Of a DNA stretch of 64,000 nt, positions 1 to 64,000 are shown one piece after another. The stretch comes from Gammaproteobacteria bacterium (GTDB lineage Bacteria; Pseudomonadota; Gammaproteobacteria; Steroidobacterales; GCA-2729495): NCBI GenBank assembly GCA_030746435.1, contig JASLMV010000003.1, positions 62,001 to 126,000 on the forward strand, written 5' to 3'. Below the pieces are notes generated by a model, which worked only from the letters and a program-made list of their open reading frames with translations, was not told the DNA's origin and did no database searches. The position numbers and the translations under genes are program-made. Within the stretch, counting starts at the first letter, position 1. Each line of letters starts with the position of its first letter.

Positions 1-1091
1 TTGAGCGTTTCGAATGCGGGTGTTGCCGAACCGAGCACGATGGGGATATCCAGTTGCCGCGCACGCCAGACAGCAAGGTCCCGTGCGGAATAACGAAACC
101 CGTCCTGTTGCTTGTACGAAGCATCATGCTCTTCGTCGACCACGATCAGTGCCGGCTGCGCCAGCGGACTGAATATCGCGGAACGCGTGCCGATAATCAC
201 CCTTGCCCTGTTGTCACGTGCATTGAGCCATGCGTTCAGGCGTTGCACATCGGTTAGGCCGGAATGCATCACCGCGATCTCGCCATCAATACGCCGGCGG
301 AAGCGCTCGACCAGTTGTGGGGTCAGGCCGATTTCCGGGACCAGCACTAACGACTGCCTGCCCCTGGCTATCTGTGCCTGGATTAACTGCAGGTAGACCT
401 CGGTCTTGCCACTGCCGGTAACTCCTTGGAGCAAACACGCAGTGAAGCCCGTTGCCGGTATTGCATCCAGTGCCTCACGTTGCGCACCGGTCAGTTCGGG
501 TGCGGAATCGGCAAGCACCGGTTGCGGCCGGCCGATATGTTCGCGGCGCTCGACCCAGCCCTTGCCCTCGAGCGTTGCAAGGATCTTGCGCCAGTTCGCA
601 TGGAGTTCCCGTAACGCCGGTTCCAACATGCGTTCGTTCTGAATAAGGGCGGTGAGCAGCTTTGCCTGTACGCTTGCCTTGCGGTCCAGTGCATCGAGGT
701 CGACAGACTTGCCGGCCGTGGTCGCAAACCATTCATAAAGCTTTGCACGAGCCGGCGGCGCACCCTTGCGCAGGCCGGCGGGCAATGCAGCACTGATTAC
801 TTCACCTGGGGGATGCTGGTAATAATTTGCCGACCATTCGAGTAGCCGCAGTAACTCGTCATCGAGCAATTTCCCGGTGTCGACCAGTTCGATAGCCATG
901 CGAAGTTTTTCTGCCGGTACTTCGCTTTTGACATCGAGCTCGACAATGACGCCGATTTGTTCGCGCCTGCCGAAAGGAACACGCACACGCTGCCCGGGTT
1001 GCAGATTTGTGCAATCGGGGGGCGGCAGATAATCGAACAACTGGTTCAACGGGGTGTTGATCGCGACCCGGAGTACCTGGTTGGCAGGCAT
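1..1091 (-). CDS. priA: Primosomal protein N' (PriA helicase), N-terminal half, cut by window edge
   Basis: PriA restarts stalled replication forks by binding fork structures, unwinding with ATP and loading the primosome. The 363 visible residues cover the N-terminal 3'-DNA-binding domain (about 1-105, with FDYLPPP near 20), the winged-helix region, and helicase lobe 1 with Walker A GVTGSGKT at 223-230 and the DEEH box at 319-322. E. coli PriA has about 730 residues, so roughly half, including the zinc-binding part and lobe 2, lies beyond the left edge. The start chosen is ATG at 1091, giving MPANQVLRVAI, which matches the usual PriA beginning; GGAAA lies just upstream. A GTG directly before it is the alternative. 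The gene stands alone, facing away from the pnt operon, with DnaA-like sites upstream. Confidence 0.95.
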   Translation of the reverse strand, partial: MPANQVLRVAINTPLNQLFDYLPPPDCTNLQPGQRVRVPFGRREQIGVIVELDVKSEVPAEKLRMAIELVDTGKLLDDELLRLLEWSANYYQHPPGEVISAALPAGLRKGAPPARAKLYEWFATTAGKSVDLDALDRKASVQAKLLTALIQNERMLEPALRELHANWRKILATLEGKGWVERREHIGRPQPVLADSAPELTGAQREALDAIPATGFTACLLQGVTGSGKTEVYLQLIQAQIARGRQSLVLVPEIGLTPQLVERFRRRIDGEIAVMHSGLTDVQRLNAWLNARDNRARVIIGTRSAIFSPLAQPALIVVDEEHDASYKQQDGFRYSARDLAVWRARQLDIPIVLGSATPAFETL

Positions 1092-1146
1092 CACGACCGT
1101 TTCCGTACCACCGGCCGGTGTCTGAACGGCCTTTGTCCACAAAATC

Positions 1147-1167
1147 TGTGGATAAGTATGTGGATTA
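1147..1167. promoter_or_regulatory. Two DnaA-box-like sites upstream of priA
   Basis: TGTGGATAA at 1147-1155 is the exact complement of the consensus DnaA box TTATCCACA. TGTGGATTA at 1159-1167 differs by one base and lies 12 bp away in the same orientation. They sit about 55-75 bp upstream of the priA start and next to an AT-rich tract. Site identity is seen directly; binding by DnaA and any control of priA are inference. Confidence 0.45.
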
Positions 1168-1478
1168 AACGGGGTAATTGGACGTGAAACGGCATGGTTA
1201 CAAAAATCTCAGGTTTTGGGCAAAAAATAAGCAATATAAGTATTATTTTTATAAATCAGTAACTTAAATTGATTGTTTCAGGCCACAACGACGCATATGC
1301 ACGTAAACCATAATCCCGCCGTAACATTGTGTATAAGTGGCCCGCCCTAATATTTTCCCAGGGTGGTAAACAAACCATCCGGCCGGATCGTTATATTGCC
1401 TGAACGCCGGGCTAAAAGCTGCCCGCCGGATTAAGCACACCGTGACTTAAGGTATGAGAGATTTATTGATGAGCAAAA

Positions 1479-1572
1479 GGTGACAGTGACCTTAACTCCA
1501 GCGGAATAATTCGTCTGACAGCAGCAAGGTGAATATCCCGACCGGAATCCTCAAATTAAGGTCACTGTCACC
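1479..1572. repeat. 94-bp segment bounded by perfect 17-bp inverted repeats
   Basis: GGTGACAGTGACCTTAA at 1479-1495 is repeated exactly in inverse orientation at 1556-1572 (TTAAGGTCACTGTCACC), enclosing 60 bp. Each arm also carries a short internal direct repeat (GTGAC-A-GTGAC). No coding sequence lies inside. The form fits a miniature inverted-repeat element or a REP-like pair of the kind mobilised by IS200-type or RAYT transposases, but no transposase is in the window, so that origin is a guess. Confidence 0.55.
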
Positions 1573-1618
1573 ATAATCAGGGTTTCCTGGGCCGGGTGCG
1601 CAGAAAAGCAGCCTGAAG

Positions 1619-2998
1619 CTACATTTCCTTTACAGCAGAAATTAACTCGGACGCCATCGCCTGGCCGTCGCCATAGAGCATGCGCGTGTTGTCGAGGAAG
1701 AACAGCACGTTCTCGATGCCCGAGAAGCCCGCACCCTGGCCGCGCTTGATCACGATGCAGTTGTGCGCCTTGTCAGCATCGAGTATCGGCATCCCGTAAA
1801 TAGGGCTGGATTTATCAGTGCGCGCCACCGGGTTAACCACGTCGTTCGCGCCTATGACTAAAGCGACATCCGTCGTTTCGAATTCAGCGTTAATTTCATC
1901 GGCGTCATAAATCAGGTCATAGGGCACGCCGGCTTCGGCGAGCAGTACGTTCATGTGGCCGGGCATGCGACCGGCGACCGGGTGAATCGCGAACTTCACG
2001 TCGACGCCGCGGTCGATCAGCAACTGGCTCAGCTCCCACACCTTGTGCTGCGCCTGCGCGACCGCCATGCCGTACCCCGGCACGATGAGGACTTTCTGTG
2101 CAAAGGCCATCATGACGCCAACATCGGCTGCCTCGATGGGTTTCATGCTGCCGCTTACCTCGGTCGTGCCTCCCTCGGAATCGCCGAAGCCGCTGAACAG
2201 CACGTTGGCGAGCGAACGGTTCATCGCTTTCGCCATAAGCTGTGTCAGCAGGGTGCCGGCCGAACCAACTACCGTGCCCGCAATAATCATGGCCGCGTTC
2301 TCGAGCACGAAGCCCTCGAATGCGACCGCGAGCCCGGTTAACGCGTTGTACAGCGAGATAACCACGGGCATGTCGGCGCCGCCGATGGGCAAGGTCATGG
2401 TGACGCCGAGCACGAGCGCTAAAGTAAAGAAAAGTGCAATCGTATTCGGATTTCCGTCACCACCGATGACTACGATACCCAGCACCGCGATGACGACGAG
2501 TATCGCGATATTCAGGATGTTCTGACCCTTGAAGCGGAAGTCCTTGCGGATCAGCCCCTGTAACTTGCCGAACGCAATCATGCTGCCTGAAAAAGAAATT
2601 GAGCCGATGACGCCGCCGAGTACAGCGAGCACCATGAACACCAGTGAATGTTCGCCGCCCTTGAGCAACTCGACCCCCGATATAGCCGCCGCCGCACCGC
2701 CGCCCATGCCGTTGTACAGCGCGATCATCTGTGGCATATCGGTCATGGCTACGCGCTTCCCGGTCCACCAGGCCAGTACGCCGCCGATGAAAATGGCCGT
2801 CGTCATCAGCGTGTAGTTGTGCATGTCGGGGTACGCGAACGTGATCAGCGTGGCGACTACCATGCCGACGCCTGCCCACTTGATGCCGCTCGCGGCTGTG
2901 ACCGGTGAGCTCATGCGCTTGAGCCCCATGATGAACAGGAATGCAGCAGCGTAGTAGCTGACCTGGATCAGCAGGTTGACGGTATCGCCGCCGCTCAT
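1619..2998 (-). CDS. pntB: NAD(P) transhydrogenase subunit beta
   Basis: PntB forms part of the membrane domain and the whole NADP(H)-binding domain III of proton-translocating transhydrogenase, which uses the proton gradient to make NADPH from NADH. The 459-residue protein has about nine hydrophobic segments up to residue 260, then a soluble domain with the NADP-binding GYGMAVAQ motif at 308-315. Length and motifs are normal for the family. Its ATG overlaps the pntAb stop in an ATGA, so translation is probably coupled. It is the last gene of a three-gene operon. Confidence 0.97.
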   Translation of the reverse strand: MSGGDTVNLLIQVSYYAAAFLFIMGLKRMSSPVTAASGIKWAGVGMVVATLITFAYPDMHNYTLMTTAIFIGGVLAWWTGKRVAMTDMPQMIALYNGMGGGAAAAISGVELLKGGEHSLVFMVLAVLGGVIGSISFSGSMIAFGKLQGLIRKDFRFKGQNILNIAILVVIAVLGIVVIGGDGNPNTIALFFTLALVLGVTMTLPIGGADMPVVISLYNALTGLAVAFEGFVLENAAMIIAGTVVGSAGTLLTQLMAKAMNRSLANVLFSGFGDSEGGTTEVSGSMKPIEAADVGVMMAFAQKVLIVPGYGMAVAQAQHKVWELSQLLIDRGVDVKFAIHPVAGRMPGHMNVLLAEAGVPYDLIYDADEINAEFETTDVALVIGANDVVNPVARTDKSSPIYGMPILDADKAHNCIVIKRGQGAGFSGIENVLFFLDNTRMLYGDGQAMASELISAVKEM

Positions 2999-3318
2999 GT
3001 TCCTTCACCCTTGTCGGTATTTTTCTTTGTACGATCACTGGATCGGAACATTTCGAGCATGCGTTCCGTAACAACGTAACCGCCGACGGCATTGCCTGCG
3101 CCAAGTACGACACCGATAAATCCGATAACCTGTGTTGCCGTCGACTCCGCCTCGCCCAGTGCAACCATTGCGCCTACGACGACAATGCCGTGCACGAAGT
3201 TCGAACCTGACATCAGCGGCGTATGCAAGATGGCCGGGACCTTGCCGATGACTTCGTAACCGGTAAACGCGGCCAGCATAAAAATGTAGAGTGCGGCAAA
3301 AGCGCTGAGTTCGATCAT
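2995..3318 (-). CDS. pntAb: NAD(P) transhydrogenase subunit alpha part 2 (membrane piece)
   Basis: This 107-residue membrane protein supplies the transmembrane helices that in E. coli are fused to the end of PntA. Three hydrophobic segments are visible, and the sequence around residues 30-50 (HTPLMSGSNFVHGIVVVG) is characteristic of transhydrogenase membrane domain II. The split alpha subunit resembles the Rhodospirillum rubrum arrangement. It overlaps pntAa upstream and pntB downstream by 4 bp each. Confidence 0.95.
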   Translation of the reverse strand: MIELSAFAALYIFMLAAFTGYEVIGKVPAILHTPLMSGSNFVHGIVVVGAMVALGEAESTATQVIGFIGVVLGAGNAVGGYVVTERMLEMFRSSDRTKKNTDKGEGT

Positions 3319-4451
3319 GATGAGCCTCCGTCTTCGAACGCTTCGCGGGTTTGATCGTGCACAATCTCACCATCCCGTGTGAGTACCGCGCCGGCAAATA
3401 CTTCGTCTTCCCAGTCGATGGTTAGCTCGCCCTCCTGGAGCGCGGGTTGGATAAAGTTGAGCAGGTTGCGCGCATACATCTCGCTGGCGTGGCGCGGCAG
3501 TTCTGCAGGAAGATTGATCGGCCCGACTATACGCACATCGTTGTGCTCAACTGTCTGGCCGGCCTGCGTCAGTTCGCAGTTGCCGCCACTTTCGGCACCG
3601 AGGTCAATAATCACTGCGCCCGGCTTCATGGCCTCGACGGCAGCGGTGCTGATGATTCGGGGTGCTGGCCTGCCGGGTACGGCGGCTGTGGTTATAACCA
3701 CATCGGCTTTGGCGATGTGCTGGTTCAGGACATCCTGCTGAGCGGCCTGTTCCTCGGGTGTGAGTTCCCGCGCGTAACCGCCTTCACCCTCGGCGCTGAT
3801 TCCCGTATCGACAAATTTTGCTCCAAGCGATTCAACCTGTTCGCGAGTCGCAGACCGGACATCGAAACCTTCGATAATTGCGCCGAGTCTTTTTGCCGTA
3901 GCAATGGCCTGCAGGCCGGCAACGCCGGCCCCGATTACCAGGAAAGCGGACGGCCGGATTGTGCCCGCGGCGGTGGTCAGCATCGGAACGAATTTATCGA
4001 GCGTATCGGCAGCGATTAATACTGCCTTGTAACCGGCTACCGCAGCCTGAGACGAGAGTGCATCCATGGATTGCGCGCGTGAAATACGCGGTACGAGTTC
4101 CATCGCGAAACTGGTGATCTTCAGGTCGACCAGTTGGCGCAGCATCTCGGGCTGTTTGTAGGCCTGCATGAACCCGGTAACTATCGCACCGGGTTTAAGC
4201 CCGGCCAGTTCGTCCGGTGTGGGGGGCTGAACTTTAAACAGGAGATCGCATTCGGTCAGGATCCCCTGGGGGTTGGGCGAGAAGTCCGCGCCCTCATAGA
4301 GTTTGTCCGGAATTTTTGCGCCGAGGCCGGCATCGGCTTCGATCAGCACCCGCGCACCGAGTTGGCTGAATTTGCCGAGAACTTCGGGCACGATTGCTAC
4401 GCGCGTTTCATCGGGCGCACTTTCTTTCAGGACGCCAATTGTTACCGGCAT
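3315..4451 (-). CDS. pntAa: NAD(P) transhydrogenase subunit alpha part 1 (NAD-binding)
   Basis: PntAa is the peripheral NAD(H)-binding domain I of transhydrogenase, related to alanine dehydrogenase. The 378-residue protein shows the family N-terminus (MPVTIGVLKE), the conserved PRISRAQSMDALSSQA stretch at 121-136 and a Rossmann GAGVAG at 174-179. No membrane helices follow, confirming that the alpha subunit is split. It is the first gene of the operon; the 200 bp upstream is shared with the divergent HNH gene and should hold the promoter. Confidence 0.96.
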   Translation of the reverse strand: MPVTIGVLKESAPDETRVAIVPEVLGKFSQLGARVLIEADAGLGAKIPDKLYEGADFSPNPQGILTECDLLFKVQPPTPDELAGLKPGAIVTGFMQAYKQPEMLRQLVDLKITSFAMELVPRISRAQSMDALSSQAAVAGYKAVLIAADTLDKFVPMLTTAAGTIRPSAFLVIGAGVAGLQAIATAKRLGAIIEGFDVRSATREQVESLGAKFVDTGISAEGEGGYARELTPEEQAAQQDVLNQHIAKADVVITTAAVPGRPAPRIISTAAVEAMKPGAVIIDLGAESGGNCELTQAGQTVEHNDVRIVGPINLPAELPRHASEMYARNLLNFIQPALQEGELTIDWEDEVFAGAVLTRDGEIVHDQTREAFEDGGSS

Positions 4452-4652
4452 GTCCGTTCTCCAGGAGATTTATGAGTCACTGGCCGATGGAATCCCTGTC
4501 TCCGATGGTAGGAAACCGGCCTCCGATGCGCCGGAATCATGCCACATATGGCTGATAGCGCAATATAAGTAAATTCCTAACCACTCTCCATATTGATTTT
4601 TTTTGCCGAGCCTGCACTATAAGAGGTGCGAGGTGGCCGAGAAGGCTGAGAT

Positions 4653-5282
4653 ATGGACACTGGCATAGATATTTTTGACCTGAGTCAGCAGGTATTGCGG
4701 ACGGATGTGTCCGGGATGCCGCTTGAGTGGATCGATTATCGGGATGCCGTCCGCCTCTACCACACAGAGCAGGTCGCTTATGTCTGTGGCATCCCCATGT
4801 ATACAGTACATGGCGGTATCTGCTCAAAGACCGGGCTGCGCAGTGTCATCGAAGTCAATTCGATTATTGCGACCGTCGGTCACCAGCCGGGATATCAGGA
4901 AAAGCGTGCTAACTACATCCCGCCGCTGAACAACAAGACGCTGTTCCGGCGCGATGCCAACGTCTGTATGTACTGCGGCTCCCGTTTCATGTCCCGTGAT
5001 CTGACCCGGGACCACATCACCCCCCTCAGTAAGGGGGGCGGTGACATCTGGCAGAATGTGGTCGCCGCCTGCCGCCGCTGTAACAACCATAAAGGCGGGG
5101 CCAAACCTGATGAGGCGGGCATGCAACTCATCGCTGTGCCCTTTGTACCGACGTATGCCGAGTACATTTACCTGAAGGGCCGTCGTGTCCTGGCCGACCA
5201 AATGGAGTTCCTGATCGCACACTTCCCGCGCAAGAGCCCGCTGCATGACCGGCTGAAGGAAAGCTTCGGGCTACACACCTGA
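4653..5282 (+). CDS. HNH endonuclease family protein
   Basis: This 209-residue protein carries a zinc-type HNH nuclease domain. Seen directly: a CxxC pair at C105/C108, the D120-H121 pair of the catalytic beta-hairpin, N135, and a second CxxC at C140/C143 followed by H146. The first 90 residues have no motif I recognise. Stand-alone HNH proteins of this type are common in Proteobacteria and their substrate is usually unknown; no restriction methyltransferase or phage gene lies nearby, so I do not call it a restriction enzyme. A possible promoter (TTGATT at 4593, TATAAG at 4618, long 19-bp spacer) precedes it. Confidence 0.85.
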   Translation: MDTGIDIFDLSQQVLRTDVSGMPLEWIDYRDAVRLYHTEQVAYVCGIPMYTVHGGICSKTGLRSVIEVNSIIATVGHQPGYQEKRANYIPPLNNKTLFRRDANVCMYCGSRFMSRDLTRDHITPLSKGGGDIWQNVVAACRRCNNHKGGAKPDEAGMQLIAVPFVPTYAEYIYLKGRRVLADQMEFLIAHFPRKSPLHDRLKESFGLHT

Positions 5283-5341
5283 GCCTTGCCCGATTCTCAA
5301 CGCCGCATCATGCCAGCTGAGGCTTTTGTTAATATCCACAC

Positions 5342-6226
5342 ATGTTCTATGTTGTTGACGCGAGCGTCTACGTCTTCCGTGCGTGGTTTTCCATACCGGA
5401 CGACATGGTCGACGGGGAGGGGAACCCGGTAAATGCGCTATACGGGTACACACGTTTCCTCGGCGATTTTCTGGAGCATTCCAAACCGGGCATTGCGGCC
5501 GTTGCATTCGATACCAGCCTGACAACCTGTTTTCGCAACGACATTTACCCCGACTACAAGGCGAACCGTGAGCCGGCACCCCCCGAACTGAAGCTGCAGT
5601 TCGAGTGGTGCCGCGAAGTAACGCGGGCGCTTGGCATGAAAGACTATGCCGAAGTCCGCTATGAGGCCGATGACATTATCGGTACGCTGGTGATGCGTAT
5701 GCGCGACCAGGGGATGAAGTCCACGATACTCAGCCGCGACAAGGATCTGTTGCAGTTGCTTGATGCCGGTGATGTGTTGTGGGACTTCGCAGGCGGGAAG
5801 CGCACTCATTATAAAGATGTACCCGATTCCTTCGGAGTAAAAGCCGAACAAATGGTCGACTACCTTGCGCTGGCCGGCGACAGCGTGGATAACGTCCCGG
5901 GCGTTCGTGGCGTGGGTCCAAAAACTGCGTCAGCTTTGTTACAACATTTCGATTCGCTTGATCGTATTTATGATCGCCTGGAAGAAGTTGCCGGCGTACC
6001 GGTGCGCGGGGCGGCAAAACTCGGGGCCAGGCTCGAAGCGCATCACGAGGATGCACTCCTGTCGCGCGAACTCTGCCGCATCGCCTGTGATATTCCGATG
6101 GAGTCCGGCCGGCAGTACCTGACACGGTCTGCGCCTGACCTCGACGCGCTGAACGATCTCTACGACCGAGCCGATTTCGGCCAGGCCTTGCGCCGCCAGG
6201 CGCAGCGGATTGCCGATCAGTTCTGA
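5342..6226 (+). CDS. FEN-like 5'-3' exonuclease (PolA-type nuclease domain alone)
   Basis: The protein is a stand-alone member of the 5'-3' exonuclease/flap endonuclease family, related to the N-terminal domain of DNA polymerase I and to E. coli ExoIX (Xni). In 294 residues it keeps the acidic metal ligands: D6, D57, E108/D110/D111, D133/D135, D180 and D183. The helix-hairpin-helix DNA-binding segment DSVDNVPGVRGVGPKTA spans 180-196. No polymerase domain follows. Such proteins are expected to trim flaps during repair or RNA-primer removal. I do not assign xni because family members of this length divide into several groups. The gene is followed after 11 bp by a kinase-like gene. Confidence 0.88.
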   Translation: MFYVVDASVYVFRAWFSIPDDMVDGEGNPVNALYGYTRFLGDFLEHSKPGIAAVAFDTSLTTCFRNDIYPDYKANREPAPPELKLQFEWCREVTRALGMKDYAEVRYEADDIIGTLVMRMRDQGMKSTILSRDKDLLQLLDAGDVLWDFAGGKRTHYKDVPDSFGVKAEQMVDYLALAGDSVDNVPGVRGVGPKTASALLQHFDSLDRIYDRLEEVAGVPVRGAAKLGARLEAHHEDALLSRELCRIACDIPMESGRQYLTRSAPDLDALNDLYDRADFGQALRRQAQRIADQF

Positions 6227-6237
6227 GTTGCGGGGCC

Positions 6238-7119
6238 GTGGCCGACTACGCTGAACTGCTGGAACAGGTTAATGCAACGGCAGGCACCAACCTCGTGCCC
6301 GATTCATCCATGGGCGTTGCCGGTGGCGATATCAACCAGGCGGTCCAGGTTTTCGACCGCAATAGCCGCGGTTATTTCCTGAAGCTGAACGATCGGCACT
6401 TTGCCGACATGTTCGCGGCCGAGTTCGCCGGACTGGAAGAATTGTCCCGCTCGGCGATAAGGGTGCCCGAACCAATTGCCTTTGGTTCCGGTGACCCGTT
6501 CGCCTGGTTGTTGCTCGAGTGGCTGGACCTGGAGCCCCCGACGCTTTTGGCTGCAGAAACGTTCGGCACCATGCTCGCGGATATGCACCGGATCGAAGCA
6601 GACACCTTTGGCTGGACGCGTGACAACACTATTGGCCGGACGCCGCAGAAGAACAAACAGACCAGCGACTGGATTGCTTTCCTGCGTGACCGGCGGCTCG
6701 GGTATCAGTTGCAGCTCGCAGCGGATAATGGTGCAGGCGGAAGTGTGCTCGATGCCGGGGCCGAACTGCTGGATAACCTGGACAACTGGTTCAGTACTTA
6801 TTCACCAAACCCCTCGCTTCTGCATGGCGACCTGTGGGGCGGAAACTGGGGCATGCTGGGAGACGGAACCCCGGTGATTTTCGACCCGGCCGTTTACTAT
6901 GGCGACCGGGAAACCGATATTGCGATGACCCGCCTGTTCGGCGGTTTCGACAGTGGTTTTTACCAGGCTTATGCTGCCGTGTGGCCGCTCGATGAGGGTT
7001 TCGAAGCACGGCAGGATTTGTATAACCTTTATCATGTGCTGAACCATTACAACCTGTTCGGCGGCCATTACCTTGCGCAGGCAGACCGTATGCTGCAATC
7101 CTTGGTCGCGCAGCCTTGA
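6238..7119 (+). CDS. Fructosamine kinase family protein
   Basis: This 293-residue protein belongs to the fructosamine/ketosamine-3-kinase family within the aminoglycoside phosphotransferase-like fold. It shows the catalytic loop LLHGDLWGGNWG at about 199-210 and the metal-binding PVIFDPAVYYGDRETDIAM at about 217-235. Family members phosphorylate sugars attached to amines, leading to deglycation of proteins or metabolites. The start is GTG at 6238, 11 bp after the nuclease gene, suggesting cotranscription. The N-terminal GGDINQA motif, normal for this family, supports that start. Confidence 0.9.
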   Translation: MADYAELLEQVNATAGTNLVPDSSMGVAGGDINQAVQVFDRNSRGYFLKLNDRHFADMFAAEFAGLEELSRSAIRVPEPIAFGSGDPFAWLLLEWLDLEPPTLLAAETFGTMLADMHRIEADTFGWTRDNTIGRTPQKNKQTSDWIAFLRDRRLGYQLQLAADNGAGGSVLDAGAELLDNLDNWFSTYSPNPSLLHGDLWGGNWGMLGDGTPVIFDPAVYYGDRETDIAMTRLFGGFDSGFYQAYAAVWPLDEGFEARQDLYNLYHVLNHYNLFGGHYLAQADRMLQSLVAQP

Positions 7120-7145
7120 AGCGCTAAAGCGGGATAAAACGACTT

Positions 7146-9110
7146 ATGAATGACAAGAACATCGAATCCATACTGACAGAACACAGGAGTTTCCCGCCGC
7201 CCGAGGCTTTTACCAGGGCCGCGCGTATCAAGCCGGAGGATCTGGAGGTTCTCTATAAGGAAGCCGAGGCGGACTACGAAGGTTTTTGGGCGGAGCGCGC
7301 CCGGCGTGGTATCCAGTGGGACAAACCATTCAGCACCGTACTGGATGACAGCAACGCACCGAACTACGCCTGGTTTACTGACGGTGAGCTGAACGTTTCC
7401 AACAACTGTCTCGACGTACACCTTGATGCACGCGGTGACAAAACCGCCATTATTTTCGAAGGCGAGCCCGGAGACCGGCGTACCCTGAGTTACGCGGAGC
7501 TGACAGCCGAAGTTTGCCGGTTTGCAAATGCTTTAACTGTGCAGGGCATAGCAGCGGGCGACCGGGTCGTGATTTACATGCCGATGGTGCCCGAAGCCGT
7601 AATTGCGATGCAGGCCTGCGCGCGTATCGGTGCGGTGCACTCTGTTGTGTTCGGTGGTTTTTCGGCGAACGCGTTACGCGACCGCATCATCGATGCCGGC
7701 GCCAAAATACTGATTACGGCGGATGGAGGAAATCGCGGCGGCCAGATCGTCGAGCTGAAGCAGGCCGCAGATACGGCCCTTAGCGGCGGTTGCGACACCA
7801 TCGAGTCGGTCATCGTATTGAAGCGTACGGGGCAGGACATCGTCATGCAGGAAGGCCGCGATGTCTGGTGGGCTGATGCGGTCGAAGGGCAGTCCGATAC
7901 CTGCGAGCCGGTCTCCGTAAACGCCGAGCACCCCCTGTTCCTGCTATATACCTCGGGGTCGACCGGCAAACCGAAGGGAATACAGCACTCGAGTGCAGGC
8001 TATCTGTTGCACGCGAAGCTCACCAACAAGTGGGTCTTCGATCTGCAGGATGACGATATTTTCTGGTGTACGGCTGACGTTGGCTGGATAACCGGACACA
8101 CCTACGTCGCTTACGGTCCCCTCGCCGCCGGCGCGACGATTGTGATGTACGAAGGTGCACCGGTATTTCCGGACGGCGGGCGGTTCTGGAAGATCTGCCA
8201 GGAACTGAAAGTTACCGTTTTCTATACCGCACCAACCGCCATCCGCGCGCTGATGAAACTGGGCGATGAACTGCCGCTGTCATATGACCTGTCGTCTATA
8301 AGGCTGCTCGGCACGGTGGGCGAACCGATCAACCCGGAAGCATGGATCTGGTATCACGAGGTTATCGGCAAGGAGCGCTGCCCGATTGTCGATACCTGGT
8401 GGCAGACGGAGACGGGCGGCATCATGATGACACCGTTGCCGGGCGTGACTGCAACCAAACCGGGTTCCTGCACCCGGCCGCTACCGGGCATCGTTGCCGA
8501 CATCGTTGACGAGGATGGCAATACCGTCGATTCGCCGGATGCCGGTGGGTATCTTGTGATCCGTAAACCGTGGCCGGGGATGCTGCGCACAATATGGGGC
8601 GACAACGAGCGCTATATCGAGACTTACTGGGAGAAATTCAAGAACCATTTTTATATTGCCGGCGACAGTGCGCATCGCGATGCCGATGGTTTCTTCTGGA
8701 TCATGGGCCGTATCGATGACGTCGTAAATGTCTCGGGCCACCGGCTGGGCACGATGGAAGTCGAATCGGCGCTGGTTGCACACGAACGGGTGGTCGAAGC
8801 GGCAGTCGTTAGCCGCCCGCACGAAATCAAGGGCGAATCGATATTTGCCTACGTCGTGTTCAGGGGCGACCGGCCTGTTGGCGACGATGCGGAAGCGCTT
8901 GAAAAAGAATTGCGTGACTGGGTCGGTGAGCAACTCGGTGCGATCGCTAAACCCGACGGTATTCGCTTTGCTGACAACCTGCCCAAAACCCGGTCCGGGA
9001 AAATTATGCGACGGCTGTTAAGGGCCATAGCCCGTGGTGAAGAAATTACGCAAGACACATCCACGCTCGAAAATGAGGCCATACTCGACCAGTTGCGGGG
9101 CAAATCCTGA
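7146..9110 (+). CDS. acs: Acetyl-CoA synthetase (AMP-forming)
   Basis: Acs converts acetate, CoA and ATP to acetyl-CoA, AMP and pyrophosphate. The 654-residue length is typical. Visible motifs are the P-loop-like A3 motif [10 protein letters not shown] at 269-278, the [12 protein letters not shown] adenylation region (around 418-425), and the C-terminal catalytic lysine K619 in [10 protein letters not shown], the residue acetylated by Pat-type enzymes in other species. It lies 26 bp behind the kinase gene and may be cotranscribed with it. Confidence 0.97.
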
Positions 9111-9116
9111 CAGCTG

Positions 9117-9788
9117 CTAGCGTTTGCGTATAAGCAGGCGGGTACCTTCAGGCGCGATCAGTTCGTAACCATCCGGAATTTTGTTGTAACTGAGGTCGGT
9201 CGCAGCAATGGCCTGTATGCACTCGTCGATGTCCTCCGGTTCGAAAAGCAACCCTACCTGGCGCGTGCCTTCGCGCAGCTCGACGGTCAGGCCGGGCGAG
9301 TGCAGTTCCGCCATTCCTTCGGTCTCCGACTCGACCACGATAAATTCATTGCGTTGCCAGAACTCGATGGACTCTTCCAGGCGCAGGCAGGGAAACGCAA
9401 GTTTATCGACTGTACCCGTGCACGGTGCCGTCTCTTTATCGCTGCCGGCGGATGAAAAGGTCCGTGCTTCCACGATATTGAACAGCGTGCCGTCGGGATC
9501 GGTCAGTGCGGCCTCGTTAAACTGGTCTTCGCCCAGCTTTGTGTATTCAAACTGATCGCCTTCCGTTGCACGCTGCCGGGCGTACCGGGCAACGTCGGGA
9601 CGCACGAATGTCAGACCGGCGGCTTTGCAGTCGCTGTGCAGGCCTATGCAGAAATGCCCGTCGCTGACGACGGCATAATGGTGCGCCCGTATGTCGCTGG
9701 TCTCGTGCTCGGCAAAGCCCAGCGCCAGGTACCACGCGAGTGACTCGGGCACGGACTGCACGGGCAGGCTTAACTCAAGAAAATGCAC
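9117..9788 (-). CDS. VOC (glyoxalase/bleomycin-resistance) superfamily protein, two modules
   Basis: The 223-residue protein looks like a fused pair of VOC beta-alpha-beta-beta-beta modules. The first (about 1-110) begins MHFLELSLPVQSVPESLAWY and has TDPDGTLFNIVEA near its end. The second (about 125-223) repeats the plan and ends in APEGTRLLIRK. VOC proteins bind a metal and act as lyases, dioxygenases or resistance proteins; the substrate cannot be read from the sequence. The gene is convergent with acs, 6 bp apart. Confidence 0.8.
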   Translation of the reverse strand: MHFLELSLPVQSVPESLAWYLALGFAEHETSDIRAHHYAVVSDGHFCIGLHSDCKAAGLTFVRPDVARYARQRATEGDQFEYTKLGEDQFNEAALTDPDGTLFNIVEARTFSSAGSDKETAPCTGTVDKLAFPCLRLEESIEFWQRNEFIVVESETEGMAELHSPGLTVELREGTRQVGLLFEPEDIDECIQAIAATDLSYNKIPDGYELIAPEGTRLLIRKR

Positions 9789-9944
9789 TGTATCCTTTTA
9801 TAAGTCGGGCCCTTAAGGCCCATCGTCCAACCGGCTGATTATGATACACAACCGTCGATAGCTTCCCGGTGGGGGAATGCGACGCCGTCGCTAGTTCGAA
9901 CCTCCATTATTGGCTATGCTGACGTCCGCCTGTAAAGCCTATCG

Positions 9945-11075
9945 ATGATGCCCGGACCAATGCCCGAAAAATACCTTGGGGAAAACCTGATTTTTATAAT
10001 CTCCCTGCCGCGGTCAGGTTCTACCCTGTTGCAGCGGGTACTCGCCGGACATCAGGAGGTTTGCACCTCGTCGGAGCCCTGGATCATGTTGCATCCCGCA
10101 TATGGCCGCGGGGCCAAGAATATTTATACGGACTACGGTGCCGACTGGGCGCAGCTCGGTGTCGACCAGTTCCTGGAAAACTATACCGATGGTGCCGACA
10201 TTTATGACGACGGTATTCGCGCTTTCGCTCAAACGATTTATGCGAACGCTTTGCAGAAAGGTGGTGGTTCCTGGTTCCTCGATAAAACGCCGCGCTACGT
10301 AATTATTGTCGATGACCTGGTCGAGCTGTTTCCGGCCGCAAAATTTATTTTCCTGATCCGCAATCCCCTGTCGGTACTGGCATCGGTTGTAAATACCCAG
10401 ATCAGCCATGATCTGACAACGCTCGAGCGTTTCGGTAGGGAGCTGACACGCGGCCCGGGCGGCATTCTGGGAGGAATTAATTCACTAGGCGACAAAGCAA
10501 TTATTTTGCACTACGAAAAGTTTGTAGAGCAGCCTGAAGAAAGTCTGCAGATGGTTTGCGAGCGCATCGGGCTGGAGTATGACTCAGCAATGCTTGATTA
10601 TTCGAAGTCCTCCGAATTGCAGGGCTTCATGCAGGACCGGACCGGCATCAATCAACATGACCGGCCAAACAACACCCGCATCCATGGCTGGAGGCAAATG
10701 CTTGGAGATGCGCAGCAGCTCGAATTTGCCCAGGGATATCTGACTACACTCGGCCGGGAGACCATTGAACAGCTCGGTTATTCCTACGATGAACTGGTGG
10801 AAGCGGTACGGCAATCGGCACAACGCGCTCGCAGGAAACACTGTCTGCCGTGGCGCGTAGCCATACTGACGCCCGAGCAGAAGAAAGGCCGTGACCAGAA
10901 TCAGGTGTTCCGCTACCGCAGCATTCGTGATTACGGTCCGGTGCTTGGGCGCATCATTGCGCTTAGCAACTATGTGCGCGGTTTCTATCGCGCGCTGAGG
11001 TTCTCGTTCGGGAGAACAGAGCCCGTTGGCGATACGGCCCGTAAAGCCAGGGATTCCGCCAAAGGTTCAGATTAA
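9945..11075 (+). CDS. Sulfotransferase family protein
   Basis: The 376-residue protein carries the 5'-PSB phosphosulfate-binding loop SLPRSGSTLLQR at about residues 19-30, typical of PAPS-dependent sulfotransferases. A second region, FIFLIRNPLSVLASVV near 130, fits the 3'-PB motif with its RxP core. It would transfer sulfate from PAPS to a carbohydrate, peptide or small molecule; the acceptor is unknown. The first ATG is at 9945, with further in-frame ATGs at 9948 and 9960. The 3' end overlaps the convergent dctM gene by 9 bp. Confidence 0.85.
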   Translation: MMPGPMPEKYLGENLIFIISLPRSGSTLLQRVLAGHQEVCTSSEPWIMLHPAYGRGAKNIYTDYGADWAQLGVDQFLENYTDGADIYDDGIRAFAQTIYANALQKGGGSWFLDKTPRYVIIVDDLVELFPAAKFIFLIRNPLSVLASVVNTQISHDLTTLERFGRELTRGPGGILGGINSLGDKAIILHYEKFVEQPEESLQMVCERIGLEYDSAMLDYSKSSELQGFMQDRTGINQHDRPNNTRIHGWRQMLGDAQQLEFAQGYLTTLGRETIEQLGYSYDELVEAVRQSAQRARRKHCLPWRVAILTPEQKKGRDQNQVFRYRSIRDYGPVLGRIIALSNYVRGFYRALRFSFGRTEPVGDTARKARDSAKGSD

Positions 11076-12371
11076 GCCGGGCAGGAACAGCGCGAGCGCC
11101 GGGAACACAATCAATAACACCATCAGCAGGAGGTCGCAGGCCAGGTAAGGCAGCGCGGCGATCGCTACCTGCGACAAAGTCGTTCCCCTGGGCGCCACTC
11201 CCTGCATAAGGAACAGCAGCAGGCCGAACGGTGGTGTGGTCAGGCTCATTTCCAGCGCGAGCAGCACAACGATACCGAACCAGACCGGATCGTACCCCAG
11301 CGCACCAGCAAGCGGAAAAAATACCGGGATCGTCAGCAGCAGCATGGAGATCTGGTCCATGAACATGCCGAGCAGCAGTAGCGTCGCAAACATCAGCACG
11401 AGCTTCAGGAGCTCGCCGCCTTCTATGCCGATCGCCCAGTCGATGACCGCGGTGCTGCTCCCGGAGAAAGCCATCAGTTGACCGAACACGGAAGAGGCGA
11501 TCACCAGCAGGAAAACCATCGCCGTGACGGCGACTGTGCTTTCCAGGGATTTCCTCAGGATTGTCAGCGTCAGGCAACGGTTGATGGCGGCCAGTATCAC
11601 CACTGACAAGGCCCCGAACGAAGCAGATTCCGACGGGGTCGCTATCCCGAGCAGGATGAACCCCACGACACAGAAAATAACGAGGCCGAGAGGCAGTATA
11701 TTGACGGCGAACATGTACAGTTTATGCGGGGTATCCACTTCTTCGCTTAAGTAGACCGGTGCACTGTCCGGGTCGATGCGTGCCTGTGTCCAGATGACCA
11801 GGCTATAAAGTAAAGCGAGCAGCAGGCCCGGTATAAGCCCGGCGATCAGCAACGCACCAATATCGATGCGTGCAAGACTGCCCAACATGACACCCAGTGC
11901 CGATGGAGGAATAAGCATTGCCAAACCGCCCGTACCAATAATCGGGCCGATGGACATATGCGGTGCATAGCCGCGCCGGTTCATTTCCGGGACCATCAGT
12001 GAACCGAGCATGGCGGTGTTGGCCATGGTCGACCCGGTCAGCGTCGAGAAAGTCGCGCCGCCGGCAACGGTCAGGTAACTGAGGCGTGCAGGTACGCGGC
12101 CGAGCATGGTATCGAGCGTATCAAACACGCGTTTTGCCAGTCCGCTGTGAAACAGTAGAGCACCCATCAATACGAACATAGGGACGGCGACCAGCGTGAA
12201 CGAGGTGATGAGGCTGGTGCAGTTATCGACCATCTGCAGCAGGCCTTCCCAGCCGCCCATCAGTAATACTGCACCTACCAGGTTGGCACCGAGAAAGGCG
12301 AAGGCTACAGGCACGCCGAGCGCCATAAGCAACAGCACCAGCGCAAAGATCAGTCCCCCGGTGGCTACCAT
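11067..12371 (-). CDS. TRAP transporter large permease (DctM-like)
   Basis: This 434-residue protein, with about 12 hydrophobic segments, is the large transmembrane subunit of a tripartite ATP-independent periplasmic transporter. It imports a substrate delivered by the binding protein using a sodium gradient. Typical DctM features are the N-terminal LLMALGVPVAFAF stretch, GPIIGTGGLAMLIPPS at about 141-156, and LLLFLMQGVAP near the end. It follows dctQ after a 2-bp gap and is the last gene of the MATE-dctP-dctQ-dctM operon. Confidence 0.95.
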   Translation of the reverse strand: MVATGGLIFALVLLLMALGVPVAFAFLGANLVGAVLLMGGWEGLLQMVDNCTSLITSFTLVAVPMFVLMGALLFHSGLAKRVFDTLDTMLGRVPARLSYLTVAGGATFSTLTGSTMANTAMLGSLMVPEMNRRGYAPHMSIGPIIGTGGLAMLIPPSALGVMLGSLARIDIGALLIAGLIPGLLLALLYSLVIWTQARIDPDSAPVYLSEEVDTPHKLYMFAVNILPLGLVIFCVVGFILLGIATPSESASFGALSVVILAAINRCLTLTILRKSLESTVAVTAMVFLLVIASSVFGQLMAFSGSSTAVIDWAIGIEGGELLKLVLMFATLLLLGMFMDQISMLLLTIPVFFPLAGALGYDPVWFGIVVLLALEMSLTTPPFGLLLFLMQGVAPRGTTLSQVAIAALPYLACDLLLMVLLIVFPALALFLPGLI

Positions 12372-12373
12372 GG

Positions 12374-12883
12374 CTACAGCGCCTCTCGCTGGGCGGTGCC
12401 GTCGGCAACCGTTTCGCCGCGCACGAGGAGCCGCAGGAACTCGGTACCCATCAATCCGAAACCAAGCGCCAGGGGCGAGAACAACAACCAGCGCGGCATG
12501 TTGAGCGAGCGGATTTCAACTTCACCTAGCTGCCAGGCTTCGAGCGCCAGTGCCGTTGCGAGTACGCAAATAAAGACTGCCACGACGATGCAGACAGCAA
12601 GTATCAGTTTGTCGACGATCTTCTTTGCGGTGCCCGTCAATCGCCCGTGTATGATTTCCACGACGATATGACCGCGCACGCGCACGAGCCAGGGCGCGGC
12701 AAGCATCGTGAAATACAGCAACGCGTACTCGGTCAGCGCCACCGTTGAGGAGGGTGGTTGCAGACCGATGTTGCGAGCAACGACGTCATAAACGATCAGC
12801 AGGCAGACGCCGGCAATAATCAGCCCGCCCAGCGTTGCCAGACCGTTAATCAGCGCCGTATACACGCGACTGATAACGCTCAT
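12374..12883 (-). CDS. TRAP transporter small permease (DctQ-like)
   Basis: This 169-residue protein has four hydrophobic segments and the usual DctQ pattern, including IVYDVVARN near residue 30 and TEYALLYFTMLAAPWLVRVRGH at about 46-67, where the RGH triplet is conserved. It pairs with DctM to form the membrane part of the TRAP importer. Its start overlaps the end of dctP by 4 bp, so translation is likely coupled. Confidence 0.92.
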   Translation of the reverse strand: MSVISRVYTALINGLATLGGLIIAGVCLLIVYDVVARNIGLQPPSSTVALTEYALLYFTMLAAPWLVRVRGHIVVEIIHGRLTGTAKKIVDKLILAVCIVVAVFICVLATALALEAWQLGEVEIRSLNMPRWLLFSPLALGFGLMGTEFLRLLVRGETVADGTAQREAL

Positions 12884-13890
12884 TTAAGACCTTCCGGGAA
12901 AAACAGGGGTTTGAGTTTTGCTGCAGATTCGGGAGAACGTAACTCGAAACGATCCCAGACAACCTGGTGGGCATGCTGTCGCCAGCGCTCGGCAACTTCG
13001 GGTTCGAGTTCTATCGACTTGAAGCCGGCCGCATCGAGTTCGGCAACTTCACGATCACGGATTTCGAACAGGTCCATACGACTTACCTGTTCATAAATAA
13101 TGGCCTGCTCGGTGAGTATCAGCCTGGCCTCGGGACTGAGTGCGTTCCACCGGTCGAGGTTCATCTGCAACGTGATCGCAAGCTGCAGTACGTCCGGGTC
13201 TACGCGGTAGTGCACGAACTCGTCGATACCGAGATCGGGGAAACCAATTATAGGCCAGACCAGCCCTTCAACAGCACCGCGCTGGAAGGCCGTGTAAATT
13301 TCCTTTACGGCAATCTGCACGGGGCGTGCGTTGACGCTTTCTATCAATTCTACATTCGTCGGCGATGTCCTGATTATTCGTCCCGGCAAATCCAGGATAC
13401 CGTCGGGGCCGAAGGTCGGTGGGTCACTCAGGTAAAAGTTTGGCCCGAGGCCGGATTGCATCCAGCCAACCAGGCGAGCGTTTATGCGTTCCTCCCAATA
13501 GGGCTGCAACGCGTCAAAGCCGCCGTTGGCGCGGGCTTCCATGGGCGTGATGGTACCGGCAAACATCGCATCGCCTTCGGGTACGACACCTCGGTAGTAG
13601 GTCATACCACCGAAAGCCATGTCGATGACCCCCCTGCGCAATGCATACAGCAATTGCCGCTGCGGTATGACGGAAGGACCGCCAAGAAACTTAATCTGGA
13701 CGATGCCTTTGCCGGCTTTATTTACGGAATCGACATACTTGAGGAAATGTGCCGTAAAGTTTTGCCGCGAGTTCCAGCTACTGACGAGCGTCAGCGTCTC
13801 TTCTTCAGCGCAGGCCAGTGACGACCAGCAAACAAGGATTGCGGTAACAAAAAAGTGTGATACTTTGCCGGCAAAGTTTTGCGGGACCAT
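12880..13890 (-). CDS. TRAP transporter substrate-binding protein (DctP-like)
   Basis: The 336-residue periplasmic protein has an N-terminal signal peptide (about 28 residues, with a likely cut after SLACA) and the DctP fold. The segment LVSSWNSRQNFTAHF and the central FGPDGILDLPGRIIRTSP (about 156-173), which holds the conserved ligand-binding arginine, fit the family. Related proteins bind C4-dicarboxylates, keto acids or aromatic acids; the ligand here cannot be inferred. It lies 5 bp behind the MATE gene. Confidence 0.93.
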   Translation of the reverse strand: MVPQNFAGKVSHFFVTAILVCWSSLACAEEETLTLVSSWNSRQNFTAHFLKYVDSVNKAGKGIVQIKFLGGPSVIPQRQLLYALRRGVIDMAFGGMTYYRGVVPEGDAMFAGTITPMEARANGGFDALQPYWEERINARLVGWMQSGLGPNFYLSDPPTFGPDGILDLPGRIIRTSPTNVELIESVNARPVQIAVKEIYTAFQRGAVEGLVWPIIGFPDLGIDEFVHYRVDPDVLQLAITLQMNLDRWNALSPEARLILTEQAIIYEQVSRMDLFEIRDREVAELDAAGFKSIELEPEVAERWRQHAHQVVWDRFELRSPESAAKLKPLFFPEGLK

Positions 13891-13895
13891 CGTCC

Positions 13896-15269
13896 TCAGG
13901 CTGCTTCTGTTTCGAGCTCTTTATCCAGGTAAGTTAGGAAAATCGCTCGGAACCAGGTGAAACCGAGCGACCCTGAAATTATATTAGCCAGAAATGCTGC
14001 AAGAAATACACCCGGCAGGCCAAGCAGCGACGCCAGGACAAATGCCAGGGGCGCGTATACGAGGATAGTCCGGGTCATGGACACCAGCATTGCAGGCTTT
14101 GGCTTACCAACCGCGTTGAAGGCACCGACAGACACCATGGATATGCCGAGGAAACAGTAACTCCACGGTACGAGCCGCAGGTGCATGTTCACGGTATCGA
14201 TCGCTGTTTCGCTGTCGGTAAAGATGCCGCCGATATAAGCAGAGGTCAGGAACAGAACTGCCGCGACCAATAAACCATAAACCATGCACCAGCGGTATGC
14301 GTATTTCATGCCGTCCATGACCCTGTGATACAGGCCGGCTCCGTAATTCTGGCCGGCATAAGGCGTGATAGCCGCGCTCAATGCCATCAGCGCCATCAGC
14401 GACATGCCTTCGATACGTGCCGCGACACCGATACCGGCCACCGCTTCCTGGCCGAACTGGCTGACCTGCCAGGTGATAAAGGCCGTGGTCAAAGGTGCGA
14501 CCAGGCTGCTCGCCATGGCGGGTATGCCGACGTGAAAAATCCGCCGCCATGAGTCAAAAATTAATGGCAGGTCTTCATTCTTCCAGCGAATCAGGTGGTC
14601 ACGAAAATAAACGACACCGAAAGCGACACTACCAACCAGTGCGTTGGCTATCACTGTAGCTATCGCAGCGCCCTCTAGGTACATCGCCGGTACCGGTCCG
14701 AAGCCGAAAATAAAAATGTAGTCGAGCGGAACGTTCAGGACCGCCCCCGCTGTCATCAGCATCGATGGCGTTTTGGCGTCGCCGCTGGCACGCAGTACCG
14801 AATTGCCGATCATCGGTACGATCAGGGCCACACTGCCGAAATAATAGATGCTCATGTACTGCTCGATTAGCGGCAGCGTTGTTTCGTCGGCGCCGAGCAG
14901 CCGGAAAACCGGTTCGATGGTATTCAGGCCGATCATGAGCAAAATCAGACCGATACCCAGCGCCAGCATCGCAGAATGCGTGGTTATGCGCTGAATCTTG
15001 TCGATCTCGCCGGCGCCGAATAGCCTGGAGGCCACGGAGGAAGTGCCGATACCGAGGCCCATCGATATCGCGTTGATGATGAATGCTACCGGGAAGGTAA
15101 ACGCTACGGCCGCGAGTTCCAGCGTGCCTATCTGGCCCACGAACCAGGTATCGACCAGGCTGTATGAAATCAGCGCGATCATGCCGACGAACATCGGCCA
15201 CATGAGCGCGATAATGGTTGGCCCCGGAGGGCCTTCCGTCATCTTTGGTCTGCCTTTGCCTAGTTTCAT
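13896..15269 (-). CDS. MATE family efflux transporter
   Basis: This 457-residue protein has about 12 membrane segments in two similar halves, as expected of multidrug and toxin extrusion proteins that export compounds in exchange for Na+ or H+. The N-terminal half has the MATE pattern SYSLVDTWFVGQIGTLELAAV (around 41-60) and the second half has a related stretch near AGIGVAARIEGMS. It is the first gene of the operon with the TRAP importer, an unusual pairing of exporter and importer. The 228 bp before it is shared with the divergent FAH gene. Confidence 0.92.
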   Translation of the reverse strand: MKLGKGRPKMTEGPPGPTIIALMWPMFVGMIALISYSLVDTWFVGQIGTLELAAVAFTFPVAFIINAISMGLGIGTSSVASRLFGAGEIDKIQRITTHSAMLALGIGLILLMIGLNTIEPVFRLLGADETTLPLIEQYMSIYYFGSVALIVPMIGNSVLRASGDAKTPSMLMTAGAVLNVPLDYIFIFGFGPVPAMYLEGAAIATVIANALVGSVAFGVVYFRDHLIRWKNEDLPLIFDSWRRIFHVGIPAMASSLVAPLTTAFITWQVSQFGQEAVAGIGVAARIEGMSLMALMALSAAITPYAGQNYGAGLYHRVMDGMKYAYRWCMVYGLLVAAVLFLTSAYIGGIFTDSETAIDTVNMHLRLVPWSYCFLGISMVSVGAFNAVGKPKPAMLVSMTRTILVYAPLAFVLASLLGLPGVFLAAFLANIISGSLGFTWFRAIFLTYLDKELETEAA

Positions 15270-15497
15270 CGGTGTTGTCTTTCGGAAATGCGGGACACAA
15301 TCTGTCAGGAATAACCCACGTTCAGCGGCGCCTTGGTCAGGCGTCGCCTGCGTAAGTCAGTCGGGGTACCATCGGCAGGCGCGGTAGGGGGGTCACGCGA
15401 ACTCCTTAGTTTATTGTATCGTCATGGCGGCGGGGATGTTGTATTTATATTGTCAACCACGTAAGCGTATGCCGTATCAATACAAGCAGGGCCATTA

Positions 15498-16349
15498 ATG
15501 AAAATATCCAGCATCGACCTCGAGGGTGAATCTGTCTACGGTTACCTCGATGACGGAGTAATCAGGGTGCCAAAGCCTGAGTTCCTGGTGCTGTATCCGG
15601 ATCTTAAATCAGTACTGGCGGCTGAAGCTTATGCGGAACTTGCGAGCACCGATATAGCAGAAACCGTATCGATCACCGAGGCTGTATTTGAACCGCTGAT
15701 CCCGAACCCGGGCCGGATTTTCTGTGTGGGCATAAATTTCCTGGCGCATATGAAGGAAATGGGACGGGAACCGCCCGACTATCCCTGGTTGTTTACACGC
15801 TTCGCAGACAGCCAGGTCGGCCATGGGCAGCCGATGCTCCGGCCGCCTGAATCCGAGAAGTTCGACTTTGAGGGCGAGCTGGCGGTCGTCATCGGCAAAG
15901 TCACCCACCGGGTTAAGGCAGCCGATGCACTCGACTACGTGGCGGGCTACAGCTGTTTTAACGACGGCTCGATCCGCGATTACCAGCGCCACTCGACCCA
16001 GTTCACGGCCGGCAAGAATTTTTATCATAGCGGCAGTTTTGGTCCATGGCTGGTAACGACCGACGAGATTCCCGATCCGACGGCGCTGAACCTTGAAACA
16101 CGTTTAAACGGCGAAGTCATGCAACAGGCGCCGATAAATGATCTTAAATTCGATATCCCGGCGCTGATCGAATACTGCTCTATTTTTTGCCGCCTGCAGC
16201 CGGGTGACGTGATCAGTACCGGCACACCGGGCGGGGTTGGCTTCGCACGTACGCCGCCGGTGTGGCTGAAGCCGGGCGATACGATAGAAGTGGAGATCGA
16301 CGGGATAGGGGTGCTGGAGAATCCGATCGTTGACTACAAGCAGGAATAG
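15498..16349 (+). CDS. Fumarylacetoacetate hydrolase family protein
   Basis: The 283-residue protein has the C-terminal FAH fold. The metal-binding part is visible: FDFEGELAVVIG (about 117-128) with its acidic ligands, YSCFNDGSIRDYQ around 154-166, and the STGTPGGVGF loop around 239-248. Members hydrolyse C-C bonds or decarboxylate/isomerise acyl pyruvates, oxaloacetate and aromatic ring-cleavage products. The divergent TRAP/MATE operon and the convergent dienelactone hydrolase-like gene suggest a catabolic locus for imported organic acids, but the substrate is not known. Confidence 0.9.
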   Translation: MKISSIDLEGESVYGYLDDGVIRVPKPEFLVLYPDLKSVLAAEAYAELASTDIAETVSITEAVFEPLIPNPGRIFCVGINFLAHMKEMGREPPDYPWLFTRFADSQVGHGQPMLRPPESEKFDFEGELAVVIGKVTHRVKAADALDYVAGYSCFNDGSIRDYQRHSTQFTAGKNFYHSGSFGPWLVTTDEIPDPTALNLETRLNGEVMQQAPINDLKFDIPALIEYCSIFCRLQPGDVISTGTPGGVGFARTPPVWLKPGDTIEVEIDGIGVLENPIVDYKQE

Positions 16350-16358
16350 TCCTGGCCA

Positions 16359-17021
16359 TTAAGTGAGATGTTCTGCAAAAAACTCCAGCGTCACTTCCCG
16401 CGCCGCTATCGCTGAAGCTTTGTGGTACTGGGGACGAGCCTTGCAGTTGAAGCCGTGCTCCGCGCCGCCCCAGATGCGCACCTTGCCTTTGCGTTTGCGC
16501 TGGATTGTCTCGATGGTTTGCCACGGAATCAGAGTGTCCCGCTCACCGTAGTGATAGAACATCGGGCAGGCCGGTTGTTTGTCGAGCCATTCGACGGTCG
16601 CGCGGCCGTAATAGGAAACCCCGGCGTCGACACTTCCGTGGCAGGCTGCCCAGTCGGCCATGGCTCCGCCCCAGCAGTAACCTACAACCCCGACCTTGCC
16701 GGCCGAGCGTGCATAGTCTGCCGCGGCCTGCATATCCACCGCGCACTGCTCCATGTCGAGCTTGCCCATCGCTTCGCGGGCTGCTGCGAAGTCGGTGTAG
16801 TCCAGCACCATGCCTTTCTCTATTCGGTCGAACATAGCAGGCGCGACAGCAAGAAAACCGTCGGCCGCAAACTCATCCGTGACCTCGCGAATATGATCGG
16901 TAAGGCCAAAAATTTCCTGCAGCACCAGCAGACCGGCCCTGGGCTCGCCCTCGGGATGCGCGACGTAAGCCTCAAGTTCGTGACCGTCGCTTGCTGTTAG
17001 CGTAACGAATTCGGTTTTCAT
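16359..17021 (-). CDS. Dienelactone hydrolase family protein
   Basis: This alpha/beta-hydrolase of 220 residues has the dienelactone hydrolase triad: the nucleophile cysteine in GYCWGG (about 114-119), aspartate in GERDTLIP and histidine in GAEHGFNC. Dienelactone hydrolases open lactones made during chloroaromatic breakdown; many relatives have other ester substrates. I place the start at ATG 17021 (MKTEFVTLTASDG) because AGGGA lies 8 bp upstream and the homologous domain begins there; the open frame extends 21 codons further upstream. Confidence 0.9.
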   Translation of the reverse strand: MKTEFVTLTASDGHELEAYVAHPEGEPRAGLLVLQEIFGLTDHIREVTDEFAADGFLAVAPAMFDRIEKGMVLDYTDFAAAREAMGKLDMEQCAVDMQAAADYARSAGKVGVVGYCWGGAMADWAACHGSVDAGVSYYGRATVEWLDKQPACPMFYHYGERDTLIPWQTIETIQRKRKGKVRIWGGAEHGFNCKARPQYHKASAIAAREVTLEFFAEHLT

Positions 17022-17161
17022 TGTGTCGTCCCTGGTTTTCTTCCAATAAGCGGCAGATATTGATTCTTGTATCGGAAACCGCAATCGGCCAAGCTTACCG
17101 GCTATTCATCCTTTCGGAGTGAAGAAAGGGAGCCGTGTCCGCATGACGTATCCTGCGCCCC

Positions 17162-18040
17162 ATGTTTAGCGAACTGGTCCCGGTCATCCTGCCGGTGCTT
17201 GCCTGCATCGCGATAGGTTTCGGCTGGGCTAAATCGGGCATTCCCTTCGAGCGCGAATTTGTTACCCGGATGGCCATGCATATTGCGGCTCCCTGCCTGA
17301 TCCTTGGGGGGATCACTGACCTTGGTGAACAGGCGCTCAGTTTCTACCTGATGATCGGCATCGCCTTTGGCCTGACGGTTGCGGTGGGCCTCGCCTCCGC
17401 CCTGTTGCTGCGTATTGCAGGTCAGCCGTTGCGCAGTTTTCTGCCCGCTGCGATGAACGGCAACATCGGCAACCTGGGTTTACCGCTCTGCCTGTTTGCG
17501 TTTGGCCAGGAGGGCCTGATCCTGGCTATCGGCTTTTACGTGGTCGGTTGCGTTGTCGTGTTCCTGGGCAGCCCGCTTATCCAGGGGCGCGAAGCGACCT
17601 GGCATATCCTGACACGCACGCCGATTATCTATGCGACGCTGGCGAGCGTGCTCATGCTTTACTGGGATATCGAATTACCGCAGGCGGCAAGCAACACTTT
17701 CGAAATACTGGGCGGTATGTTGATCCCGCTCATGGTTATTTCGCTCGGGCACGCACTCGGAACTTTTGGCATCGTCAGGCCGGGCCTGGCAACGTCCATA
17801 TCCTTGATAAGGCTGATACTCGGTTTTCTGTTCGGCGTGCTCGTTAGCGAACTGCTTGACCTGGAAGGCATCGAGCGTGGTGTCGTGATCGTGCAGGCCA
17901 GCATGCCCGTGGCGGTATTCAATTACCTGCTGGCGTCACGCTATGACCGTCACCCCGATGTCGTGGCGAGTTCCATCGTTATTTCAACGCTGATTTCCCT
18001 GCTGACGCTGCCGTTGCTGCTCAATTTCGCGATGGGCTGA
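17162..18040 (+). CDS. AEC family transporter (auxin efflux carrier-like permease)
   Basis: The 292-residue membrane protein has about ten hydrophobic segments. It matches the bacterial AEC family in PAAMNGNIGNLGLPLCLFAFG (about 95-115) and VIVQASMPVAVFNYLLASRY (about 240-260). Bacterial members are thought to transport malate or other organic acids. It stands alone between two genes on the other strand. The substrate is unknown. Confidence 0.85.
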   Translation: MFSELVPVILPVLACIAIGFGWAKSGIPFEREFVTRMAMHIAAPCLILGGITDLGEQALSFYLMIGIAFGLTVAVGLASALLLRIAGQPLRSFLPAAMNGNIGNLGLPLCLFAFGQEGLILAIGFYVVGCVVVFLGSPLIQGREATWHILTRTPIIYATLASVLMLYWDIELPQAASNTFEILGGMLIPLMVISLGHALGTFGIVRPGLATSISLIRLILGFLFGVLVSELLDLEGIERGVVIVQASMPVAVFNYLLASRYDRHPDVVASSIVISTLISLLTLPLLLNFAMG

Positions 18041-18047
18041 ATAGGCT

Positions 18048-19763
18048 CTATTCCACGTCCCTGCCACTGATTACGTCTTCGAGCGAAGGTGGCTCATGAC
18101 CGGGGCCCATGCGGCCTTCGTCGAAGCGCTTGATGTAATCCTTGTACGCGCGCATAGCCTGGGCGCCGAATAACCACATGATCGGCACGTTCACGAACAG
18201 CATTACACCGGTACCAAAGCCGGTCAGGTTGTCGAGCTGGGCATCGGTCTGCAGGAAGCCGGCCGTCGCAATGACTGCAAGGATGCAATAAATCACCTTG
18301 TAGGCCATGACCGAACGGTCGCCGGCAAGGTATACCATCGCCTGTTCACCGTAATAGCTGTAAGCGATCATCGTGGAGATCGCGAACAGCCAGACCGTTA
18401 AAGTTAGCAGCCATTTGCCGAGCCCTGGCACCATTGAATCGAAGGCCTTCGCGGTCAGTGTCGCCCCGACATAACTCAGGTAGATGCCCCGGTCGTAAAT
18501 AGCCGGCTCGGATTCGGTTGTGAGTGTATTCCAGTCAACCAGGTAATCGCCGTTCTCTGCAACGATAATATTGCCTTCGAGCCTGTGCATATTGTTGTCG
18601 CTGCGATCATTAAGATCCGAGTGAACGATCAGAAAAACACTTTCACCAGTTACCCATTCCGCGCCATCGCGTTCGGATACCCGGCTCATCGCGAGTGTCC
18701 AATCGCCTTCGTTGGTCTGCTGAACCTGCGGTTCCTCCAGCAGCACTGCCTCGGCACCGCGTTGCCAGACGCCGGTACTCAGGATGACCAGCGCCGTCAG
18801 CGTGCAGACAACGATCGTGTCTACGAAAGGCTCAAGCCCTGCAACGACGCCTTCACGCACGGGCTCCCGGGTCTTGGCGGCCGAGTGCGCAATAGGCGAT
18901 GTGCCCTGGCCCGCCTCATTGGAAAAGATTGCGCGCTTCATGCCGAACAGGAAAGCATAACCCATTGTGCCCCCGATGAATGCGCCGCTGGCATCCAGTG
19001 TCGAGAAGGCGCCTTTAAAAATGAGCGCGAACATGTCCGGTATTTCTGCAATATTTACGATAAGTACATAAACGGCCGCGAGCAGGTAAAGCACAACCAT
19101 GATCGGTACCAGGCGGCCGGTTACAGCACCAATGCGCTTGATGCCACCGATAATGACCATGCCGACAATCACAGCAAGCATGATTCCGCTGGCAATGCTC
19201 GGAACCCCGAAATATTCTTCGGTGATAGTCCCTACGTTCCAGGCCTGGAACATATTGCCGCCGGTGGCCGCCATAATCAGGCAGGTGATGCAGAACAGTC
19301 CGCCGAGCGCTTTGCCGACGAAGCCGATACGTGGGAATTTCCATGGCAGACCACGGCTAATGACATACATGGGGCCGCCGTGCGGGTTACCCGGGTCTTC
19401 CGTATTGCGGTAGAGCATCGACAGTGTGACTTCCGTGAGTTTGGTTGCCATACCGAGGAAGCCGATGACCCACATCCAGAAGACGGCCCCCGGGCCCCCA
19501 AGTGATATCGCGATGGCTACGCCACCGATATTTCCCAGTCCGACCGTCGCTGACAATGCAGTTGACAGTGCCTGGAAATGGTTGATCGCGCCGGGGTCAT
19601 CCGGGTCATCGTAGCGGCCACGGATGACTCCGACACCGTGAGTCAGGGCACGATACTGGCTGAATCCGCTCCAGAACGTAAATGTCAGTCCGGTGCATAC
19701 CATGATATACAGCACGATGTCGTTCCAGAGGATGGCATTTATCTGGGTAAGAAATGCGTCCAT
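18048..19763 (-). CDS. Sodium:alanine/glycine symporter (AGCS family)
   Basis: This symporter imports alanine, glycine or related amino acids with Na+. Family signatures are seen: SATVGLGNIGGVAIAISLGGPGAVFWM (around 70-96) and FSNEAGQGTSPIAHSAAKT around 285-303. At 571 residues it is about 90 longer than usual. The extra part is a hydrophilic stretch between roughly 345 and 435, rich in acidic residues and Trp, lying between two late membrane helices. It begins 1 bp after the thiolase stop, so the two genes form an operon. Confidence 0.93.
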   Translation of the reverse strand: MDAFLTQINAILWNDIVLYIMVCTGLTFTFWSGFSQYRALTHGVGVIRGRYDDPDDPGAINHFQALSTALSATVGLGNIGGVAIAISLGGPGAVFWMWVIGFLGMATKLTEVTLSMLYRNTEDPGNPHGGPMYVISRGLPWKFPRIGFVGKALGGLFCITCLIMAATGGNMFQAWNVGTITEEYFGVPSIASGIMLAVIVGMVIIGGIKRIGAVTGRLVPIMVVLYLLAAVYVLIVNIAEIPDMFALIFKGAFSTLDASGAFIGGTMGYAFLFGMKRAIFSNEAGQGTSPIAHSAAKTREPVREGVVAGLEPFVDTIVVCTLTALVILSTGVWQRGAEAVLLEEPQVQQTNEGDWTLAMSRVSERDGAEWVTGESVFLIVHSDLNDRSDNNMHRLEGNIIVAENGDYLVDWNTLTTESEPAIYDRGIYLSYVGATLTAKAFDSMVPGLGKWLLTLTVWLFAISTMIAYSYYGEQAMVYLAGDRSVMAYKVIYCILAVIATAGFLQTDAQLDNLTGFGTGVMLFVNVPIMWLFGAQAMRAYKDYIKRFDEGRMGPGHEPPSLEDVISGRDVE

Positions 19764-19764
19764 A

Positions 19765-21069
19765 TCAATTCAGTCCTTTTGCCTCGGCCTGTTTCTCGAC
19801 AATGGCTGTCACGCCCATGCCGCCGGCCGTGCACACCGAAATAAGTCCACGCCCCCGCCCTGCATCGTTAAGCAGTTTGGCAAGCCCTGCCACAATCCTC
19901 GCGCCTGTCGCCGCAAACGGATGGCCCATCGCGATGCTGCCACCTTTAACATTCAGTTTGCTGCGATCGATACTGCCGAGCGGCAGGTCACGTCCCAGTC
20001 TTTCGCGACAGAATTCGGAACTTTCCCATGCTCTTAATGTTGCCAGAACCTGCGCAGCGAAGGCTTCATGAATTTCGAAGAAACTAAAATCACTCAGAGC
20101 CAGGTTTGCATCCCTGAGCATTTCCGACACACTGTAAGCGGGTGCCATCAATAAGCCTTCGCTGGCCACAAAATCCACCGCCGCGACTTTCCCATAGCGT
20201 AGAAAGGCCTGTACAGGCAGGTTGCGTTCTTGTGCCCATTCTTCCGATGCAAGCAGTACGGTGGCGGCACCATCGGTGAGTGGCGTACTGTTACCGGCAG
20301 TCAGTGTGCCGCTTGCGGACCTGTCGAAGGCGGGTCTCAGGGTTGCGAGTTTCTCAGGTGAAGTATCGCTACGCAGGTTGTTATCCTGGCTGATCCCCGC
20401 GAATGGCACTATCAGTTCATCGTGGAAGCCTTCTTCATAAGCTGCAGCCGTTCTGATGTGGCTTTCATAAGCAAGCTGATCCTGATCTTCGCGGGTAATC
20501 CCCCATTCTTTTGCAGTCAATTCCGTGCTTTGACCCATCGACAATTTGGTGCGTGGCTCGACGACACCCGGGAAAGATGGTTTGAAATGCCGTGGCCGCA
20601 ATTTCAGCCAGGGTTTCAGCTTAGCCCCGATACTTTTACCGTGCGCACTTCTGAGTAGCAGTTTCCTGTATTCCGGCGGATAAACGATTGGTACATCACT
20701 GATGGTATCTGTGCCACCGGCTATTCCTGCGTCGATCTGCCCGAGTGCAATTTTGTTGCCGATAAGTACTGCCGCTTCCAGGCTGGTGCCGCAGGCACGC
20801 TGTAAATCGAAAGCCGGCGTTTCAGGCGCGAGGCCGCAACCGATTACGCTCTCGCGTGCAAGGTTCCAGTCACTCGAATGCTTGATGACCGCACCGAGGG
20901 ATACATCACCGAGCTTTTCGCCAGCGAGTTCGTATTTGTCAACCAGTCCCTTGAGAGCGGCGGTCAGCATATCCTGGTTGGAATACTCAGCGTATGCCGT
21001 GTTGGAACGGCAGAAGGGGATGCGTGTGCCGCCGATGATCGCCACCCGACGAGGTTCACGGTAGTGCAT
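19765..21069 (-). CDS. Acetyl-CoA C-acyltransferase (thiolase, FadI type)
   Basis: Thiolases cleave 3-ketoacyl-CoA at the end of beta-oxidation, or run in reverse to condense acyl-CoAs. The 434-residue protein has the nucleophile cysteine in LQRACGTSLEAA, the active-site histidines in HEAFAAQ and GHPFAATGAR, and the acid/base cysteine in CTAGGMG. The DNNLR and RPAFDR segments resemble E. coli FadI. The start is ATG 21069 (MHYREPRRVAI) because GGGAG lies 8 bp upstream; the open frame runs 19 codons further. No FadJ partner is present, which leaves the pathway open. Confidence 0.92.
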   Translation of the reverse strand: MHYREPRRVAIIGGTRIPFCRSNTAYAEYSNQDMLTAALKGLVDKYELAGEKLGDVSLGAVIKHSSDWNLARESVIGCGLAPETPAFDLQRACGTSLEAAVLIGNKIALGQIDAGIAGGTDTISDVPIVYPPEYRKLLLRSAHGKSIGAKLKPWLKLRPRHFKPSFPGVVEPRTKLSMGQSTELTAKEWGITREDQDQLAYESHIRTAAAYEEGFHDELIVPFAGISQDNNLRSDTSPEKLATLRPAFDRSASGTLTAGNSTPLTDGAATVLLASEEWAQERNLPVQAFLRYGKVAAVDFVASEGLLMAPAYSVSEMLRDANLALSDFSFFEIHEAFAAQVLATLRAWESSEFCRERLGRDLPLGSIDRSKLNVKGGSIAMGHPFAATGARIVAGLAKLLNDAGRGRGLISVCTAGGMGVTAIVEKQAEAKGLN

Positions 21070-21170
21070 CTGAAACTCCCGAAAGTGGAAACAGCATATC
21101 GCCGCGTTAACCGGCAAGGCTAACAATAGTCGCCCCGGAGGAAATTTGCATCAGGGTAGGCGCTTCAGAT

Positions 21171-21773
21171 TCAGACAGACAGGAAGGCTTCTTCTTCGTC
21201 GGTATTGGATCGGCCAAGTGGCTCGTTACGGTGCGGGAAGCGCCCGAATTCAGCGATGATGTCCCGGCGCAGCTCTGCAAACTGTGCCACCGTTTCGAAG
21301 GTATCGCGCATGGTGGTGGAAACACGCTCAGCCAGCGAATTGAAGATCTTGACCGAAGTCTGCTGGACCTTGATGGATTCGGCACGCTGCATGGGCATGA
21401 AGAAAAACATCTGCCGGATCTCACTGAGTTTCCGGTAAGCATCTGATGCTACGCCCTGCTCGCAGAGCTTCAGGGCCTTGCGGTCGCCCCGCAACGCTTT
21501 CTTGCCGGTGGCATGGATGTGCCGTGGTATCTGTTCCAGCAACAGGATGAGCGCCAGGACGCCTTCAGGCGTTTCGATCCAGTGGTCGAGCTCTCCGGCA
21601 AGCGCCTGTTCGCTAAGGTCCGTAAAACGCTCTTTCAGCTCGGCATCGAAGGCTTCCTCGCTGCCAAACCAGCAAGCCATGCGGCTGTCGATATTGGGCT
21701 CGTCCAGTTCGCGCTCTGCGAACCAGAAGCTCAGTACTTCCTGAATCTGGGCGGTACTCATGATCAGGGTCAT
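21171..21773 (-). CDS. DUF924 family protein
   Basis: The 200-residue protein matches the conserved DUF924 family: it starts with QIQEVLSFWF, has LILLLEQIPRHIHA near residue 75, MFFFMPMQRAES near 122, and ends with EFGRFPHRNEPLGR, the family hallmark. The fold is helical and TPR-like; function is unknown. Two possible starts exist (21773 and 21761); the first has a weak GAG element before it. Confidence 0.88.
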   Translation of the reverse strand: MTLIMSTAQIQEVLSFWFAERELDEPNIDSRMACWFGSEEAFDAELKERFTDLSEQALAGELDHWIETPEGVLALILLLEQIPRHIHATGKKALRGDRKALKLCEQGVASDAYRKLSEIRQMFFFMPMQRAESIKVQQTSVKIFNSLAERVSTTMRDTFETVAQFAELRRDIIAEFGRFPHRNEPLGRSNTDEEEAFLSV

Positions 21774-21874
21774 GATCTCAGTTCAGGCGGCTCACAAAAG
21801 TGAACCCGGTCACATGATGGGCTGCTAAAACCGTTGTTTTCAGGCGCTTACAGCCAGTGCTGCGGTGGGCCAGA

Positions 21875-21904
21875 TTGAGCCGGGGCGTGTTTTTCGGCTA
21901 TAAT
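21875..21904 (+). promoter_or_regulatory. Sigma-70-like promoter for gltB
   Basis: TTGAGC at 21875-21880 and a perfect TATAAT at 21899-21904 are separated by 18 bp. Transcription would start near 21911, giving a leader of about 370 nt before gltB. The perfect -10 box supports the call; activity is inferred. Confidence 0.6.
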
Positions 21905-21910
21905 GACCAG

Positions 21911-22282
21911 TTCCGGGCGCCGCAGCTCCTTGCAGCACAAAATTGGGAAGAAAAGCTGTAAATACAAAGAGTTATGGGCGACCTGCCGTTTACATGGCCC
22001 TGGAACAGGGCGCAGTCGTTGTTTTTTATCGATTCTGCGCCGCATATATGAGTTTCGGGGCCCGGGTGGTGGCATGGAAACCGGCGCGGGTCATTGACGA
22101 CCCGGCAGCGGCCGCATAGCCGCTTTCGATAAGCCGGAAAGAAAACGAACGGATGTGGTCCTGATATCAACAGGGTCGCGGACCTCCTGAGGAAGTCCGC
22201 CTGGCCCCGGCGCTGCCGCGCCGGGCTGAGTCAAACCGTGCCAAAGCCGCCTTAACAGGACAAGTGGAGTTAAAGAGACTGT
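21911..22282 (+). promoter_or_regulatory. Hairpin-rich 5' leader of gltB (candidate cis-regulatory RNA)
   Basis: At least six short perfect stems occur in order: GCCCTG/CAGGGC (21997-22011), GGCGCAG/CTGCGCC (22009-22041), CGGGTC/GACCCG (22087-22104), AGCGGC/GCCGCT (22107-22124), GCGGAC/GTCCGC with an inner TCC/GGA (22178-22200), and CCCGGCGC/GCGCCGGG (22206-22225). The first two share 22009-22011 and cannot both form, and the loop of the second contains a T-run, a layout that could act as an attenuator. It matches no riboswitch class I know. Stems are seen directly; regulation is inferred. Confidence 0.4.
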
Positions 22283-26920
<4,638 letters not shown>

Positions 26921-26922
26921 GG

Positions 26923-28416
26923 ATGGGCAAGCCTACGGGGTTCATGGAGTACCCGCGCAAAACGATCCCGTATCGTGACGAAACCGAGCGCCTGGGGGAC
27001 TATGAAGAAATCTATACCGAGCCCTCCGAGAACAGGCTAAAAAGACAGGGTGCGCGCTGCATGGACTGTGGCGTGCCGTTTTGTTTGTCTGACACGGGTT
27101 GCCCGATCGATAACCTGATCCCCGAGTGGAATGATCTCGTGTACCGCGGCCGCTGGCGTGAGGCGCTGGATCGTTTGCACAAGACCAACAACTTTCCGGA
27201 ATTCACCGGCCGTGTTTGCCCCGCGCCCTGCGAGGGTGCTTGTGTCCTGGGCATTAATAACCCGGCGGTAACTATAAAAAATATCGAGAATACGATAATC
27301 GATCATGGATTCGAGGAAGGCTGGGTACAACCTGCTATCCCTCAAAACCGTACCGGCAAGACCGTCGCAATTGTCGGTTCTGGGCCTGCTGGTCTGGCCG
27401 CAGCTGAGCAACTGAATATGGCCGGGCACGCAGTTACCGTGTATGAGCGCGAAGACCGTATCGGTGGTTTGCTCATGTATGGGATTCCGAACATGAAGCT
27501 CGAGAAGAAGCTCATTGATCGTCGCGTTGAACTGATGCGTGTGGCCGGCGTGGAATTTGTGACCGGTACCGACATAGGCAAGGATGTCGCCCCACAAAAA
27601 CTCCAGGAAGAATTCGATGCGGTGCTATTCGCCACGGGCGCGACCATACCGCGCGATCTGTCCGTACCGGGCCGTGAGCTGAACGGCATTCATTTCGCTA
27701 TGGAGTTCCTGACCGAGCATACGCGTAGCCTGCTCGATTCGGATCTGGAAAACGGCAAGTACATCAGTGCGAAAGGCAGGAACGTAGTCGTTATTGGCGG
27801 AGGTGATACCGGAACCGACTGTATAGGCACGGCATTACGCCATGGCTGTACGAGCATGGTAAACCTCGAACTGCTGCCGCAGCCGCCCAAAGACCGGGCT
27901 ACTGATAATCCATGGCCGCAGTGGCCGCTGATTATGCGTACCGACTACGGGCATGAGGAATCCATCGCGAAATTTGGTGCCGACCCGCGTTGTTATTCAA
28001 TAGTCACCAAGGAATTTATCGACGACGGTAACGGTAACGTTGCCGGACTAAAAACAGCCAGGGTTAAATGGATGACAGTCGATGGCCGCATGGAAATGAC
28101 TGAAATTTCCGGCAGTGAACAGACCTTTGAGGCAGACTTGGTGTTGCTGGCCATGGGTTTCCTCGGTCCCGAGACTTATATTTCAGAGCCGCTTGAGATC
28201 GAACTCGACGGCCACGGTAACTACAAGGCCGAACACGGTCAGTACGAAACCAGCGTGCCGGGCGTGTTCGCCGCGGGTGATTGCCGCCGCGGTCAGTCGC
28301 TGGTCGTCTGGGGAATCAACGAGGGGCGCGGTGCCGCCCGCGCTATAGACGAATACCTGAATGGTGTCAGTATCCTGCCGGCACCCGGTCTGACCATGGG
28401 TACCGCTACCGGTTAA
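26923..28416 (+). CDS. gltD: Glutamate synthase (NADPH) small subunit
   Basis: GltD takes electrons from NADPH through FAD and two [4Fe-4S] clusters and passes them to GltB. The 497-residue protein has the N-terminal cluster cysteines ([24 protein letters not shown]), an FAD-binding [10 protein letters not shown] near 150-160, and a second Rossmann motif GGGDTGTDC near 290-300 for NADPH. The C-terminal [15 protein letters not shown] is typical. It is translationally close to gltB. Confidence 0.98.
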
Positions 28417-28442
28417 CATGAGTTGAAATGAGCAATGGTTAA

Positions 28443-28489
28443 CGGTTTGGGCTGATGGATAAACTTATCTTTCCATCGATATCAAACCG
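28443..28489 (+). other. Long stem-loop between gltD and the DegT aminotransferase gene
   Basis: CGGTTTG at 28443-28449 pairs perfectly with CAAACCG at 28483-28489, and inside it GATGG/CCATC and GATAA/TTATC can pair as well. No T-run follows, so it is not a standard terminator. It ends 14 bp before the aminotransferase start, which has no clear Shine-Dalgarno element, so it could influence message stability or translation. Confidence 0.45.
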
Positions 28490-28503
28490 CTACCAGCAAT
28501 GCC

Positions 28504-29658
28504 ATGAGTCGCGAACAAATAGTTCTTTTTAAAGTCTTTGTGAGTGAAGACGTTCTGCAGCCCGTCAACGATGTGCTCATGTCGGGTTACATCGGCCAGG
28601 GATCCAAGGTCGAAGAGTTCGAAGCGATTCTGAAAGATCATGTCGGTAACCCGAACCTGGTTACACTGAATTCTGCTACCTCGGCACTGCACCTCGCGGC
28701 GCATATGGCTAAGAAGGCGGTGCCCGAAAGTAACTGGCCAGGTATACGGGCGGGTGATGAGGTGCTGACCTCGGCACTGACCTGTACCGCGACCAACTGG
28801 CCCATGCTGGCAAACGACCTGCGGCTTAAGTGGGTGGATACCGATCCTGATACCTGCAATATTGATCTTGCCGACCTTGAGTCAAAAATTACCGACAGGA
28901 CCAGGATAGTTTTGTTTGTTCACTGGGGCGGCTACCCGGTCGACCTCGACAAAGTTGCAGAGATTCTCGACCGTGCCAAACAGCGCATCGGTTTTCGGCC
29001 GGTCGTGATCGAAGACTGTGCCCATGCCTACGGTACTCGGTACAAGGGTGAGTTGCTCGGCAATCACGGCAACCTGTGCTGCTTCAGTTTGCAGGCCATC
29101 AAACACTTTACAAGCGTGGATGGTGGCTTCCTGACCCTGCCGAACGAGGCGCTGCTCCGGCGCGCCAAGTTATTGAGGTGGTATGGCATAGATCGCGATG
29201 CGCCCAAGGAAGATTTCCGCTGCGAGGAAGATATAGCGGAGTGGGGCTTCAAGTTTCATATGAACGATGTGAACGCAACGATCGGAATGCATAACTATCC
29301 GTATATCGATGGACTTGTGCAAAAGTTCAAGGACAATTCAGCTTTCTATGATCGTGAACTTGAAGGCGTTGCCGGTATCATGAATATGCGCCGTGATGAC
29401 TGGGCCGATTCGGCCAGCTGGATACACACACTTAAAGTCGAGCGGCGTGATGACTTCATGCGTCACATGAAAGACTGCAATATCATGACCAGCCGTGTGC
29501 ATGAACGTAACGACAAGCATTCCTGCGTTGCTGAGTTCGCAACATCCTTGCCGAAGCTCGATAAGCTGGTCAGTGAGATGATTTGCATACCTAATGGCTG
29601 GTGGTTGAACGAGGAAGACCGCAACTACGTGGTCGAATGCATCAAGCGCGGCTGGTAG
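28504..29658 (+). CDS. DegT/DnrJ/EryC1/StrS family aminotransferase
   Basis: The 384-residue PLP enzyme belongs to the sugar aminotransferase family. Visible are the N-terminal YIGQGSKVEEFE, the LNSATSALHLAAHMA substrate region, VIEDCAHAYGTRYKGELLG around residues 168-186, and the PLP-binding lysine in SLQAIKHFTSVDGG around 200. Members convert keto-sugars to amino sugars for O-antigen, capsule or glycan building. The adjacent convergent glycosyltransferase supports a surface-glycan role. The exact sugar is unknown. Confidence 0.9.
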   Translation: MSREQIVLFKVFVSEDVLQPVNDVLMSGYIGQGSKVEEFEAILKDHVGNPNLVTLNSATSALHLAAHMAKKAVPESNWPGIRAGDEVLTSALTCTATNWPMLANDLRLKWVDTDPDTCNIDLADLESKITDRTRIVLFVHWGGYPVDLDKVAEILDRAKQRIGFRPVVIEDCAHAYGTRYKGELLGNHGNLCCFSLQAIKHFTSVDGGFLTLPNEALLRRAKLLRWYGIDRDAPKEDFRCEEDIAEWGFKFHMNDVNATIGMHNYPYIDGLVQKFKDNSAFYDRELEGVAGIMNMRRDDWADSASWIHTLKVERRDDFMRHMKDCNIMTSRVHERNDKHSCVAEFATSLPKLDKLVSEMICIPNGWWLNEEDRNYVVECIKRGW

Positions 29659-29659
29659 G

Positions 29660-30736
29660 TCAGGTTTTGTCCTGCCAGGGCCCTGGTTCCGAGCGAACCT
29701 TCTGAATAAGGGTCCTTATTTCTTCACTGACAACAGCCATGCGGTGTTCAGCAGTTGAATCACCGAGTGTCGGCACTTTAGGTATGGGTTTGTTATCCAT
29801 CAGGCCAATTATCAACAGGTAAAAGTATCTGGCAGTGGCAGTACGCCGGCGGATACGGCTGGCCAGGCTGCGATTCTCCTGCCGGCTATTTGTTGCCGGC
29901 CCGAGTCTCCAGGCGTACCAGGCATCGGCGGCGTGTAACAGCAGCCGACCCGGCCCGCCGGGCAACTTGCCCGCCAAATTATCGAGTCGCCCACGCGTAT
30001 ATAGCATTGTTCCCTGGATAGCCCCGACTTCCGTGAAGCCACCGATATGTTTCAACTGGTTGCTCTGTCTGTAGTGTATACGGGCGCCACGATCAGCCAT
30101 TAACAGGGTCAGAACCTTTGCGCTGTCGTAGTCTGCCCTTTCCTGTCCCAGGTTACGCAATATGGCCTGATTAACCGGTGTCAGGTCGTTCCAGCCACAC
30201 ACTGCCAGGCCCACGTCCGTTGCACGGCGCGCTTCGTCGAAGGCCTGCTTGTTGTAAATAACGAAATAGTCGCACGCAATGGTCATGCCGGTATCGGTAT
30301 AGGCGTGGATCCCGTGCATATGTCGGAAAGACTTTGGAATAGTAATGTCTTTTTCGTTGTGCCAGAGTGGCAGGCAGGACGAAAACAGGTCTGAATCTTT
30401 CAGGTCGTCACGGAAATCGTCCATGAACGGACCGACTGCCAGGATGTCCGAGTCCATGAAACAGAACCATTCAGAACCGGTCCGGGCGTGCAGGAAATCC
30501 AGCGTTTCTCCGTGCGGGACCATGCGCTTTTCCGGCATGATCAGCAACTCAAGGCGATCATCAAGGGCGGCAACGCCCTCAAGCAGCTTGCATTCATCCT
30601 CGGAACAGCCGTTGGCGACCAGCCGAAAGCTGCAGTCACACCACTTCAGCAGCGTAGTCACGAACGGTGTCAGGTACCGTACCGTGCCCGGCGTATAAAT
30701 AATGTTGAACTGCAATTCCGCGGTGTTCACTGGCAT
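29660..30736 (-). CDS. Putative glycosyltransferase (GT-A type)
   Basis: I base this on the overall GT-A pattern: a beta-strand-like start (QFNIIYTPGTVRYL), a DxD-type metal-binding motif in FMDSDILAVG at about residues 94-103, and downstream acidic and histidine-rich segments (PLWHNEKDITIP, GWNDLTPVNQAI). No membrane helix or signal peptide is seen in its 358 residues. It is convergent with the DegT gene, 1 bp apart. The donor and acceptor are unknown, and assignment to a numbered GT family is not possible by eye. Confidence 0.6.
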   Translation of the reverse strand: MPVNTAELQFNIIYTPGTVRYLTPFVTTLLKWCDCSFRLVANGCSEDECKLLEGVAALDDRLELLIMPEKRMVPHGETLDFLHARTGSEWFCFMDSDILAVGPFMDDFRDDLKDSDLFSSCLPLWHNEKDITIPKSFRHMHGIHAYTDTGMTIACDYFVIYNKQAFDEARRATDVGLAVCGWNDLTPVNQAILRNLGQERADYDSAKVLTLLMADRGARIHYRQSNQLKHIGGFTEVGAIQGTMLYTRGRLDNLAGKLPGGPGRLLLHAADAWYAWRLGPATNSRQENRSLASRIRRRTATARYFYLLIIGLMDNKPIPKVPTLGDSTAEHRMAVVSEEIRTLIQKVRSEPGPWQDKT

Positions 30737-31036
30737 CTTTGCTTGAGGGGGGACGGTATTAGCCGCGAGTCAGCCAAGTTTCTAGTATTGCCCGTAGGGG
30801 AAACAGTGTCCAATGATCTTCTTATGCACCCGTTTCCGATTTTGGCGGTGTCAGTATCCAGCCCGGCGGCGAGTCTTTTTCAGACAGATTCCAATTGCCA
30901 TTCATTAGGGCACTTGATTACCGGGCGTTGCTTGTCTAGATTACGCCACATAAACTGTGACATGGTTCCGGGCCTGTACCGGGACAATTGACCATAATTA
31001 CGGCGGTAAATAATCCTGCTAGTACTGAGAGAGCTT
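30737..31036. other. Intergenic region without recognised gene
   Basis: This 300-bp divergent space separates the glycosyltransferase and the SMP-30-like gene and must hold promoters for both. TTGACC at 30988-30993 could be a -35 element for the rightward gene, but no matching -10 box stands out. I see no RNA gene or repeat here. Confidence 0.5.
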
Positions 31037-32017
31037 GTGTTGAAACCCGCCCTTGTTGTTCTATGTGCAACATTGCTGGTTCATTGCAGTGGATCGGACA
31101 TCGAGTTACGTTTTGAAGCTCCGGAGCTGCCTGCCGGGATTGTTGCGGAAAATGCGGAATGGGAGGCCATTTCTGATGGCTCCATATATTCCGATGGGCC
31201 TGTTACCGACGCTCTTGGCAACTTTTACTATGCGGCCGTTATCGATCGAAAGATTTATAAGATCGACCCCCAGGGCGAAAGGACTGTCTTTGACAAAGAT
31301 ACAGCGATGACCATGGGCATGGTCGTCAGCGCTGATAACGTAATGTATGGCTGCCGCAATCTTGATGCGCAAATCGTTCGCTACGATTGGGAAGGGAACT
31401 ATGAAGTCCTTGCTGAGGGGGATTTAACCCCCAGTAAGAATGAGAAGTCCAAGTTCATCCCGGGCGAATACTGCAATGATCTTGCCGTTAACTCGGACGG
31501 GGGCATCTGGTTCACTGACAGGCTGAACAGGAAGATCTGGTATGTTAATCCGAATGGTGATGTGAGAGTCGTTGCGAAAGACTTTCGGCCCAATGGTATG
31601 CAGATATCTCTTGACCGTGGAAAGCTTTACGTGGGCGACAGCGAGTCGCCGATGATGCATGCATTCAGCATAGGTGAAAATGGCAGCATTAAGGAGTTGC
31701 CTGGTTTTTTTGAACCGCTTGTTATGCCGAAGAAAAGAGACCCGAGATTTGTCAGGCCCGGTACTAATGGAATGACATTGGATGCCGATGGCCAACTTTA
31801 TGTATCTACATTTCGTGGCATACAGGTTTTCGATACTAATGGCTCTTTGCTGGGCATAATTAGATCGCCAAATGGTGCATACGTGTCCAACCTGGGGTTC
31901 GGCGGGGTAGACGGGCAGTGGTTATATGCTACCGGGCGCGGCATTCTGGCCAGAATTCGCATGCAGAGCCATAGCAGGAACCAGTGGCAAAAGCCTGTCG
32001 ATCAAACAGACGACTAA
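31037..32017 (+). CDS. SMP-30/gluconolactonase-like beta-propeller protein, probably exported
   Basis: The 326-residue protein has repeated propeller strands (DALGNFYYAA, NSDGGIWFTDRLNRKIWYV, LDRGKLYVGDS, DADGQLYVSTF) typical of SMP-30/gluconolaconase/LRE proteins, with the EYCNDLAVNSDG segment resembling the metal-binding N-D pair. The first 18 residues form a hydrophobic signal ending LLVHCSGS; a lipoprotein cysteine is possible, though His before Cys is unusual. Translation may begin at GTG 31037 or TTG 31040. Family members hydrolyse lactones; the substrate here is unknown. Confidence 0.75.
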   Translation: MLKPALVVLCATLLVHCSGSDIELRFEAPELPAGIVAENAEWEAISDGSIYSDGPVTDALGNFYYAAVIDRKIYKIDPQGERTVFDKDTAMTMGMVVSADNVMYGCRNLDAQIVRYDWEGNYEVLAEGDLTPSKNEKSKFIPGEYCNDLAVNSDGGIWFTDRLNRKIWYVNPNGDVRVVAKDFRPNGMQISLDRGKLYVGDSESPMMHAFSIGENGSIKELPGFFEPLVMPKKRDPRFVRPGTNGMTLDADGQLYVSTFRGIQVFDTNGSLLGIIRSPNGAYVSNLGFGGVDGQWLYATGRGILARIRMQSHSRNQWQKPVDQTDD

Positions 32018-33133
32018 TCAATAGGGGCTGCGCTGCATATCTTGCAGGCCCTGAAGGGCGGCTTCCGCATAGGCAGCATAACCGGCCTCCAGAGGGTGGG
32101 GTCCATCGTAGAACGGTTTTTTACCACGCGTTTCATTTTGCAGCGCCGCCTCCAGCACATACGGTAGCGCATCGATGTAATCGATGGATTCCTGTGTGAA
32201 AAATTTGATATAGCGTTCTTTGGTTGCAAGCAATTCGCCGATTGCACTGGCAAATTCCGGACTCAACTGGGCCTCTCGTTGGATCAAACTGGAGTGCAGA
32301 ACCTCGGGGCGTGAAGGAATCAGTACGAACAGCAAATTCCCATCCACTTTTTCACGCTTTATCTTTGCCTCACGAAAAAATCGCAGGCTGTTGTCAAAGT
32401 TTGTGGCAACCACTGGATTCTTGAGTGACGATAAAGTCCAGATTGCCTCTATCCTCTCACTATTCGTGAGAACCGGCGGGTCAATACTGGCCAGCATAAG
32501 CTCATCTTCCGGAGCCGGTTTCTTGTTTATCCAGTTCAGAAGCTTCTGGACGAGTTGCCAGGTCGCAGTGCCGTACAAACCGCTGTACTGCTTGGATTCG
32601 CCGGCAACTTCCTGATCGTAGTCGCTGCAGTCCGGTAACTGGATATCATTTAATTTTGCATAGTTTTGCCAGTATTCGGTCGTCGTAACGTGGCACAGAT
32701 ACAGCGCGAGATCGTTGTCGACAAATAGCGAGACTATCACCGTTTCGATCTGTGACTCTGCCACCCTGTCGAGCAGCACCTTGTACTGGTAAATTCCGTA
32801 ACTGCTGATACCAAGGTTATAAACCTTTTTTCCGGTTAGGCTGGCCAGTACAGAGGGGTAACTGTCGGCAGCAAATACATGAATGCCATAGGCGTGCGAG
32901 TCACCGATAACCGCTATATCGGCATCATTCAGTTCGAGCCCATCGTTCCTGAATCCGGCCGCATCTACTTCCGGGAAACTGCTGTCCAGCACATAGCCCA
33001 GCTGTGGATCGTCTGCCCAGTTTGAATTCGACGTAATGGGATAAGGTGTAGCGAGTCGAAGTAGCCCTTCAAGTACCAGCAGGCCGAGTAATGTCGACAC
33101 GACAAGAATAAGTACATTTGTGCGGTTCAGCAT
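32018..33133 (-). CDS. SGNH/GDSL-like hydrolase domain protein with N-terminal anchor
   Basis: One membrane helix at about residues 7-27 is followed by a periplasmic domain. The block I motif IAVIGDSHAYG (about 93-103) carries the nucleophile serine, and DGPHPLEAGY near the C-terminus carries the Asp-x-x-His pair. The 371-residue length and architecture fit SGNH proteins that add or remove acetyl groups on polysaccharides (AlgX/PatB-like), but no close family is evident. Its 3' end abuts the convergent SMP-30-like gene. A similar anchored SGNH protein occurs at 57354-58577. Confidence 0.7.
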   Translation of the reverse strand: MLNRTNVLILVVSTLLGLLVLEGLLRLATPYPITSNSNWADDPQLGYVLDSSFPEVDAAGFRNDGLELNDADIAVIGDSHAYGIHVFAADSYPSVLASLTGKKVYNLGISSYGIYQYKVLLDRVAESQIETVIVSLFVDNDLALYLCHVTTTEYWQNYAKLNDIQLPDCSDYDQEVAGESKQYSGLYGTATWQLVQKLLNWINKKPAPEDELMLASIDPPVLTNSERIEAIWTLSSLKNPVVATNFDNSLRFFREAKIKREKVDGNLLFVLIPSRPEVLHSSLIQREAQLSPEFASAIGELLATKERYIKFFTQESIDYIDALPYVLEAALQNETRGKKPFYDGPHPLEAGYAAYAEAALQGLQDMQRSPY

Positions 33134-33153
33134 ACGGGCATTCTGGCAGGCTT

Positions 33154-34173
33154 CTACAGTCGCGCAACCACGGCATCAGCAAACTCCTGTGTGCCAAGCA
33201 TGCCTCCCAAATCCCCCGTTTTTTCGCCGGCCTGCAGGCTGGCGTCATAACCTGTCTTGATACGTTCGGCAGCGGCTGCAAAGCTGTTATCGCCCGATGT
33301 TGCAGTCAGGTGCTTCAGTAGCATGACGCCTGACATCAAGAGGGCAAGGGGGTTGGCCTTGTTCTGGCCCGCGATATCCGGAGCCGAACCGTGCACGGCT
33401 TCGAAAATCGCTCGTTCGTCACCAAAGTTGGCTCCGGGCGTTACTCCCAGACCGCCGACCAGCCCCGCGGCCAGGTCACTGATCACGTCACCGTACAGGT
33501 TCTCGAGCAGTAACATGTCGAACTGGGTTGGGTCCTGAACCATGCGCATGCAGGCGGCGTCGATAATTGCGGTGTCGTATTCGATATCGCTGTAGTTCTT
33601 GTGGACCTCCTCAGCACAGCGCAGAAACAAGCCATCGGTGAGTTTCATGATGTTGGCTTTGTGAAAAGCTGTTATTTTTTTACGCCCACGCTGGCGCGCA
33701 TAGTTAAATGCCCACTCTGCAATCCGTGTGCAGCCTTTCTCGGTAGCAACCTTCGTGCTGGTAACGACGCCGGGTGTAATCTCGCTTTCCACGCCGCTGT
33801 ACAGGCTTTCGGTATTTTCACGAATAACGATAAGGTCTACTCCGGTGTAACGGGTTTCCACGCCCGGCAGGTTCCGCACCGGGCGCACGGCTGCATACAG
33901 ATCGAAAGCTTTCCGCAGTTGTACGTTGACGGATTTGAACCCTTTACCGACCGGGGTCGTGCAGGGACCCTTAAGCGCAACGCCGTGTTCCTCGATGGCA
34001 TCGAGCGTATCCTGGGGCAGTACTTCACCTTTGGCTTCCAGCGCTGACTCACCGGCCATGCGTTCGACCCAGTCGATTTTGGCACCGGCCGCCTCAATGA
34101 CTTTCAGGGTCGCTGCAGTGATCTCGGGACCGATTCCATCGCCGGGAATCAGCACAACTTTGTTACTGCTCAT
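33154..34173 (-). CDS. NAD-dependent isocitrate dehydrogenase
   Basis: The 339-residue protein is a beta-decarboxylating dehydrogenase. It has the nucleotide start IPGDGIGPEI, the isocitrate-specific NVQLRKAFDLYAAVRP (about 83-98), the IRENTESLYSG substrate loop, and the metal-binding NLYGDVISDLAAGLVGGLG. Segments preceding the NAD pocket (EAVHGSAPDIAGQ) resemble NAD-type IDH rather than NADP-type or isopropylmalate dehydrogenase. It makes 2-oxoglutarate for the TCA cycle and for GltBD. It is a single gene with 180 bp before the divergent OmpA-like gene. Confidence 0.85.
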   Translation of the reverse strand: MSSNKVVLIPGDGIGPEITAATLKVIEAAGAKIDWVERMAGESALEAKGEVLPQDTLDAIEEHGVALKGPCTTPVGKGFKSVNVQLRKAFDLYAAVRPVRNLPGVETRYTGVDLIVIRENTESLYSGVESEITPGVVTSTKVATEKGCTRIAEWAFNYARQRGRKKITAFHKANIMKLTDGLFLRCAEEVHKNYSDIEYDTAIIDAACMRMVQDPTQFDMLLLENLYGDVISDLAAGLVGGLGVTPGANFGDERAIFEAVHGSAPDIAGQNKANPLALLMSGVMLLKHLTATSGDNSFAAAAERIKTGYDASLQAGEKTGDLGGMLGTQEFADAVVARL

Positions 34174-34353
34174 ATTCTTGATCTGGATTAGGGCTAAGGG
34201 GCGCGAGATTATAGCGGCTCAACCGCCGGTTCGCAGCCCGTTCTCGCCATTTTTGCAGGGATGTGGGAGTGCCATGAGCCCCGGTTCGACCTGCCGTTAC
34301 CGAAATCGGCAAACTAAGGGGGCAGCCCGTGCTGCCGCAGAGGAGATAACAGC

Positions 34354-35031
34354 GTGAAAAAACAACCGTATTTTAAATATGCAGCCTGCCTGATACTGAC
34401 CCTGTTCGTGGTGGCATGTACTACAACGACCGACCCGTATACGGGTGAGCAGAAAACCAGCAGGAGTTCCAGGGGCGCGGCCGTCGGTGCGGCTATAGGC
34501 GCCGCAATCGGGCTGATCACCGGTGACGATTCCGCGGAGCGTAAGAGGCGCGCCCTTAAACTTGCCGGCATCGGTGCGATTGCCGGTGTAGCCGTTGGCT
34601 CTTACCAGGATAGACAGGAAGCTGAGTTACGGCAGAGACTCGGAGGCAGCGGCGTCAGCGTTACACGAATCGGCGACAACATTACCCTGAATATGCCGGG
34701 AAACATCACCTTCGGGGTGGACGAGGCTAGCATTAACACGAACTTTTACGATGTCCTCGATTCGGTGGCTATAGTCCTGAACGAATTCGAGAGCACCTTT
34801 GTTGAAGTTGCGGGCCATACCGACAGCACAGGCAGTGAGCAATACAACCTGGGGCTGTCGCAGTCGCGGGCTGCAAGTGTGGTCACCTACCTGGGCCGGC
34901 AACAGGTGCGGACTGACCGGATGATATCGGTAGGGGCTGGTGAATCCCTGCCCGTCGCTTCGAATGCAACACCCGCAGGGCGGCAACAGAATCGCCGCGT
35001 AGAAATTACGATCGTGCCGATAACCGCCTGA
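34354..35031 (+). CDS. OmpA family outer-membrane lipoprotein
   Basis: The 225-residue protein begins with a lipoprotein signal (lipobox VVAC at about 19-22). A glycine-rich segment (GAAVGAAIGAAIG and AGIGAIAGVAVGS) follows, as in YiaD-type proteins, and the C-terminal OmpA domain contains VAGHTDSTGSEQYNLGLSQ and NRRVEI. That domain binds peptidoglycan noncovalently, linking it to the outer membrane. A strong bidirectional terminator follows. Confidence 0.92.
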   Translation: MKKQPYFKYAACLILTLFVVACTTTTDPYTGEQKTSRSSRGAAVGAAIGAAIGLITGDDSAERKRRALKLAGIGAIAGVAVGSYQDRQEAELRQRLGGSGVSVTRIGDNITLNMPGNITFGVDEASINTNFYDVLDSVAIVLNEFESTFVEVAGHTDSTGSEQYNLGLSQSRAASVVTYLGRQQVRTDRMISVGAGESLPVASNATPAGRQQNRRVEITIVPITA

Positions 35032-35047
35032 CTTTTCAGCCTGGCAC

Positions 35048-35077
35048 AAAAAAGCCCCGCATTGCGGGGCTTTTTTT
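35048..35077. terminator. Bidirectional rho-independent terminator
   Basis: AAAGCCCCGC at 35051-35060 pairs perfectly with GCGGGGCTTT at 35064-35073 around a 3-nt loop, with an A-run before and a T-run after. It can end transcripts of the OmpA-like gene from the left and of rpoH from the right. Confidence 0.9.
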
Positions 35078-35089
35078 AAACCTTAAACC

Positions 35090-35956
35090 TCAGGCCGGCG
35101 TCATCGCGATCTTGAGTTTGCGTATCGCATTATTCTCGATCTGGCGAATGCGTTCAGCCGAAACAGCGTACTTCTCTGCCAGGTCATGCAGCGTGGTTTT
35201 CTTCTCTGCCAACCAGCGGCTTTCAAGAATGTCACGGCTGCGCTCGTCCAGATCTTCCAGCGCTACGGCCAGTGCATTTTCTGCCTGGCTGTTCCAGTCA
35301 TCTGCCTCGACTTCTGCGGCCGGATCGGCTTCTGGATTCGGCAGATAAAGTGCAGGCGCATAGGGTTTTTCTTCATCATCGCCCGGAACCGGATCGAACG
35401 CGACATCATGTGAATACAGCCGTTGTTCCATTTCGCTGACTTCACGTTCGCTTACGCCCAGGTCTTCGGCTACCGCTTTCGTTTCCTCTGCAGATAACCA
35501 GCCCAGCCGCTTCTTGGCCTTGCGGAGGTTAAAGAATAGTTTGCGTTGCGCCTTGGTGGTTGCAACCTTGACGAGCTTCCAGTTCTTCAGCACAAATTCA
35601 TGTATTTCTGCACGGATCCAGTGCACCGCAAATGACACCAGCCGCACACCGACATCAGGGTCGAAACGCTTGACCGCTTTCATCAGGCCGATGTTGCCTT
35701 CCTGGATAAGGTCGCCAAGCGGCAGTCCGTAACCTGAATAACCGCGGGCAATGTGTACGACAAAACGAAGCTGCGACATAACGAGCCGGCGCGCGGCATC
35801 GAGATCTTCGCTATCGACGAGCCGGCGGGCAAGCTCCTGTTCCTGTTCCTTGCTCAGCACCGGTACGGCATTAACGGCCTGGATATAGCTATCCAGGCTG
35901 CCGGTCGGACCCGAAAGGATCAGATCCTGGTCACTGATTGCCAGTGCTTGACTCAT
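35090..35956 (-). CDS. rpoH: RNA polymerase heat-shock sigma factor (sigma-32)
   Basis: RpoH directs RNA polymerase to heat-shock promoters. The 288-residue protein has region 2 ([30 protein letters not shown] followed by [21 protein letters not shown]), the RpoH-box region [12 protein letters not shown] at about 139-150, and region 4 with [19 protein letters not shown]. RpoH boxes bind core polymerase and chaperones. The start ATG at 35956 has GGGAGGAA 9 bp upstream. Directly before it lies a CIRCE-like operator and a promoter candidate. Order after ftsYEX is the classical gammaproteobacterial one. Confidence 0.97.
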
Positions 35957-35983
35957 GTATGGTTCCTCCCGCGGCGCGCGATT

Positions 35984-36011
35984 TTAGCACTCTGGGGGGT
36001 TAGAGTGCTAA
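35984..36011 (-). promoter_or_regulatory. CIRCE-like operator (HrcA-type) in rpoH leader
   Basis: TTAGCACTC at 35984-35992 and GAGTGCTAA at 36003-36011 are perfect inverted repeats identical to the CIRCE half-sites; the spacer is 10 nt rather than the usual 9. The site lies 28 bp upstream of the rpoH start. CIRCE elements are bound by the repressor HrcA and normally control groESL or dnaK. HrcA itself is not in the window, so control of rpoH by HrcA is inference. Confidence 0.65.
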
Positions 36012-36041
36012 CGGGTGTGTTGGTTCCCCGCCAGAAGCTAG

Positions 36042-36066
36042 AAATATCTATAATTATCAGATATTT
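36042..36066. promoter_or_regulatory. AT-rich inverted repeat overlapping the rpoH promoter
   Basis: AAATATCT (36042-36049) and AGATATTT (36059-36066) form a perfect 8-9-8 inverted repeat in the short gap between ftsX and rpoH. It covers the proposed -10 box of rpoH and so could be an operator, though chance symmetry in AT-rich DNA is possible. Confidence 0.35.
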
Positions 36067-36075
36067 AGAGTGAAA
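36047..36075 (-). promoter_or_regulatory. Candidate rpoH promoter
   Basis: On the minus strand TTTCAC (36075-36070) and TATAGA (36052-36047) are separated by 17 bp, a fair sigma-70 match. Transcription would start near 36040, placing the CIRCE-like repeat in the 5' leader about 30-55 nt downstream of the start point. Confidence 0.4.
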
Positions 36076-37020
36076 CTATTTTGGCTGTATTGCAGAAAGA
36101 TGGCGGGCCACGGCCGTCCAGGCGCCGCCCCAGCCGGACAGGATTCCACCGCCGAAAACGGCCAGGGTTGTGGCTCCATCCATACCCAGCAGGTTCACTT
36201 CCGCACCGTACAGGCCGAGAAGGCGCTGCAACGGTCCCGACAGTACGAGGCCGCCCAGGACCAGGACCAGTAGCGCGATACAGCCGCCAATCAGTCCGTA
36301 CCACAGGCCGACGTACAGGAAGGGACGCCGCACAAAGCCGTCGCTGGCGCCGAGCAGTTTAAGTACTTCGATTTCATCGCGGTGGTTCTGTATGTCCAGG
36401 CGTATGGTGTTGCCGATGATGATCACTACTGCCGCGATCAGTAGCAGCGATGCCAGCAGGACAATGCGCCGCAGAAAATCGAGAATGGCATTTAGCCTTT
36501 CTACCCACGCCGTGTCGATCTTTACCATGTCGACATCATCTTGCTCAGATATCTGCGATTTAATATCCAGGAGCTCGTCCGCACCTGCCGTATCGACGGG
36601 CCTGACGACGAGCGTATGTGGCAAGGGGTTGCTGCCAAGCGAATCGAGCACCTCGCCGAGGCCTGACGACTCACGAAAATCTTCCAGTGCCGTGTCCGCG
36701 GCCGTTACGCTAACCGATTCGATGGCTGCCATCGTTTTCAGCTCATCCGCCAGCGATCGGGCACGATCAAGTTCGGTACCCGGTTCCATGTAAACCGAAA
36801 AATCACGCACACTTTCCCAGCCGCCTGCGAGGTTGCGGCCGCTCTGCACGAGGATATTCAGCGAGGCCGGCAACGCCAGGGCGATGCCGACGACCGTAAC
36901 GGTCAGACCCGTCGCAACCGGCTGACTGCCGAGTTCGCGTAAAGTAGAGATGCAATTCAGTACATGCAGCTTGTACCAGCGCCGGGCACGGGCAGAGAAG
37001 CCTGGATCGTTGCGCGCCAT
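36076..37020 (-). CDS. ftsX: Cell division protein FtsX (permease-like)
   Basis: FtsX is the membrane partner of FtsE and controls septal peptidoglycan hydrolases. The 314-residue protein has a cytoplasmic N-terminus, one membrane helix near 40-60, a periplasmic loop and three C-terminal helices, with RLDIQNHRDEIEVLKLLGASDGFVRRP matching the FtsX domain. The start is ATG 37020 (MARNDPGFS), 1 bp after the ftsE stop; a longer frame to 37089 would overlap ftsE and lacks family similarity. Confidence 0.95.
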   Translation of the reverse strand: MARNDPGFSARARRWYKLHVLNCISTLRELGSQPVATGLTVTVVGIALALPASLNILVQSGRNLAGGWESVRDFSVYMEPGTELDRARSLADELKTMAAIESVSVTAADTALEDFRESSGLGEVLDSLGSNPLPHTLVVRPVDTAGADELLDIKSQISEQDDVDMVKIDTAWVERLNAILDFLRRIVLLASLLLIAAVVIIIGNTIRLDIQNHRDEIEVLKLLGASDGFVRRPFLYVGLWYGLIGGCIALLVLVLGGLVLSGPLQRLLGLYGAEVNLLGMDGATTLAVFGGGILSGWGGAWTAVARHLSAIQPK

Positions 37021-37021
37021 A

Positions 37022-37699
37022 TCAGAACACCAGCGCTTCGTCGTCGGGTTCGACCAGAACGCCGTCATCGAGTTGCATGCGGCGGCCATTCAACTTGTTC
37101 AGGAGACCCAGATCATGTGTGGCGATCATCATCGTCACGCCGATCTCGTTGAAGCGGCCGAACAGCTTCATGATTTCCAGCGATAACCAGGGGTCGAGGT
37201 TGCCAGTCGGTTCGTCCGCAATCAGCAGGCGGGGCCTGGTTACGACAGCCCGCGCGATACCTACGCGTTGCTGCTCGCCGGTGGACAGGGTCCGCGGGGG
37301 CTTGTTTTCCTTCTTAAGCAGGCCGACCTGGTCGAGTGCGGCGCGCACCCGCCGGGGAATTTCCCGATCGCCCACGCCGGCAATGATTAGCGGCAGCGCT
37401 ACGTTGTCGAAGGTCGTGCGGTCCGGCAGCAGCTTGTTTTCCTGAAAAACGATACCCAGCTTGCGGCGATGCGGCGGCACCTGGCGCTTTGACAGCCGTC
37501 CGACGTTTTGACCGTCGACAACTAACTGCCCGCGCGTTGGTCTCTCGATAAGCGCTATCAATCGGAGCAGGGTGCTTTTGCCGGCTCCCGACGGGCCGGT
37601 TAGAAACACCATTTCGCCGCGCTCGATTTCGAATGACAGGTTGCGCAGGGCATCGCCACCGCTTTCGTATCGTTTGCTGACGTTATCGAAACGGATCAT
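37022..37699 (-). CDS. ftsE: Cell division ATP-binding protein FtsE
   Basis: This 225-residue ABC ATPase drives FtsX. It has Walker A GPSGAGKST (36-44), the signature LSTGEQQRVGIARAVV (about 137-152), Walker B LLIADEPTGNLD and the switch histidine in ATHD. It starts in a 4-bp overlap with ftsY and ends 1 bp before ftsX. Confidence 0.97.
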   Translation of the reverse strand: MIRFDNVSKRYESGGDALRNLSFEIERGEMVFLTGPSGAGKSTLLRLIALIERPTRGQLVVDGQNVGRLSKRQVPPHRRKLGIVFQENKLLPDRTTFDNVALPLIIAGVGDREIPRRVRAALDQVGLLKKENKPPRTLSTGEQQRVGIARAVVTRPRLLIADEPTGNLDPWLSLEIMKLFGRFNEIGVTMMIATHDLGLLNKLNGRRMQLDDGVLVEPDDEALVF

Positions 37700-38658
37700 T
37701 CTTTCTGCGAGTCCTCTGCGTTGAAGTCCAGCAGTGCATCTACAAAACGATGTGCGTCAAACGGCGCCATATCGTCTGCCTGCTCACCCATACCGATAAA
37801 CCGGAACGGCACGTCAAGTTTGTCGGCAATAGCCAGCAGGATGCCGCCGCGTCCACCGCCATCGAGTTTAGTCATGGTAATACCCGTCAAGCCTATAGCC
37901 GCATCGAATTGCTCGGCCTGAACCATTGCGTTCTGCCCCAGGCTGGCATCCAGTACCAGCATCTTTTCATGCGGTGATGTTTCGTCCAGGCGACCCGCTA
38001 CCCGTACAACTTTTTCCAGCTCGCGCATCAGGCCTTCCTGGTTCTGGAGGCGACCCGCGGTATCGGCCAGTACGATATCGGTTTGCCGGGCCTGCGCCGC
38101 TTCGAGTGCATCATAAACCACGGCGGCCGGATCGGCGCCCGGCGCCTGGCTTATAACAGGCACGTCATTGCGCTGCCCCCATGCCTGTAGTTGTTCGGTT
38201 GCTGCGGCCCTGTAGGTATCGCCGGCGGCAAGCATCACGGACCGACCTTCATTTTTAAAGCGGTGTGCAAGTTTGCCGATAGTGGTGGTTTTGCCGGAAC
38301 CGTTAACGCCCACCATCAGGATTATAAAAGGACGGTGGTCCGCGGAAATATCCAGCGGCACGGCCCGCGGTTCGAGTATGGCGAGTAACTCTGCGCGGAG
38401 CGCATTCTGGAGCTCATCGCTGTCACGCGCGTCCCGTGCACGCAGACCATCGATAATGCGGGTTGTCGTGTCTACTCCGACGTCAGCCAGCAAGAGACGG
38501 TCCGAAAGCTCTTCCTCAAGTTCTGCATCGAGTCCCCTGCCTGAAATCCAGTTGAGAGATCTCAGGCCCAAACCTTCGCCCCTGTTAAGCCTTTGCTTGA
38601 GGCGGGCAAAAAAGCCCGGGCGTTTGTCCGGAGTCTGATCGCTTGCAGGCGTACCCAT
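37696..38658 (-). CDS. ftsY: Signal recognition particle receptor FtsY
   Basis: FtsY is the SRP receptor GTPase that docks ribosome-nascent chain complexes at the membrane. In 320 residues it has the NG domain with the P-loop GVNGSGKTTTIGKLA, DTYRAAATEQLQAWG, the DTAGR switch and TKLDGGGRGG. The acidic A domain at the N-terminus is short. I take ATG 38658 (MGTPASD) as start; a TTG at 38706 is also in frame and ribosome-site evidence is weak for both. Confidence 0.95.
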   Translation of the reverse strand: MGTPASDQTPDKRPGFFARLKQRLNRGEGLGLRSLNWISGRGLDAELEEELSDRLLLADVGVDTTTRIIDGLRARDARDSDELQNALRAELLAILEPRAVPLDISADHRPFIILMVGVNGSGKTTTIGKLAHRFKNEGRSVMLAAGDTYRAAATEQLQAWGQRNDVPVISQAPGADPAAVVYDALEAAQARQTDIVLADTAGRLQNQEGLMRELEKVVRVAGRLDETSPHEKMLVLDASLGQNAMVQAEQFDAAIGLTGITMTKLDGGGRGGILLAIADKLDVPFRFIGMGEQADDMAPFDAHRFVDALLDFNAEDSQKE

Positions 38659-38742
38659 GAGCGCGCATGTTAACGAATTAGTCTGGCGCAAAGAATCCTC
38701 GGGCAAAAAGGTTAGTACCTCGGCTATGCTTGACGGTCCGGA

Positions 38743-39339
38743 GTGACGGCTTTAATGGCAAAAACAGGAAAAACAGAACGGCCTGCCGCGGTGCGCATTA
38801 TCGCGGGGATTGCCCGGGGGCGGCGCATTCCTGTCGGGTCGGACAGTATCCGGCCCACGCCGGATCGCGTGCGAGAGACCGCTTTCAACTGGCTGCAGGC
38901 CGATTTGCCCGATGCGACCTGCCTAGACATGTTTGCGGGGACCGGTGCATTGGGGATTGAAGCCTGGTCACGCGGGGCCGGGTCCGTGACCTTTGTCGAG
39001 AACGACCCACAGGCTGTTCGGCTGCTCGAAGCCCGGCTGGAAGAGTTCGGCGTCAGCGCTAAAGTGCACAGGGCGGATGCGCTGCAGCTCCACTACGGGC
39101 ACCTGGGCCCCTTCGATATCGTGTTCCTGGACCCCCCGTTTCAGGGCCCGGATATAGCCAATTTGTGTACACTTCTGGAAGGCTCGGGCGGACTGAGCGC
39201 ATCTGCACTTATATATATGGAGATGCATCACAAAACCCGCTTACCCGAGTTGCCGGCCGGCTGGACGGTAAAAAGAGAACAAACCGCAGGAAAGGTGCGC
39301 TTTGCGCTCGCGGAACGAGCAGGCCTTTCGGGCGAATAA
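38743..39339 (+). CDS. rsmD: 16S rRNA (guanine(966)-N2)-methyltransferase
   Basis: RsmD methylates G966 of 16S rRNA with SAM. The 198-residue protein has RIIAGIARGRRI at its start, RPTPDRVRETAFNWL, the SAM-binding DMFAGTGALGIEA (about 65-77) and the catalytic DPPF (about 130-133). The start may be GTG 38743 or ATG 38755; GGAG precedes both. It is followed by coaD after 13 bp, a common arrangement. Confidence 0.94.
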   Translation: MTALMAKTGKTERPAAVRIIAGIARGRRIPVGSDSIRPTPDRVRETAFNWLQADLPDATCLDMFAGTGALGIEAWSRGAGSVTFVENDPQAVRLLEARLEEFGVSAKVHRADALQLHYGHLGPFDIVFLDPPFQGPDIANLCTLLEGSGGLSASALIYMEMHHKTRLPELPAGWTVKREQTAGKVRFALAERAGLSGE

Positions 39340-39352
39340 CAGGAGCAGTGCT

Positions 39353-39835
39353 GTGGCTACAGGCGCGATGTATCCGGGAACATTCGATCCCCTGACCCGG
39401 GGTCATGAAGAGATCGTGCGGCGCGCTGCAGGCGTGTTTGGCCGTGTGGTCGTGGCGGTCGCATCAGGTTCGTCCAAGCAGCCATTGTTCGACCTCGACA
39501 AAAGGATCGATCTGATCCGGAGCGTGCTCGCCGACCTAAAGGATGTCGAGGTCGTTGCTTACGACGGACTTACCGTCGATTTCGCCCGTGACAATGGTCT
39601 GGGAGTAATCGTGCGTGGCTTGCGTGCTGTCAGCGATTTTGAATATGAGTTTCAGTTGGCGACGATGAACCGGCACCTTGAAGCGGGTGTCGAAACGGTA
39701 TTCCTGACACCCACCGAGGAGTTCATGTTCGTGTCGTCATCACTGGTGCGCGAGATTGCTAAAATGGGTGGCGACGTTTCCGGTTTCGTACACCCGGATG
39801 TAAACAAGGCCCTGCGTGACCATTTCGGCAACTAG
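39353..39835 (+). CDS. coaD: Pantetheine-phosphate adenylyltransferase
   Basis: CoaD adenylylates 4'-phosphopantetheine to dephospho-CoA. The 160-residue protein has the nucleotidyltransferase motif YPGTFDPLTRGH near its start, the RGLRAVSDFEYEFQLA segment and SSSLVREIA. The start is GTG 39353 because AGGAG lies 7 bp upstream and this gives the family length; upstream frame codons are inside rsmD. Confidence 0.96.
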   Translation: MATGAMYPGTFDPLTRGHEEIVRRAAGVFGRVVVAVASGSSKQPLFDLDKRIDLIRSVLADLKDVEVVAYDGLTVDFARDNGLGVIVRGLRAVSDFEYEFQLATMNRHLEAGVETVFLTPTEEFMFVSSSLVREIAKMGGDVSGFVHPDVNKALRDHFGN

Positions 39836-39854
39836 CGCAGAGGCACAACAACCC

Positions 39855-41540
39855 ATGACTCGATACGCACGCACACCCTTGCGCCTGCTGGTTGCCTTTG
39901 TATTTTTGTTTACATCTGCCGCGTGCACGGCAGCGCGGCCGGGAAAGACCGCGATTGCGAGTGCCGATCCGCTGGCAACGGCCGCCGGGTACGAGGTACT
40001 GGAGGAAGGCGGTAACGCTTTCGATGCGGCCGTGGCGGTTGCGGCCGCGCTGGGGGTTGTAGAGCCGGCCGCATCCGGATTCGGCGGCGGCGGATTTTTC
40101 CTTTTGTATCGTGCCGACGAGGAGGAATATCGTTTCGTCGATGCGCGTGAGGTTGCTCCGGCAGCCGCCGGTCGGAACATGTACATAGACGGCAATGGTC
40201 AGCCCCTGCCGGGGGGCTCCGTGGACGGGCCTCTTGCGGCGGGCATACCGGGCGAACCGGCCGGCATGGTTTACCTGGCCGAAAACTACGGCACGCTGCC
40301 GCTGAGTCGTTTGCTGCAGCCCGCTATCGAGCTCGCGGAGAATGGTTATCGGATCGAAGCGCGCTCGCTCATGGGCCTGCGTTTTCGCAAACAGACACTG
40401 GAGAAGTCGGCCGCATTCGCGGAGGTGTTTTATCCGGACGGACAGGTCCCCGAAAATGGGGCGCTTATCGCCCAACCGGATCTGGCAGCGACGCTCAAAC
40501 GTTTTGCAGCGGGCGGCTTCGACGGTTTCTATAAAGGCGAGACTGCGCGGTTACTGGTTGACGGGGTGCGGGCAGCGGGCGGTATCTGGAGTATGGAGGA
40601 CCTGGCGAATTACCGGGTCGTCGAACGCGAACCGTCGGTTACAAACTTTTCCGGCATGCGTGTGATAACGGCACCGCCGCCCTCATCGGGTGGAGTTGCG
40701 CTCACCCAAATGTTCAACCTGTTGTCCGGGTATCCCTTTGCCGAACTGGAGGGGGCGCAACGCAAACACTACATGGTAGAAGCCATGCGCCGGGCTTACC
40801 GGGACCGCGCGATCTACCTCGGCGATCCGGATTTCGTGGCAATACCCCTGTCCATGTTGCTCAGCAGGGATTACATGGCAGGCCAGCGTGTGTCAGTCCG
40901 CGGTGATCGGGCGACACCGAGTTCTGTACTCGATGGCATCGATACGGATGGCAGCGAGGGTACGCAGACCACGCATTTCTCGGTCATGGATGCCGACGGC
41001 AACCGGGTAGCAGCCACGCTGACGATTAATACCTGGTACGGGGCAGGGTTCATGCCGCCCGGTACCGGGGTGGTGCTGAACAACGAGATGGATGATTTTT
41101 CGATCAAGCGGGGCCTGCCCAACGAGTACGAGCTCATCGGGGATGAGGCGAATTCCATAGCGCCGGGCAAGCGGCCTCTGTCGAGTATGTCACCGACTTT
41201 CCTGGAATCGGATCGTGGTATCGCGATCGTCGGAACCCCGGGCGGCAGCAGGATCATCACGATGGTGCTGCAGGCAGCGATCGAATGGCTGGAAGGTGGT
41301 ACCGGCGAGGACATGGTCAGCATGAAACGCTTCCATCACCAGTACCTGCCCGATGAGATCCGTTACGAGCCCGGTGCCATCAGCGATACAGAAATTGCTG
41401 AACTGGAAGCCATGGGCCACACGCTCAAGCCGTCCCGGCGGCCGTTCGGAAATATGAACGTAGTGACGTGGGATTTCGCCAGCGGGAAAGTCGAAGCAGC
41501 CACGGACCCGCGCGGCCGCGCGGAAGGGCGGGTTTACTGA
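39855..41540 (+). CDS. ggt: Gamma-glutamyltransferase
   Basis: Ggt removes or transfers the gamma-glutamyl group of glutathione in the periplasm. The 561-residue precursor has a signal ending SAAC, which may be a lipobox, then GGNAFDAAVAVAAALGVVEP and GFGGGGF. The autoprocessing site is the first Thr of TTHFSVMD, splitting large and small subunits. Later motifs PLSSMSPTF and GTPGGSRI are family-typical. Translation may instead begin at GTG 39816, overlapping coaD, but ATG 39855 gives a normal signal peptide. Confidence 0.93.
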   Translation: MTRYARTPLRLLVAFVFLFTSAACTAARPGKTAIASADPLATAAGYEVLEEGGNAFDAAVAVAAALGVVEPAASGFGGGGFFLLYRADEEEYRFVDAREVAPAAAGRNMYIDGNGQPLPGGSVDGPLAAGIPGEPAGMVYLAENYGTLPLSRLLQPAIELAENGYRIEARSLMGLRFRKQTLEKSAAFAEVFYPDGQVPENGALIAQPDLAATLKRFAAGGFDGFYKGETARLLVDGVRAAGGIWSMEDLANYRVVEREPSVTNFSGMRVITAPPPSSGGVALTQMFNLLSGYPFAELEGAQRKHYMVEAMRRAYRDRAIYLGDPDFVAIPLSMLLSRDYMAGQRVSVRGDRATPSSVLDGIDTDGSEGTQTTHFSVMDADGNRVAATLTINTWYGAGFMPPGTGVVLNNEMDDFSIKRGLPNEYELIGDEANSIAPGKRPLSSMSPTFLESDRGIAIVGTPGGSRIITMVLQAAIEWLEGGTGEDMVSMKRFHHQYLPDEIRYEPGAISDTEIAELEAMGHTLKPSRRPFGNMNVVTWDFASGKVEAATDPRGRAEGRVY

Positions 41541-41563
41541 CTACTGACCCGTTGTTGCCCCGG

Positions 41564-42379
41564 TTAACGCTGGCAGGTACCGCAGTAATACGTTGCACGC
41601 TGGCCCTGCATGATTTGTTTTAAAGGTTTTCTGCATCGCTTACAGGGTTCGCCGCCCCGTTCATAAACCAGTAGCTGTTGCTTGAAATAACCGGGCTTGC
41701 CGTCGCCCCCGCGATAGTCGCGCAATGTTGTACCGCCCTGCCTGATCGCTTCCGTCAGCACCGCACGAATTTCATCTGCTAGTTTCCTCATGCGCGGCAG
41801 GGCAATGCGGCCGGCCGCACGCCCGGGATGTATCCCTGCACGAAACAGCGATTCGTTGGCGTAGATATTGCCGACGCCCGCAACGATTTTGCTATTCATC
41901 ACGTGCTGTTTAATCGCAACGCGCCGTCCCCTGGCTGACTGCCATAGATATTCGCCGGTAAATTCATCACTGAGCGGTTCAGGCCCGAGCTCTGCCAGGA
42001 GGGGGTGATCCTCGGGGCTGAGTCCGGCCCATAACAGGGAACCGAAGCGACGCGGGTCGTTAAATCTCACAACATCGCCTCCGACGACTACGATATCGAA
42101 GTGATCGTGAGATTCGGGGGGCTCTGTGGCATCGACTATCCGCATGCTCCCCGACATACCGAGGTGAACCATTGCAGTGCCGTTTGCGGTTTCCAGTAAC
42201 AGGTACTTCGCCCGCCGTTCAACGTGGCGAATTACCTGCCCGCACAGGAGGTCTTCAAGGCCATCTGGCACAGGCCAGCGCAACCGGCGTTCGCGCACGA
42301 CAAGCTTGTTTACGCAGTGGCCTTCAAGCACCGGCGCAATGCCGCGGCGCGTGGTTTCGACTTCGGGTAATTCCGGCAT
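41564..42379 (-). CDS. mutM: Formamidopyrimidine-DNA glycosylase
   Basis: MutM (Fpg) removes 8-oxoguanine and ring-opened purines and nicks the abasic site. The 271-residue protein starts PELPEVETTRRG with catalytic Pro2 and Glu3, has the H2TH region around KQHVMNSKIVAGVGNIYANE (about 152-171), and ends with a CxxC-CxxC zinc finger (CKRCRKPL and YYCGTCQ). The length is normal. Location near coaD and rpmBG matches other Gammaproteobacteria. Confidence 0.97.
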   Translation of the reverse strand: MPELPEVETTRRGIAPVLEGHCVNKLVVRERRLRWPVPDGLEDLLCGQVIRHVERRAKYLLLETANGTAMVHLGMSGSMRIVDATEPPESHDHFDIVVVGGDVVRFNDPRRFGSLLWAGLSPEDHPLLAELGPEPLSDEFTGEYLWQSARGRRVAIKQHVMNSKIVAGVGNIYANESLFRAGIHPGRAAGRIALPRMRKLADEIRAVLTEAIRQGGTTLRDYRGGDGKPGYFKQQLLVYERGGEPCKRCRKPLKQIMQGQRATYYCGTCQR

Positions 42380-42561
42380 GGTTGCCTATGGTAGTGTCTT
42401 GCGCCCCTGATGCCAGCGGGGCTCTGTATATATGTACTGAGCATAACGCAATACAGCATATGGCCCGTTTCCGGTTGAAAATAGGGGCCGGTAACTTCCG
42501 GGAACGGTCACCTTTCGCTATAGTTTTGTGCCAGTGAGTAATGAGTTGTGTACTTTAGTTA

Positions 42562-43743
42562 ATGAATACATTTATTTACGGAATACTTAACCTCGGTTTT
42601 TGGGAATACGTCGTGGTCTCGCTGGTCATGCTGCAGACCTCGATGATGGCTGTCACGCTTTACCTGCATCGGGATCAGGCGCATCGTGCGATAGACCTCC
42701 ATCCTTTCCTGCGCCATTTTTTCCGTTTCTGGGTGTGGAGCAATTCCGGCCAGCAAACCGATGAATGGGTAGCCGTGCATCGTAAACACCACGCTTTATG
42801 CGAACGTGAAGGCGATCCCCATAGCCCTGTAGTTTTCGGGCTACGCAAAGTACTTTTGGAAGGCGCCGAGCTTTACAAGGTGGAAGCGCGCAACAAGGAA
42901 ACCGTGGCCAGGTATTCCAAAGGTACGCCGACTGACTGGCTGCAGAGGAACGTTTACCGGCGTTACCCCAATCTTGGTATCGTGCTGCTCATCGTCAGTT
43001 GCCTGATTCTGTTTGGCGGACCGGGAATTATTATCTTAGGCGTACAGCTTATATCCATGCCGGTATTCGCCGCGGGGGTCATTAATGGTCTGGGCCACTA
43101 TAGTGGCTATCGAAATTTTGAGTGCGACGACCAGTCCACCAACATTATGCCGTTCGCATTCTGGGTCGGCGGTGAAGAACTGCATAATAACCATCATGCT
43201 TTCCCGACTTCCGCGAAGTTTTCTGTTCGCTGGTGGGAGTTCGATATAGGCTGGCTGTACATAGTGATCCTGCGTGCACTCGGCCTTTGTCACGTCCGGC
43301 GCGTTGCCCCCAGGCCCAGGCGGGTAGATGCCCGACAGGTCGATCTGCAAACCCTGCAGGCTGTGCTGGTCAACCGCATGCACGTGTTGCGCACTTATAC
43401 GAGTGACGTAACCCTGCCGGAGTTCAAGAAGGTGCGGCTGGCCGATAAGGGCAACGAACTGCTTGCCAAAGCGCGCATGCTGCTCATTCGGCGGCCGGAC
43501 TGGCTTGATGAATCTGCACGTACCCAGCTCGCCCGCGTGCTGGAGAATAATCAAACGCTGAAAACCGTGCATGAACTGCGCGAGAAACTGATTCTGATCT
43601 GGGAGGAGGCCAATGTCAGTAATGAGCGCCTGGTCGCTCAACTGAAAGATTGGTGTGCGGAGGCAGAATCGAGCGGCATCCGTTCGCTGGAAGAATTTTC
43701 ATCCCGGCTGCAAGGCTATGTGTTGCAGCCCGTGTCGGTATGA
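42562..43743 (+). CDS. Acyl-CoA/fatty acid desaturase
   Basis: This 393-residue membrane di-iron desaturase has the three histidine boxes: HRDQAH (about 36-41), HRKHH (73-77) and HNNHH (211-215). Hydrophobic segments surround them. It would insert a double bond into fatty acyl chains, probably for membrane fluidity. After about residue 245 comes a long hydrophilic C-terminal extension (about 150 residues, rich in Arg, Glu and Leu), longer than in the core family, with coiled-coil tendency. Confidence 0.88.
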   Translation: MNTFIYGILNLGFWEYVVVSLVMLQTSMMAVTLYLHRDQAHRAIDLHPFLRHFFRFWVWSNSGQQTDEWVAVHRKHHALCEREGDPHSPVVFGLRKVLLEGAELYKVEARNKETVARYSKGTPTDWLQRNVYRRYPNLGIVLLIVSCLILFGGPGIIILGVQLISMPVFAAGVINGLGHYSGYRNFECDDQSTNIMPFAFWVGGEELHNNHHAFPTSAKFSVRWWEFDIGWLYIVILRALGLCHVRRVAPRPRRVDARQVDLQTLQAVLVNRMHVLRTYTSDVTLPEFKKVRLADKGNELLAKARMLLIRRPDWLDESARTQLARVLENNQTLKTVHELREKLILIWEEANVSNERLVAQLKDWCAEAESSGIRSLEEFSSRLQGYVLQPVSV

Positions 43744-43754
43744 ACAATCCGGCA

Positions 43755-43780
43755 TAAAAAAAGACCCGCATGATGCGGGC
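43755..43780 (-). terminator. Rho-independent terminator of rpmB-rpmG
   Basis: CCCGCA at 43765-43770 pairs with TGCGGG at 43774-43779; on the minus strand the stem is followed by a T-run (the A-run at 43755-43762 on the plus strand). It lies 25 bp beyond the rpmG stop. Confidence 0.85.
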
Positions 43781-43804
43781 CGTTCAAATTCCTTTTGCGC
43801 TGTC

Positions 43805-43960
43805 TTATTTGATCTTCGCTTCCTTGTAGATCACATGCTTCCGGACGACGGGGTCATATTTCTTAACCTCCATCTTTTCCGGGTGCAGCCGCTTATTCTT
43901 ATCAGTTGTATAGAAGTGTCCGGTTCCGGCCGATGACACGAGTCTGATCTTCTCTCTCAT
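43805..43960 (-). CDS. rpmG: 50S ribosomal protein L33
   Basis: This 51-residue protein ([20 protein letters not shown] at its start, ending [14 protein letters not shown]) is L33 of the large ribosomal subunit. The cysteine pairs of zinc-binding L33 are absent, so it is the zinc-free form. It follows rpmB by 14 bp and is cotranscribed with it. Confidence 0.96.
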
Positions 43961-43974
43961 TGCAGCGCTCCAAA

Positions 43975-44211
43975 CTAGATCTTGACGCCCTTGGCGCGCA
44001 TGTTCTTAAGTACCTGGTCGATGCCCAGCTTGTCGATAATCCTTAAGCCCTTCCTGGACACACGCAGTTTCACGTAGCGTTTCTCGCTCTCGACCCAGAT
44101 GCGCTTGCTGTGCAGATTGGGCAGGAACCGGCGCCGCGTCTTGTTATGCGCGTGCGACACGTTATTTCCGGATAACGGTTTCTTTCCGGTGACCTGGCAG
44201 ACGCGGGACAT
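43975..44211 (-). CDS. rpmB: 50S ribosomal protein L28
   Basis: The 78-residue protein ([20 protein letters not shown] at its start) is L28. The start is ATG 44211; GAGG lies 7 bp upstream, and the upstream in-frame ATG at 44232 would add seven residues not found in L28. Its own promoter lies at 44268-44296. Confidence 0.97.
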
Positions 44212-44267
44212 GATCGACCTCAGAAATATCAATTATTTATCGCCACCGAGGGAGGTGGGAGCCGCGT

Positions 44268-44296
44268 TTTATACCAGTCTGGCGGCCTCCAGGCAA
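44268..44296 (-). promoter_or_regulatory. Sigma-70-like promoter of rpmB-rpmG
   Basis: On the minus strand TTGCCT (44296-44291) and TATAAA (44273-44268) are spaced by 17 bp. Transcription would begin near 44261, about 50 nt before rpmB. Confidence 0.6.
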
Positions 44297-44339
44297 GGGT
44301 TCCGGTCATCCGCAGCCAGCGCTGGCGCCCGTATCAGGC

Positions 44340-45023
44340 CTACAACATGCCCCGGCTGGCCAGCGACACGCAAAGGTTGTCGCCGATCACGAAATGATCG
44401 AGGAGCCGGACATCCACCAGTTCGAGCGCGTCCCGCACCCGGTGGGTAATGAGCTGGTCGGACTGGCTCGGCTCTGCTACCCCTGACGGGTGATTGTGGG
44501 CCAGGATCACGGCGGCGGCGTTTCGCGCCAGCGCCTGTTTGACGATTTCGCGGGGATAAACGGTAGCCGCATCGATGGTGCCCCGGAACAATTCGTCGAA
44601 GGCCAATACCCGGTGCCGGTTGTCCAGAAACAGGCAGCAAAAAACTTCGTGCGGCCGGTCGCGCAGGCAGGCGAGCAGGAATTCGCGGCTGTCTGTTGGC
44701 GAGCCGATGGTTGTGCCGGGTTTCAGGCGTTCGCTCAGAAAGCGCTTGCTGCACTCCCGTACCGCGAACAGTATCGCTGTTTTGGCAGCCCCGATACCGG
44801 GGATATCGGCAAGTTCAGCCTGGGCCGCATTCAGCGTTCCCCGCACTCCCCCGAAATGGTTGATCAGCATTTGTGCGAGTTCGACAGCCGAGATACCGGG
44901 CGCACCCTTACCCAGCAGTACCGCCAGCAGCTCGGCATCGGACAGGCGGGTTCCGCCTTCGCGCAAAAGTTTTTCGCGCGGCCGGTTGGCGGCCGGCCAG
45001 TCATTTATCGTCAAGTTTCGCAT
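44340..45023 (-). CDS. radC: RadC family protein (JAB domain)
   Basis: This 227-residue protein has an N-terminal helix-hairpin-helix segment (IPGIGAAKTAILFA, about 72-85) and a C-terminal MPN/JAB domain with the metal-binding HNHPSG and the following Asp of SQSD. It was named for radiation sensitivity but a direct repair role is doubtful; the domain resembles metalloproteases. It lies between rpmB and coaBC as in other Gammaproteobacteria. Confidence 0.95.
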   Translation of the reverse strand: MRNLTINDWPAANRPREKLLREGGTRLSDAELLAVLLGKGAPGISAVELAQMLINHFGGVRGTLNAAQAELADIPGIGAAKTAILFAVRECSKRFLSERLKPGTTIGSPTDSREFLLACLRDRPHEVFCCLFLDNRHRVLAFDELFRGTIDAATVYPREIVKQALARNAAAVILAHNHPSGVAEPSQSDQLITHRVRDALELVDVRLLDHFVIGDNLCVSLASRGML

Positions 45024-45165
45024 AGCCTGATTCTGCGTCCGGCACCGGCGGGAACCGAGGCATGAAACTGGCGGGAGTCGTTATAAAGCGGCACGATTGC
45101 GCTGACATGTTAATCTACTGGGCCGATTCCAGCGCTTTGACGCGCACAACAACCGGCCATCCCGA

Positions 45166-46380
45166 ATGAGCGAACTGCAGGGGCGGCATGTGTTGCTCGG
45201 TGTTACCGGCAGCATCGCCGCCTATAAAAGTCCCGACATAGTCAGGCGCCTGAAAGAGCAGGGCGCCGAAGTGCGTGTCGTATTAACGGCCAGTGCCGAG
45301 AAGCTGGTATCGCCCACCGTATTCCAGGCGGTATCCGGTGAGACCGTGCGAGGCGATATCTGGGATGAGCAGGCCGAAGCCGCCATGGGGCATATCGAGC
45401 TTGCCAAGTGGGCGGACCAGGTGCTTATTGCCCCCGCGACAGCGAACCTGATTGCACAACTGGCGGCAGGGTCGGCCGAGAACCTGCTCACCACGATCTG
45501 TCTCGCAACCGAGGCACCGATCGCACTCGCACCTGCGATGAACCAGGCGATGTGGCGCGACCCGGCTACACAGGACAACTGCGAGGTACTCCGCAAACGG
45601 AATGTACGGCTAATAGGTCCCGATGAAGGTTCGCAAGCCTGTGGAGATACGGGACCGGGCCGGATGTCCGAACCTGTAGATATCGTGAACCGCCTGTCGC
45701 GCGGTGGTGGCGCAGGCCCGTTCGAGGGCAAGACAATACTGGTTAGTGCAGGCCCGACGCGTGAAGCCATAGACCCGGTGCGCTTCGTTAGTAACCGAAG
45801 TTCCGGAAAGATGGGTTTTGCAATGGCGCATGCTGTAGCCGACGCTGGCGCTTCCGTGATTCTGGTCGCGGGACCAGTGAACCTGCCTACTCCGCCGGGC
45901 GTTGAACGGATCGACGTCGAAACGACAGAGCAGATGTTCGATGCTGCCATGGCGCAGATCGACAAGGCAGATATCTATATAGGCGCGGCGGCCATATCGG
46001 ATTACCGCCCGCAAAAAGCTGCAACCCAGAAGATAAAGAAATCAGAAGATACCTTTACCCTGGAGATGGTGAAGTCGCCGGATCTCCTGGCGTCGGTCTC
46101 CAGGCTGGATGACGGACCGTTCACTGTTGGTTTTGCCGCGGAGACCGAGAAACTTGAAGAGCATGCGCAGGCAAAACTGGAGCGCAAGCAGCTCGATATG
46201 ATTATTGCCAACCTGGTCGGTGAGAATATCTGTTTTGATGCCGATGATAATGAAGTTATCGTGCTGTGGCCGGGGGGACGAGAGGCGCTGCCGCGGCTTT
46301 CGAAAACAGAACTTGCCCGGCGGCTTGTCGATGTGATTGCCGGGCGCTACCGGCAAACCAAGTCAGCAACCGCCGCATAA
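45166..46380 (+). CDS. coaBC: Bifunctional phosphopantothenoylcysteine decarboxylase/phosphopantothenate--cysteine ligase
   Basis: CoaBC joins phosphopantothenate to cysteine and decarboxylates the product on the way to CoA. The CoaC half (about 1-190) has [10 protein letters not shown] and the PAMNQAMW substrate motif. The CoaB half begins near [18 protein letters not shown] with SNRSSGKMG and later GFAAETE. The 404-residue length is standard. It lies 12 bp before dut. Confidence 0.97.
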
Positions 46381-46392
46381 CAGGGAGCCAAA

Positions 46393-46854
46393 GTGAGTCG
46401 CCAGACATTCCAGTTAAAGATCCTGGACCCCAGGGTCGGGACAGAGTTTCCGTTACCCGAACATGCAACCGTCGGATCGGCCGGCGTCGACCTGCGTGCG
46501 TGTATCGAGGCACCGCTCAACATCGAGCCGGGCCAGACCGAACTGATACCCACCGGTATGGCGGTGCATATCCAGGACCCGGGCCTGGCGGCCATGATCC
46601 TGCCGCGCTCCGGCCTGGGCCACAAACAGGGGATCGTGCTGGGTAACCTGGTGGGACTTATAGATTCCGATTACCAGGGACAGCTTTATGTGTCCTGCTG
46701 GAACCGGGGCGAGCAGTCATTTTTGCTGGAGCCCGGTTTAAGGCTTGCACAAATGGTGATCGTGCCTATCGTGCAGGCCGATTTTGAGGTTGTGGAAGAC
46801 TTCGATGACAGTACGCGCGGTGCGGGCGGGTTCGGCCACACGGGCCACGGATGA
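46393..46854 (+). CDS. dut: dUTP diphosphatase
   Basis: Dut hydrolyses dUTP to dUMP, keeping uracil out of DNA and feeding dTMP synthesis. The 153-residue trimeric type protein has [30 protein letters not shown] and the C-terminal [10 protein letters not shown]. The start is GTG 46393 with GGGAG 7 bp upstream. Confidence 0.97.
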
Positions 46855-46869
46855 AGCGGAGGTTGTGCC

Positions 46870-47517
46870 CTAGTTCAGGCGGTGCAGTTCCCTGAAACGG
46901 TCGATATCGGAGTCGAATTTTGCGACCAGCTGCAGCTGCTCATTTTTTGATGTCGTCAGGCTCCGCTCGTAGAGCATGATTGAGTCAAGCGTATCTGACA
47001 GTTCCCGTGCCAGCCTTTTGTCTATCGGTCTGGCCGAGGGATCTTTGTTATATGGGCTGAAGCGCTGGGCTTGTCTTTCGAGCTTTGCAAGTTTTGCCCG
47101 CAGGTTGTTCAGGTAAAGCTGGGTAACACGGATTTGTCCGGCCAGTAGTTCGACACGACGGTCACGTAATGCCTCGATTTCGTCTACCGACAAGTAGGTG
47201 CTGAGCAAAACCCGGTCGCGCAGACGAGTTGCTTCCTCGGCCATACGCTTTTCATCCTGGATAGCGGCCAGCCGGGCTTCCTCGGCTTTTTGTTCGGAAG
47301 ATTTCTCGCCCTCGACCCGGTCGATCTGCACACCCCGCCGGTTGAGTACATTATGCGCACCCCGGGCATACTCGGGCGGCACGCGGTCGCCGAAGTGTGT
47401 AACCCCATCTTCGTCCACCCAGCTATAGACCAGGGCCTTCTCCTCGGTCGCAAACGCCTGCAGCGCAAGCATTACGCTCAGTCCCGCAACAAGTGTCAAA
47501 GTGGTTACAGACTTCAT
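46870..47517 (-). CDS. DUF4124 domain-containing exported protein
   Basis: After a signal peptide (about 24 residues, ending AFA) comes the short DUF4124 motif YSWVDEDGVTHFGDRVP. A long charged helical region of about 120 residues with Arg/Glu repeats follows, likely a coiled coil. The function of this gammaproteobacterial periplasmic family is unknown. I start at ATG 47517 (MKSVTTLTL), as the eight residues before it do not fit a signal peptide. Confidence 0.8.
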   Translation of the reverse strand: MKSVTTLTLVAGLSVMLALQAFATEEKALVYSWVDEDGVTHFGDRVPPEYARGAHNVLNRRGVQIDRVEGEKSSEQKAEEARLAAIQDEKRMAEEATRLRDRVLLSTYLSVDEIEALRDRRVELLAGQIRVTQLYLNNLRAKLAKLERQAQRFSPYNKDPSARPIDKRLARELSDTLDSIMLYERSLTTSKNEQLQLVAKFDSDIDRFRELHRLN

Positions 47518-47646
47518 TTGCACGCCTTTGGCTGGCCACATAATGCCGGCATCAAGAACTTTCCTGAACGGATTATCCCGTCCAGGCAGGGGTTTAACTG
47601 TGATGCAGGTCAGATTTAAGGCTGAATACCAGGAAACCGCTTCCGG

Positions 47647-48288
47647 TCAGGTGCCATAACGATCCCGGTAGGCCACGATGGAGTCCGCCAGGTCGGCAGA
47701 CCCGGCCTCATTCTGCAGGTGGGTGACCAGGTCCTCGAGCTTAACGATACTGACCACTGGCAGCCCAAGGCTTTGCTCGACTTCCTGAACGGCGGAAAGC
47801 TCCCCGGTGCCCTTTTCCTGCCTGTCGAGGGCCAGTAATACGGTGGCCGGTTGCCCCCCCGCCTCGTGGATTATGGAAACTGCCTCACGGATTGCCGTGC
47901 CGGCCGTAATAACGTCGTCGACAATGAGCATCTTGTCGCTGACCGGCGCCCCGACTATTGCGCCGCCCTCGCCATGGGCTTTGGCCTCCTTCCGGTTGTA
48001 GCAGTAGGGCACATCGCGGCCATCGAGGTCTGCGAGCGCAGCGGCCGTCAGCGCGGCCAGCGGAATGCCTTTGTAGGCAGGACCAAAAATGGTATCGAAT
48101 CCGATCCCGGCATCGACAATAGTCTGCGCGTAGCAGCGCCCCAGGGTCGCTGCCGCCTGGCCGCCGGAAAACAGCCCTGAATTGAAAAAATACGGACTGA
48201 TCCGCCCTGACTTCAGTTCGAATTTGCCGAACTTGAGGGCGCCGACCTCCAATGCGAGTTCGATAAAGGCTGTCTTAAACGCTTGCAT
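47647..48288 (-). CDS. pyrE: Orotate phosphoribosyltransferase
   Basis: PyrE converts orotate and PRPP to OMP in pyrimidine synthesis. The 213-residue protein has FGKFELKSGRISPYFFNSGLF-like starting region (about 20-40), the GPAYKGIPLA loop, and the PRPP signature LIVDDVITAGTA near 119-130. It lies divergent from xth. Confidence 0.97.
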   Translation of the reverse strand: MQAFKTAFIELALEVGALKFGKFELKSGRISPYFFNSGLFSGGQAAATLGRCYAQTIVDAGIGFDTIFGPAYKGIPLAALTAAALADLDGRDVPYCYNRKEAKAHGEGGAIVGAPVSDKMLIVDDVITAGTAIREAVSIIHEAGGQPATVLLALDRQEKGTGELSAVQEVEQSLGLPVVSIVKLEDLVTHLQNEAGSADLADSIVAYRDRYGT

Positions 48289-48393
48289 ATCCTTACTGGT
48301 GCGAACTGTTTCCGGGCGTTAGAGTAGCGTAAACCCACGCGCACTTATACTTGCGCGGGCGATTACGTCAGAACAGAGGGACTCCCGAAGCAG

Positions 48394-49161
48394 ATGCGCA
48401 TTGTCAGTCTGAACGTCAACGGTATACGGGCTGCCGCGCGAAAGGGGTTCTTCGACTGGTTGCCGCGACAGTCGGCCGACGTTTTCTGCTTGCAGGAAAT
48501 CAGGGCGCAGCCGGACCAGATCGCAGACCCGGTTTTCACACCCCGCAAGTTTCACTGCTTCCATGAGCCGGCTGAGCGTAAAGGCTATAGCGGCGTAGCA
48601 CTGTTCAGCCGCAATGAGCCCGATGAAGTGATCTGTGGTTTTGCGTCCCGGGAGTTCGATGCCGAAGGCAGATACATTGAGGCGCGCTTCGGCAAGCTCA
48701 GTGTAGTGTCGGTCTATATGCCGTCGGGGTCTTCAAGCGAAGAGCGGCAGGCAGCCAAGTTCAGGTTCATGGATGAGTTTACCGAGCATCTGCACAAAAT
48801 CCGCGAATCCGGCCGTGAATACGTAATCTGCGGCGACTGGAATATCGCGCACAAGGAAATTGACTTAAAGAACTGGAAAGCTAACCAGAAAAACTCCGGC
48901 TTTCTACCCGAAGAACGTGCGTGGATGGATCAGGTTTTCGGTGTGCACGGCTTTGTCGATGCGTTCAGGGAGCTCAACGATGAACCGGACCAGTATACCT
49001 GGTGGTCCAATCGCGGCCGTGCCTGGGATAACAACGTAGGGTGGCGCATCGATTACCAGGTGGTAACGCCCGAGCTCAAATCCAACCTGACGAAAGCATC
49101 GATCTACAAGCGCAAGCGATTCTCCGACCATGCGCCGCTGATTATTGACTATGAACTCTGA
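48394..49161 (+). CDS. xth: Exodeoxyribonuclease III (AP endonuclease, XthA/ExoA family)
   Basis: The enzyme cuts at abasic sites and degrades 3' ends. The 255-residue protein has the family motifs VNGIRAA, LQEIRAQ with the metal-binding Glu, GDWNIAHKEIDLKNW, and the C-terminal WRIDYQV and FSDHAPL with catalytic Asp-His. Its last codons overlap the start of the MFS gene by 11 bp. Confidence 0.95.
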   Translation: MRIVSLNVNGIRAAARKGFFDWLPRQSADVFCLQEIRAQPDQIADPVFTPRKFHCFHEPAERKGYSGVALFSRNEPDEVICGFASREFDAEGRYIEARFGKLSVVSVYMPSGSSSEERQAAKFRFMDEFTEHLHKIRESGREYVICGDWNIAHKEIDLKNWKANQKNSGFLPEERAWMDQVFGVHGFVDAFRELNDEPDQYTWWSNRGRAWDNNVGWRIDYQVVTPELKSNLTKASIYKRKRFSDHAPLIIDYEL

Positions 49162-50464
49162 AGCGGAACCCGCGCCGGAGCGCAAAGGCTGGGTGCAGGC
49201 CCTCGGGATATACAGGCACCCGCGTGTCGCCGCTATGCTGTTCCTCGGTTTTTCGGCCGGGCTGCCGTTTGCGCTGACGGCGGGCACGCTTACCGCATGG
49301 CTTACGCGTGAGGGCATCAGCATGTCCACGGTCGGCATGTTTGCCTGGGTTGGAATACTTTATGCGTTCAAGTTCATCTGGTCGCCACTGGTCGACCAGA
49401 TCCGTATCCCGTTGCTCACCCGTCTGCTGGGCCGCCGCCGTAGCTGGATGCTGGCATCGCAACTGGGCGTCGCCGCCGCGCTGGTTGCGATGGCTTACAC
49501 GGATGCGGCCAACCAGCTTCCGCTACTTGCCTGGTTCGCCGTGTTGGTAGCCTTTTGCTCGGCCACGCAGGACATCGCTATCGATGCCTGGCGCATCGAA
49601 GCGGTCGACCCCGAAATGCAGGGCGCAATGGCAGCGAGCTATCAGCTGGGTTACCGGGTTGCGCTGCTGGCATCCGGTGCCGGCGCGTTGCTGATAGGCG
49701 GCGAAATATCCTATCCGCTGGCCTACCAGGCTATGGCGTTGCTAATGGGGGTCGGGATGCTAACGGTAATGGCCGTTGCCGAGCCCGAGGTTTCCGGAGA
49801 AAACATCCGGCAGGAATCGATCCTCAGCGATCCGGCGGCCTGGATTAACGAGGCCATCATTCAGCCGTTTGCTGAATTTTTTCATCGCAATGCACAGCAC
49901 GCTTTAGTCATCCTTTTGTTTATCAGCATTTACCGTATCAGCGACATGGTGCTGGGGGTTATGGCCAACCCGTTCTATCTCGTAACGGGTTTCAGCGAAG
50001 TTCAGATTGCAGGCTACGTAAAAACGGTTGGCCTGGGAGCAGTGCTGGGCGGAGCAGCCATAGGCGGGATTGCGGTCGCACGCTTCGGCCTGGGCGGCCC
50101 GCTGGTCTTCGGCGCGGTTATCCTGGCGGTAACCAACCTGAGTTTTGCCGGACTCGCACTGGTTGGCCCCGATGTGCCGTTACTGGTGATGACAATCTGT
50201 GCCGATAACCTCGCACAGGGTTTTACGGGCACTGTTTTTATCGCCTACCTGTCCAGCCTGACAAACATATCTTACACAGCAACGCAGTACGCGCTCTTTA
50301 CGTCACTGATGGTATTGCCCGGCAAAATCCTGAGTGGCTATTCCGGCCAGATAGTCGACGCGATAGGCTGGGTATCTTTCTTTGTTTACGCGGCACTGAT
50401 GGGCGTGCCAGCGGTGTTGCTGGCTGTTTTTGTAAATCGGCGGATTAAGCCGGACCCGGCGTAA
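49151..50464 (+). CDS. MFS transporter, AmpG family
   Basis: This 437-residue protein with about 12 membrane helices matches AmpG-type muropeptide permeases, which bring cell-wall fragments into the cytoplasm for recycling. Typical are GFSAGLPFALTAGTLTAWL near the start, FIWSPLVDQIRIPLL, and SATQDIAIDAWRIE (about 137-150). The ATG at 49151 overlaps xth by 11 bp; a TTG two codons earlier is also possible. Substrate assignment is by family only. Confidence 0.88.
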   Translation: MNSEAEPAPERKGWVQALGIYRHPRVAAMLFLGFSAGLPFALTAGTLTAWLTREGISMSTVGMFAWVGILYAFKFIWSPLVDQIRIPLLTRLLGRRRSWMLASQLGVAAALVAMAYTDAANQLPLLAWFAVLVAFCSATQDIAIDAWRIEAVDPEMQGAMAASYQLGYRVALLASGAGALLIGGEISYPLAYQAMALLMGVGMLTVMAVAEPEVSGENIRQESILSDPAAWINEAIIQPFAEFFHRNAQHALVILLFISIYRISDMVLGVMANPFYLVTGFSEVQIAGYVKTVGLGAVLGGAAIGGIAVARFGLGGPLVFGAVILAVTNLSFAGLALVGPDVPLLVMTICADNLAQGFTGTVFIAYLSSLTNISYTATQYALFTSLMVLPGKILSGYSGQIVDAIGWVSFFVYAALMGVPAVLLAVFVNRRIKPDPA

Positions 50465-50829
50465 TGAGCTTTCCCGAGCGGCAGGTTGCAATGCTTGCCG
50501 ACATACAGGAGCCGGGCGCCCGGGAGTTCCGGGTTGGCGAGGGTGACTGGCCGTTTCGTGGCTTCGTGGTTCGCTGGGACGGCCAGGTTCATGCCTTCGT
50601 CAATTCCTGCGCCCATGCAGGCCATCCGCTGAATATCGATCCGGACAAGTTTTTCAGCCCCGAAAAAGCCCTTCTGTTATGCACATCGCATGGCGCCGAA
50701 TTCGAACCCGATACCGGTATCTGTGTGGGGGGGCCGTGCATGGGTGCGAGGCTGACCGCACTCAAGTGCCGCGTCGAGGATGAAAAAGTTTTTGTACGCG
50801 CCCCCACATCGATGCGCGACCTGGGCTAA
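50464..50829 (+). CDS. Rieske 2Fe-2S protein
   Basis: In 121 residues the protein shows a Rieske iron-sulfur site: CAHAGHPL (about 43-50) gives the Cys-x-His pair and CTSHGAEF (about 67-74) gives the Cys-x-x-His pair. It has no oxygenase catalytic domain, so it resembles Rieske ferredoxins or small electron carriers. Its ATG shares a base with the MFS gene stop (TAATG), implying coupled translation. Its redox partner is unknown. Confidence 0.88.
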   Translation: MSFPERQVAMLADIQEPGAREFRVGEGDWPFRGFVVRWDGQVHAFVNSCAHAGHPLNIDPDKFFSPEKALLLCTSHGAEFEPDTGICVGGPCMGARLTALKCRVEDEKVFVRAPTSMRDLG

Positions 50830-50842
50830 GCCTGACGAGATT

Positions 50843-51199
50843 TTAAACGGGCTGGTCGGGGAGAGGTTCAGGTTCGTCCAGCGGTTCCAGTTGTTCCAGT
50901 TCACTCTGCCAGTCAAGGAACAAGGGTTGTCTGCTGCCGGGGAGGTCTTCGGCGTTGATATCGACTGAGCCTGTCCAGTCTTCCGGTGCTTCGGCGGGTT
51001 CAGGCAACATTGCTATCCAGCCATCGGGTTCGGTTTCTTCAAGGGTTCCGTCGAAGTGCTGAATTTCAATGGTGCCGTCGTGGTCGTCAATAGCAATCAC
51101 CTCGAACAGGCTACCACCACGATCACGATACCAGCGGCCGATTTCCGGAGCTTCTATCCCATGTTTGTATACCTTCTGGTCCCGGTTATGCGGGGCCAC
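50843..51199 (-). CDS. Conserved small acidic protein of unknown function
   Basis: The 118-residue protein begins with a motif common in small uncharacterised gammaproteobacterial proteins: GRWYRDRGGSLFEVIAIDDHDGTIEIQHFDG (about 21-51), likely a small beta-barrel. The C-terminal half is acidic and rich in Pro and Glu. No catalytic motif is visible. The pattern resembles DUF6763, but I cannot confirm this. It is convergent with the Rieske gene and 51 bp from trmB, in the same direction. Confidence 0.6.
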   Translation of the reverse strand: MAPHNRDQKVYKHGIEAPEIGRWYRDRGGSLFEVIAIDDHDGTIEIQHFDGTLEETEPDGWIAMLPEPAEAPEDWTGSVDINAEDLPGSRQPLFLDWQSELEQLEPLDEPEPLPDQPV

Positions 51200-51250
51200 C
51201 CGACGTTGTTATTGGTAAATTTTTGAAACGCTGGTTTATTTATACGCCTA

Positions 51251-51979
51251 TCAGGATGAAATGGGTAATTTGTTGCGAGTGCACCATGCCGTTTCCCAGT
51301 TTTTATGACCGAGTTGTGCACCCCGTGAATCAAACCGGGAAACCGGCCTGTCGGCGGGCACCTCGGTGAGTTGCTCAAAAGCGGGCGTCGCCGCTATAAC
51401 GCCGGCAATATGTTCGGCGTAGTCCGGCCAGTCCGTCACCACGTGGAACACGCCGCCGGCTTCGAGCTTGCTTGCGACCAGTTCCACAAAGTTGCGCTGC
51501 ACAATACGGCGCTTGTGATGGCGCTTCTTGTGCCACGGGTCGGGGAAAAACAGGTTCACCCTGTGCAGGCTTTTGTCCGCGATATGCGCACTCAGGATTT
51601 CGATCGCATCATCCCGGATCAACCGTACGTTTTTGAGTTTGAGTTCTTCGATTCTCAAGAGGCAGTGGCCCACACCCGGTTCATGAACTTCGATTCCGAG
51701 ATAGTTTCCCCCGGGCGTCGCGGCTGCCATATCGACCAGGGTATCGCCGTTACCGAACCCTATCTCCAGGGTGACCGGCGCCGGGGTTGCAAAAACTGCC
51801 CTAAAGTCCAGCAAACCCTCAATATTTTCAATGCCATAGGTCGGCCATAGTTCCCGCATGGCCCGGCGCTGACCGTTGGTCATGCGGCCCCGGCGCAGCA
51901 CGAAACTGCGAATCTGCCTGTCAACGGGGACTTTAGCGCTGCTTTTATGTGTATTCTTATGGCTGTTCACAAGCCCCAT
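51251..51979 (-). CDS. trmB: tRNA (guanine(46)-N(7))-methyltransferase
   Basis: TrmB makes m7G46 in tRNA with SAM. The 242-residue protein has RSFVLRRGRMTNGQ near the start, the SAM-binding LEIGFGNGDTL, the GIEVHEPGVG strand and NLFFPDPWHKKRHHKRR, the tRNA-binding region. The start is ATG 51979 (MGLVNSHKN); the open frame extends 45 codons upstream but without family similarity. Confidence 0.95.
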   Translation of the reverse strand: MGLVNSHKNTHKSSAKVPVDRQIRSFVLRRGRMTNGQRRAMRELWPTYGIENIEGLLDFRAVFATPAPVTLEIGFGNGDTLVDMAAATPGGNYLGIEVHEPGVGHCLLRIEELKLKNVRLIRDDAIEILSAHIADKSLHRVNLFFPDPWHKKRHHKRRIVQRNFVELVASKLEAGGVFHVVTDWPDYAEHIAGVIAATPAFEQLTEVPADRPVSRFDSRGAQLGHKNWETAWCTRNKLPISS

Positions 51980-52202
51980 AATAGCCTGTCCGCTGCCAGC
52001 CCACGGCTGGTGCAGGGGAACCCCGGGAAGTCGCAGCCGGTCGGAAAGGTTACCGGGCTTAGCTGTGGAGGCAGGGTTAACCCTTCTGACACCCCTGATG
52101 TGCCCGGCGGCCATCGCGGCACGGGACAGGTGCGCTTTTGCGTCAGGCCGCTAAAATACCCCGCCCGGCAGGAAGTCGGGCTTAACCGTGGTGAGGAAGA
52201 TT

Positions 52203-54398
52203 GTGGGATCGTCAAAGAATAATAACCATCGACCCTGGCTTGGGGTTGTGGCGGCAGTAGCGGTAACTTTACTTTCAGGGTGCGGTAGCTCGGATCCGGA
52301 CTTGCCTCCGTCCGAGGATTTGTCCGCGTCGGTTCTGCAGGTCTCCGTCAATTCGTCGGGCCGGCTGATTTTCCAGTGGCTGGTGTCGGGCGGCATCGAT
52401 TATTACAAACTGTCTGTTGATCCCGATGGTATTTCAGGCTTTGTCGAGCTCGTGGAGCGGATTCTCCTGACCGACGACGTCTCCGGGATTTTTTCTTTCG
52501 TCGCGCTCGCATCCCCCGAAATCAAGCTGGCCCTGGCGGAATTCCTGCTGGAAAGTTGCCTGGAAAACGACCCGGCCGACCCGGACGATGACGACTGCGA
52601 TCCGCTGGGGGTTACGGTATTTCCTGTACCGGCGGGCGAACTGCTTTTCCAGTGGGAGAAGCAGGATGGTGTGACCCATTACCGAATCTCGATCGACCCG
52701 GACGGTCTTTCGGGTTACTCGGTGCTGGCGGATTTCATACCGGATGATGAGCCCTTCTACATCCACGAAGTATCGACCCTGAATTTCTCCTGGGCCGATG
52801 CGCGTTTCCTGCTTGAGAGTTGCATAGATGCGGTATGTGAAGTCCTCGGTGAACAGGTATTGAAGGATGCTTCAGTCTTTTCGGTCGGTATTCTTGAACC
52901 ACCCGTCAGCGCATTTCATTCCTTGTTCGGCTCCTCGGTCGCACTTAGTGAAGACGGCAATACGCTCGCTGTCGGAGCGCCGGGCACTAGTGATTTCACC
53001 TGCCTGGAAATAACCGGCTACACGCAGGAAGAGTTTGATGCACTTGAGCCCGGCACATTTAACGTGCAGTGCATCTACATTATCCCGGACGATCCGGACG
53101 GCGATCCCGATGACCCCGACGATGATTTCATCCCGCCGACCTCACTGCCTGAAACACTTTTTCAGGCTGGGGCAGTCTTTATTTATACGCGGGACGTGCT
53201 GGGCTGGAGCCTGCAGAACACGCTGGAAGCCCCCAACCGCCAGGCCGGTGACAACTTTGGCTGGGCAATAGGTTTGAGCGAGGACGGCACCACACTGGCG
53301 GTGACCGCACCAGCGGAAGACAGTGCTTCCAGCGGTGTAGGTGGCGAACAGGATGATACCGATAACGAGGCCCTGGACTCCGGTGCAGCGTATGTATTCA
53401 CGCTCATGGGCGACGAGTGGGAACTGCAGGAGTACATAAAGGCATCTAACACCGGGGAAATGGATCTGTTTGGCTGGCGAGTCGCACTTTCGGGCGACGG
53501 TGATGCGCTGGCGGTAGGAGCGGTACTGGAAGCGAGCGGGGATGCAGGCGATCAGGATAACGACGATGTTGAACGCGCAGGCGCCGTTTACACCTACACA
53601 AGGGCCGGGGATGTCTGGACCCCGCGAGATTACCTGAAGGCGCCTGACATAGACGCGAACGACCTGTTCGGTATGTCACTTGCTATGAACATGGATGGTG
53701 AATACCTTGCGATCGGCGCTATCGAAGAAGGTGAGCCCGGGTCACTCGACGGCCGCTTCCGTATCTGTAACCCGGGTGTCGGCGCCGGGGAAGGCACCGT
53801 TTATATGTTTGAGCGGGTTGCCGATTCATGGGCTTACTCTGCATCAATCGAGGCATCCAATGCAGGTACGGCAGATTGTTTCGGTGTTTCGGTCGACCTG
53901 AATGATGATGCGACACGACTGGCTGTCGGTGCCCCGCTCGAGGATAGCCGTGCAACGGGTGTAAACGGTGCGGAAGGCGACAACGATGAAACCAATTCCG
54001 GCGCAGCCTATCTTTTCGAGCGAGTGGCAGATGTCTGGTCTCAGACCAACTACTTCAAAGCATCCAATACCGGCACGCCCGATCAGTTGGGCGGTGCCGT
54101 GCGCTTGAGCAGCAGCGGCAGTGCGCTGGTTGCAGGGGCCATTGGCGAAGCAAGTCCGTCATTTGGTATCGGCGGTGGTCAGAGTTTCAATACCGTCCCT
54201 GGTTCAGGGGCGGCTTACGGGTACCGGGAAGACGGCGGTGCATGGGAGCAGATCGCTTACATCAAGCCGAGCATTCCCCGGTCGCTAATCAACTTTGGGT
54301 GGCGGATGGATATTGCCATGGATGGGCAAGAACTCGTCGTGGCTGCACCAGGCTGGGAACTGGCTGCAGGTTACCAGGGCATCGTCTATAGCTACTGA
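52203..54398 (+). CDS. FG-GAP repeat surface lipoprotein with duplicated N-terminal domain
   Basis: A lipoprotein signal ends in LLSGC. Two copies of a domain of about 100 residues follow (near 55-150 and 150-240). Each has a FQW start, a DPDG-SG core and an end in LLESC. Then come seven FG-GAP/integrin-like propeller repeats from about 245 on, each with a core like LSEDGNTLAVGAPG, and acidic calcium-binding-like loops (DDPDGDPDDPDDD). It would form a beta-propeller on the cell surface. I take GTG 52203 as start because GAGGAA precedes it by 6 bp; GTG 52188 is an alternative. The ligand is unknown. Confidence 0.8.
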   Translation: MGSSKNNNHRPWLGVVAAVAVTLLSGCGSSDPDLPPSEDLSASVLQVSVNSSGRLIFQWLVSGGIDYYKLSVDPDGISGFVELVERILLTDDVSGIFSFVALASPEIKLALAEFLLESCLENDPADPDDDDCDPLGVTVFPVPAGELLFQWEKQDGVTHYRISIDPDGLSGYSVLADFIPDDEPFYIHEVSTLNFSWADARFLLESCIDAVCEVLGEQVLKDASVFSVGILEPPVSAFHSLFGSSVALSEDGNTLAVGAPGTSDFTCLEITGYTQEEFDALEPGTFNVQCIYIIPDDPDGDPDDPDDDFIPPTSLPETLFQAGAVFIYTRDVLGWSLQNTLEAPNRQAGDNFGWAIGLSEDGTTLAVTAPAEDSASSGVGGEQDDTDNEALDSGAAYVFTLMGDEWELQEYIKASNTGEMDLFGWRVALSGDGDALAVGAVLEASGDAGDQDNDDVERAGAVYTYTRAGDVWTPRDYLKAPDIDANDLFGMSLAMNMDGEYLAIGAIEEGEPGSLDGRFRICNPGVGAGEGTVYMFERVADSWAYSASIEASNAGTADCFGVSVDLNDDATRLAVGAPLEDSRATGVNGAEGDNDETNSGAAYLFERVADVWSQTNYFKASNTGTPDQLGGAVRLSSSGSALVAGAIGEASPSFGIGGGQSFNTVPGSGAAYGYREDGGAWEQIAYIKPSIPRSLINFGWRMDIAMDGQELVVAAPGWELAAGYQGIVYSY

Positions 54399-54469
54399 GA
54401 CAGGCTTTCTGATGCCGGGTGGTTACGTTTGGCCCGGGCTGCCAGCACGGCAAGTCCTGATGCCATGAA

Positions 54470-54913
54470 TCAAACTGCAGGCGGTACCGGAATGGTTGTT
54501 TTGGCAGCCATCTGTGTGCGGTAGATCGAGTTCCCCGGTGCCGGGAAACCCGGGAAATTTTCATCAATGTAGAAGTAAATACTCTTAGCGCCCAGTTTAC
54601 AGCCGACGATCTCCACTGCACGGGTGATGTTGTCGATTGTGAATCCAAGGAGGTTGCCATCGAACGCGAATCCGCTACCCGTCGGGCGTACGGTCAGATA
54701 GTTGGCGAACCAGCTTTGCACCCGGTTGCCGAACGAATCTTTGTCATCGTTGAAGGTAAAACTTTTGTAACCCGCCGGTACTATGCCCGGCAGTGATGCA
54801 TTAGGGTTGACGGGCATTACTTCAGCTTTATCGCCCACAAAAAAGCAGCAGGCCACTAGCAGTGAACCTACAATTGAAGCCACGAAATTTTTTGAGAAGT
54901 TGTGTCGCATCAC
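54470..54913 (-). CDS. PEP-CTERM-like secreted protein with sorting signal cut by TGA
   Basis: The 147-residue open frame begins with a signal peptide and a beta-rich domain, and ends IPVPPAV followed by TGA (54472-54470). Read through that stop, the frame goes on for 25 codons to TAG at 54394-54392 with a hydrophobic stretch (FMASGLAVLAA) and a basic end (RAKRN). The usual form of this exosortase signal in Gammaproteobacteria is IPVPPAVW plus a membrane helix plus Arg/Lys; here the Trp codon TGG is TGA. Without readthrough the protein would not be anchored or sorted. It is convergent with the FG-GAP gene. Sequencing error, mutation or recoding are possible. Confidence 0.65.
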   Translation of the reverse strand: MMRHNFSKNFVASIVGSLLVACCFFVGDKAEVMPVNPNASLPGIVPAGYKSFTFNDDKDSFGNRVQSWFANYLTVRPTGSGFAFDGNLLGFTIDNITRAVEIVGCKLGAKSIYFYIDENFPGFPAPGNSIYRTQMAAKTTIPVPPAV

Positions 54914-55119
54914 TTAGCCTTTTTGCCGGACACACATTCACCCCTGAATGTATTAAAAACTAAGGATTGGCGGGGTTTTCTGGAGTGATTTGCGTCGTGT
55001 TTGCTTACAAAAACGGGGTCATTCAATAGAATAGAAAATCAGTTAAATGGCCCTGTGATACGCGACCGTAGTTGCTTATAGCAGATTAAAAGTTATTGCT
55101 GCGACCCTGTACGATCTGT

Positions 55120-55929
55120 TCAGTTCGCCTGGTCGAGAAGCCAGACGCCATCAGGCAATTCGTCATTGGAACTCAGTGGCTGGCCTCTCCCGGACTGCAG
55201 AGAATCGAGTTTCTGGTGCAATTTATGCATCTTGTACGGTCTGAACCAGACCTGCATAACCCATTTTTCAGCATCTTCATCTTCAATCGGCAGTGCGGCG
55301 TGCAGTGTTTCCCGGTGAATGCTGCCGTCGGGATTTATGTTGGTCCAGCACGCGGCACGGCCCTTCCACGGCCGCATAGCGACATTCAGATCGCGGAAGT
55401 AGGTGACGCCACCCTGAGACTCTTCAAGGTCATTCAGATAGACAAGTAGTGTGCAAAGGCGATGACTGGCAAGGTAGTCATCTGAAAAATCATAGTGGCC
55501 ATGGTAAAACTCACCAGGGCCGTAACGGGTGACATAGATTTGCTCGGCGTGCTCCAAAGGCACACCAATAAGCATCGCGGCTCGAGCTATTATCGACAAT
55601 ACTTTCGGGTCCTGGTGATAGCGATGATGAACAACCGCGTGAGATGAGGTACGGCCTGATTCCAGGATCGCTTTACCGTCCACTATGACGCGACTCTTGA
55701 TCATGCTCTTGCGGGCCTTTTCAATAAGGTAATTGGCTTCATCCGCAGTACAGAAGTTGTCAATGACCTTAATACCCGTGTTAGCCAAAGTGGTCACACT
55801 GAAACCATCCGGGATATATCGCAAAGGACTGAACCGGATGCGGGTTGGAAGCAGTTTTGAAAGATAATAATTCTTGCGGTAATCCAGGATGCTGAGGCGG
55901 CGTCTGATTTTTTTTAGTAGTTCGTTCAT
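55120..55929 (-). CDS. 2OG-Fe(II) oxygenase, prolyl 4-hydroxylase alpha-like (copy 1)
   Basis: The 269-residue protein has the P4H-type double-stranded beta-helix. Metal ligands H145 and D147 lie in HYD, the distal H210 in RETLHAALP, and the 2-oxoglutarate-binding lysine K222 in EKWVMQVWFR. It would hydroxylate a protein or small molecule using 2-oxoglutarate and oxygen. It is a tandem paralogue of the next gene, from which it is 6 bp away, sharing a similar start (R-x-P-x-x-IPDGFSV) and end (LSSNDELPDGVW). Confidence 0.87.
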   Translation of the reverse strand: MNELLKKIRRRLSILDYRKNYYLSKLLPTRIRFSPLRYIPDGFSVTTLANTGIKVIDNFCTADEANYLIEKARKSMIKSRVIVDGKAILESGRTSSHAVVHHRYHQDPKVLSIIARAAMLIGVPLEHAEQIYVTRYGPGEFYHGHYDFSDDYLASHRLCTLLVYLNDLEESQGGVTYFRDLNVAMRPWKGRAACWTNINPDGSIHRETLHAALPIEDEDAEKWVMQVWFRPYKMHKLHQKLDSLQSGRGQPLSSNDELPDGVWLLDQAN

Positions 55930-55935
55930 GTTGCC

Positions 55936-56775
55936 TTACTCGAATGCTTTACCGTAGGGACTATCTGCAGCTACATCGCCCGGCGCCCACGCACCTTCCG
56001 GAAGTTCCTCATCTCCTGACAATGCCTTGCCCATTTTGGTCTGCGGCGTGGCTATAGCGCTTTTCGGTAAATTGATCATTTTGTAATTTCTGAACCAAAG
56101 CTGGATTGCCCATTTCTCGGCACCGGGCGCGACTGGCAAAGCTTCATGCCGGCTTTCCGGGTGTACTGAACCGTCGGGACCCTGATTAGCCCAGATCACT
56201 GCACGTCCAAGCTTCGGCGTGACGCCTACATTCAGTTCTTCGAATACTGTTCCTCCGCCATCTTCTTCACCCATGTCATTCAGGTAAATCAGTACGGTAT
56301 ACAGACGATCCCCATCGAAACCCTCGTAGTAATCTTCGTGAGGCCTGTAATATTCACCGGCCTGATAGCGTGTAACGAAGACCGTCTCAACGTGCGTAGG
56401 TGGCTGGCCTACTAGCATGCCGGCACGATACAGAAGTGGGAGTATGGCAGGGTCCTGATCGTTGGGTTCGAACACTATGGCTGTTTTCGAAGTGCGGTAG
56501 TCATCCTTAATCTTCGTGTTGTTAAGTGTGATAAGGCTGTCGCGCAACTTTGGTTTAGCCAGTTCGATCAGATAGTCGGCTTCCTCGCGAGTGCAAAAAT
56601 TGTCCACGATCGTGATTCCACTATCCCCTGCCTGCCGCACCGTAAAGCCATCCGGCAAGAAAATCAGGGGGAAGAGGGGTATACGTACCCCGAACTGACG
56701 GGCAAGAAAATATCCCTTACGGTCTGTCAGCCAATGGTAGTAACTTCGGAGTCTCAAAAATATTTTTCTGATCAT
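55936..56775 (-). CDS. 2OG-Fe(II) oxygenase, prolyl 4-hydroxylase alpha-like (copy 2)
   Basis: This 279-residue paralogue of the downstream gene has iron ligands H146 and D148 (HED), H210 in SRHEALPV and K221 in EKWAIQLWFR. The shared ends LSGDEELPEGAW and the aligned N-terminus support a recent tandem duplication. I take ATG 56775 (MIRKIF) as start by comparison with copy 1; a frame 25 codons longer exists. The substrate is unknown. Confidence 0.87.
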   Translation of the reverse strand: MIRKIFLRLRSYYHWLTDRKGYFLARQFGVRIPLFPLIFLPDGFTVRQAGDSGITIVDNFCTREEADYLIELAKPKLRDSLITLNNTKIKDDYRTSKTAIVFEPNDQDPAILPLLYRAGMLVGQPPTHVETVFVTRYQAGEYYRPHEDYYEGFDGDRLYTVLIYLNDMGEEDGGGTVFEELNVGVTPKLGRAVIWANQGPDGSVHPESRHEALPVAPGAEKWAIQLWFRNYKMINLPKSAIATPQTKMGKALSGDEELPEGAWAPGDVAADSPYGKAFE

Positions 56776-56902
56776 AAGCGTCGGCAAGCTTAGGTTGCTG
56801 CTAGCGTGATTTCGATGAGTATAGCCCCGTAGAGAAAGCAGGTCAGCCACCCAGGGCTGCTTTTAGGTCTCATGCGGCGCGGTATGCTCTCATGGTTTCT
56901 GC

Positions 56903-57343
56903 TTACTCTCGAGCCCAGCACTGCAATTCACGGCGATATTCCGGCCATGGCGGGAACCCACCCATGCGCATCTGTTTACGCAAGACCAGGCCGCGATAAC
57001 ACCCCTTCGGGCAATTATTGTTCAATCCATAACCGCTTTTTATCCATTTAGACCACGCAGAATCGCAGGTGGGTTCACCTTTTGGCAGGGTATCGAAGGC
57101 CAGGGATTCCGGCTGTTCATCAAACTCATATACAGCTGAGTAGAAAGCCGTTACCAGGCATGCCATTCCGGCAACGAGTAAAACCCAGGCTGAAAACGCC
57201 TGAATATTCGTCCGGCCCCGTCGAAAATAAATGCATGCAGAGATTGCAGCCAGCAGCAGGATTATTGCCAGCAGGCCCAGTGGTGTAAGCATGCCTGCGG
57301 CCAAAATGCGATAAAAATAGAACGCATAGTCCTGCAGTAACAT
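56903..57343 (-). CDS. Small membrane protein of unknown function
   Basis: The 146-residue protein has two hydrophobic segments (about 18-40 and 50-72) and a cytoplasmic or periplasmic C-terminal part with four cysteines (in CDSAWSKW, NNCPKGC and QCWARE), possibly forming disulfides. No family is recognised. It lies 10 bp beyond the SGNH gene in the same orientation and may be cotranscribed with it. Confidence 0.5.
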   Translation of the reverse strand: MLLQDYAFYFYRILAAGMLTPLGLLAIILLLAAISACIYFRRGRTNIQAFSAWVLLVAGMACLVTAFYSAVYEFDEQPESLAFDTLPKGEPTCDSAWSKWIKSGYGLNNNCPKGCYRGLVLRKQMRMGGFPPWPEYRRELQCWARE

Positions 57344-57353
57344 CGTAGGTTTC

Positions 57354-58577
57354 CTATAGCCCGGCCATAACTTCAGCGGCTTCTGCAGGCTGTTCGGTTT
57401 GCGGAACTCGCATCTGCTCGTAATAGATCGAAGGTTCGGGTGTGGCTACGCCGAGTTTTGCCGCAACAATTGGCGCTATTGTGTCGGCAAAAATCTCTGC
57501 TTTTAGCTGATTGCCCGCCGGAACCATATGGATAGAATCCGCGAAGAGCTTCACTTTAAACCGGTTTATAGAGGCCTGCACGAATGGAGTATCCGCAAAG
57601 GGCACAACAGGCAAATCAAACTCATCCGCCACTTCGCTGATTGCTTCGTTGTTCTGTTGTATCCCGATTTCCCATAGGTAGGCAGGTAAATGCTCGGTCC
57701 AGTGATAAATATCACTCTTGATTGCAAATGATGCAAGCACAACATCTATACCCAGCCCCTTAAGGAGTGCGGCCATCATTCGCATATTTAACTTAAACGC
57801 CTCCTTGGAACTTTCCAGGAAGTTTCGGGTACGTTCGGTATCGGTGCTCGGGAAGTTCTTTAACTTCCAGACTTGGTTCATGAGGTTATTGTTCTCGTGA
57901 AAGGCCCCGGGGCTGAAAACGCGCAGAAACAGCCGGTACAGATAAAAGCGGGTCAGCCCAGGCGGGTTATTGGGATCGGAGCGCCGGAAATGGTAGTAGT
58001 CATCCGAGTAGTCCTCGAACATCCTCGGCAACAGGTCATTAAAACCGTGGTAAATGACAACCATATCCGGGTCCAGGGGAACAATCTGTGATTGCATCCG
58101 GTGCAGGCTTTCGGCGGTTGTTGACCCGGTAAGGCCGGCATTGACGACTTCAATTTTGTTCGTTCCGAAACGTCGCCGCAGTTCCTTCTGAAGCAAGTAA
58201 GGGTATGACTGGTCCCAGGCCAGGTAAACCGCAAAAGTTGTTGAACCGCCGGTCGCAACAATACGGTAAACGTCATTCGGTTTGTCGAGGGAGATTTCTT
58301 CACCCCGGAAACCGAGCGAATTGATACGTTCCCGGTCACCCCGGGTATAACCCGGCTTCATCGCATAGGCGGTATAAGGATGCTGGTAATACATGCCCGG
58401 ACCCGTTTTCTCATCAAGCGGCGGGTTCGCGTTCCCGAGCAACTGGAATAACTCCGGATATATGCCTGCTCGTTCGACAAGCCTGATGCCAACCTCCGCC
58501 AGCATCAGGATAAATGCAAGTGACATGACCACCACGATCAATGCCTTTAGTGCAGAGCCCTTTTGCTTGCTGGTCAT
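57354..58577 (-). CDS. SGNH/GDSL hydrolase family protein with membrane anchor
   Basis: The 407-residue protein has an N-terminal membrane helix (about 11-31), then an SGNH domain. Block I is IVATGGSTTFAV with the nucleophile serine, NAGLTGSTTAES is a block II-like Gly, HGFNDLLP resembles the GxND block, and DSIHMVPAGN supplies the Asp/His pair. Such anchored proteins modify or remove acyl groups of polysaccharides. I chose ATG 58577 (MTSKQKG) because it begins a normal anchor sequence. Confidence 0.8.
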   Translation of the reverse strand: MTSKQKGSALKALIVVVMSLAFILMLAEVGIRLVERAGIYPELFQLLGNANPPLDEKTGPGMYYQHPYTAYAMKPGYTRGDRERINSLGFRGEEISLDKPNDVYRIVATGGSTTFAVYLAWDQSYPYLLQKELRRRFGTNKIEVVNAGLTGSTTAESLHRMQSQIVPLDPDMVVIYHGFNDLLPRMFEDYSDDYYHFRRSDPNNPPGLTRFYLYRLFLRVFSPGAFHENNNLMNQVWKLKNFPSTDTERTRNFLESSKEAFKLNMRMMAALLKGLGIDVVLASFAIKSDIYHWTEHLPAYLWEIGIQQNNEAISEVADEFDLPVVPFADTPFVQASINRFKVKLFADSIHMVPAGNQLKAEIFADTIAPIVAAKLGVATPEPSIYYEQMRVPQTEQPAEAAEVMAGL

Positions 58578-58776
58578 AGGGAGGGTGTCCGGTGGTGGTT
58601 GATCATGGCATCGATGAAAATCCGGCACCGACAGTGCTCGGAAGAGCGGATTGTACAGTTCTGACCAGGCATGGTCACGCTACCGCCCCCCCTGAATGGT
58701 ACAGGCGGGTTATGTTCAGGAGTTATGCGACCGGCGTTTGCTGACAAGATGCAGCAGACCTGATTATGCTTGTCCC

Positions 58777-60267
58777 ATGAGTAATCGTGCCGGCCAATCG
58801 AAGCACACCCGGGGCATGCCCGCCTGGACCGCGCCGGTCCTGACCGCAATCGTAACAGTGGTGGTTTATGGTCTGACTACCAATCCCGAAGTTGGCTTCC
58901 ATGACTCGGCGGAACTGGCACTAAGAGCCAGTCAGCCGGGAGCCAGCCATGCACCGGGAGCCCCGGTACACACGCTTGCCGGTTACCTGTTAACCCGGCT
59001 TTTCGATAGTCCGGTAGTGGCCACGAGTTTACTCAGCTGCTTAAGTGGCAGCCTGGCGGCAGCGATGGCCTGCCTGCTGCTGCTCGCTCTCGGCACGGGG
59101 CGCGCAGTAGCGGTTAGTGGTGCACTTGCTTTTGCTTTCAGTTTTCCGGTCTGGGGGAACGCGATTGTAACCGAAACCTACAGCCTCAGCCTGTTCTTCC
59201 TTGGCGGTTGTTTGCTTGTCGCCCTGCGGTGGCGAGAATCCGGCAACAATAAAACACTAGTCATACTCGCAGGCCTCTACGGCCTGGCTTTGGGTGCACA
59301 CTTCGCTAATATTTTGCTGTTTCCTGCTTTTCTATATTTTGTAATCGCGGGGCGCCCGGAAGTATTTCGTAATTCCTCTCTGTTCCTGGGGGCAATGTTT
59401 GTCGCTGTGTGCCTGATCGCAGGTGCCAACGTTGCGCTGGCAATGAATGTGCCGTCGTTCGGGCAAACTAACCCCGACTCAATAACCGGGTTATTTCTGT
59501 ACATGTCGGGTGCCGAGCATGATCCACTTGATGTAACCGGTGCTGGTTTCTACCTGGATCGCATAACCCAACATGCGCTGATATTCAGCCGGCATTACCT
59601 GTTCGTTTTGATACCAGCGGGCCTTGCTGGCGGTTATATCCTGGCCCGGCGGGACCGGGTAAACGGCATGTTTATGGCGTTGGTATTCGTTTTATACATG
59701 GGTTACTTCACGTTGTTCGGTGCCGGTGATTACTACATCATGGTCAGCCCCGCTTACCTCGTGTTCTCGCTCTGGGTTGCGTTGGCGGTAGACACACTGA
59801 TAAGACAGAATTCCAAAGAGTTCGGGAAATATGCAGGCCTGGCTGTACTTCCGCTGGCCGCAATACTTGTCGTCATATCACAGTTTCCCGATCGTTATGC
59901 AGAGGCGCGCTCGAGCGAGGTCCGTGAGTTTGCCGAAGAGTCGCTGAAGATGTTCCCCGCGGACAGTGTTGTCGTGGCAAAGTGGGGCGAATTCACGGTG
60001 CTTAATTATTATCAGCAGGTAAACGGTCGCCGTCCGGATATCAGGATTATTTTGCCTGTACGTAACTCCCGGCAATACCCTCATGGGGTGGTTGAGGACT
60101 ATCTGTCATTTGTGGCTGCGAGGGTTTGCGAGCAGCCGGTTGTGACGAACAAGGTGTCAGAGGGGCTGGACGATATATTTGAAATACAGCGACTCGCCCC
60201 GACCAGCGACTGGTATAGGGTTATTCCTGGTACAGATGGCGGGAATTGTGCAGCCGCCAGACCTTAG
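58777..60267 (+). CDS. DUF2723 multi-pass membrane protein (glycosyltransferase-like)
   Basis: The 496-residue protein has about 10 hydrophobic segments and the DUF2723 N-terminal pattern: NPEVGFHDSAELALRASQPG and APGAPVHTLAGYLLTRLF. In PMT/GT-C enzymes the acidic loop residues hold catalysis; here the D in FHDSAEL is the candidate. DUF2723 proteins are suspected dolichyl/undecaprenyl-type O-mannosyltransferases. The soluble C-terminal end carries KWGEFTVLNYY, as in GT-C proteins. I take ATG 58777 (MSNRAGQ). It is followed after 17 bp by the bilin reductase-like gene. Confidence 0.8.
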   Translation: MSNRAGQSKHTRGMPAWTAPVLTAIVTVVVYGLTTNPEVGFHDSAELALRASQPGASHAPGAPVHTLAGYLLTRLFDSPVVATSLLSCLSGSLAAAMACLLLLALGTGRAVAVSGALAFAFSFPVWGNAIVTETYSLSLFFLGGCLLVALRWRESGNNKTLVILAGLYGLALGAHFANILLFPAFLYFVIAGRPEVFRNSSLFLGAMFVAVCLIAGANVALAMNVPSFGQTNPDSITGLFLYMSGAEHDPLDVTGAGFYLDRITQHALIFSRHYLFVLIPAGLAGGYILARRDRVNGMFMALVFVLYMGYFTLFGAGDYYIMVSPAYLVFSLWVALAVDTLIRQNSKEFGKYAGLAVLPLAAILVVISQFPDRYAEARSSEVREFAEESLKMFPADSVVVAKWGEFTVLNYYQQVNGRRPDIRIILPVRNSRQYPHGVVEDYLSFVAARVCEQPVVTNKVSEGLDDIFEIQRLAPTSDWYRVIPGTDGGNCAAARP

Positions 60268-60284
60268 GGCAGGAGGACAGAGTT

Positions 60285-60971
60285 GTGAACCAGGATGAGC
60301 GGATTGCGGCTATTGTCGAGCGTATCGGCCTAAATGAGGCTCTTATGGAGCAGGACATTCCCCCGGAGCTGGCCGAGCCAAAATCGATCCTTAAAGTCCT
60401 GACTGCGAAACATTGGAACTGGTCTTCAGAAAGGTTTCGAAAGATTTTTGGAATGCGATTTTCAGTAAAGTTGCCCCCGCTGGAGCAAATCAATGCAATT
60501 TTTTATCCACGGCCTGAATACGATATCCCTGTATTTATATTTTTCTGCCTGCTGACAAAGCGCAAATGTATCGCACACCTCAATGTTAATTGTCCGTTCG
60601 ATGATCAGGAGTACCAGGAGAAGTGGGTCGACCCGCTGACAGAAAGACTGCACCGGTATCCCTCCTTTGAAACCCGGGATCGTTACCCGGAGTGGATGAA
60701 GAAATACCGTAACGACTGCACTGTCTATGGATTGTTTCCAATAGAACGTATACAGGACCTGAGCGATTGTTGTTTTGATTATCTTGATTACTATTCAGAT
60801 CAGGTTTCCCGGGCTCAGCCGGTTACAGACTCCGCAAGGCTGAAAGCGGTTGCCGAGTTTCAGGATCAGTGGGTCGATGATATTCGTACGCAAGATAAGG
60901 CGCAGGGGATGATCGCCAAAATGATCGGCAAGAAAACAGCACGCCGAATTTTCTATGAAGTAACAACCTGA
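60285..60971 (+). CDS. Ferredoxin-dependent bilin reductase-like protein (PcyA/PebS/HY2 family), atypical
   Basis: The 228-residue protein resembles ferredoxin-dependent bilin reductases, which reduce biliverdin to phycobilins. Compared with PcyA and PebS as I recall them, FRKIFGMRF aligns with the FRK-M-LE segment, NAIFYPRPEYDIPVF with the NTILYP / MFPEP-LPLFG segment, and QDKAQGMIAKMIG with NDKTRRVLEKAFG. N70 corresponds to PcyA His88, which is Asn in PebS. The usual catalytic Asp105 position is Phe (F87), so normal catalysis may be lost or altered. The start is GTG 60285, with AGGAGG 8 bp upstream. There is no heme oxygenase nearby. Confidence 0.6.
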   Translation: MNQDERIAAIVERIGLNEALMEQDIPPELAEPKSILKVLTAKHWNWSSERFRKIFGMRFSVKLPPLEQINAIFYPRPEYDIPVFIFFCLLTKRKCIAHLNVNCPFDDQEYQEKWVDPLTERLHRYPSFETRDRYPEWMKKYRNDCTVYGLFPIERIQDLSDCCFDYLDYYSDQVSRAQPVTDSARLKAVAEFQDQWVDDIRTQDKAQGMIAKMIGKKTARRIFYEVTT

Positions 60972-60982
60972 CCCAGGGCCTG

Positions 60983-61825
60983 GTGTCCGGGTTCGGCGGC
61001 TTTAGAAGAGCAGTGGTGGACCGGAACGAAAAATCAAACAAAGGGATTCTGGTTAGCTGGCGGGAATGCATTGTTATTGCATTGTCCGGGGGCTGCATCC
61101 TGGCGGCCTGGTTGTCGCCGCCCGTCGCACAGGATCCCGCTTACCATGACTTCGCCGACAGTCGGAGCTTGCTGGGTATTGCGAATTTCTGGAACGTTGC
61201 ATCGAACCTGCCCTTTCTTGCGGCGGGTGTATGGGGTCTGCTCCACTCTGGGAGCTGCCGCCGCGATCTGGTGCCGGCCGCCATGATCTTTTCGCTGGGG
61301 CTGGTGCTGATATGCCTGGGTTCATCCTGGTATCACCTTCAGCCTTCGAATGAGACGCTGGTCTGGGACCGGCTCAGCATGACGGTCAGCTTTATGGCCT
61401 TTTTTAGTTTTTCGCTGGTGCTGGTAACGAGATCAACCGGTGTGCACCATATTTTATGGCCGTTGCTCGTTGCGGGAGTGGCTTCGGTTCTTTACTGGGA
61501 CCTGAGCGAAGCGGCGGGGCAGGGCGATCTGCGCGCTTATGCGCTAATCCAGTTTTTGCCGGGCCTGCTCATTGCCTTATTCCTGTTGCTGTACCCGCGG
61601 CGCTTCCCTGCAGGAAAGACCCTGTGGTTCGCGATCGCGGCATACGCTTTGGCCAAGCTCCTGGAGTGGCAGGACCGGTTTATCTTTGACGAATTGCTGC
61701 CGTTGAGCGGTCACACGCTCAAACATCTGGCCGCCACACTTGGAGCCTGCTGCGTTATCCGGGCAATGTTGACGAGTAGCGGTGATAATAATGTTCGCAG
61801 GGAGAAGTCGGGTTCGGAGGCATGA
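60983..61825 (+). CDS. CREST superfamily membrane hydrolase, alkaline ceramidase-like
   Basis: The 280-residue, about seven-helix membrane protein matches the alkaline ceramidase/CREST family. DFADSRSLLGIANFWNVASN (57-76) is the family signature. The metal triad residues are H118 (SSWYH), D129 (WDR), H244 and H248 (GHTLKH). Their spacing (11 and 4) equals that of human ACER3. It would hydrolyse an amide or ester bond in a membrane lipid. The start may be GTG 60983 or GTG 61013. It follows the bilin reductase-like gene after 11 bp. Confidence 0.8.
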   Translation: MSGFGGFRRAVVDRNEKSNKGILVSWRECIVIALSGGCILAAWLSPPVAQDPAYHDFADSRSLLGIANFWNVASNLPFLAAGVWGLLHSGSCRRDLVPAAMIFSLGLVLICLGSSWYHLQPSNETLVWDRLSMTVSFMAFFSFSLVLVTRSTGVHHILWPLLVAGVASVLYWDLSEAAGQGDLRAYALIQFLPGLLIALFLLLYPRRFPAGKTLWFAIAAYALAKLLEWQDRFIFDELLPLSGHTLKHLAATLGACCVIRAMLTSSGDNNVRREKSGSEA

Positions 61826-62154
61826 TGGAAAAGCTGGATCGGGAAATTCTTGGCTGGATTACCGCGCACAACGACGATGCAACGCTTGGTGCCCATCTTG
61901 AGGCGGCGTCCGTAAAAAAGCGTGATTTCATGCAGACCGGTTTCTTTATCTATTTCGATTCGCAACCCGATCTCCCGCCGGTCGACCCCGGAGTCAGGCC
62001 CGCCTGCCCGCATATCTCGGCACCGGAGCTGGTGGACGGTGCCGGATGCACGCTGTTTCTGCGCAACGGTCAGCTCCATTACCTGGAGATTTACTCCCGG
62101 AGCGGCTTCATCCCTGAGAAGCTTGAGACGTTTCAGCTCGGCGAGTCCGGCTAG
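61822..62154 (+). CDS. Small protein of unknown function, last gene of the cluster
   Basis: The 110-residue protein has no motif I recognise. It begins MMEKLDREILGWITAHND, has KKRDFMQTGFFIYFDS in the middle and ends EIYSRSGFIPEKLETFQLGE; two cysteines occur in a proline-rich loop. It starts within the ceramidase-like stop (ATGA overlap), implying translational coupling. Confidence 0.55.
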   Translation: MMEKLDREILGWITAHNDDATLGAHLEAASVKKRDFMQTGFFIYFDSQPDLPPVDPGVRPACPHISAPELVDGAGCTLFLRNGQLHYLEIYSRSGFIPEKLETFQLGESG

Positions 62155-62286
62155 CTCCCGGTACCCGGCACCGGCCGAAATCACCATATTTTGGTTAATT
62201 GCGGGCCCGCCTTATGTCGCGGGTTAATAGTGGCTCACCCTGCCCGGTGGTGCCGAGACGTTGCTATTGCTGACATACAGCGCCTC

Positions 62287-62319
62287 CGCCCGTACGGGGG
62301 CTTCAGGTGGGCGTTTTTT
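62287..62319 (+). terminator. Likely rho-independent terminator
   Basis: CGCCC at 62287-62291 pairs with GGGCG at 62309-62313, with an inner partial stem, followed by six T residues (62314-62319). It would end the cluster beginning with the DUF2723 gene. Confidence 0.45.
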
Positions 62320-62382
62320 GAGCCTGCGGCATTGACATATAGGCCCCCGATGAGCAGCATTCGCTGTCTGAAAAAACCTAAA

Positions 62383-62471
62383 GGTCCCGTAAGTGGCTCT
62401 CCGGCATAGCAAAACAGGTGCCGGCGGTGTCGGACCAGAGGCCGCCGCAGGCGGTACGAATCGGGACGACC
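62383..62471 (+). ncRNA. Candidate three-way-junction RNA upstream of carbamoyltransferase gene
   Basis: The closing stem GTCCCG (62384-62389) pairs with CGGGAC (62462-62467), and nearby bases can extend it with a bulge. Inside it are two perfect hairpins: CCGGCA/TGCCGG (62401-62424) and CCGCC/GGCGG (62442-62454). This is a three-way junction layout. It matches no riboswitch class that I know (cyclic-di-GMP, cobalamin and SAM motifs are absent). Stems are seen; function is unknown. Confidence 0.35.
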
Positions 62472-62600
62472 ATCACAGAAGGGAACGACTCTACTGCGTA
62501 ACATTCGCAGGAATCAGGCTGAAACAGCCTTTCTACATAAGCGAGTGATTACCGGTGTAACCGTCCGACAAAAAGAACGGATTCTAAATTTACCGGGTTC

Positions 62601-64000
62601 ATGCCCTCATATAAGAAAACAGAGAAGAGTGTTTTGAGCGCTTCATACATTTTAGGAATATCGGCTTATTATCACGATGCGGCCGCCGCTTTGCTTGTTG
62701 ATGGCGAAGTCGTGGCAGCAGCCCAGCAGGAGCGGTTCACACGTAAAAAGCATGACGCGTGCTTTCCCAAAGAAGCTATCGAGTACTGTCTTTCGGAAGC
62801 AGGTATAAGTCTGGGTGATCTGGGGCAGGTCGTTTTCTACGATAAGCCGCTGGTCAAGTTTGAGCGTCTGCTGGAAACCTACCTGAGTTATGCGCCAAAG
62901 GGTTTCAGGTCCTTTCTGGCGGCAATGCCGATTTGGCTCAAGGAAAAGCTTTATCTTAAAACGACCCTGAAACGCGAACTTGCCGAACTTGCCGGGCGCA
63001 AGACAAATGAACTGCCCCCGCTGATGTTTACCGGGCACCATCAGTCTCATGCGGCATCCGCATTTTATTTCAGCCCTTATGAAAAAGCGGTGGTGTTATG
63101 CCTCGATGGAGTCGGCGAGTGGGCCACGACATCGGCATGGGTAGGCGATGGTAAAGACCTGCAGCCGCTATGGGAAATCGATTTCCCGCACTCACTCGGT
63201 TTGCTGTATTCCGCTTTTACCTATTTCACCGGATTCAGGGTTAACTCAGGCGAATATAAGCTCATGGGACTCGCGCCATACGGTGAGCCCAAGTACAAGG
63301 ACATCATTCTCGAGCACCTTATCGACCTGAAGGAAGACGGAACCTTCAAGCTGGATATGCAGTATTTCAACTACTGTACCGGCTTGACAATGACCAATAA
63401 CAAGTTCGCCAAACTTTTTGGCGGACCGGCCCGCACGGCAGAAACCGATATTACCCAACGCGAAATGGATATAGCTGCTTCCATCCAGAAAGTAACGGAG
63501 GAAGTGGTTTTGCGGTTAGCCAGGACGCTGCATAAAGAAACGGGTATAGAGAATCTGTGCCTTGCCGGCGGCGTGGCGCTGAATTGCGTGGCAAACGGCC
63601 TTATAGAACGGGAAGGTCCGTTCGAAAGTATCTGGGTTCAGCCGGCCGCGGGCGATGCCGGTGGAGCACTGGGTGCCGCTGCAATAATCTGGCACGAGTA
63701 TCTTGGCAACGAGCGCATTTCCAATGGCGTCGACAAGATGAAGGGGTCTTACCTGGGTCCGGTTTACAGTGCAGATGAGGTCAGGAAGCAACTGGATGCG
63801 GCCGGCGCCGTGTATACAGAGATCCCCGATGAAGATCTTTTCCCACGCATTGCCGAAATTCTGGACAGCGAAAATGTGGTTGGCTGGATGCGGGGCCGGA
63901 TGGAGTTTGGTCCGCGCGCCCTGGGCGGGCGATCGATCATCGGTGATCCAAGAAGCGCGAAGATGCAGTCGGTGATGAACCTGAAGATCAAGTATCGTGA
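62601..64000 (+). CDS. Carbamoyltransferase (NodU/TobZ family), cut by window edge
   Basis: The 466 visible residues begin with ILGISAYYHDAAAALL and QQERFTRKKHDA, the YrdC/Kae1-like start of the carbamoyltransferase family. The metal-binding GHHQSHAASAF, GEYKLMGLAPYGEP, the LAGGVALN segment and FGPRALGGRSIIGDPR are also present. The family transfers carbamoyl from carbamoyl phosphate to a sugar or antibiotic hydroxyl; in environmental Proteobacteria it is often part of exopolysaccharide and exosortase loci. The start is probably ATG 62601, with TTG 62634 as alternative. Confidence 0.9.
   Translation, partial: MPSYKKTEKSVLSASYILGISAYYHDAAAALLVDGEVVAAAQQERFTRKKHDACFPKEAIEYCLSEAGISLGDLGQVVFYDKPLVKFERLLETYLSYAPKGFRSFLAAMPIWLKEKLYLKTTLKRELAELAGRKTNELPPLMFTGHHQSHAASAFYFSPYEKAVVLCLDGVGEWATTSAWVGDGKDLQPLWEIDFPHSLGLLYSAFTYFTGFRVNSGEYKLMGLAPYGEPKYKDIILEHLIDLKEDGTFKLDMQYFNYCTGLTMTNNKFAKLFGGPARTAETDITQREMDIAASIQKVTEEVVLRLARTLHKETGIENLCLAGGVALNCVANGLIEREGPFESIWVQPAAGDAGGALGAAAIIWHEYLGNERISNGVDKMKGSYLGPVYSADEVRKQLDAAGAVYTEIPDEDLFPRIAEILDSENVVGWMRGRMEFGPRALGGRSIIGDPRSAKMQSVMNLKIKYR

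Follow-up and report, generated by a model that had tools for sequence, protein, structure and literature searches.

A TGA probably at the tryptophan position of an exosortase-type sorting tail in a small orphan gene of a gammaproteobacterium

The window, that is the whole stretch of 64,000 nucleotides that was analysed, carries a small candidate gene on its minus strand, located between an FG-GAP repeat gene and an oxygenase gene. The features considered here are listed below with the evidence for each in brackets.

54470..54913, minus strand, candidate small exported protein, ORF of 147 aa of no known family (sequence, gene-like codon use, family searches)
54836..54892, minus strand, hydrophobic segment at the N-terminus spanning residues 8-26, a likely signal peptide (by eye; predicted helix)
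54473..54493, minus strand, IPVPPAV, the recognition-motif half of an exosortase tail (alignment to genus tails)
54470..54472, minus strand, TGA in frame, at the column where most genus tails have Trp (genus tail alignment)
54392..54469, minus strand, stretch after the stop, 25 open codons and TAG (sequence, tail matching)
52188..54398, plus strand, convergent neighbour, FG-GAP repeat protein of 736 aa (Pfam PF14312; counterparts in L036 and L037)
55120..55929, minus strand, upstream neighbour, 2OG-Fe(II) oxygenase of 269 aa (Pfam PF13640; relatives similarly placed in G002 and G003)

The ORF starts at GTG 54913 or ATG 54910 and is ended by the TGA at 54472-54470, IPVPPAV forming its C-terminus. 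The original prediction held that the frame meets a TGA after IPVPPAV and then continues with a hydrophobic helix and a basic end. This layout was confirmed: 25 codons, FMASGLAVLAARAKRNHPASESLSQ, remain open up to the TAG at 54394-54392 and comprise a hydrophobic FMASGLAVLAA, a basic RAKR and a final NHPASESLSQ. The end of the tail shares 7 bases with the 3' end of the convergent FG-GAP gene. At the N-terminus, residues 8-26 are helical in a single-sequence structure model (mean pLDDT 36) and no clear A-x-A site was seen by eye in this likely signal peptide.

The codon use of the body lies at the 37th percentile of 88 in-frame windows and exceeds that of all sense out-of-frame windows and of 98-100% of the antisense windows. 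The 25 tail codons reach the 28th percentile of 642 in-frame windows and exceed about 99% of the sense out-of-frame windows, with a score above only 62% of the windows in one antisense frame; the signal is therefore stronger in the body than in the tail. Since both parts display gene-like codon use and the frame beyond the TGA is free of any further stop until the TAG, the nonsense change looks young.

In order to compare the tail with known ones, a position matrix was derived from 39 intact family tails of the exosortase type, taken mostly from top-scoring loci and selected by a rule requiring W, the W column itself being omitted. Applied to the 3740 stops found in the six frames of the window, the matrix assigned +15.5 bits to the TGA at 54472, well under the score of the collected tails (at least 55), and -12.9 to the next best stop. 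The 12 residues following the stop were also compared alone to the genus tails and scored 37, the next best value being 25 among the 2379 stops with 12 or more open codons behind them; a score of 37 was attained by 1 in 20000 shuffles. The matrix score far outside all other stops of the window and the shuffle result together indicate that the tail is not due to chance. Moreover, motif, hydrophobic helix and basic cluster stand in order at the C-terminus only when the frame is read past the TGA. With the TGA taken as W, the sequence scores 15.8 bits against TIGR03370 (NCBIfam VPLPA-CTERM), under the cut-off of 25.35, and 11.6 bits against the PEP-CTERM protein family PepA (cut-off 80), while the body without its tail obtained no NCBIfam match at E<=5. 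A search of the window genome (G000) with a profile of five tails retrieved the window tail weakly, as 9th of 11 rows (E 0.26). Judged from these comparisons, the sequence after the stop appears clearly to be an exosortase tail, though far from the commonest type, and the PEP-CTERM-like sorting signal initially proposed is supported as an exosortase-type, VPLPA-like tail.

Tails of this type do occur in the genus: among the 98 tails compared with the W column left out, the nearest one is VPLPPAIWLMGSGLVMLAAR, followed by ARRQSA (also written VPLPPAIWLMGSGLVMLAARARR and VPLPPAIWLMGSGLVMLAARARRQSA). It belongs to a 256-aa protein encoded in a genome of the same genus (G001:C75, L232:166-936). 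The two tails share the same layout and 14 of the 22 compared residues, and differ in that the G001:C75 protein has W where the window gene has its stop. The bodies of the two proteins are not similar, the G001:C75 locus giving E 1.9 only.

The position of the stop was then read against the genus as a whole. The tail profile matched 113 rows at E<=1 in five genus genomes. Stretches for the column tally were taken from 110 of these, the remaining three (G000:C22:2495, G000:C13:38470 and G002:C48) being read separately. At the column of the stop, 93 of the 96 distinct genus tails scoring 25 bits or more have W (two have Y, one R). When the limit is lowered to 12 bits, W is found in 102 of 111 distinct tails, with Y in 4, R, C and M in 1 each and the column not reached in 2. 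This tally is biased to W because the profile was built from W-bearing tails. Eight of the 10 tails nearest to the window tail likewise have W. The TGA thus probably occupies the Trp position of the tail, as had been claimed. The proposal that a single change from TGG explains the stop fared less evenly: the stop most likely arose in one step from a Trp codon, a history weakened by two similar PLPPAA-type tails of the same genus, L220 (G004:C8) and L227 (G001:C75), which have M or L at the column, and by a body lacking a convincing homologue. In two further tails, L189 and L191 (VPIPAAVYLFGSALLGLSW and VPVPAAVYLFGSALLGLGW), Y replaces W; they are separated by about 1.3 kb on the same contig (G004:C5).

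Stops were found in four of the 113 genus tail rows. In two of them (G001:C126 and G004:C8) the protein ends naturally behind the basic cluster, and they were rejected as further cases of a stop within the tail; a third (C37) is a remnant, and the fourth is the window gene, the only row with a stop at the W column. The stop-bearing rows of G026, G016 and G009, among the best 150 family rows listed, likewise end naturally at this point. No stop at W was present in G002:C48 or in L221, L225 and L228, partial rows of doubtful kind whose start lies near or beyond the W column.

The original prediction had also pointed to a search of the genome for an exosortase, which returned a single enzyme, a matching XrtD on G000:C35. 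It scores 583.2 bits against TIGR04152 (cut-off 400), covers profile positions 2-486 of 486 and is full-length; the chain also carries an EpsI-type domain. As the sole exosortase found is XrtD, which is VPLPA-CTERM-specific, tail type and enzyme belong together. The window gene resembles the known VPLPA-CTERM (TIGR03370) or PEP-CTERM systems with XrtD (TIGR04152) in its PxP motif and, once the frame is read past the TGA, in a hydrophobic helix and basic C-terminal end, and resembles their substrates as a small orphan protein, predicted to be exported, with XrtD in the genome. It differs from them by the TGA at the Trp column, which leaves the tail unread under the normal code.

The remaining tails of the genome were inspected as well. 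Of the 11 profile rows obtained at E<=10, five are strong tails, and C22:83469, C37 and the window tail were accepted as further real ones. Rows C22:2495 and C13 were judged from their sequence to be chance matches and the eleventh row, C22:162434, was left out of the resulting count of eight tails. Four of these eight (C7, C22:84373, C29 and C33) end open genes that are apparently intact by eye. The other four stand in broken genes, namely the window gene itself; C22:83638, whose body is interrupted by a TGA in frame (L039:4041-4039) and whose near ATG is put out of frame with the signal peptide at an A-run; C22:83469, whose tail and signal peptide are in different frames; and C37, a tail without a body. 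Two C22 substrates exceed the TIGR03370 cut-off, one at 30.5 bits and the other, its body TGA taken as W, at 29.7 bits, and the TGA-bearing C22 gene had no homologue in 40 family genomes. Relatives too have tails without a body (G002:C155, G002:C154 and G004:C5), so the loss of bodies is not special to the window genome. At E<=1, 10 tail rows were counted in the window genome versus 23, 29, 28 and 23 in G001-G004 (completeness 87 to 99), counts that depend on a profile made from five of the window genome's own tails. The window genome shows a smaller, and perhaps shrinking, set of XrtD substrates despite its full-length XrtD.

The surroundings of the gene were compared with those of related genomes. 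Using tblastn, 8 of the 9 neighbouring frames were found to have counterparts in G002 over most of their length and in the same order, with the FG-GAP gene in two pieces and trmB starting from residue 41; the 118-aa frame at 50843-51199 had no counterpart in the matching G002 region. The slot flanked by the FG-GAP gene and the oxygenase is variable and is occupied in the window by the orphan gene. In G003 the two flanking genes are 17 bases apart (L036:3327-3343), and in G002 the slot is filled by a glycosyltransferase-like gene and others (L037:4063-6683). The oxygenase had no match in G001 and G004, so the comparison of the slot covers G002 and G003.

Searches with the 147-aa body gave no Pfam match at E<=1. 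No convincing homologue was obtained in 60 relatives, 40 family genomes (best other E 0.02) and 369 class genomes, nor in GTDB contigs, IMG/VR, plasmids and the 3032 ORFs of the compared loci, the GTDB-contig and IMG/VR scans being of a kind that detects close relatives only. A match in G377 (E 0.0016) was rejected as it concerns a long repeat protein of the multicopper type. Matches to L017 and L018, FAD monooxygenase-like by eye, reached E values as low as 8e-5 by blastp against the small set of 3032 ORFs; those to L019 and L020, outer-membrane receptor-like by eye, were weak as well. All of them are short gapped alignments and were taken as chance.

These observations are best explained, with good though not full confidence, by a recent in-frame nonsense mutation at the Trp of the tail in a short-lived gene for a small exported XrtD substrate, by which the second half of the tail was lost. 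The other broken substrates, the low count of tail rows, the variable slot and the W of the nearest tail speak for this recent loss; the lack of a convincing body homologue, the tail score under the cut-off and the M or L of the two PLPPAA tails were counted against it. The intact protein would be exported through its N-terminal signal and then anchored in the inner membrane by the tail's hydrophobic helix, where XrtD would recognise the PxP motif, cut, and pass the protein on towards the surface. The present allele stops before the helix and its product, if made, would be released unprocessed into the periplasm or the medium. We infer the ancestral W, the expression of the protein and this fate of its product; on the best explanation, the outcome is either a young pseudogene or a secreted protein in soluble form. 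The loss of the tail looks like a recent mutation in a fast-changing gene family and not like a new decoding trick.

The main rival to a recent nonsense mutation is an error of assembly or consensus, or a consensus that fixed the variant of a minority strain, the tail being intact in most living cells. It was considered possible but rather improbable. The genome is a 38-contig draft and the frame is unbroken apart from the TGA, both of which speak for this rival. However, the local sequence looks sound rather than error-ridden given the 8 of 9 neighbouring frames matched in G002, the difference is of the substitution type with no indel, and the C22 and C37 cases would have to be explained by errors of their own or by real decay. 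One consensus sequence looks the same for a young pseudogene, a tolerated soluble form and an assembly error.

Leaky or programmed readthrough of the UGA was judged very unlikely. It would yield mostly a soluble secreted form, a minor share gaining the XrtD tail; the UGA would then be retained as a low-level switch sending a small tailed share to the surface, and the TGA-bearing C22 gene would be a further case, a scheme to which equally little credence was given. It is favoured by a tail that is well kept and uninterrupted after the stop, by UGA being the leakiest stop codon, and by the presence of a second exosortase substrate of the genome with an in-frame TGA (L039:4041-4039). That second gene is however damaged in other ways too, and a stop at W is absent from all 112 other genus tail rows. 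The base following the TGA is T, a poor context for readthrough. RNA folding of three stretches after the stop revealed no structure beyond that of shuffles (z 0.69, 0.20 and -0.02), and no Rfam element was found at E<=1. For non-overlapping window ORFs of 150 aa or more, the frame stays open beyond the stop for a mean of 44 codons after TGA, 26 after TAG and 68 after TAA (n=26, 14 and 9), values which do not point to a run-on specific to TGA. No UCA or suppressor-type tRNA was present among the 38 RF00005 matches. A G24A change in tRNA-Trp is a UGA suppressor; the single tRNA-Trp(CCA) of the genome keeps G24 and has an anticodon stem of 5 bp (positions by eye). Owing to this 5-bp stem it is not of the type with a 4-bp anticodon stem that, according to PMC13092985, can let bacteria read UGA. 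A change of the genetic code finds no support either, given the same lack of a UCA tRNA among the 38 and the use of TGA as the commonest ordinary stop, ending 30 of the 56 window ORFs of at least 200 aa, overlapping frames included. The suggestion that the stop is read through to make a secreted and an anchored form thus received no positive support from stop usage, tRNAs, folding or the other tails. The literature search retrieved no paper joining exosortase with readthrough or PEP-CTERM with a premature stop codon, and we know of no reported exosortase sorting controlled by readthrough. If true, readthrough would constitute a new means of splitting one protein between two places; the evidence leans against it.

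It is just as improbable that the gene encodes a functional soluble protein for which XrtD was never used in its present form, the sequence after the stop being chance or an old relic: the 147-aa frame shows gene-like codon use by itself and the tail codon score is indistinguishable from one antisense frame, but the tail match is far beyond the background of the 3740 stops and the score of its post-stop half was equalled by so few shuffles.

With a recent nonsense mutation, the window gene would show an exosortase substrate losing its sorting tail or having only just lost it, while XrtD is full-length and 4 of the 8 tails detected in the genome stand in broken genes. Premature stops in inlA remove the anchor and release the protein. 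The window gene is comparable to such inlA alleles of Listeria, in which premature stops shorten an LPXTG surface protein (PMC5131979), in that a premature stop truncates a surface protein, and differs from them in that a sortase, a Gram-positive envelope and many isolates are involved there, and one consensus sequence here. According to Haft 2006 (PMC1569441), PEP-CTERM genes are often duplicated and lost and are typically without homology outside the tail. The loss of the tail is in line with this frequent gain and loss, and makes the birth and death of fast-evolving surface proteins concrete. It also carries a warning for annotation, as substrate genes deprived of their tail resemble those of plain soluble proteins. 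As a side observation, XrtD substrates are arranged in tandem at L039:3400-4600 (G000:C22, about 83.4-84.6 kb), one of them being intact and two broken.
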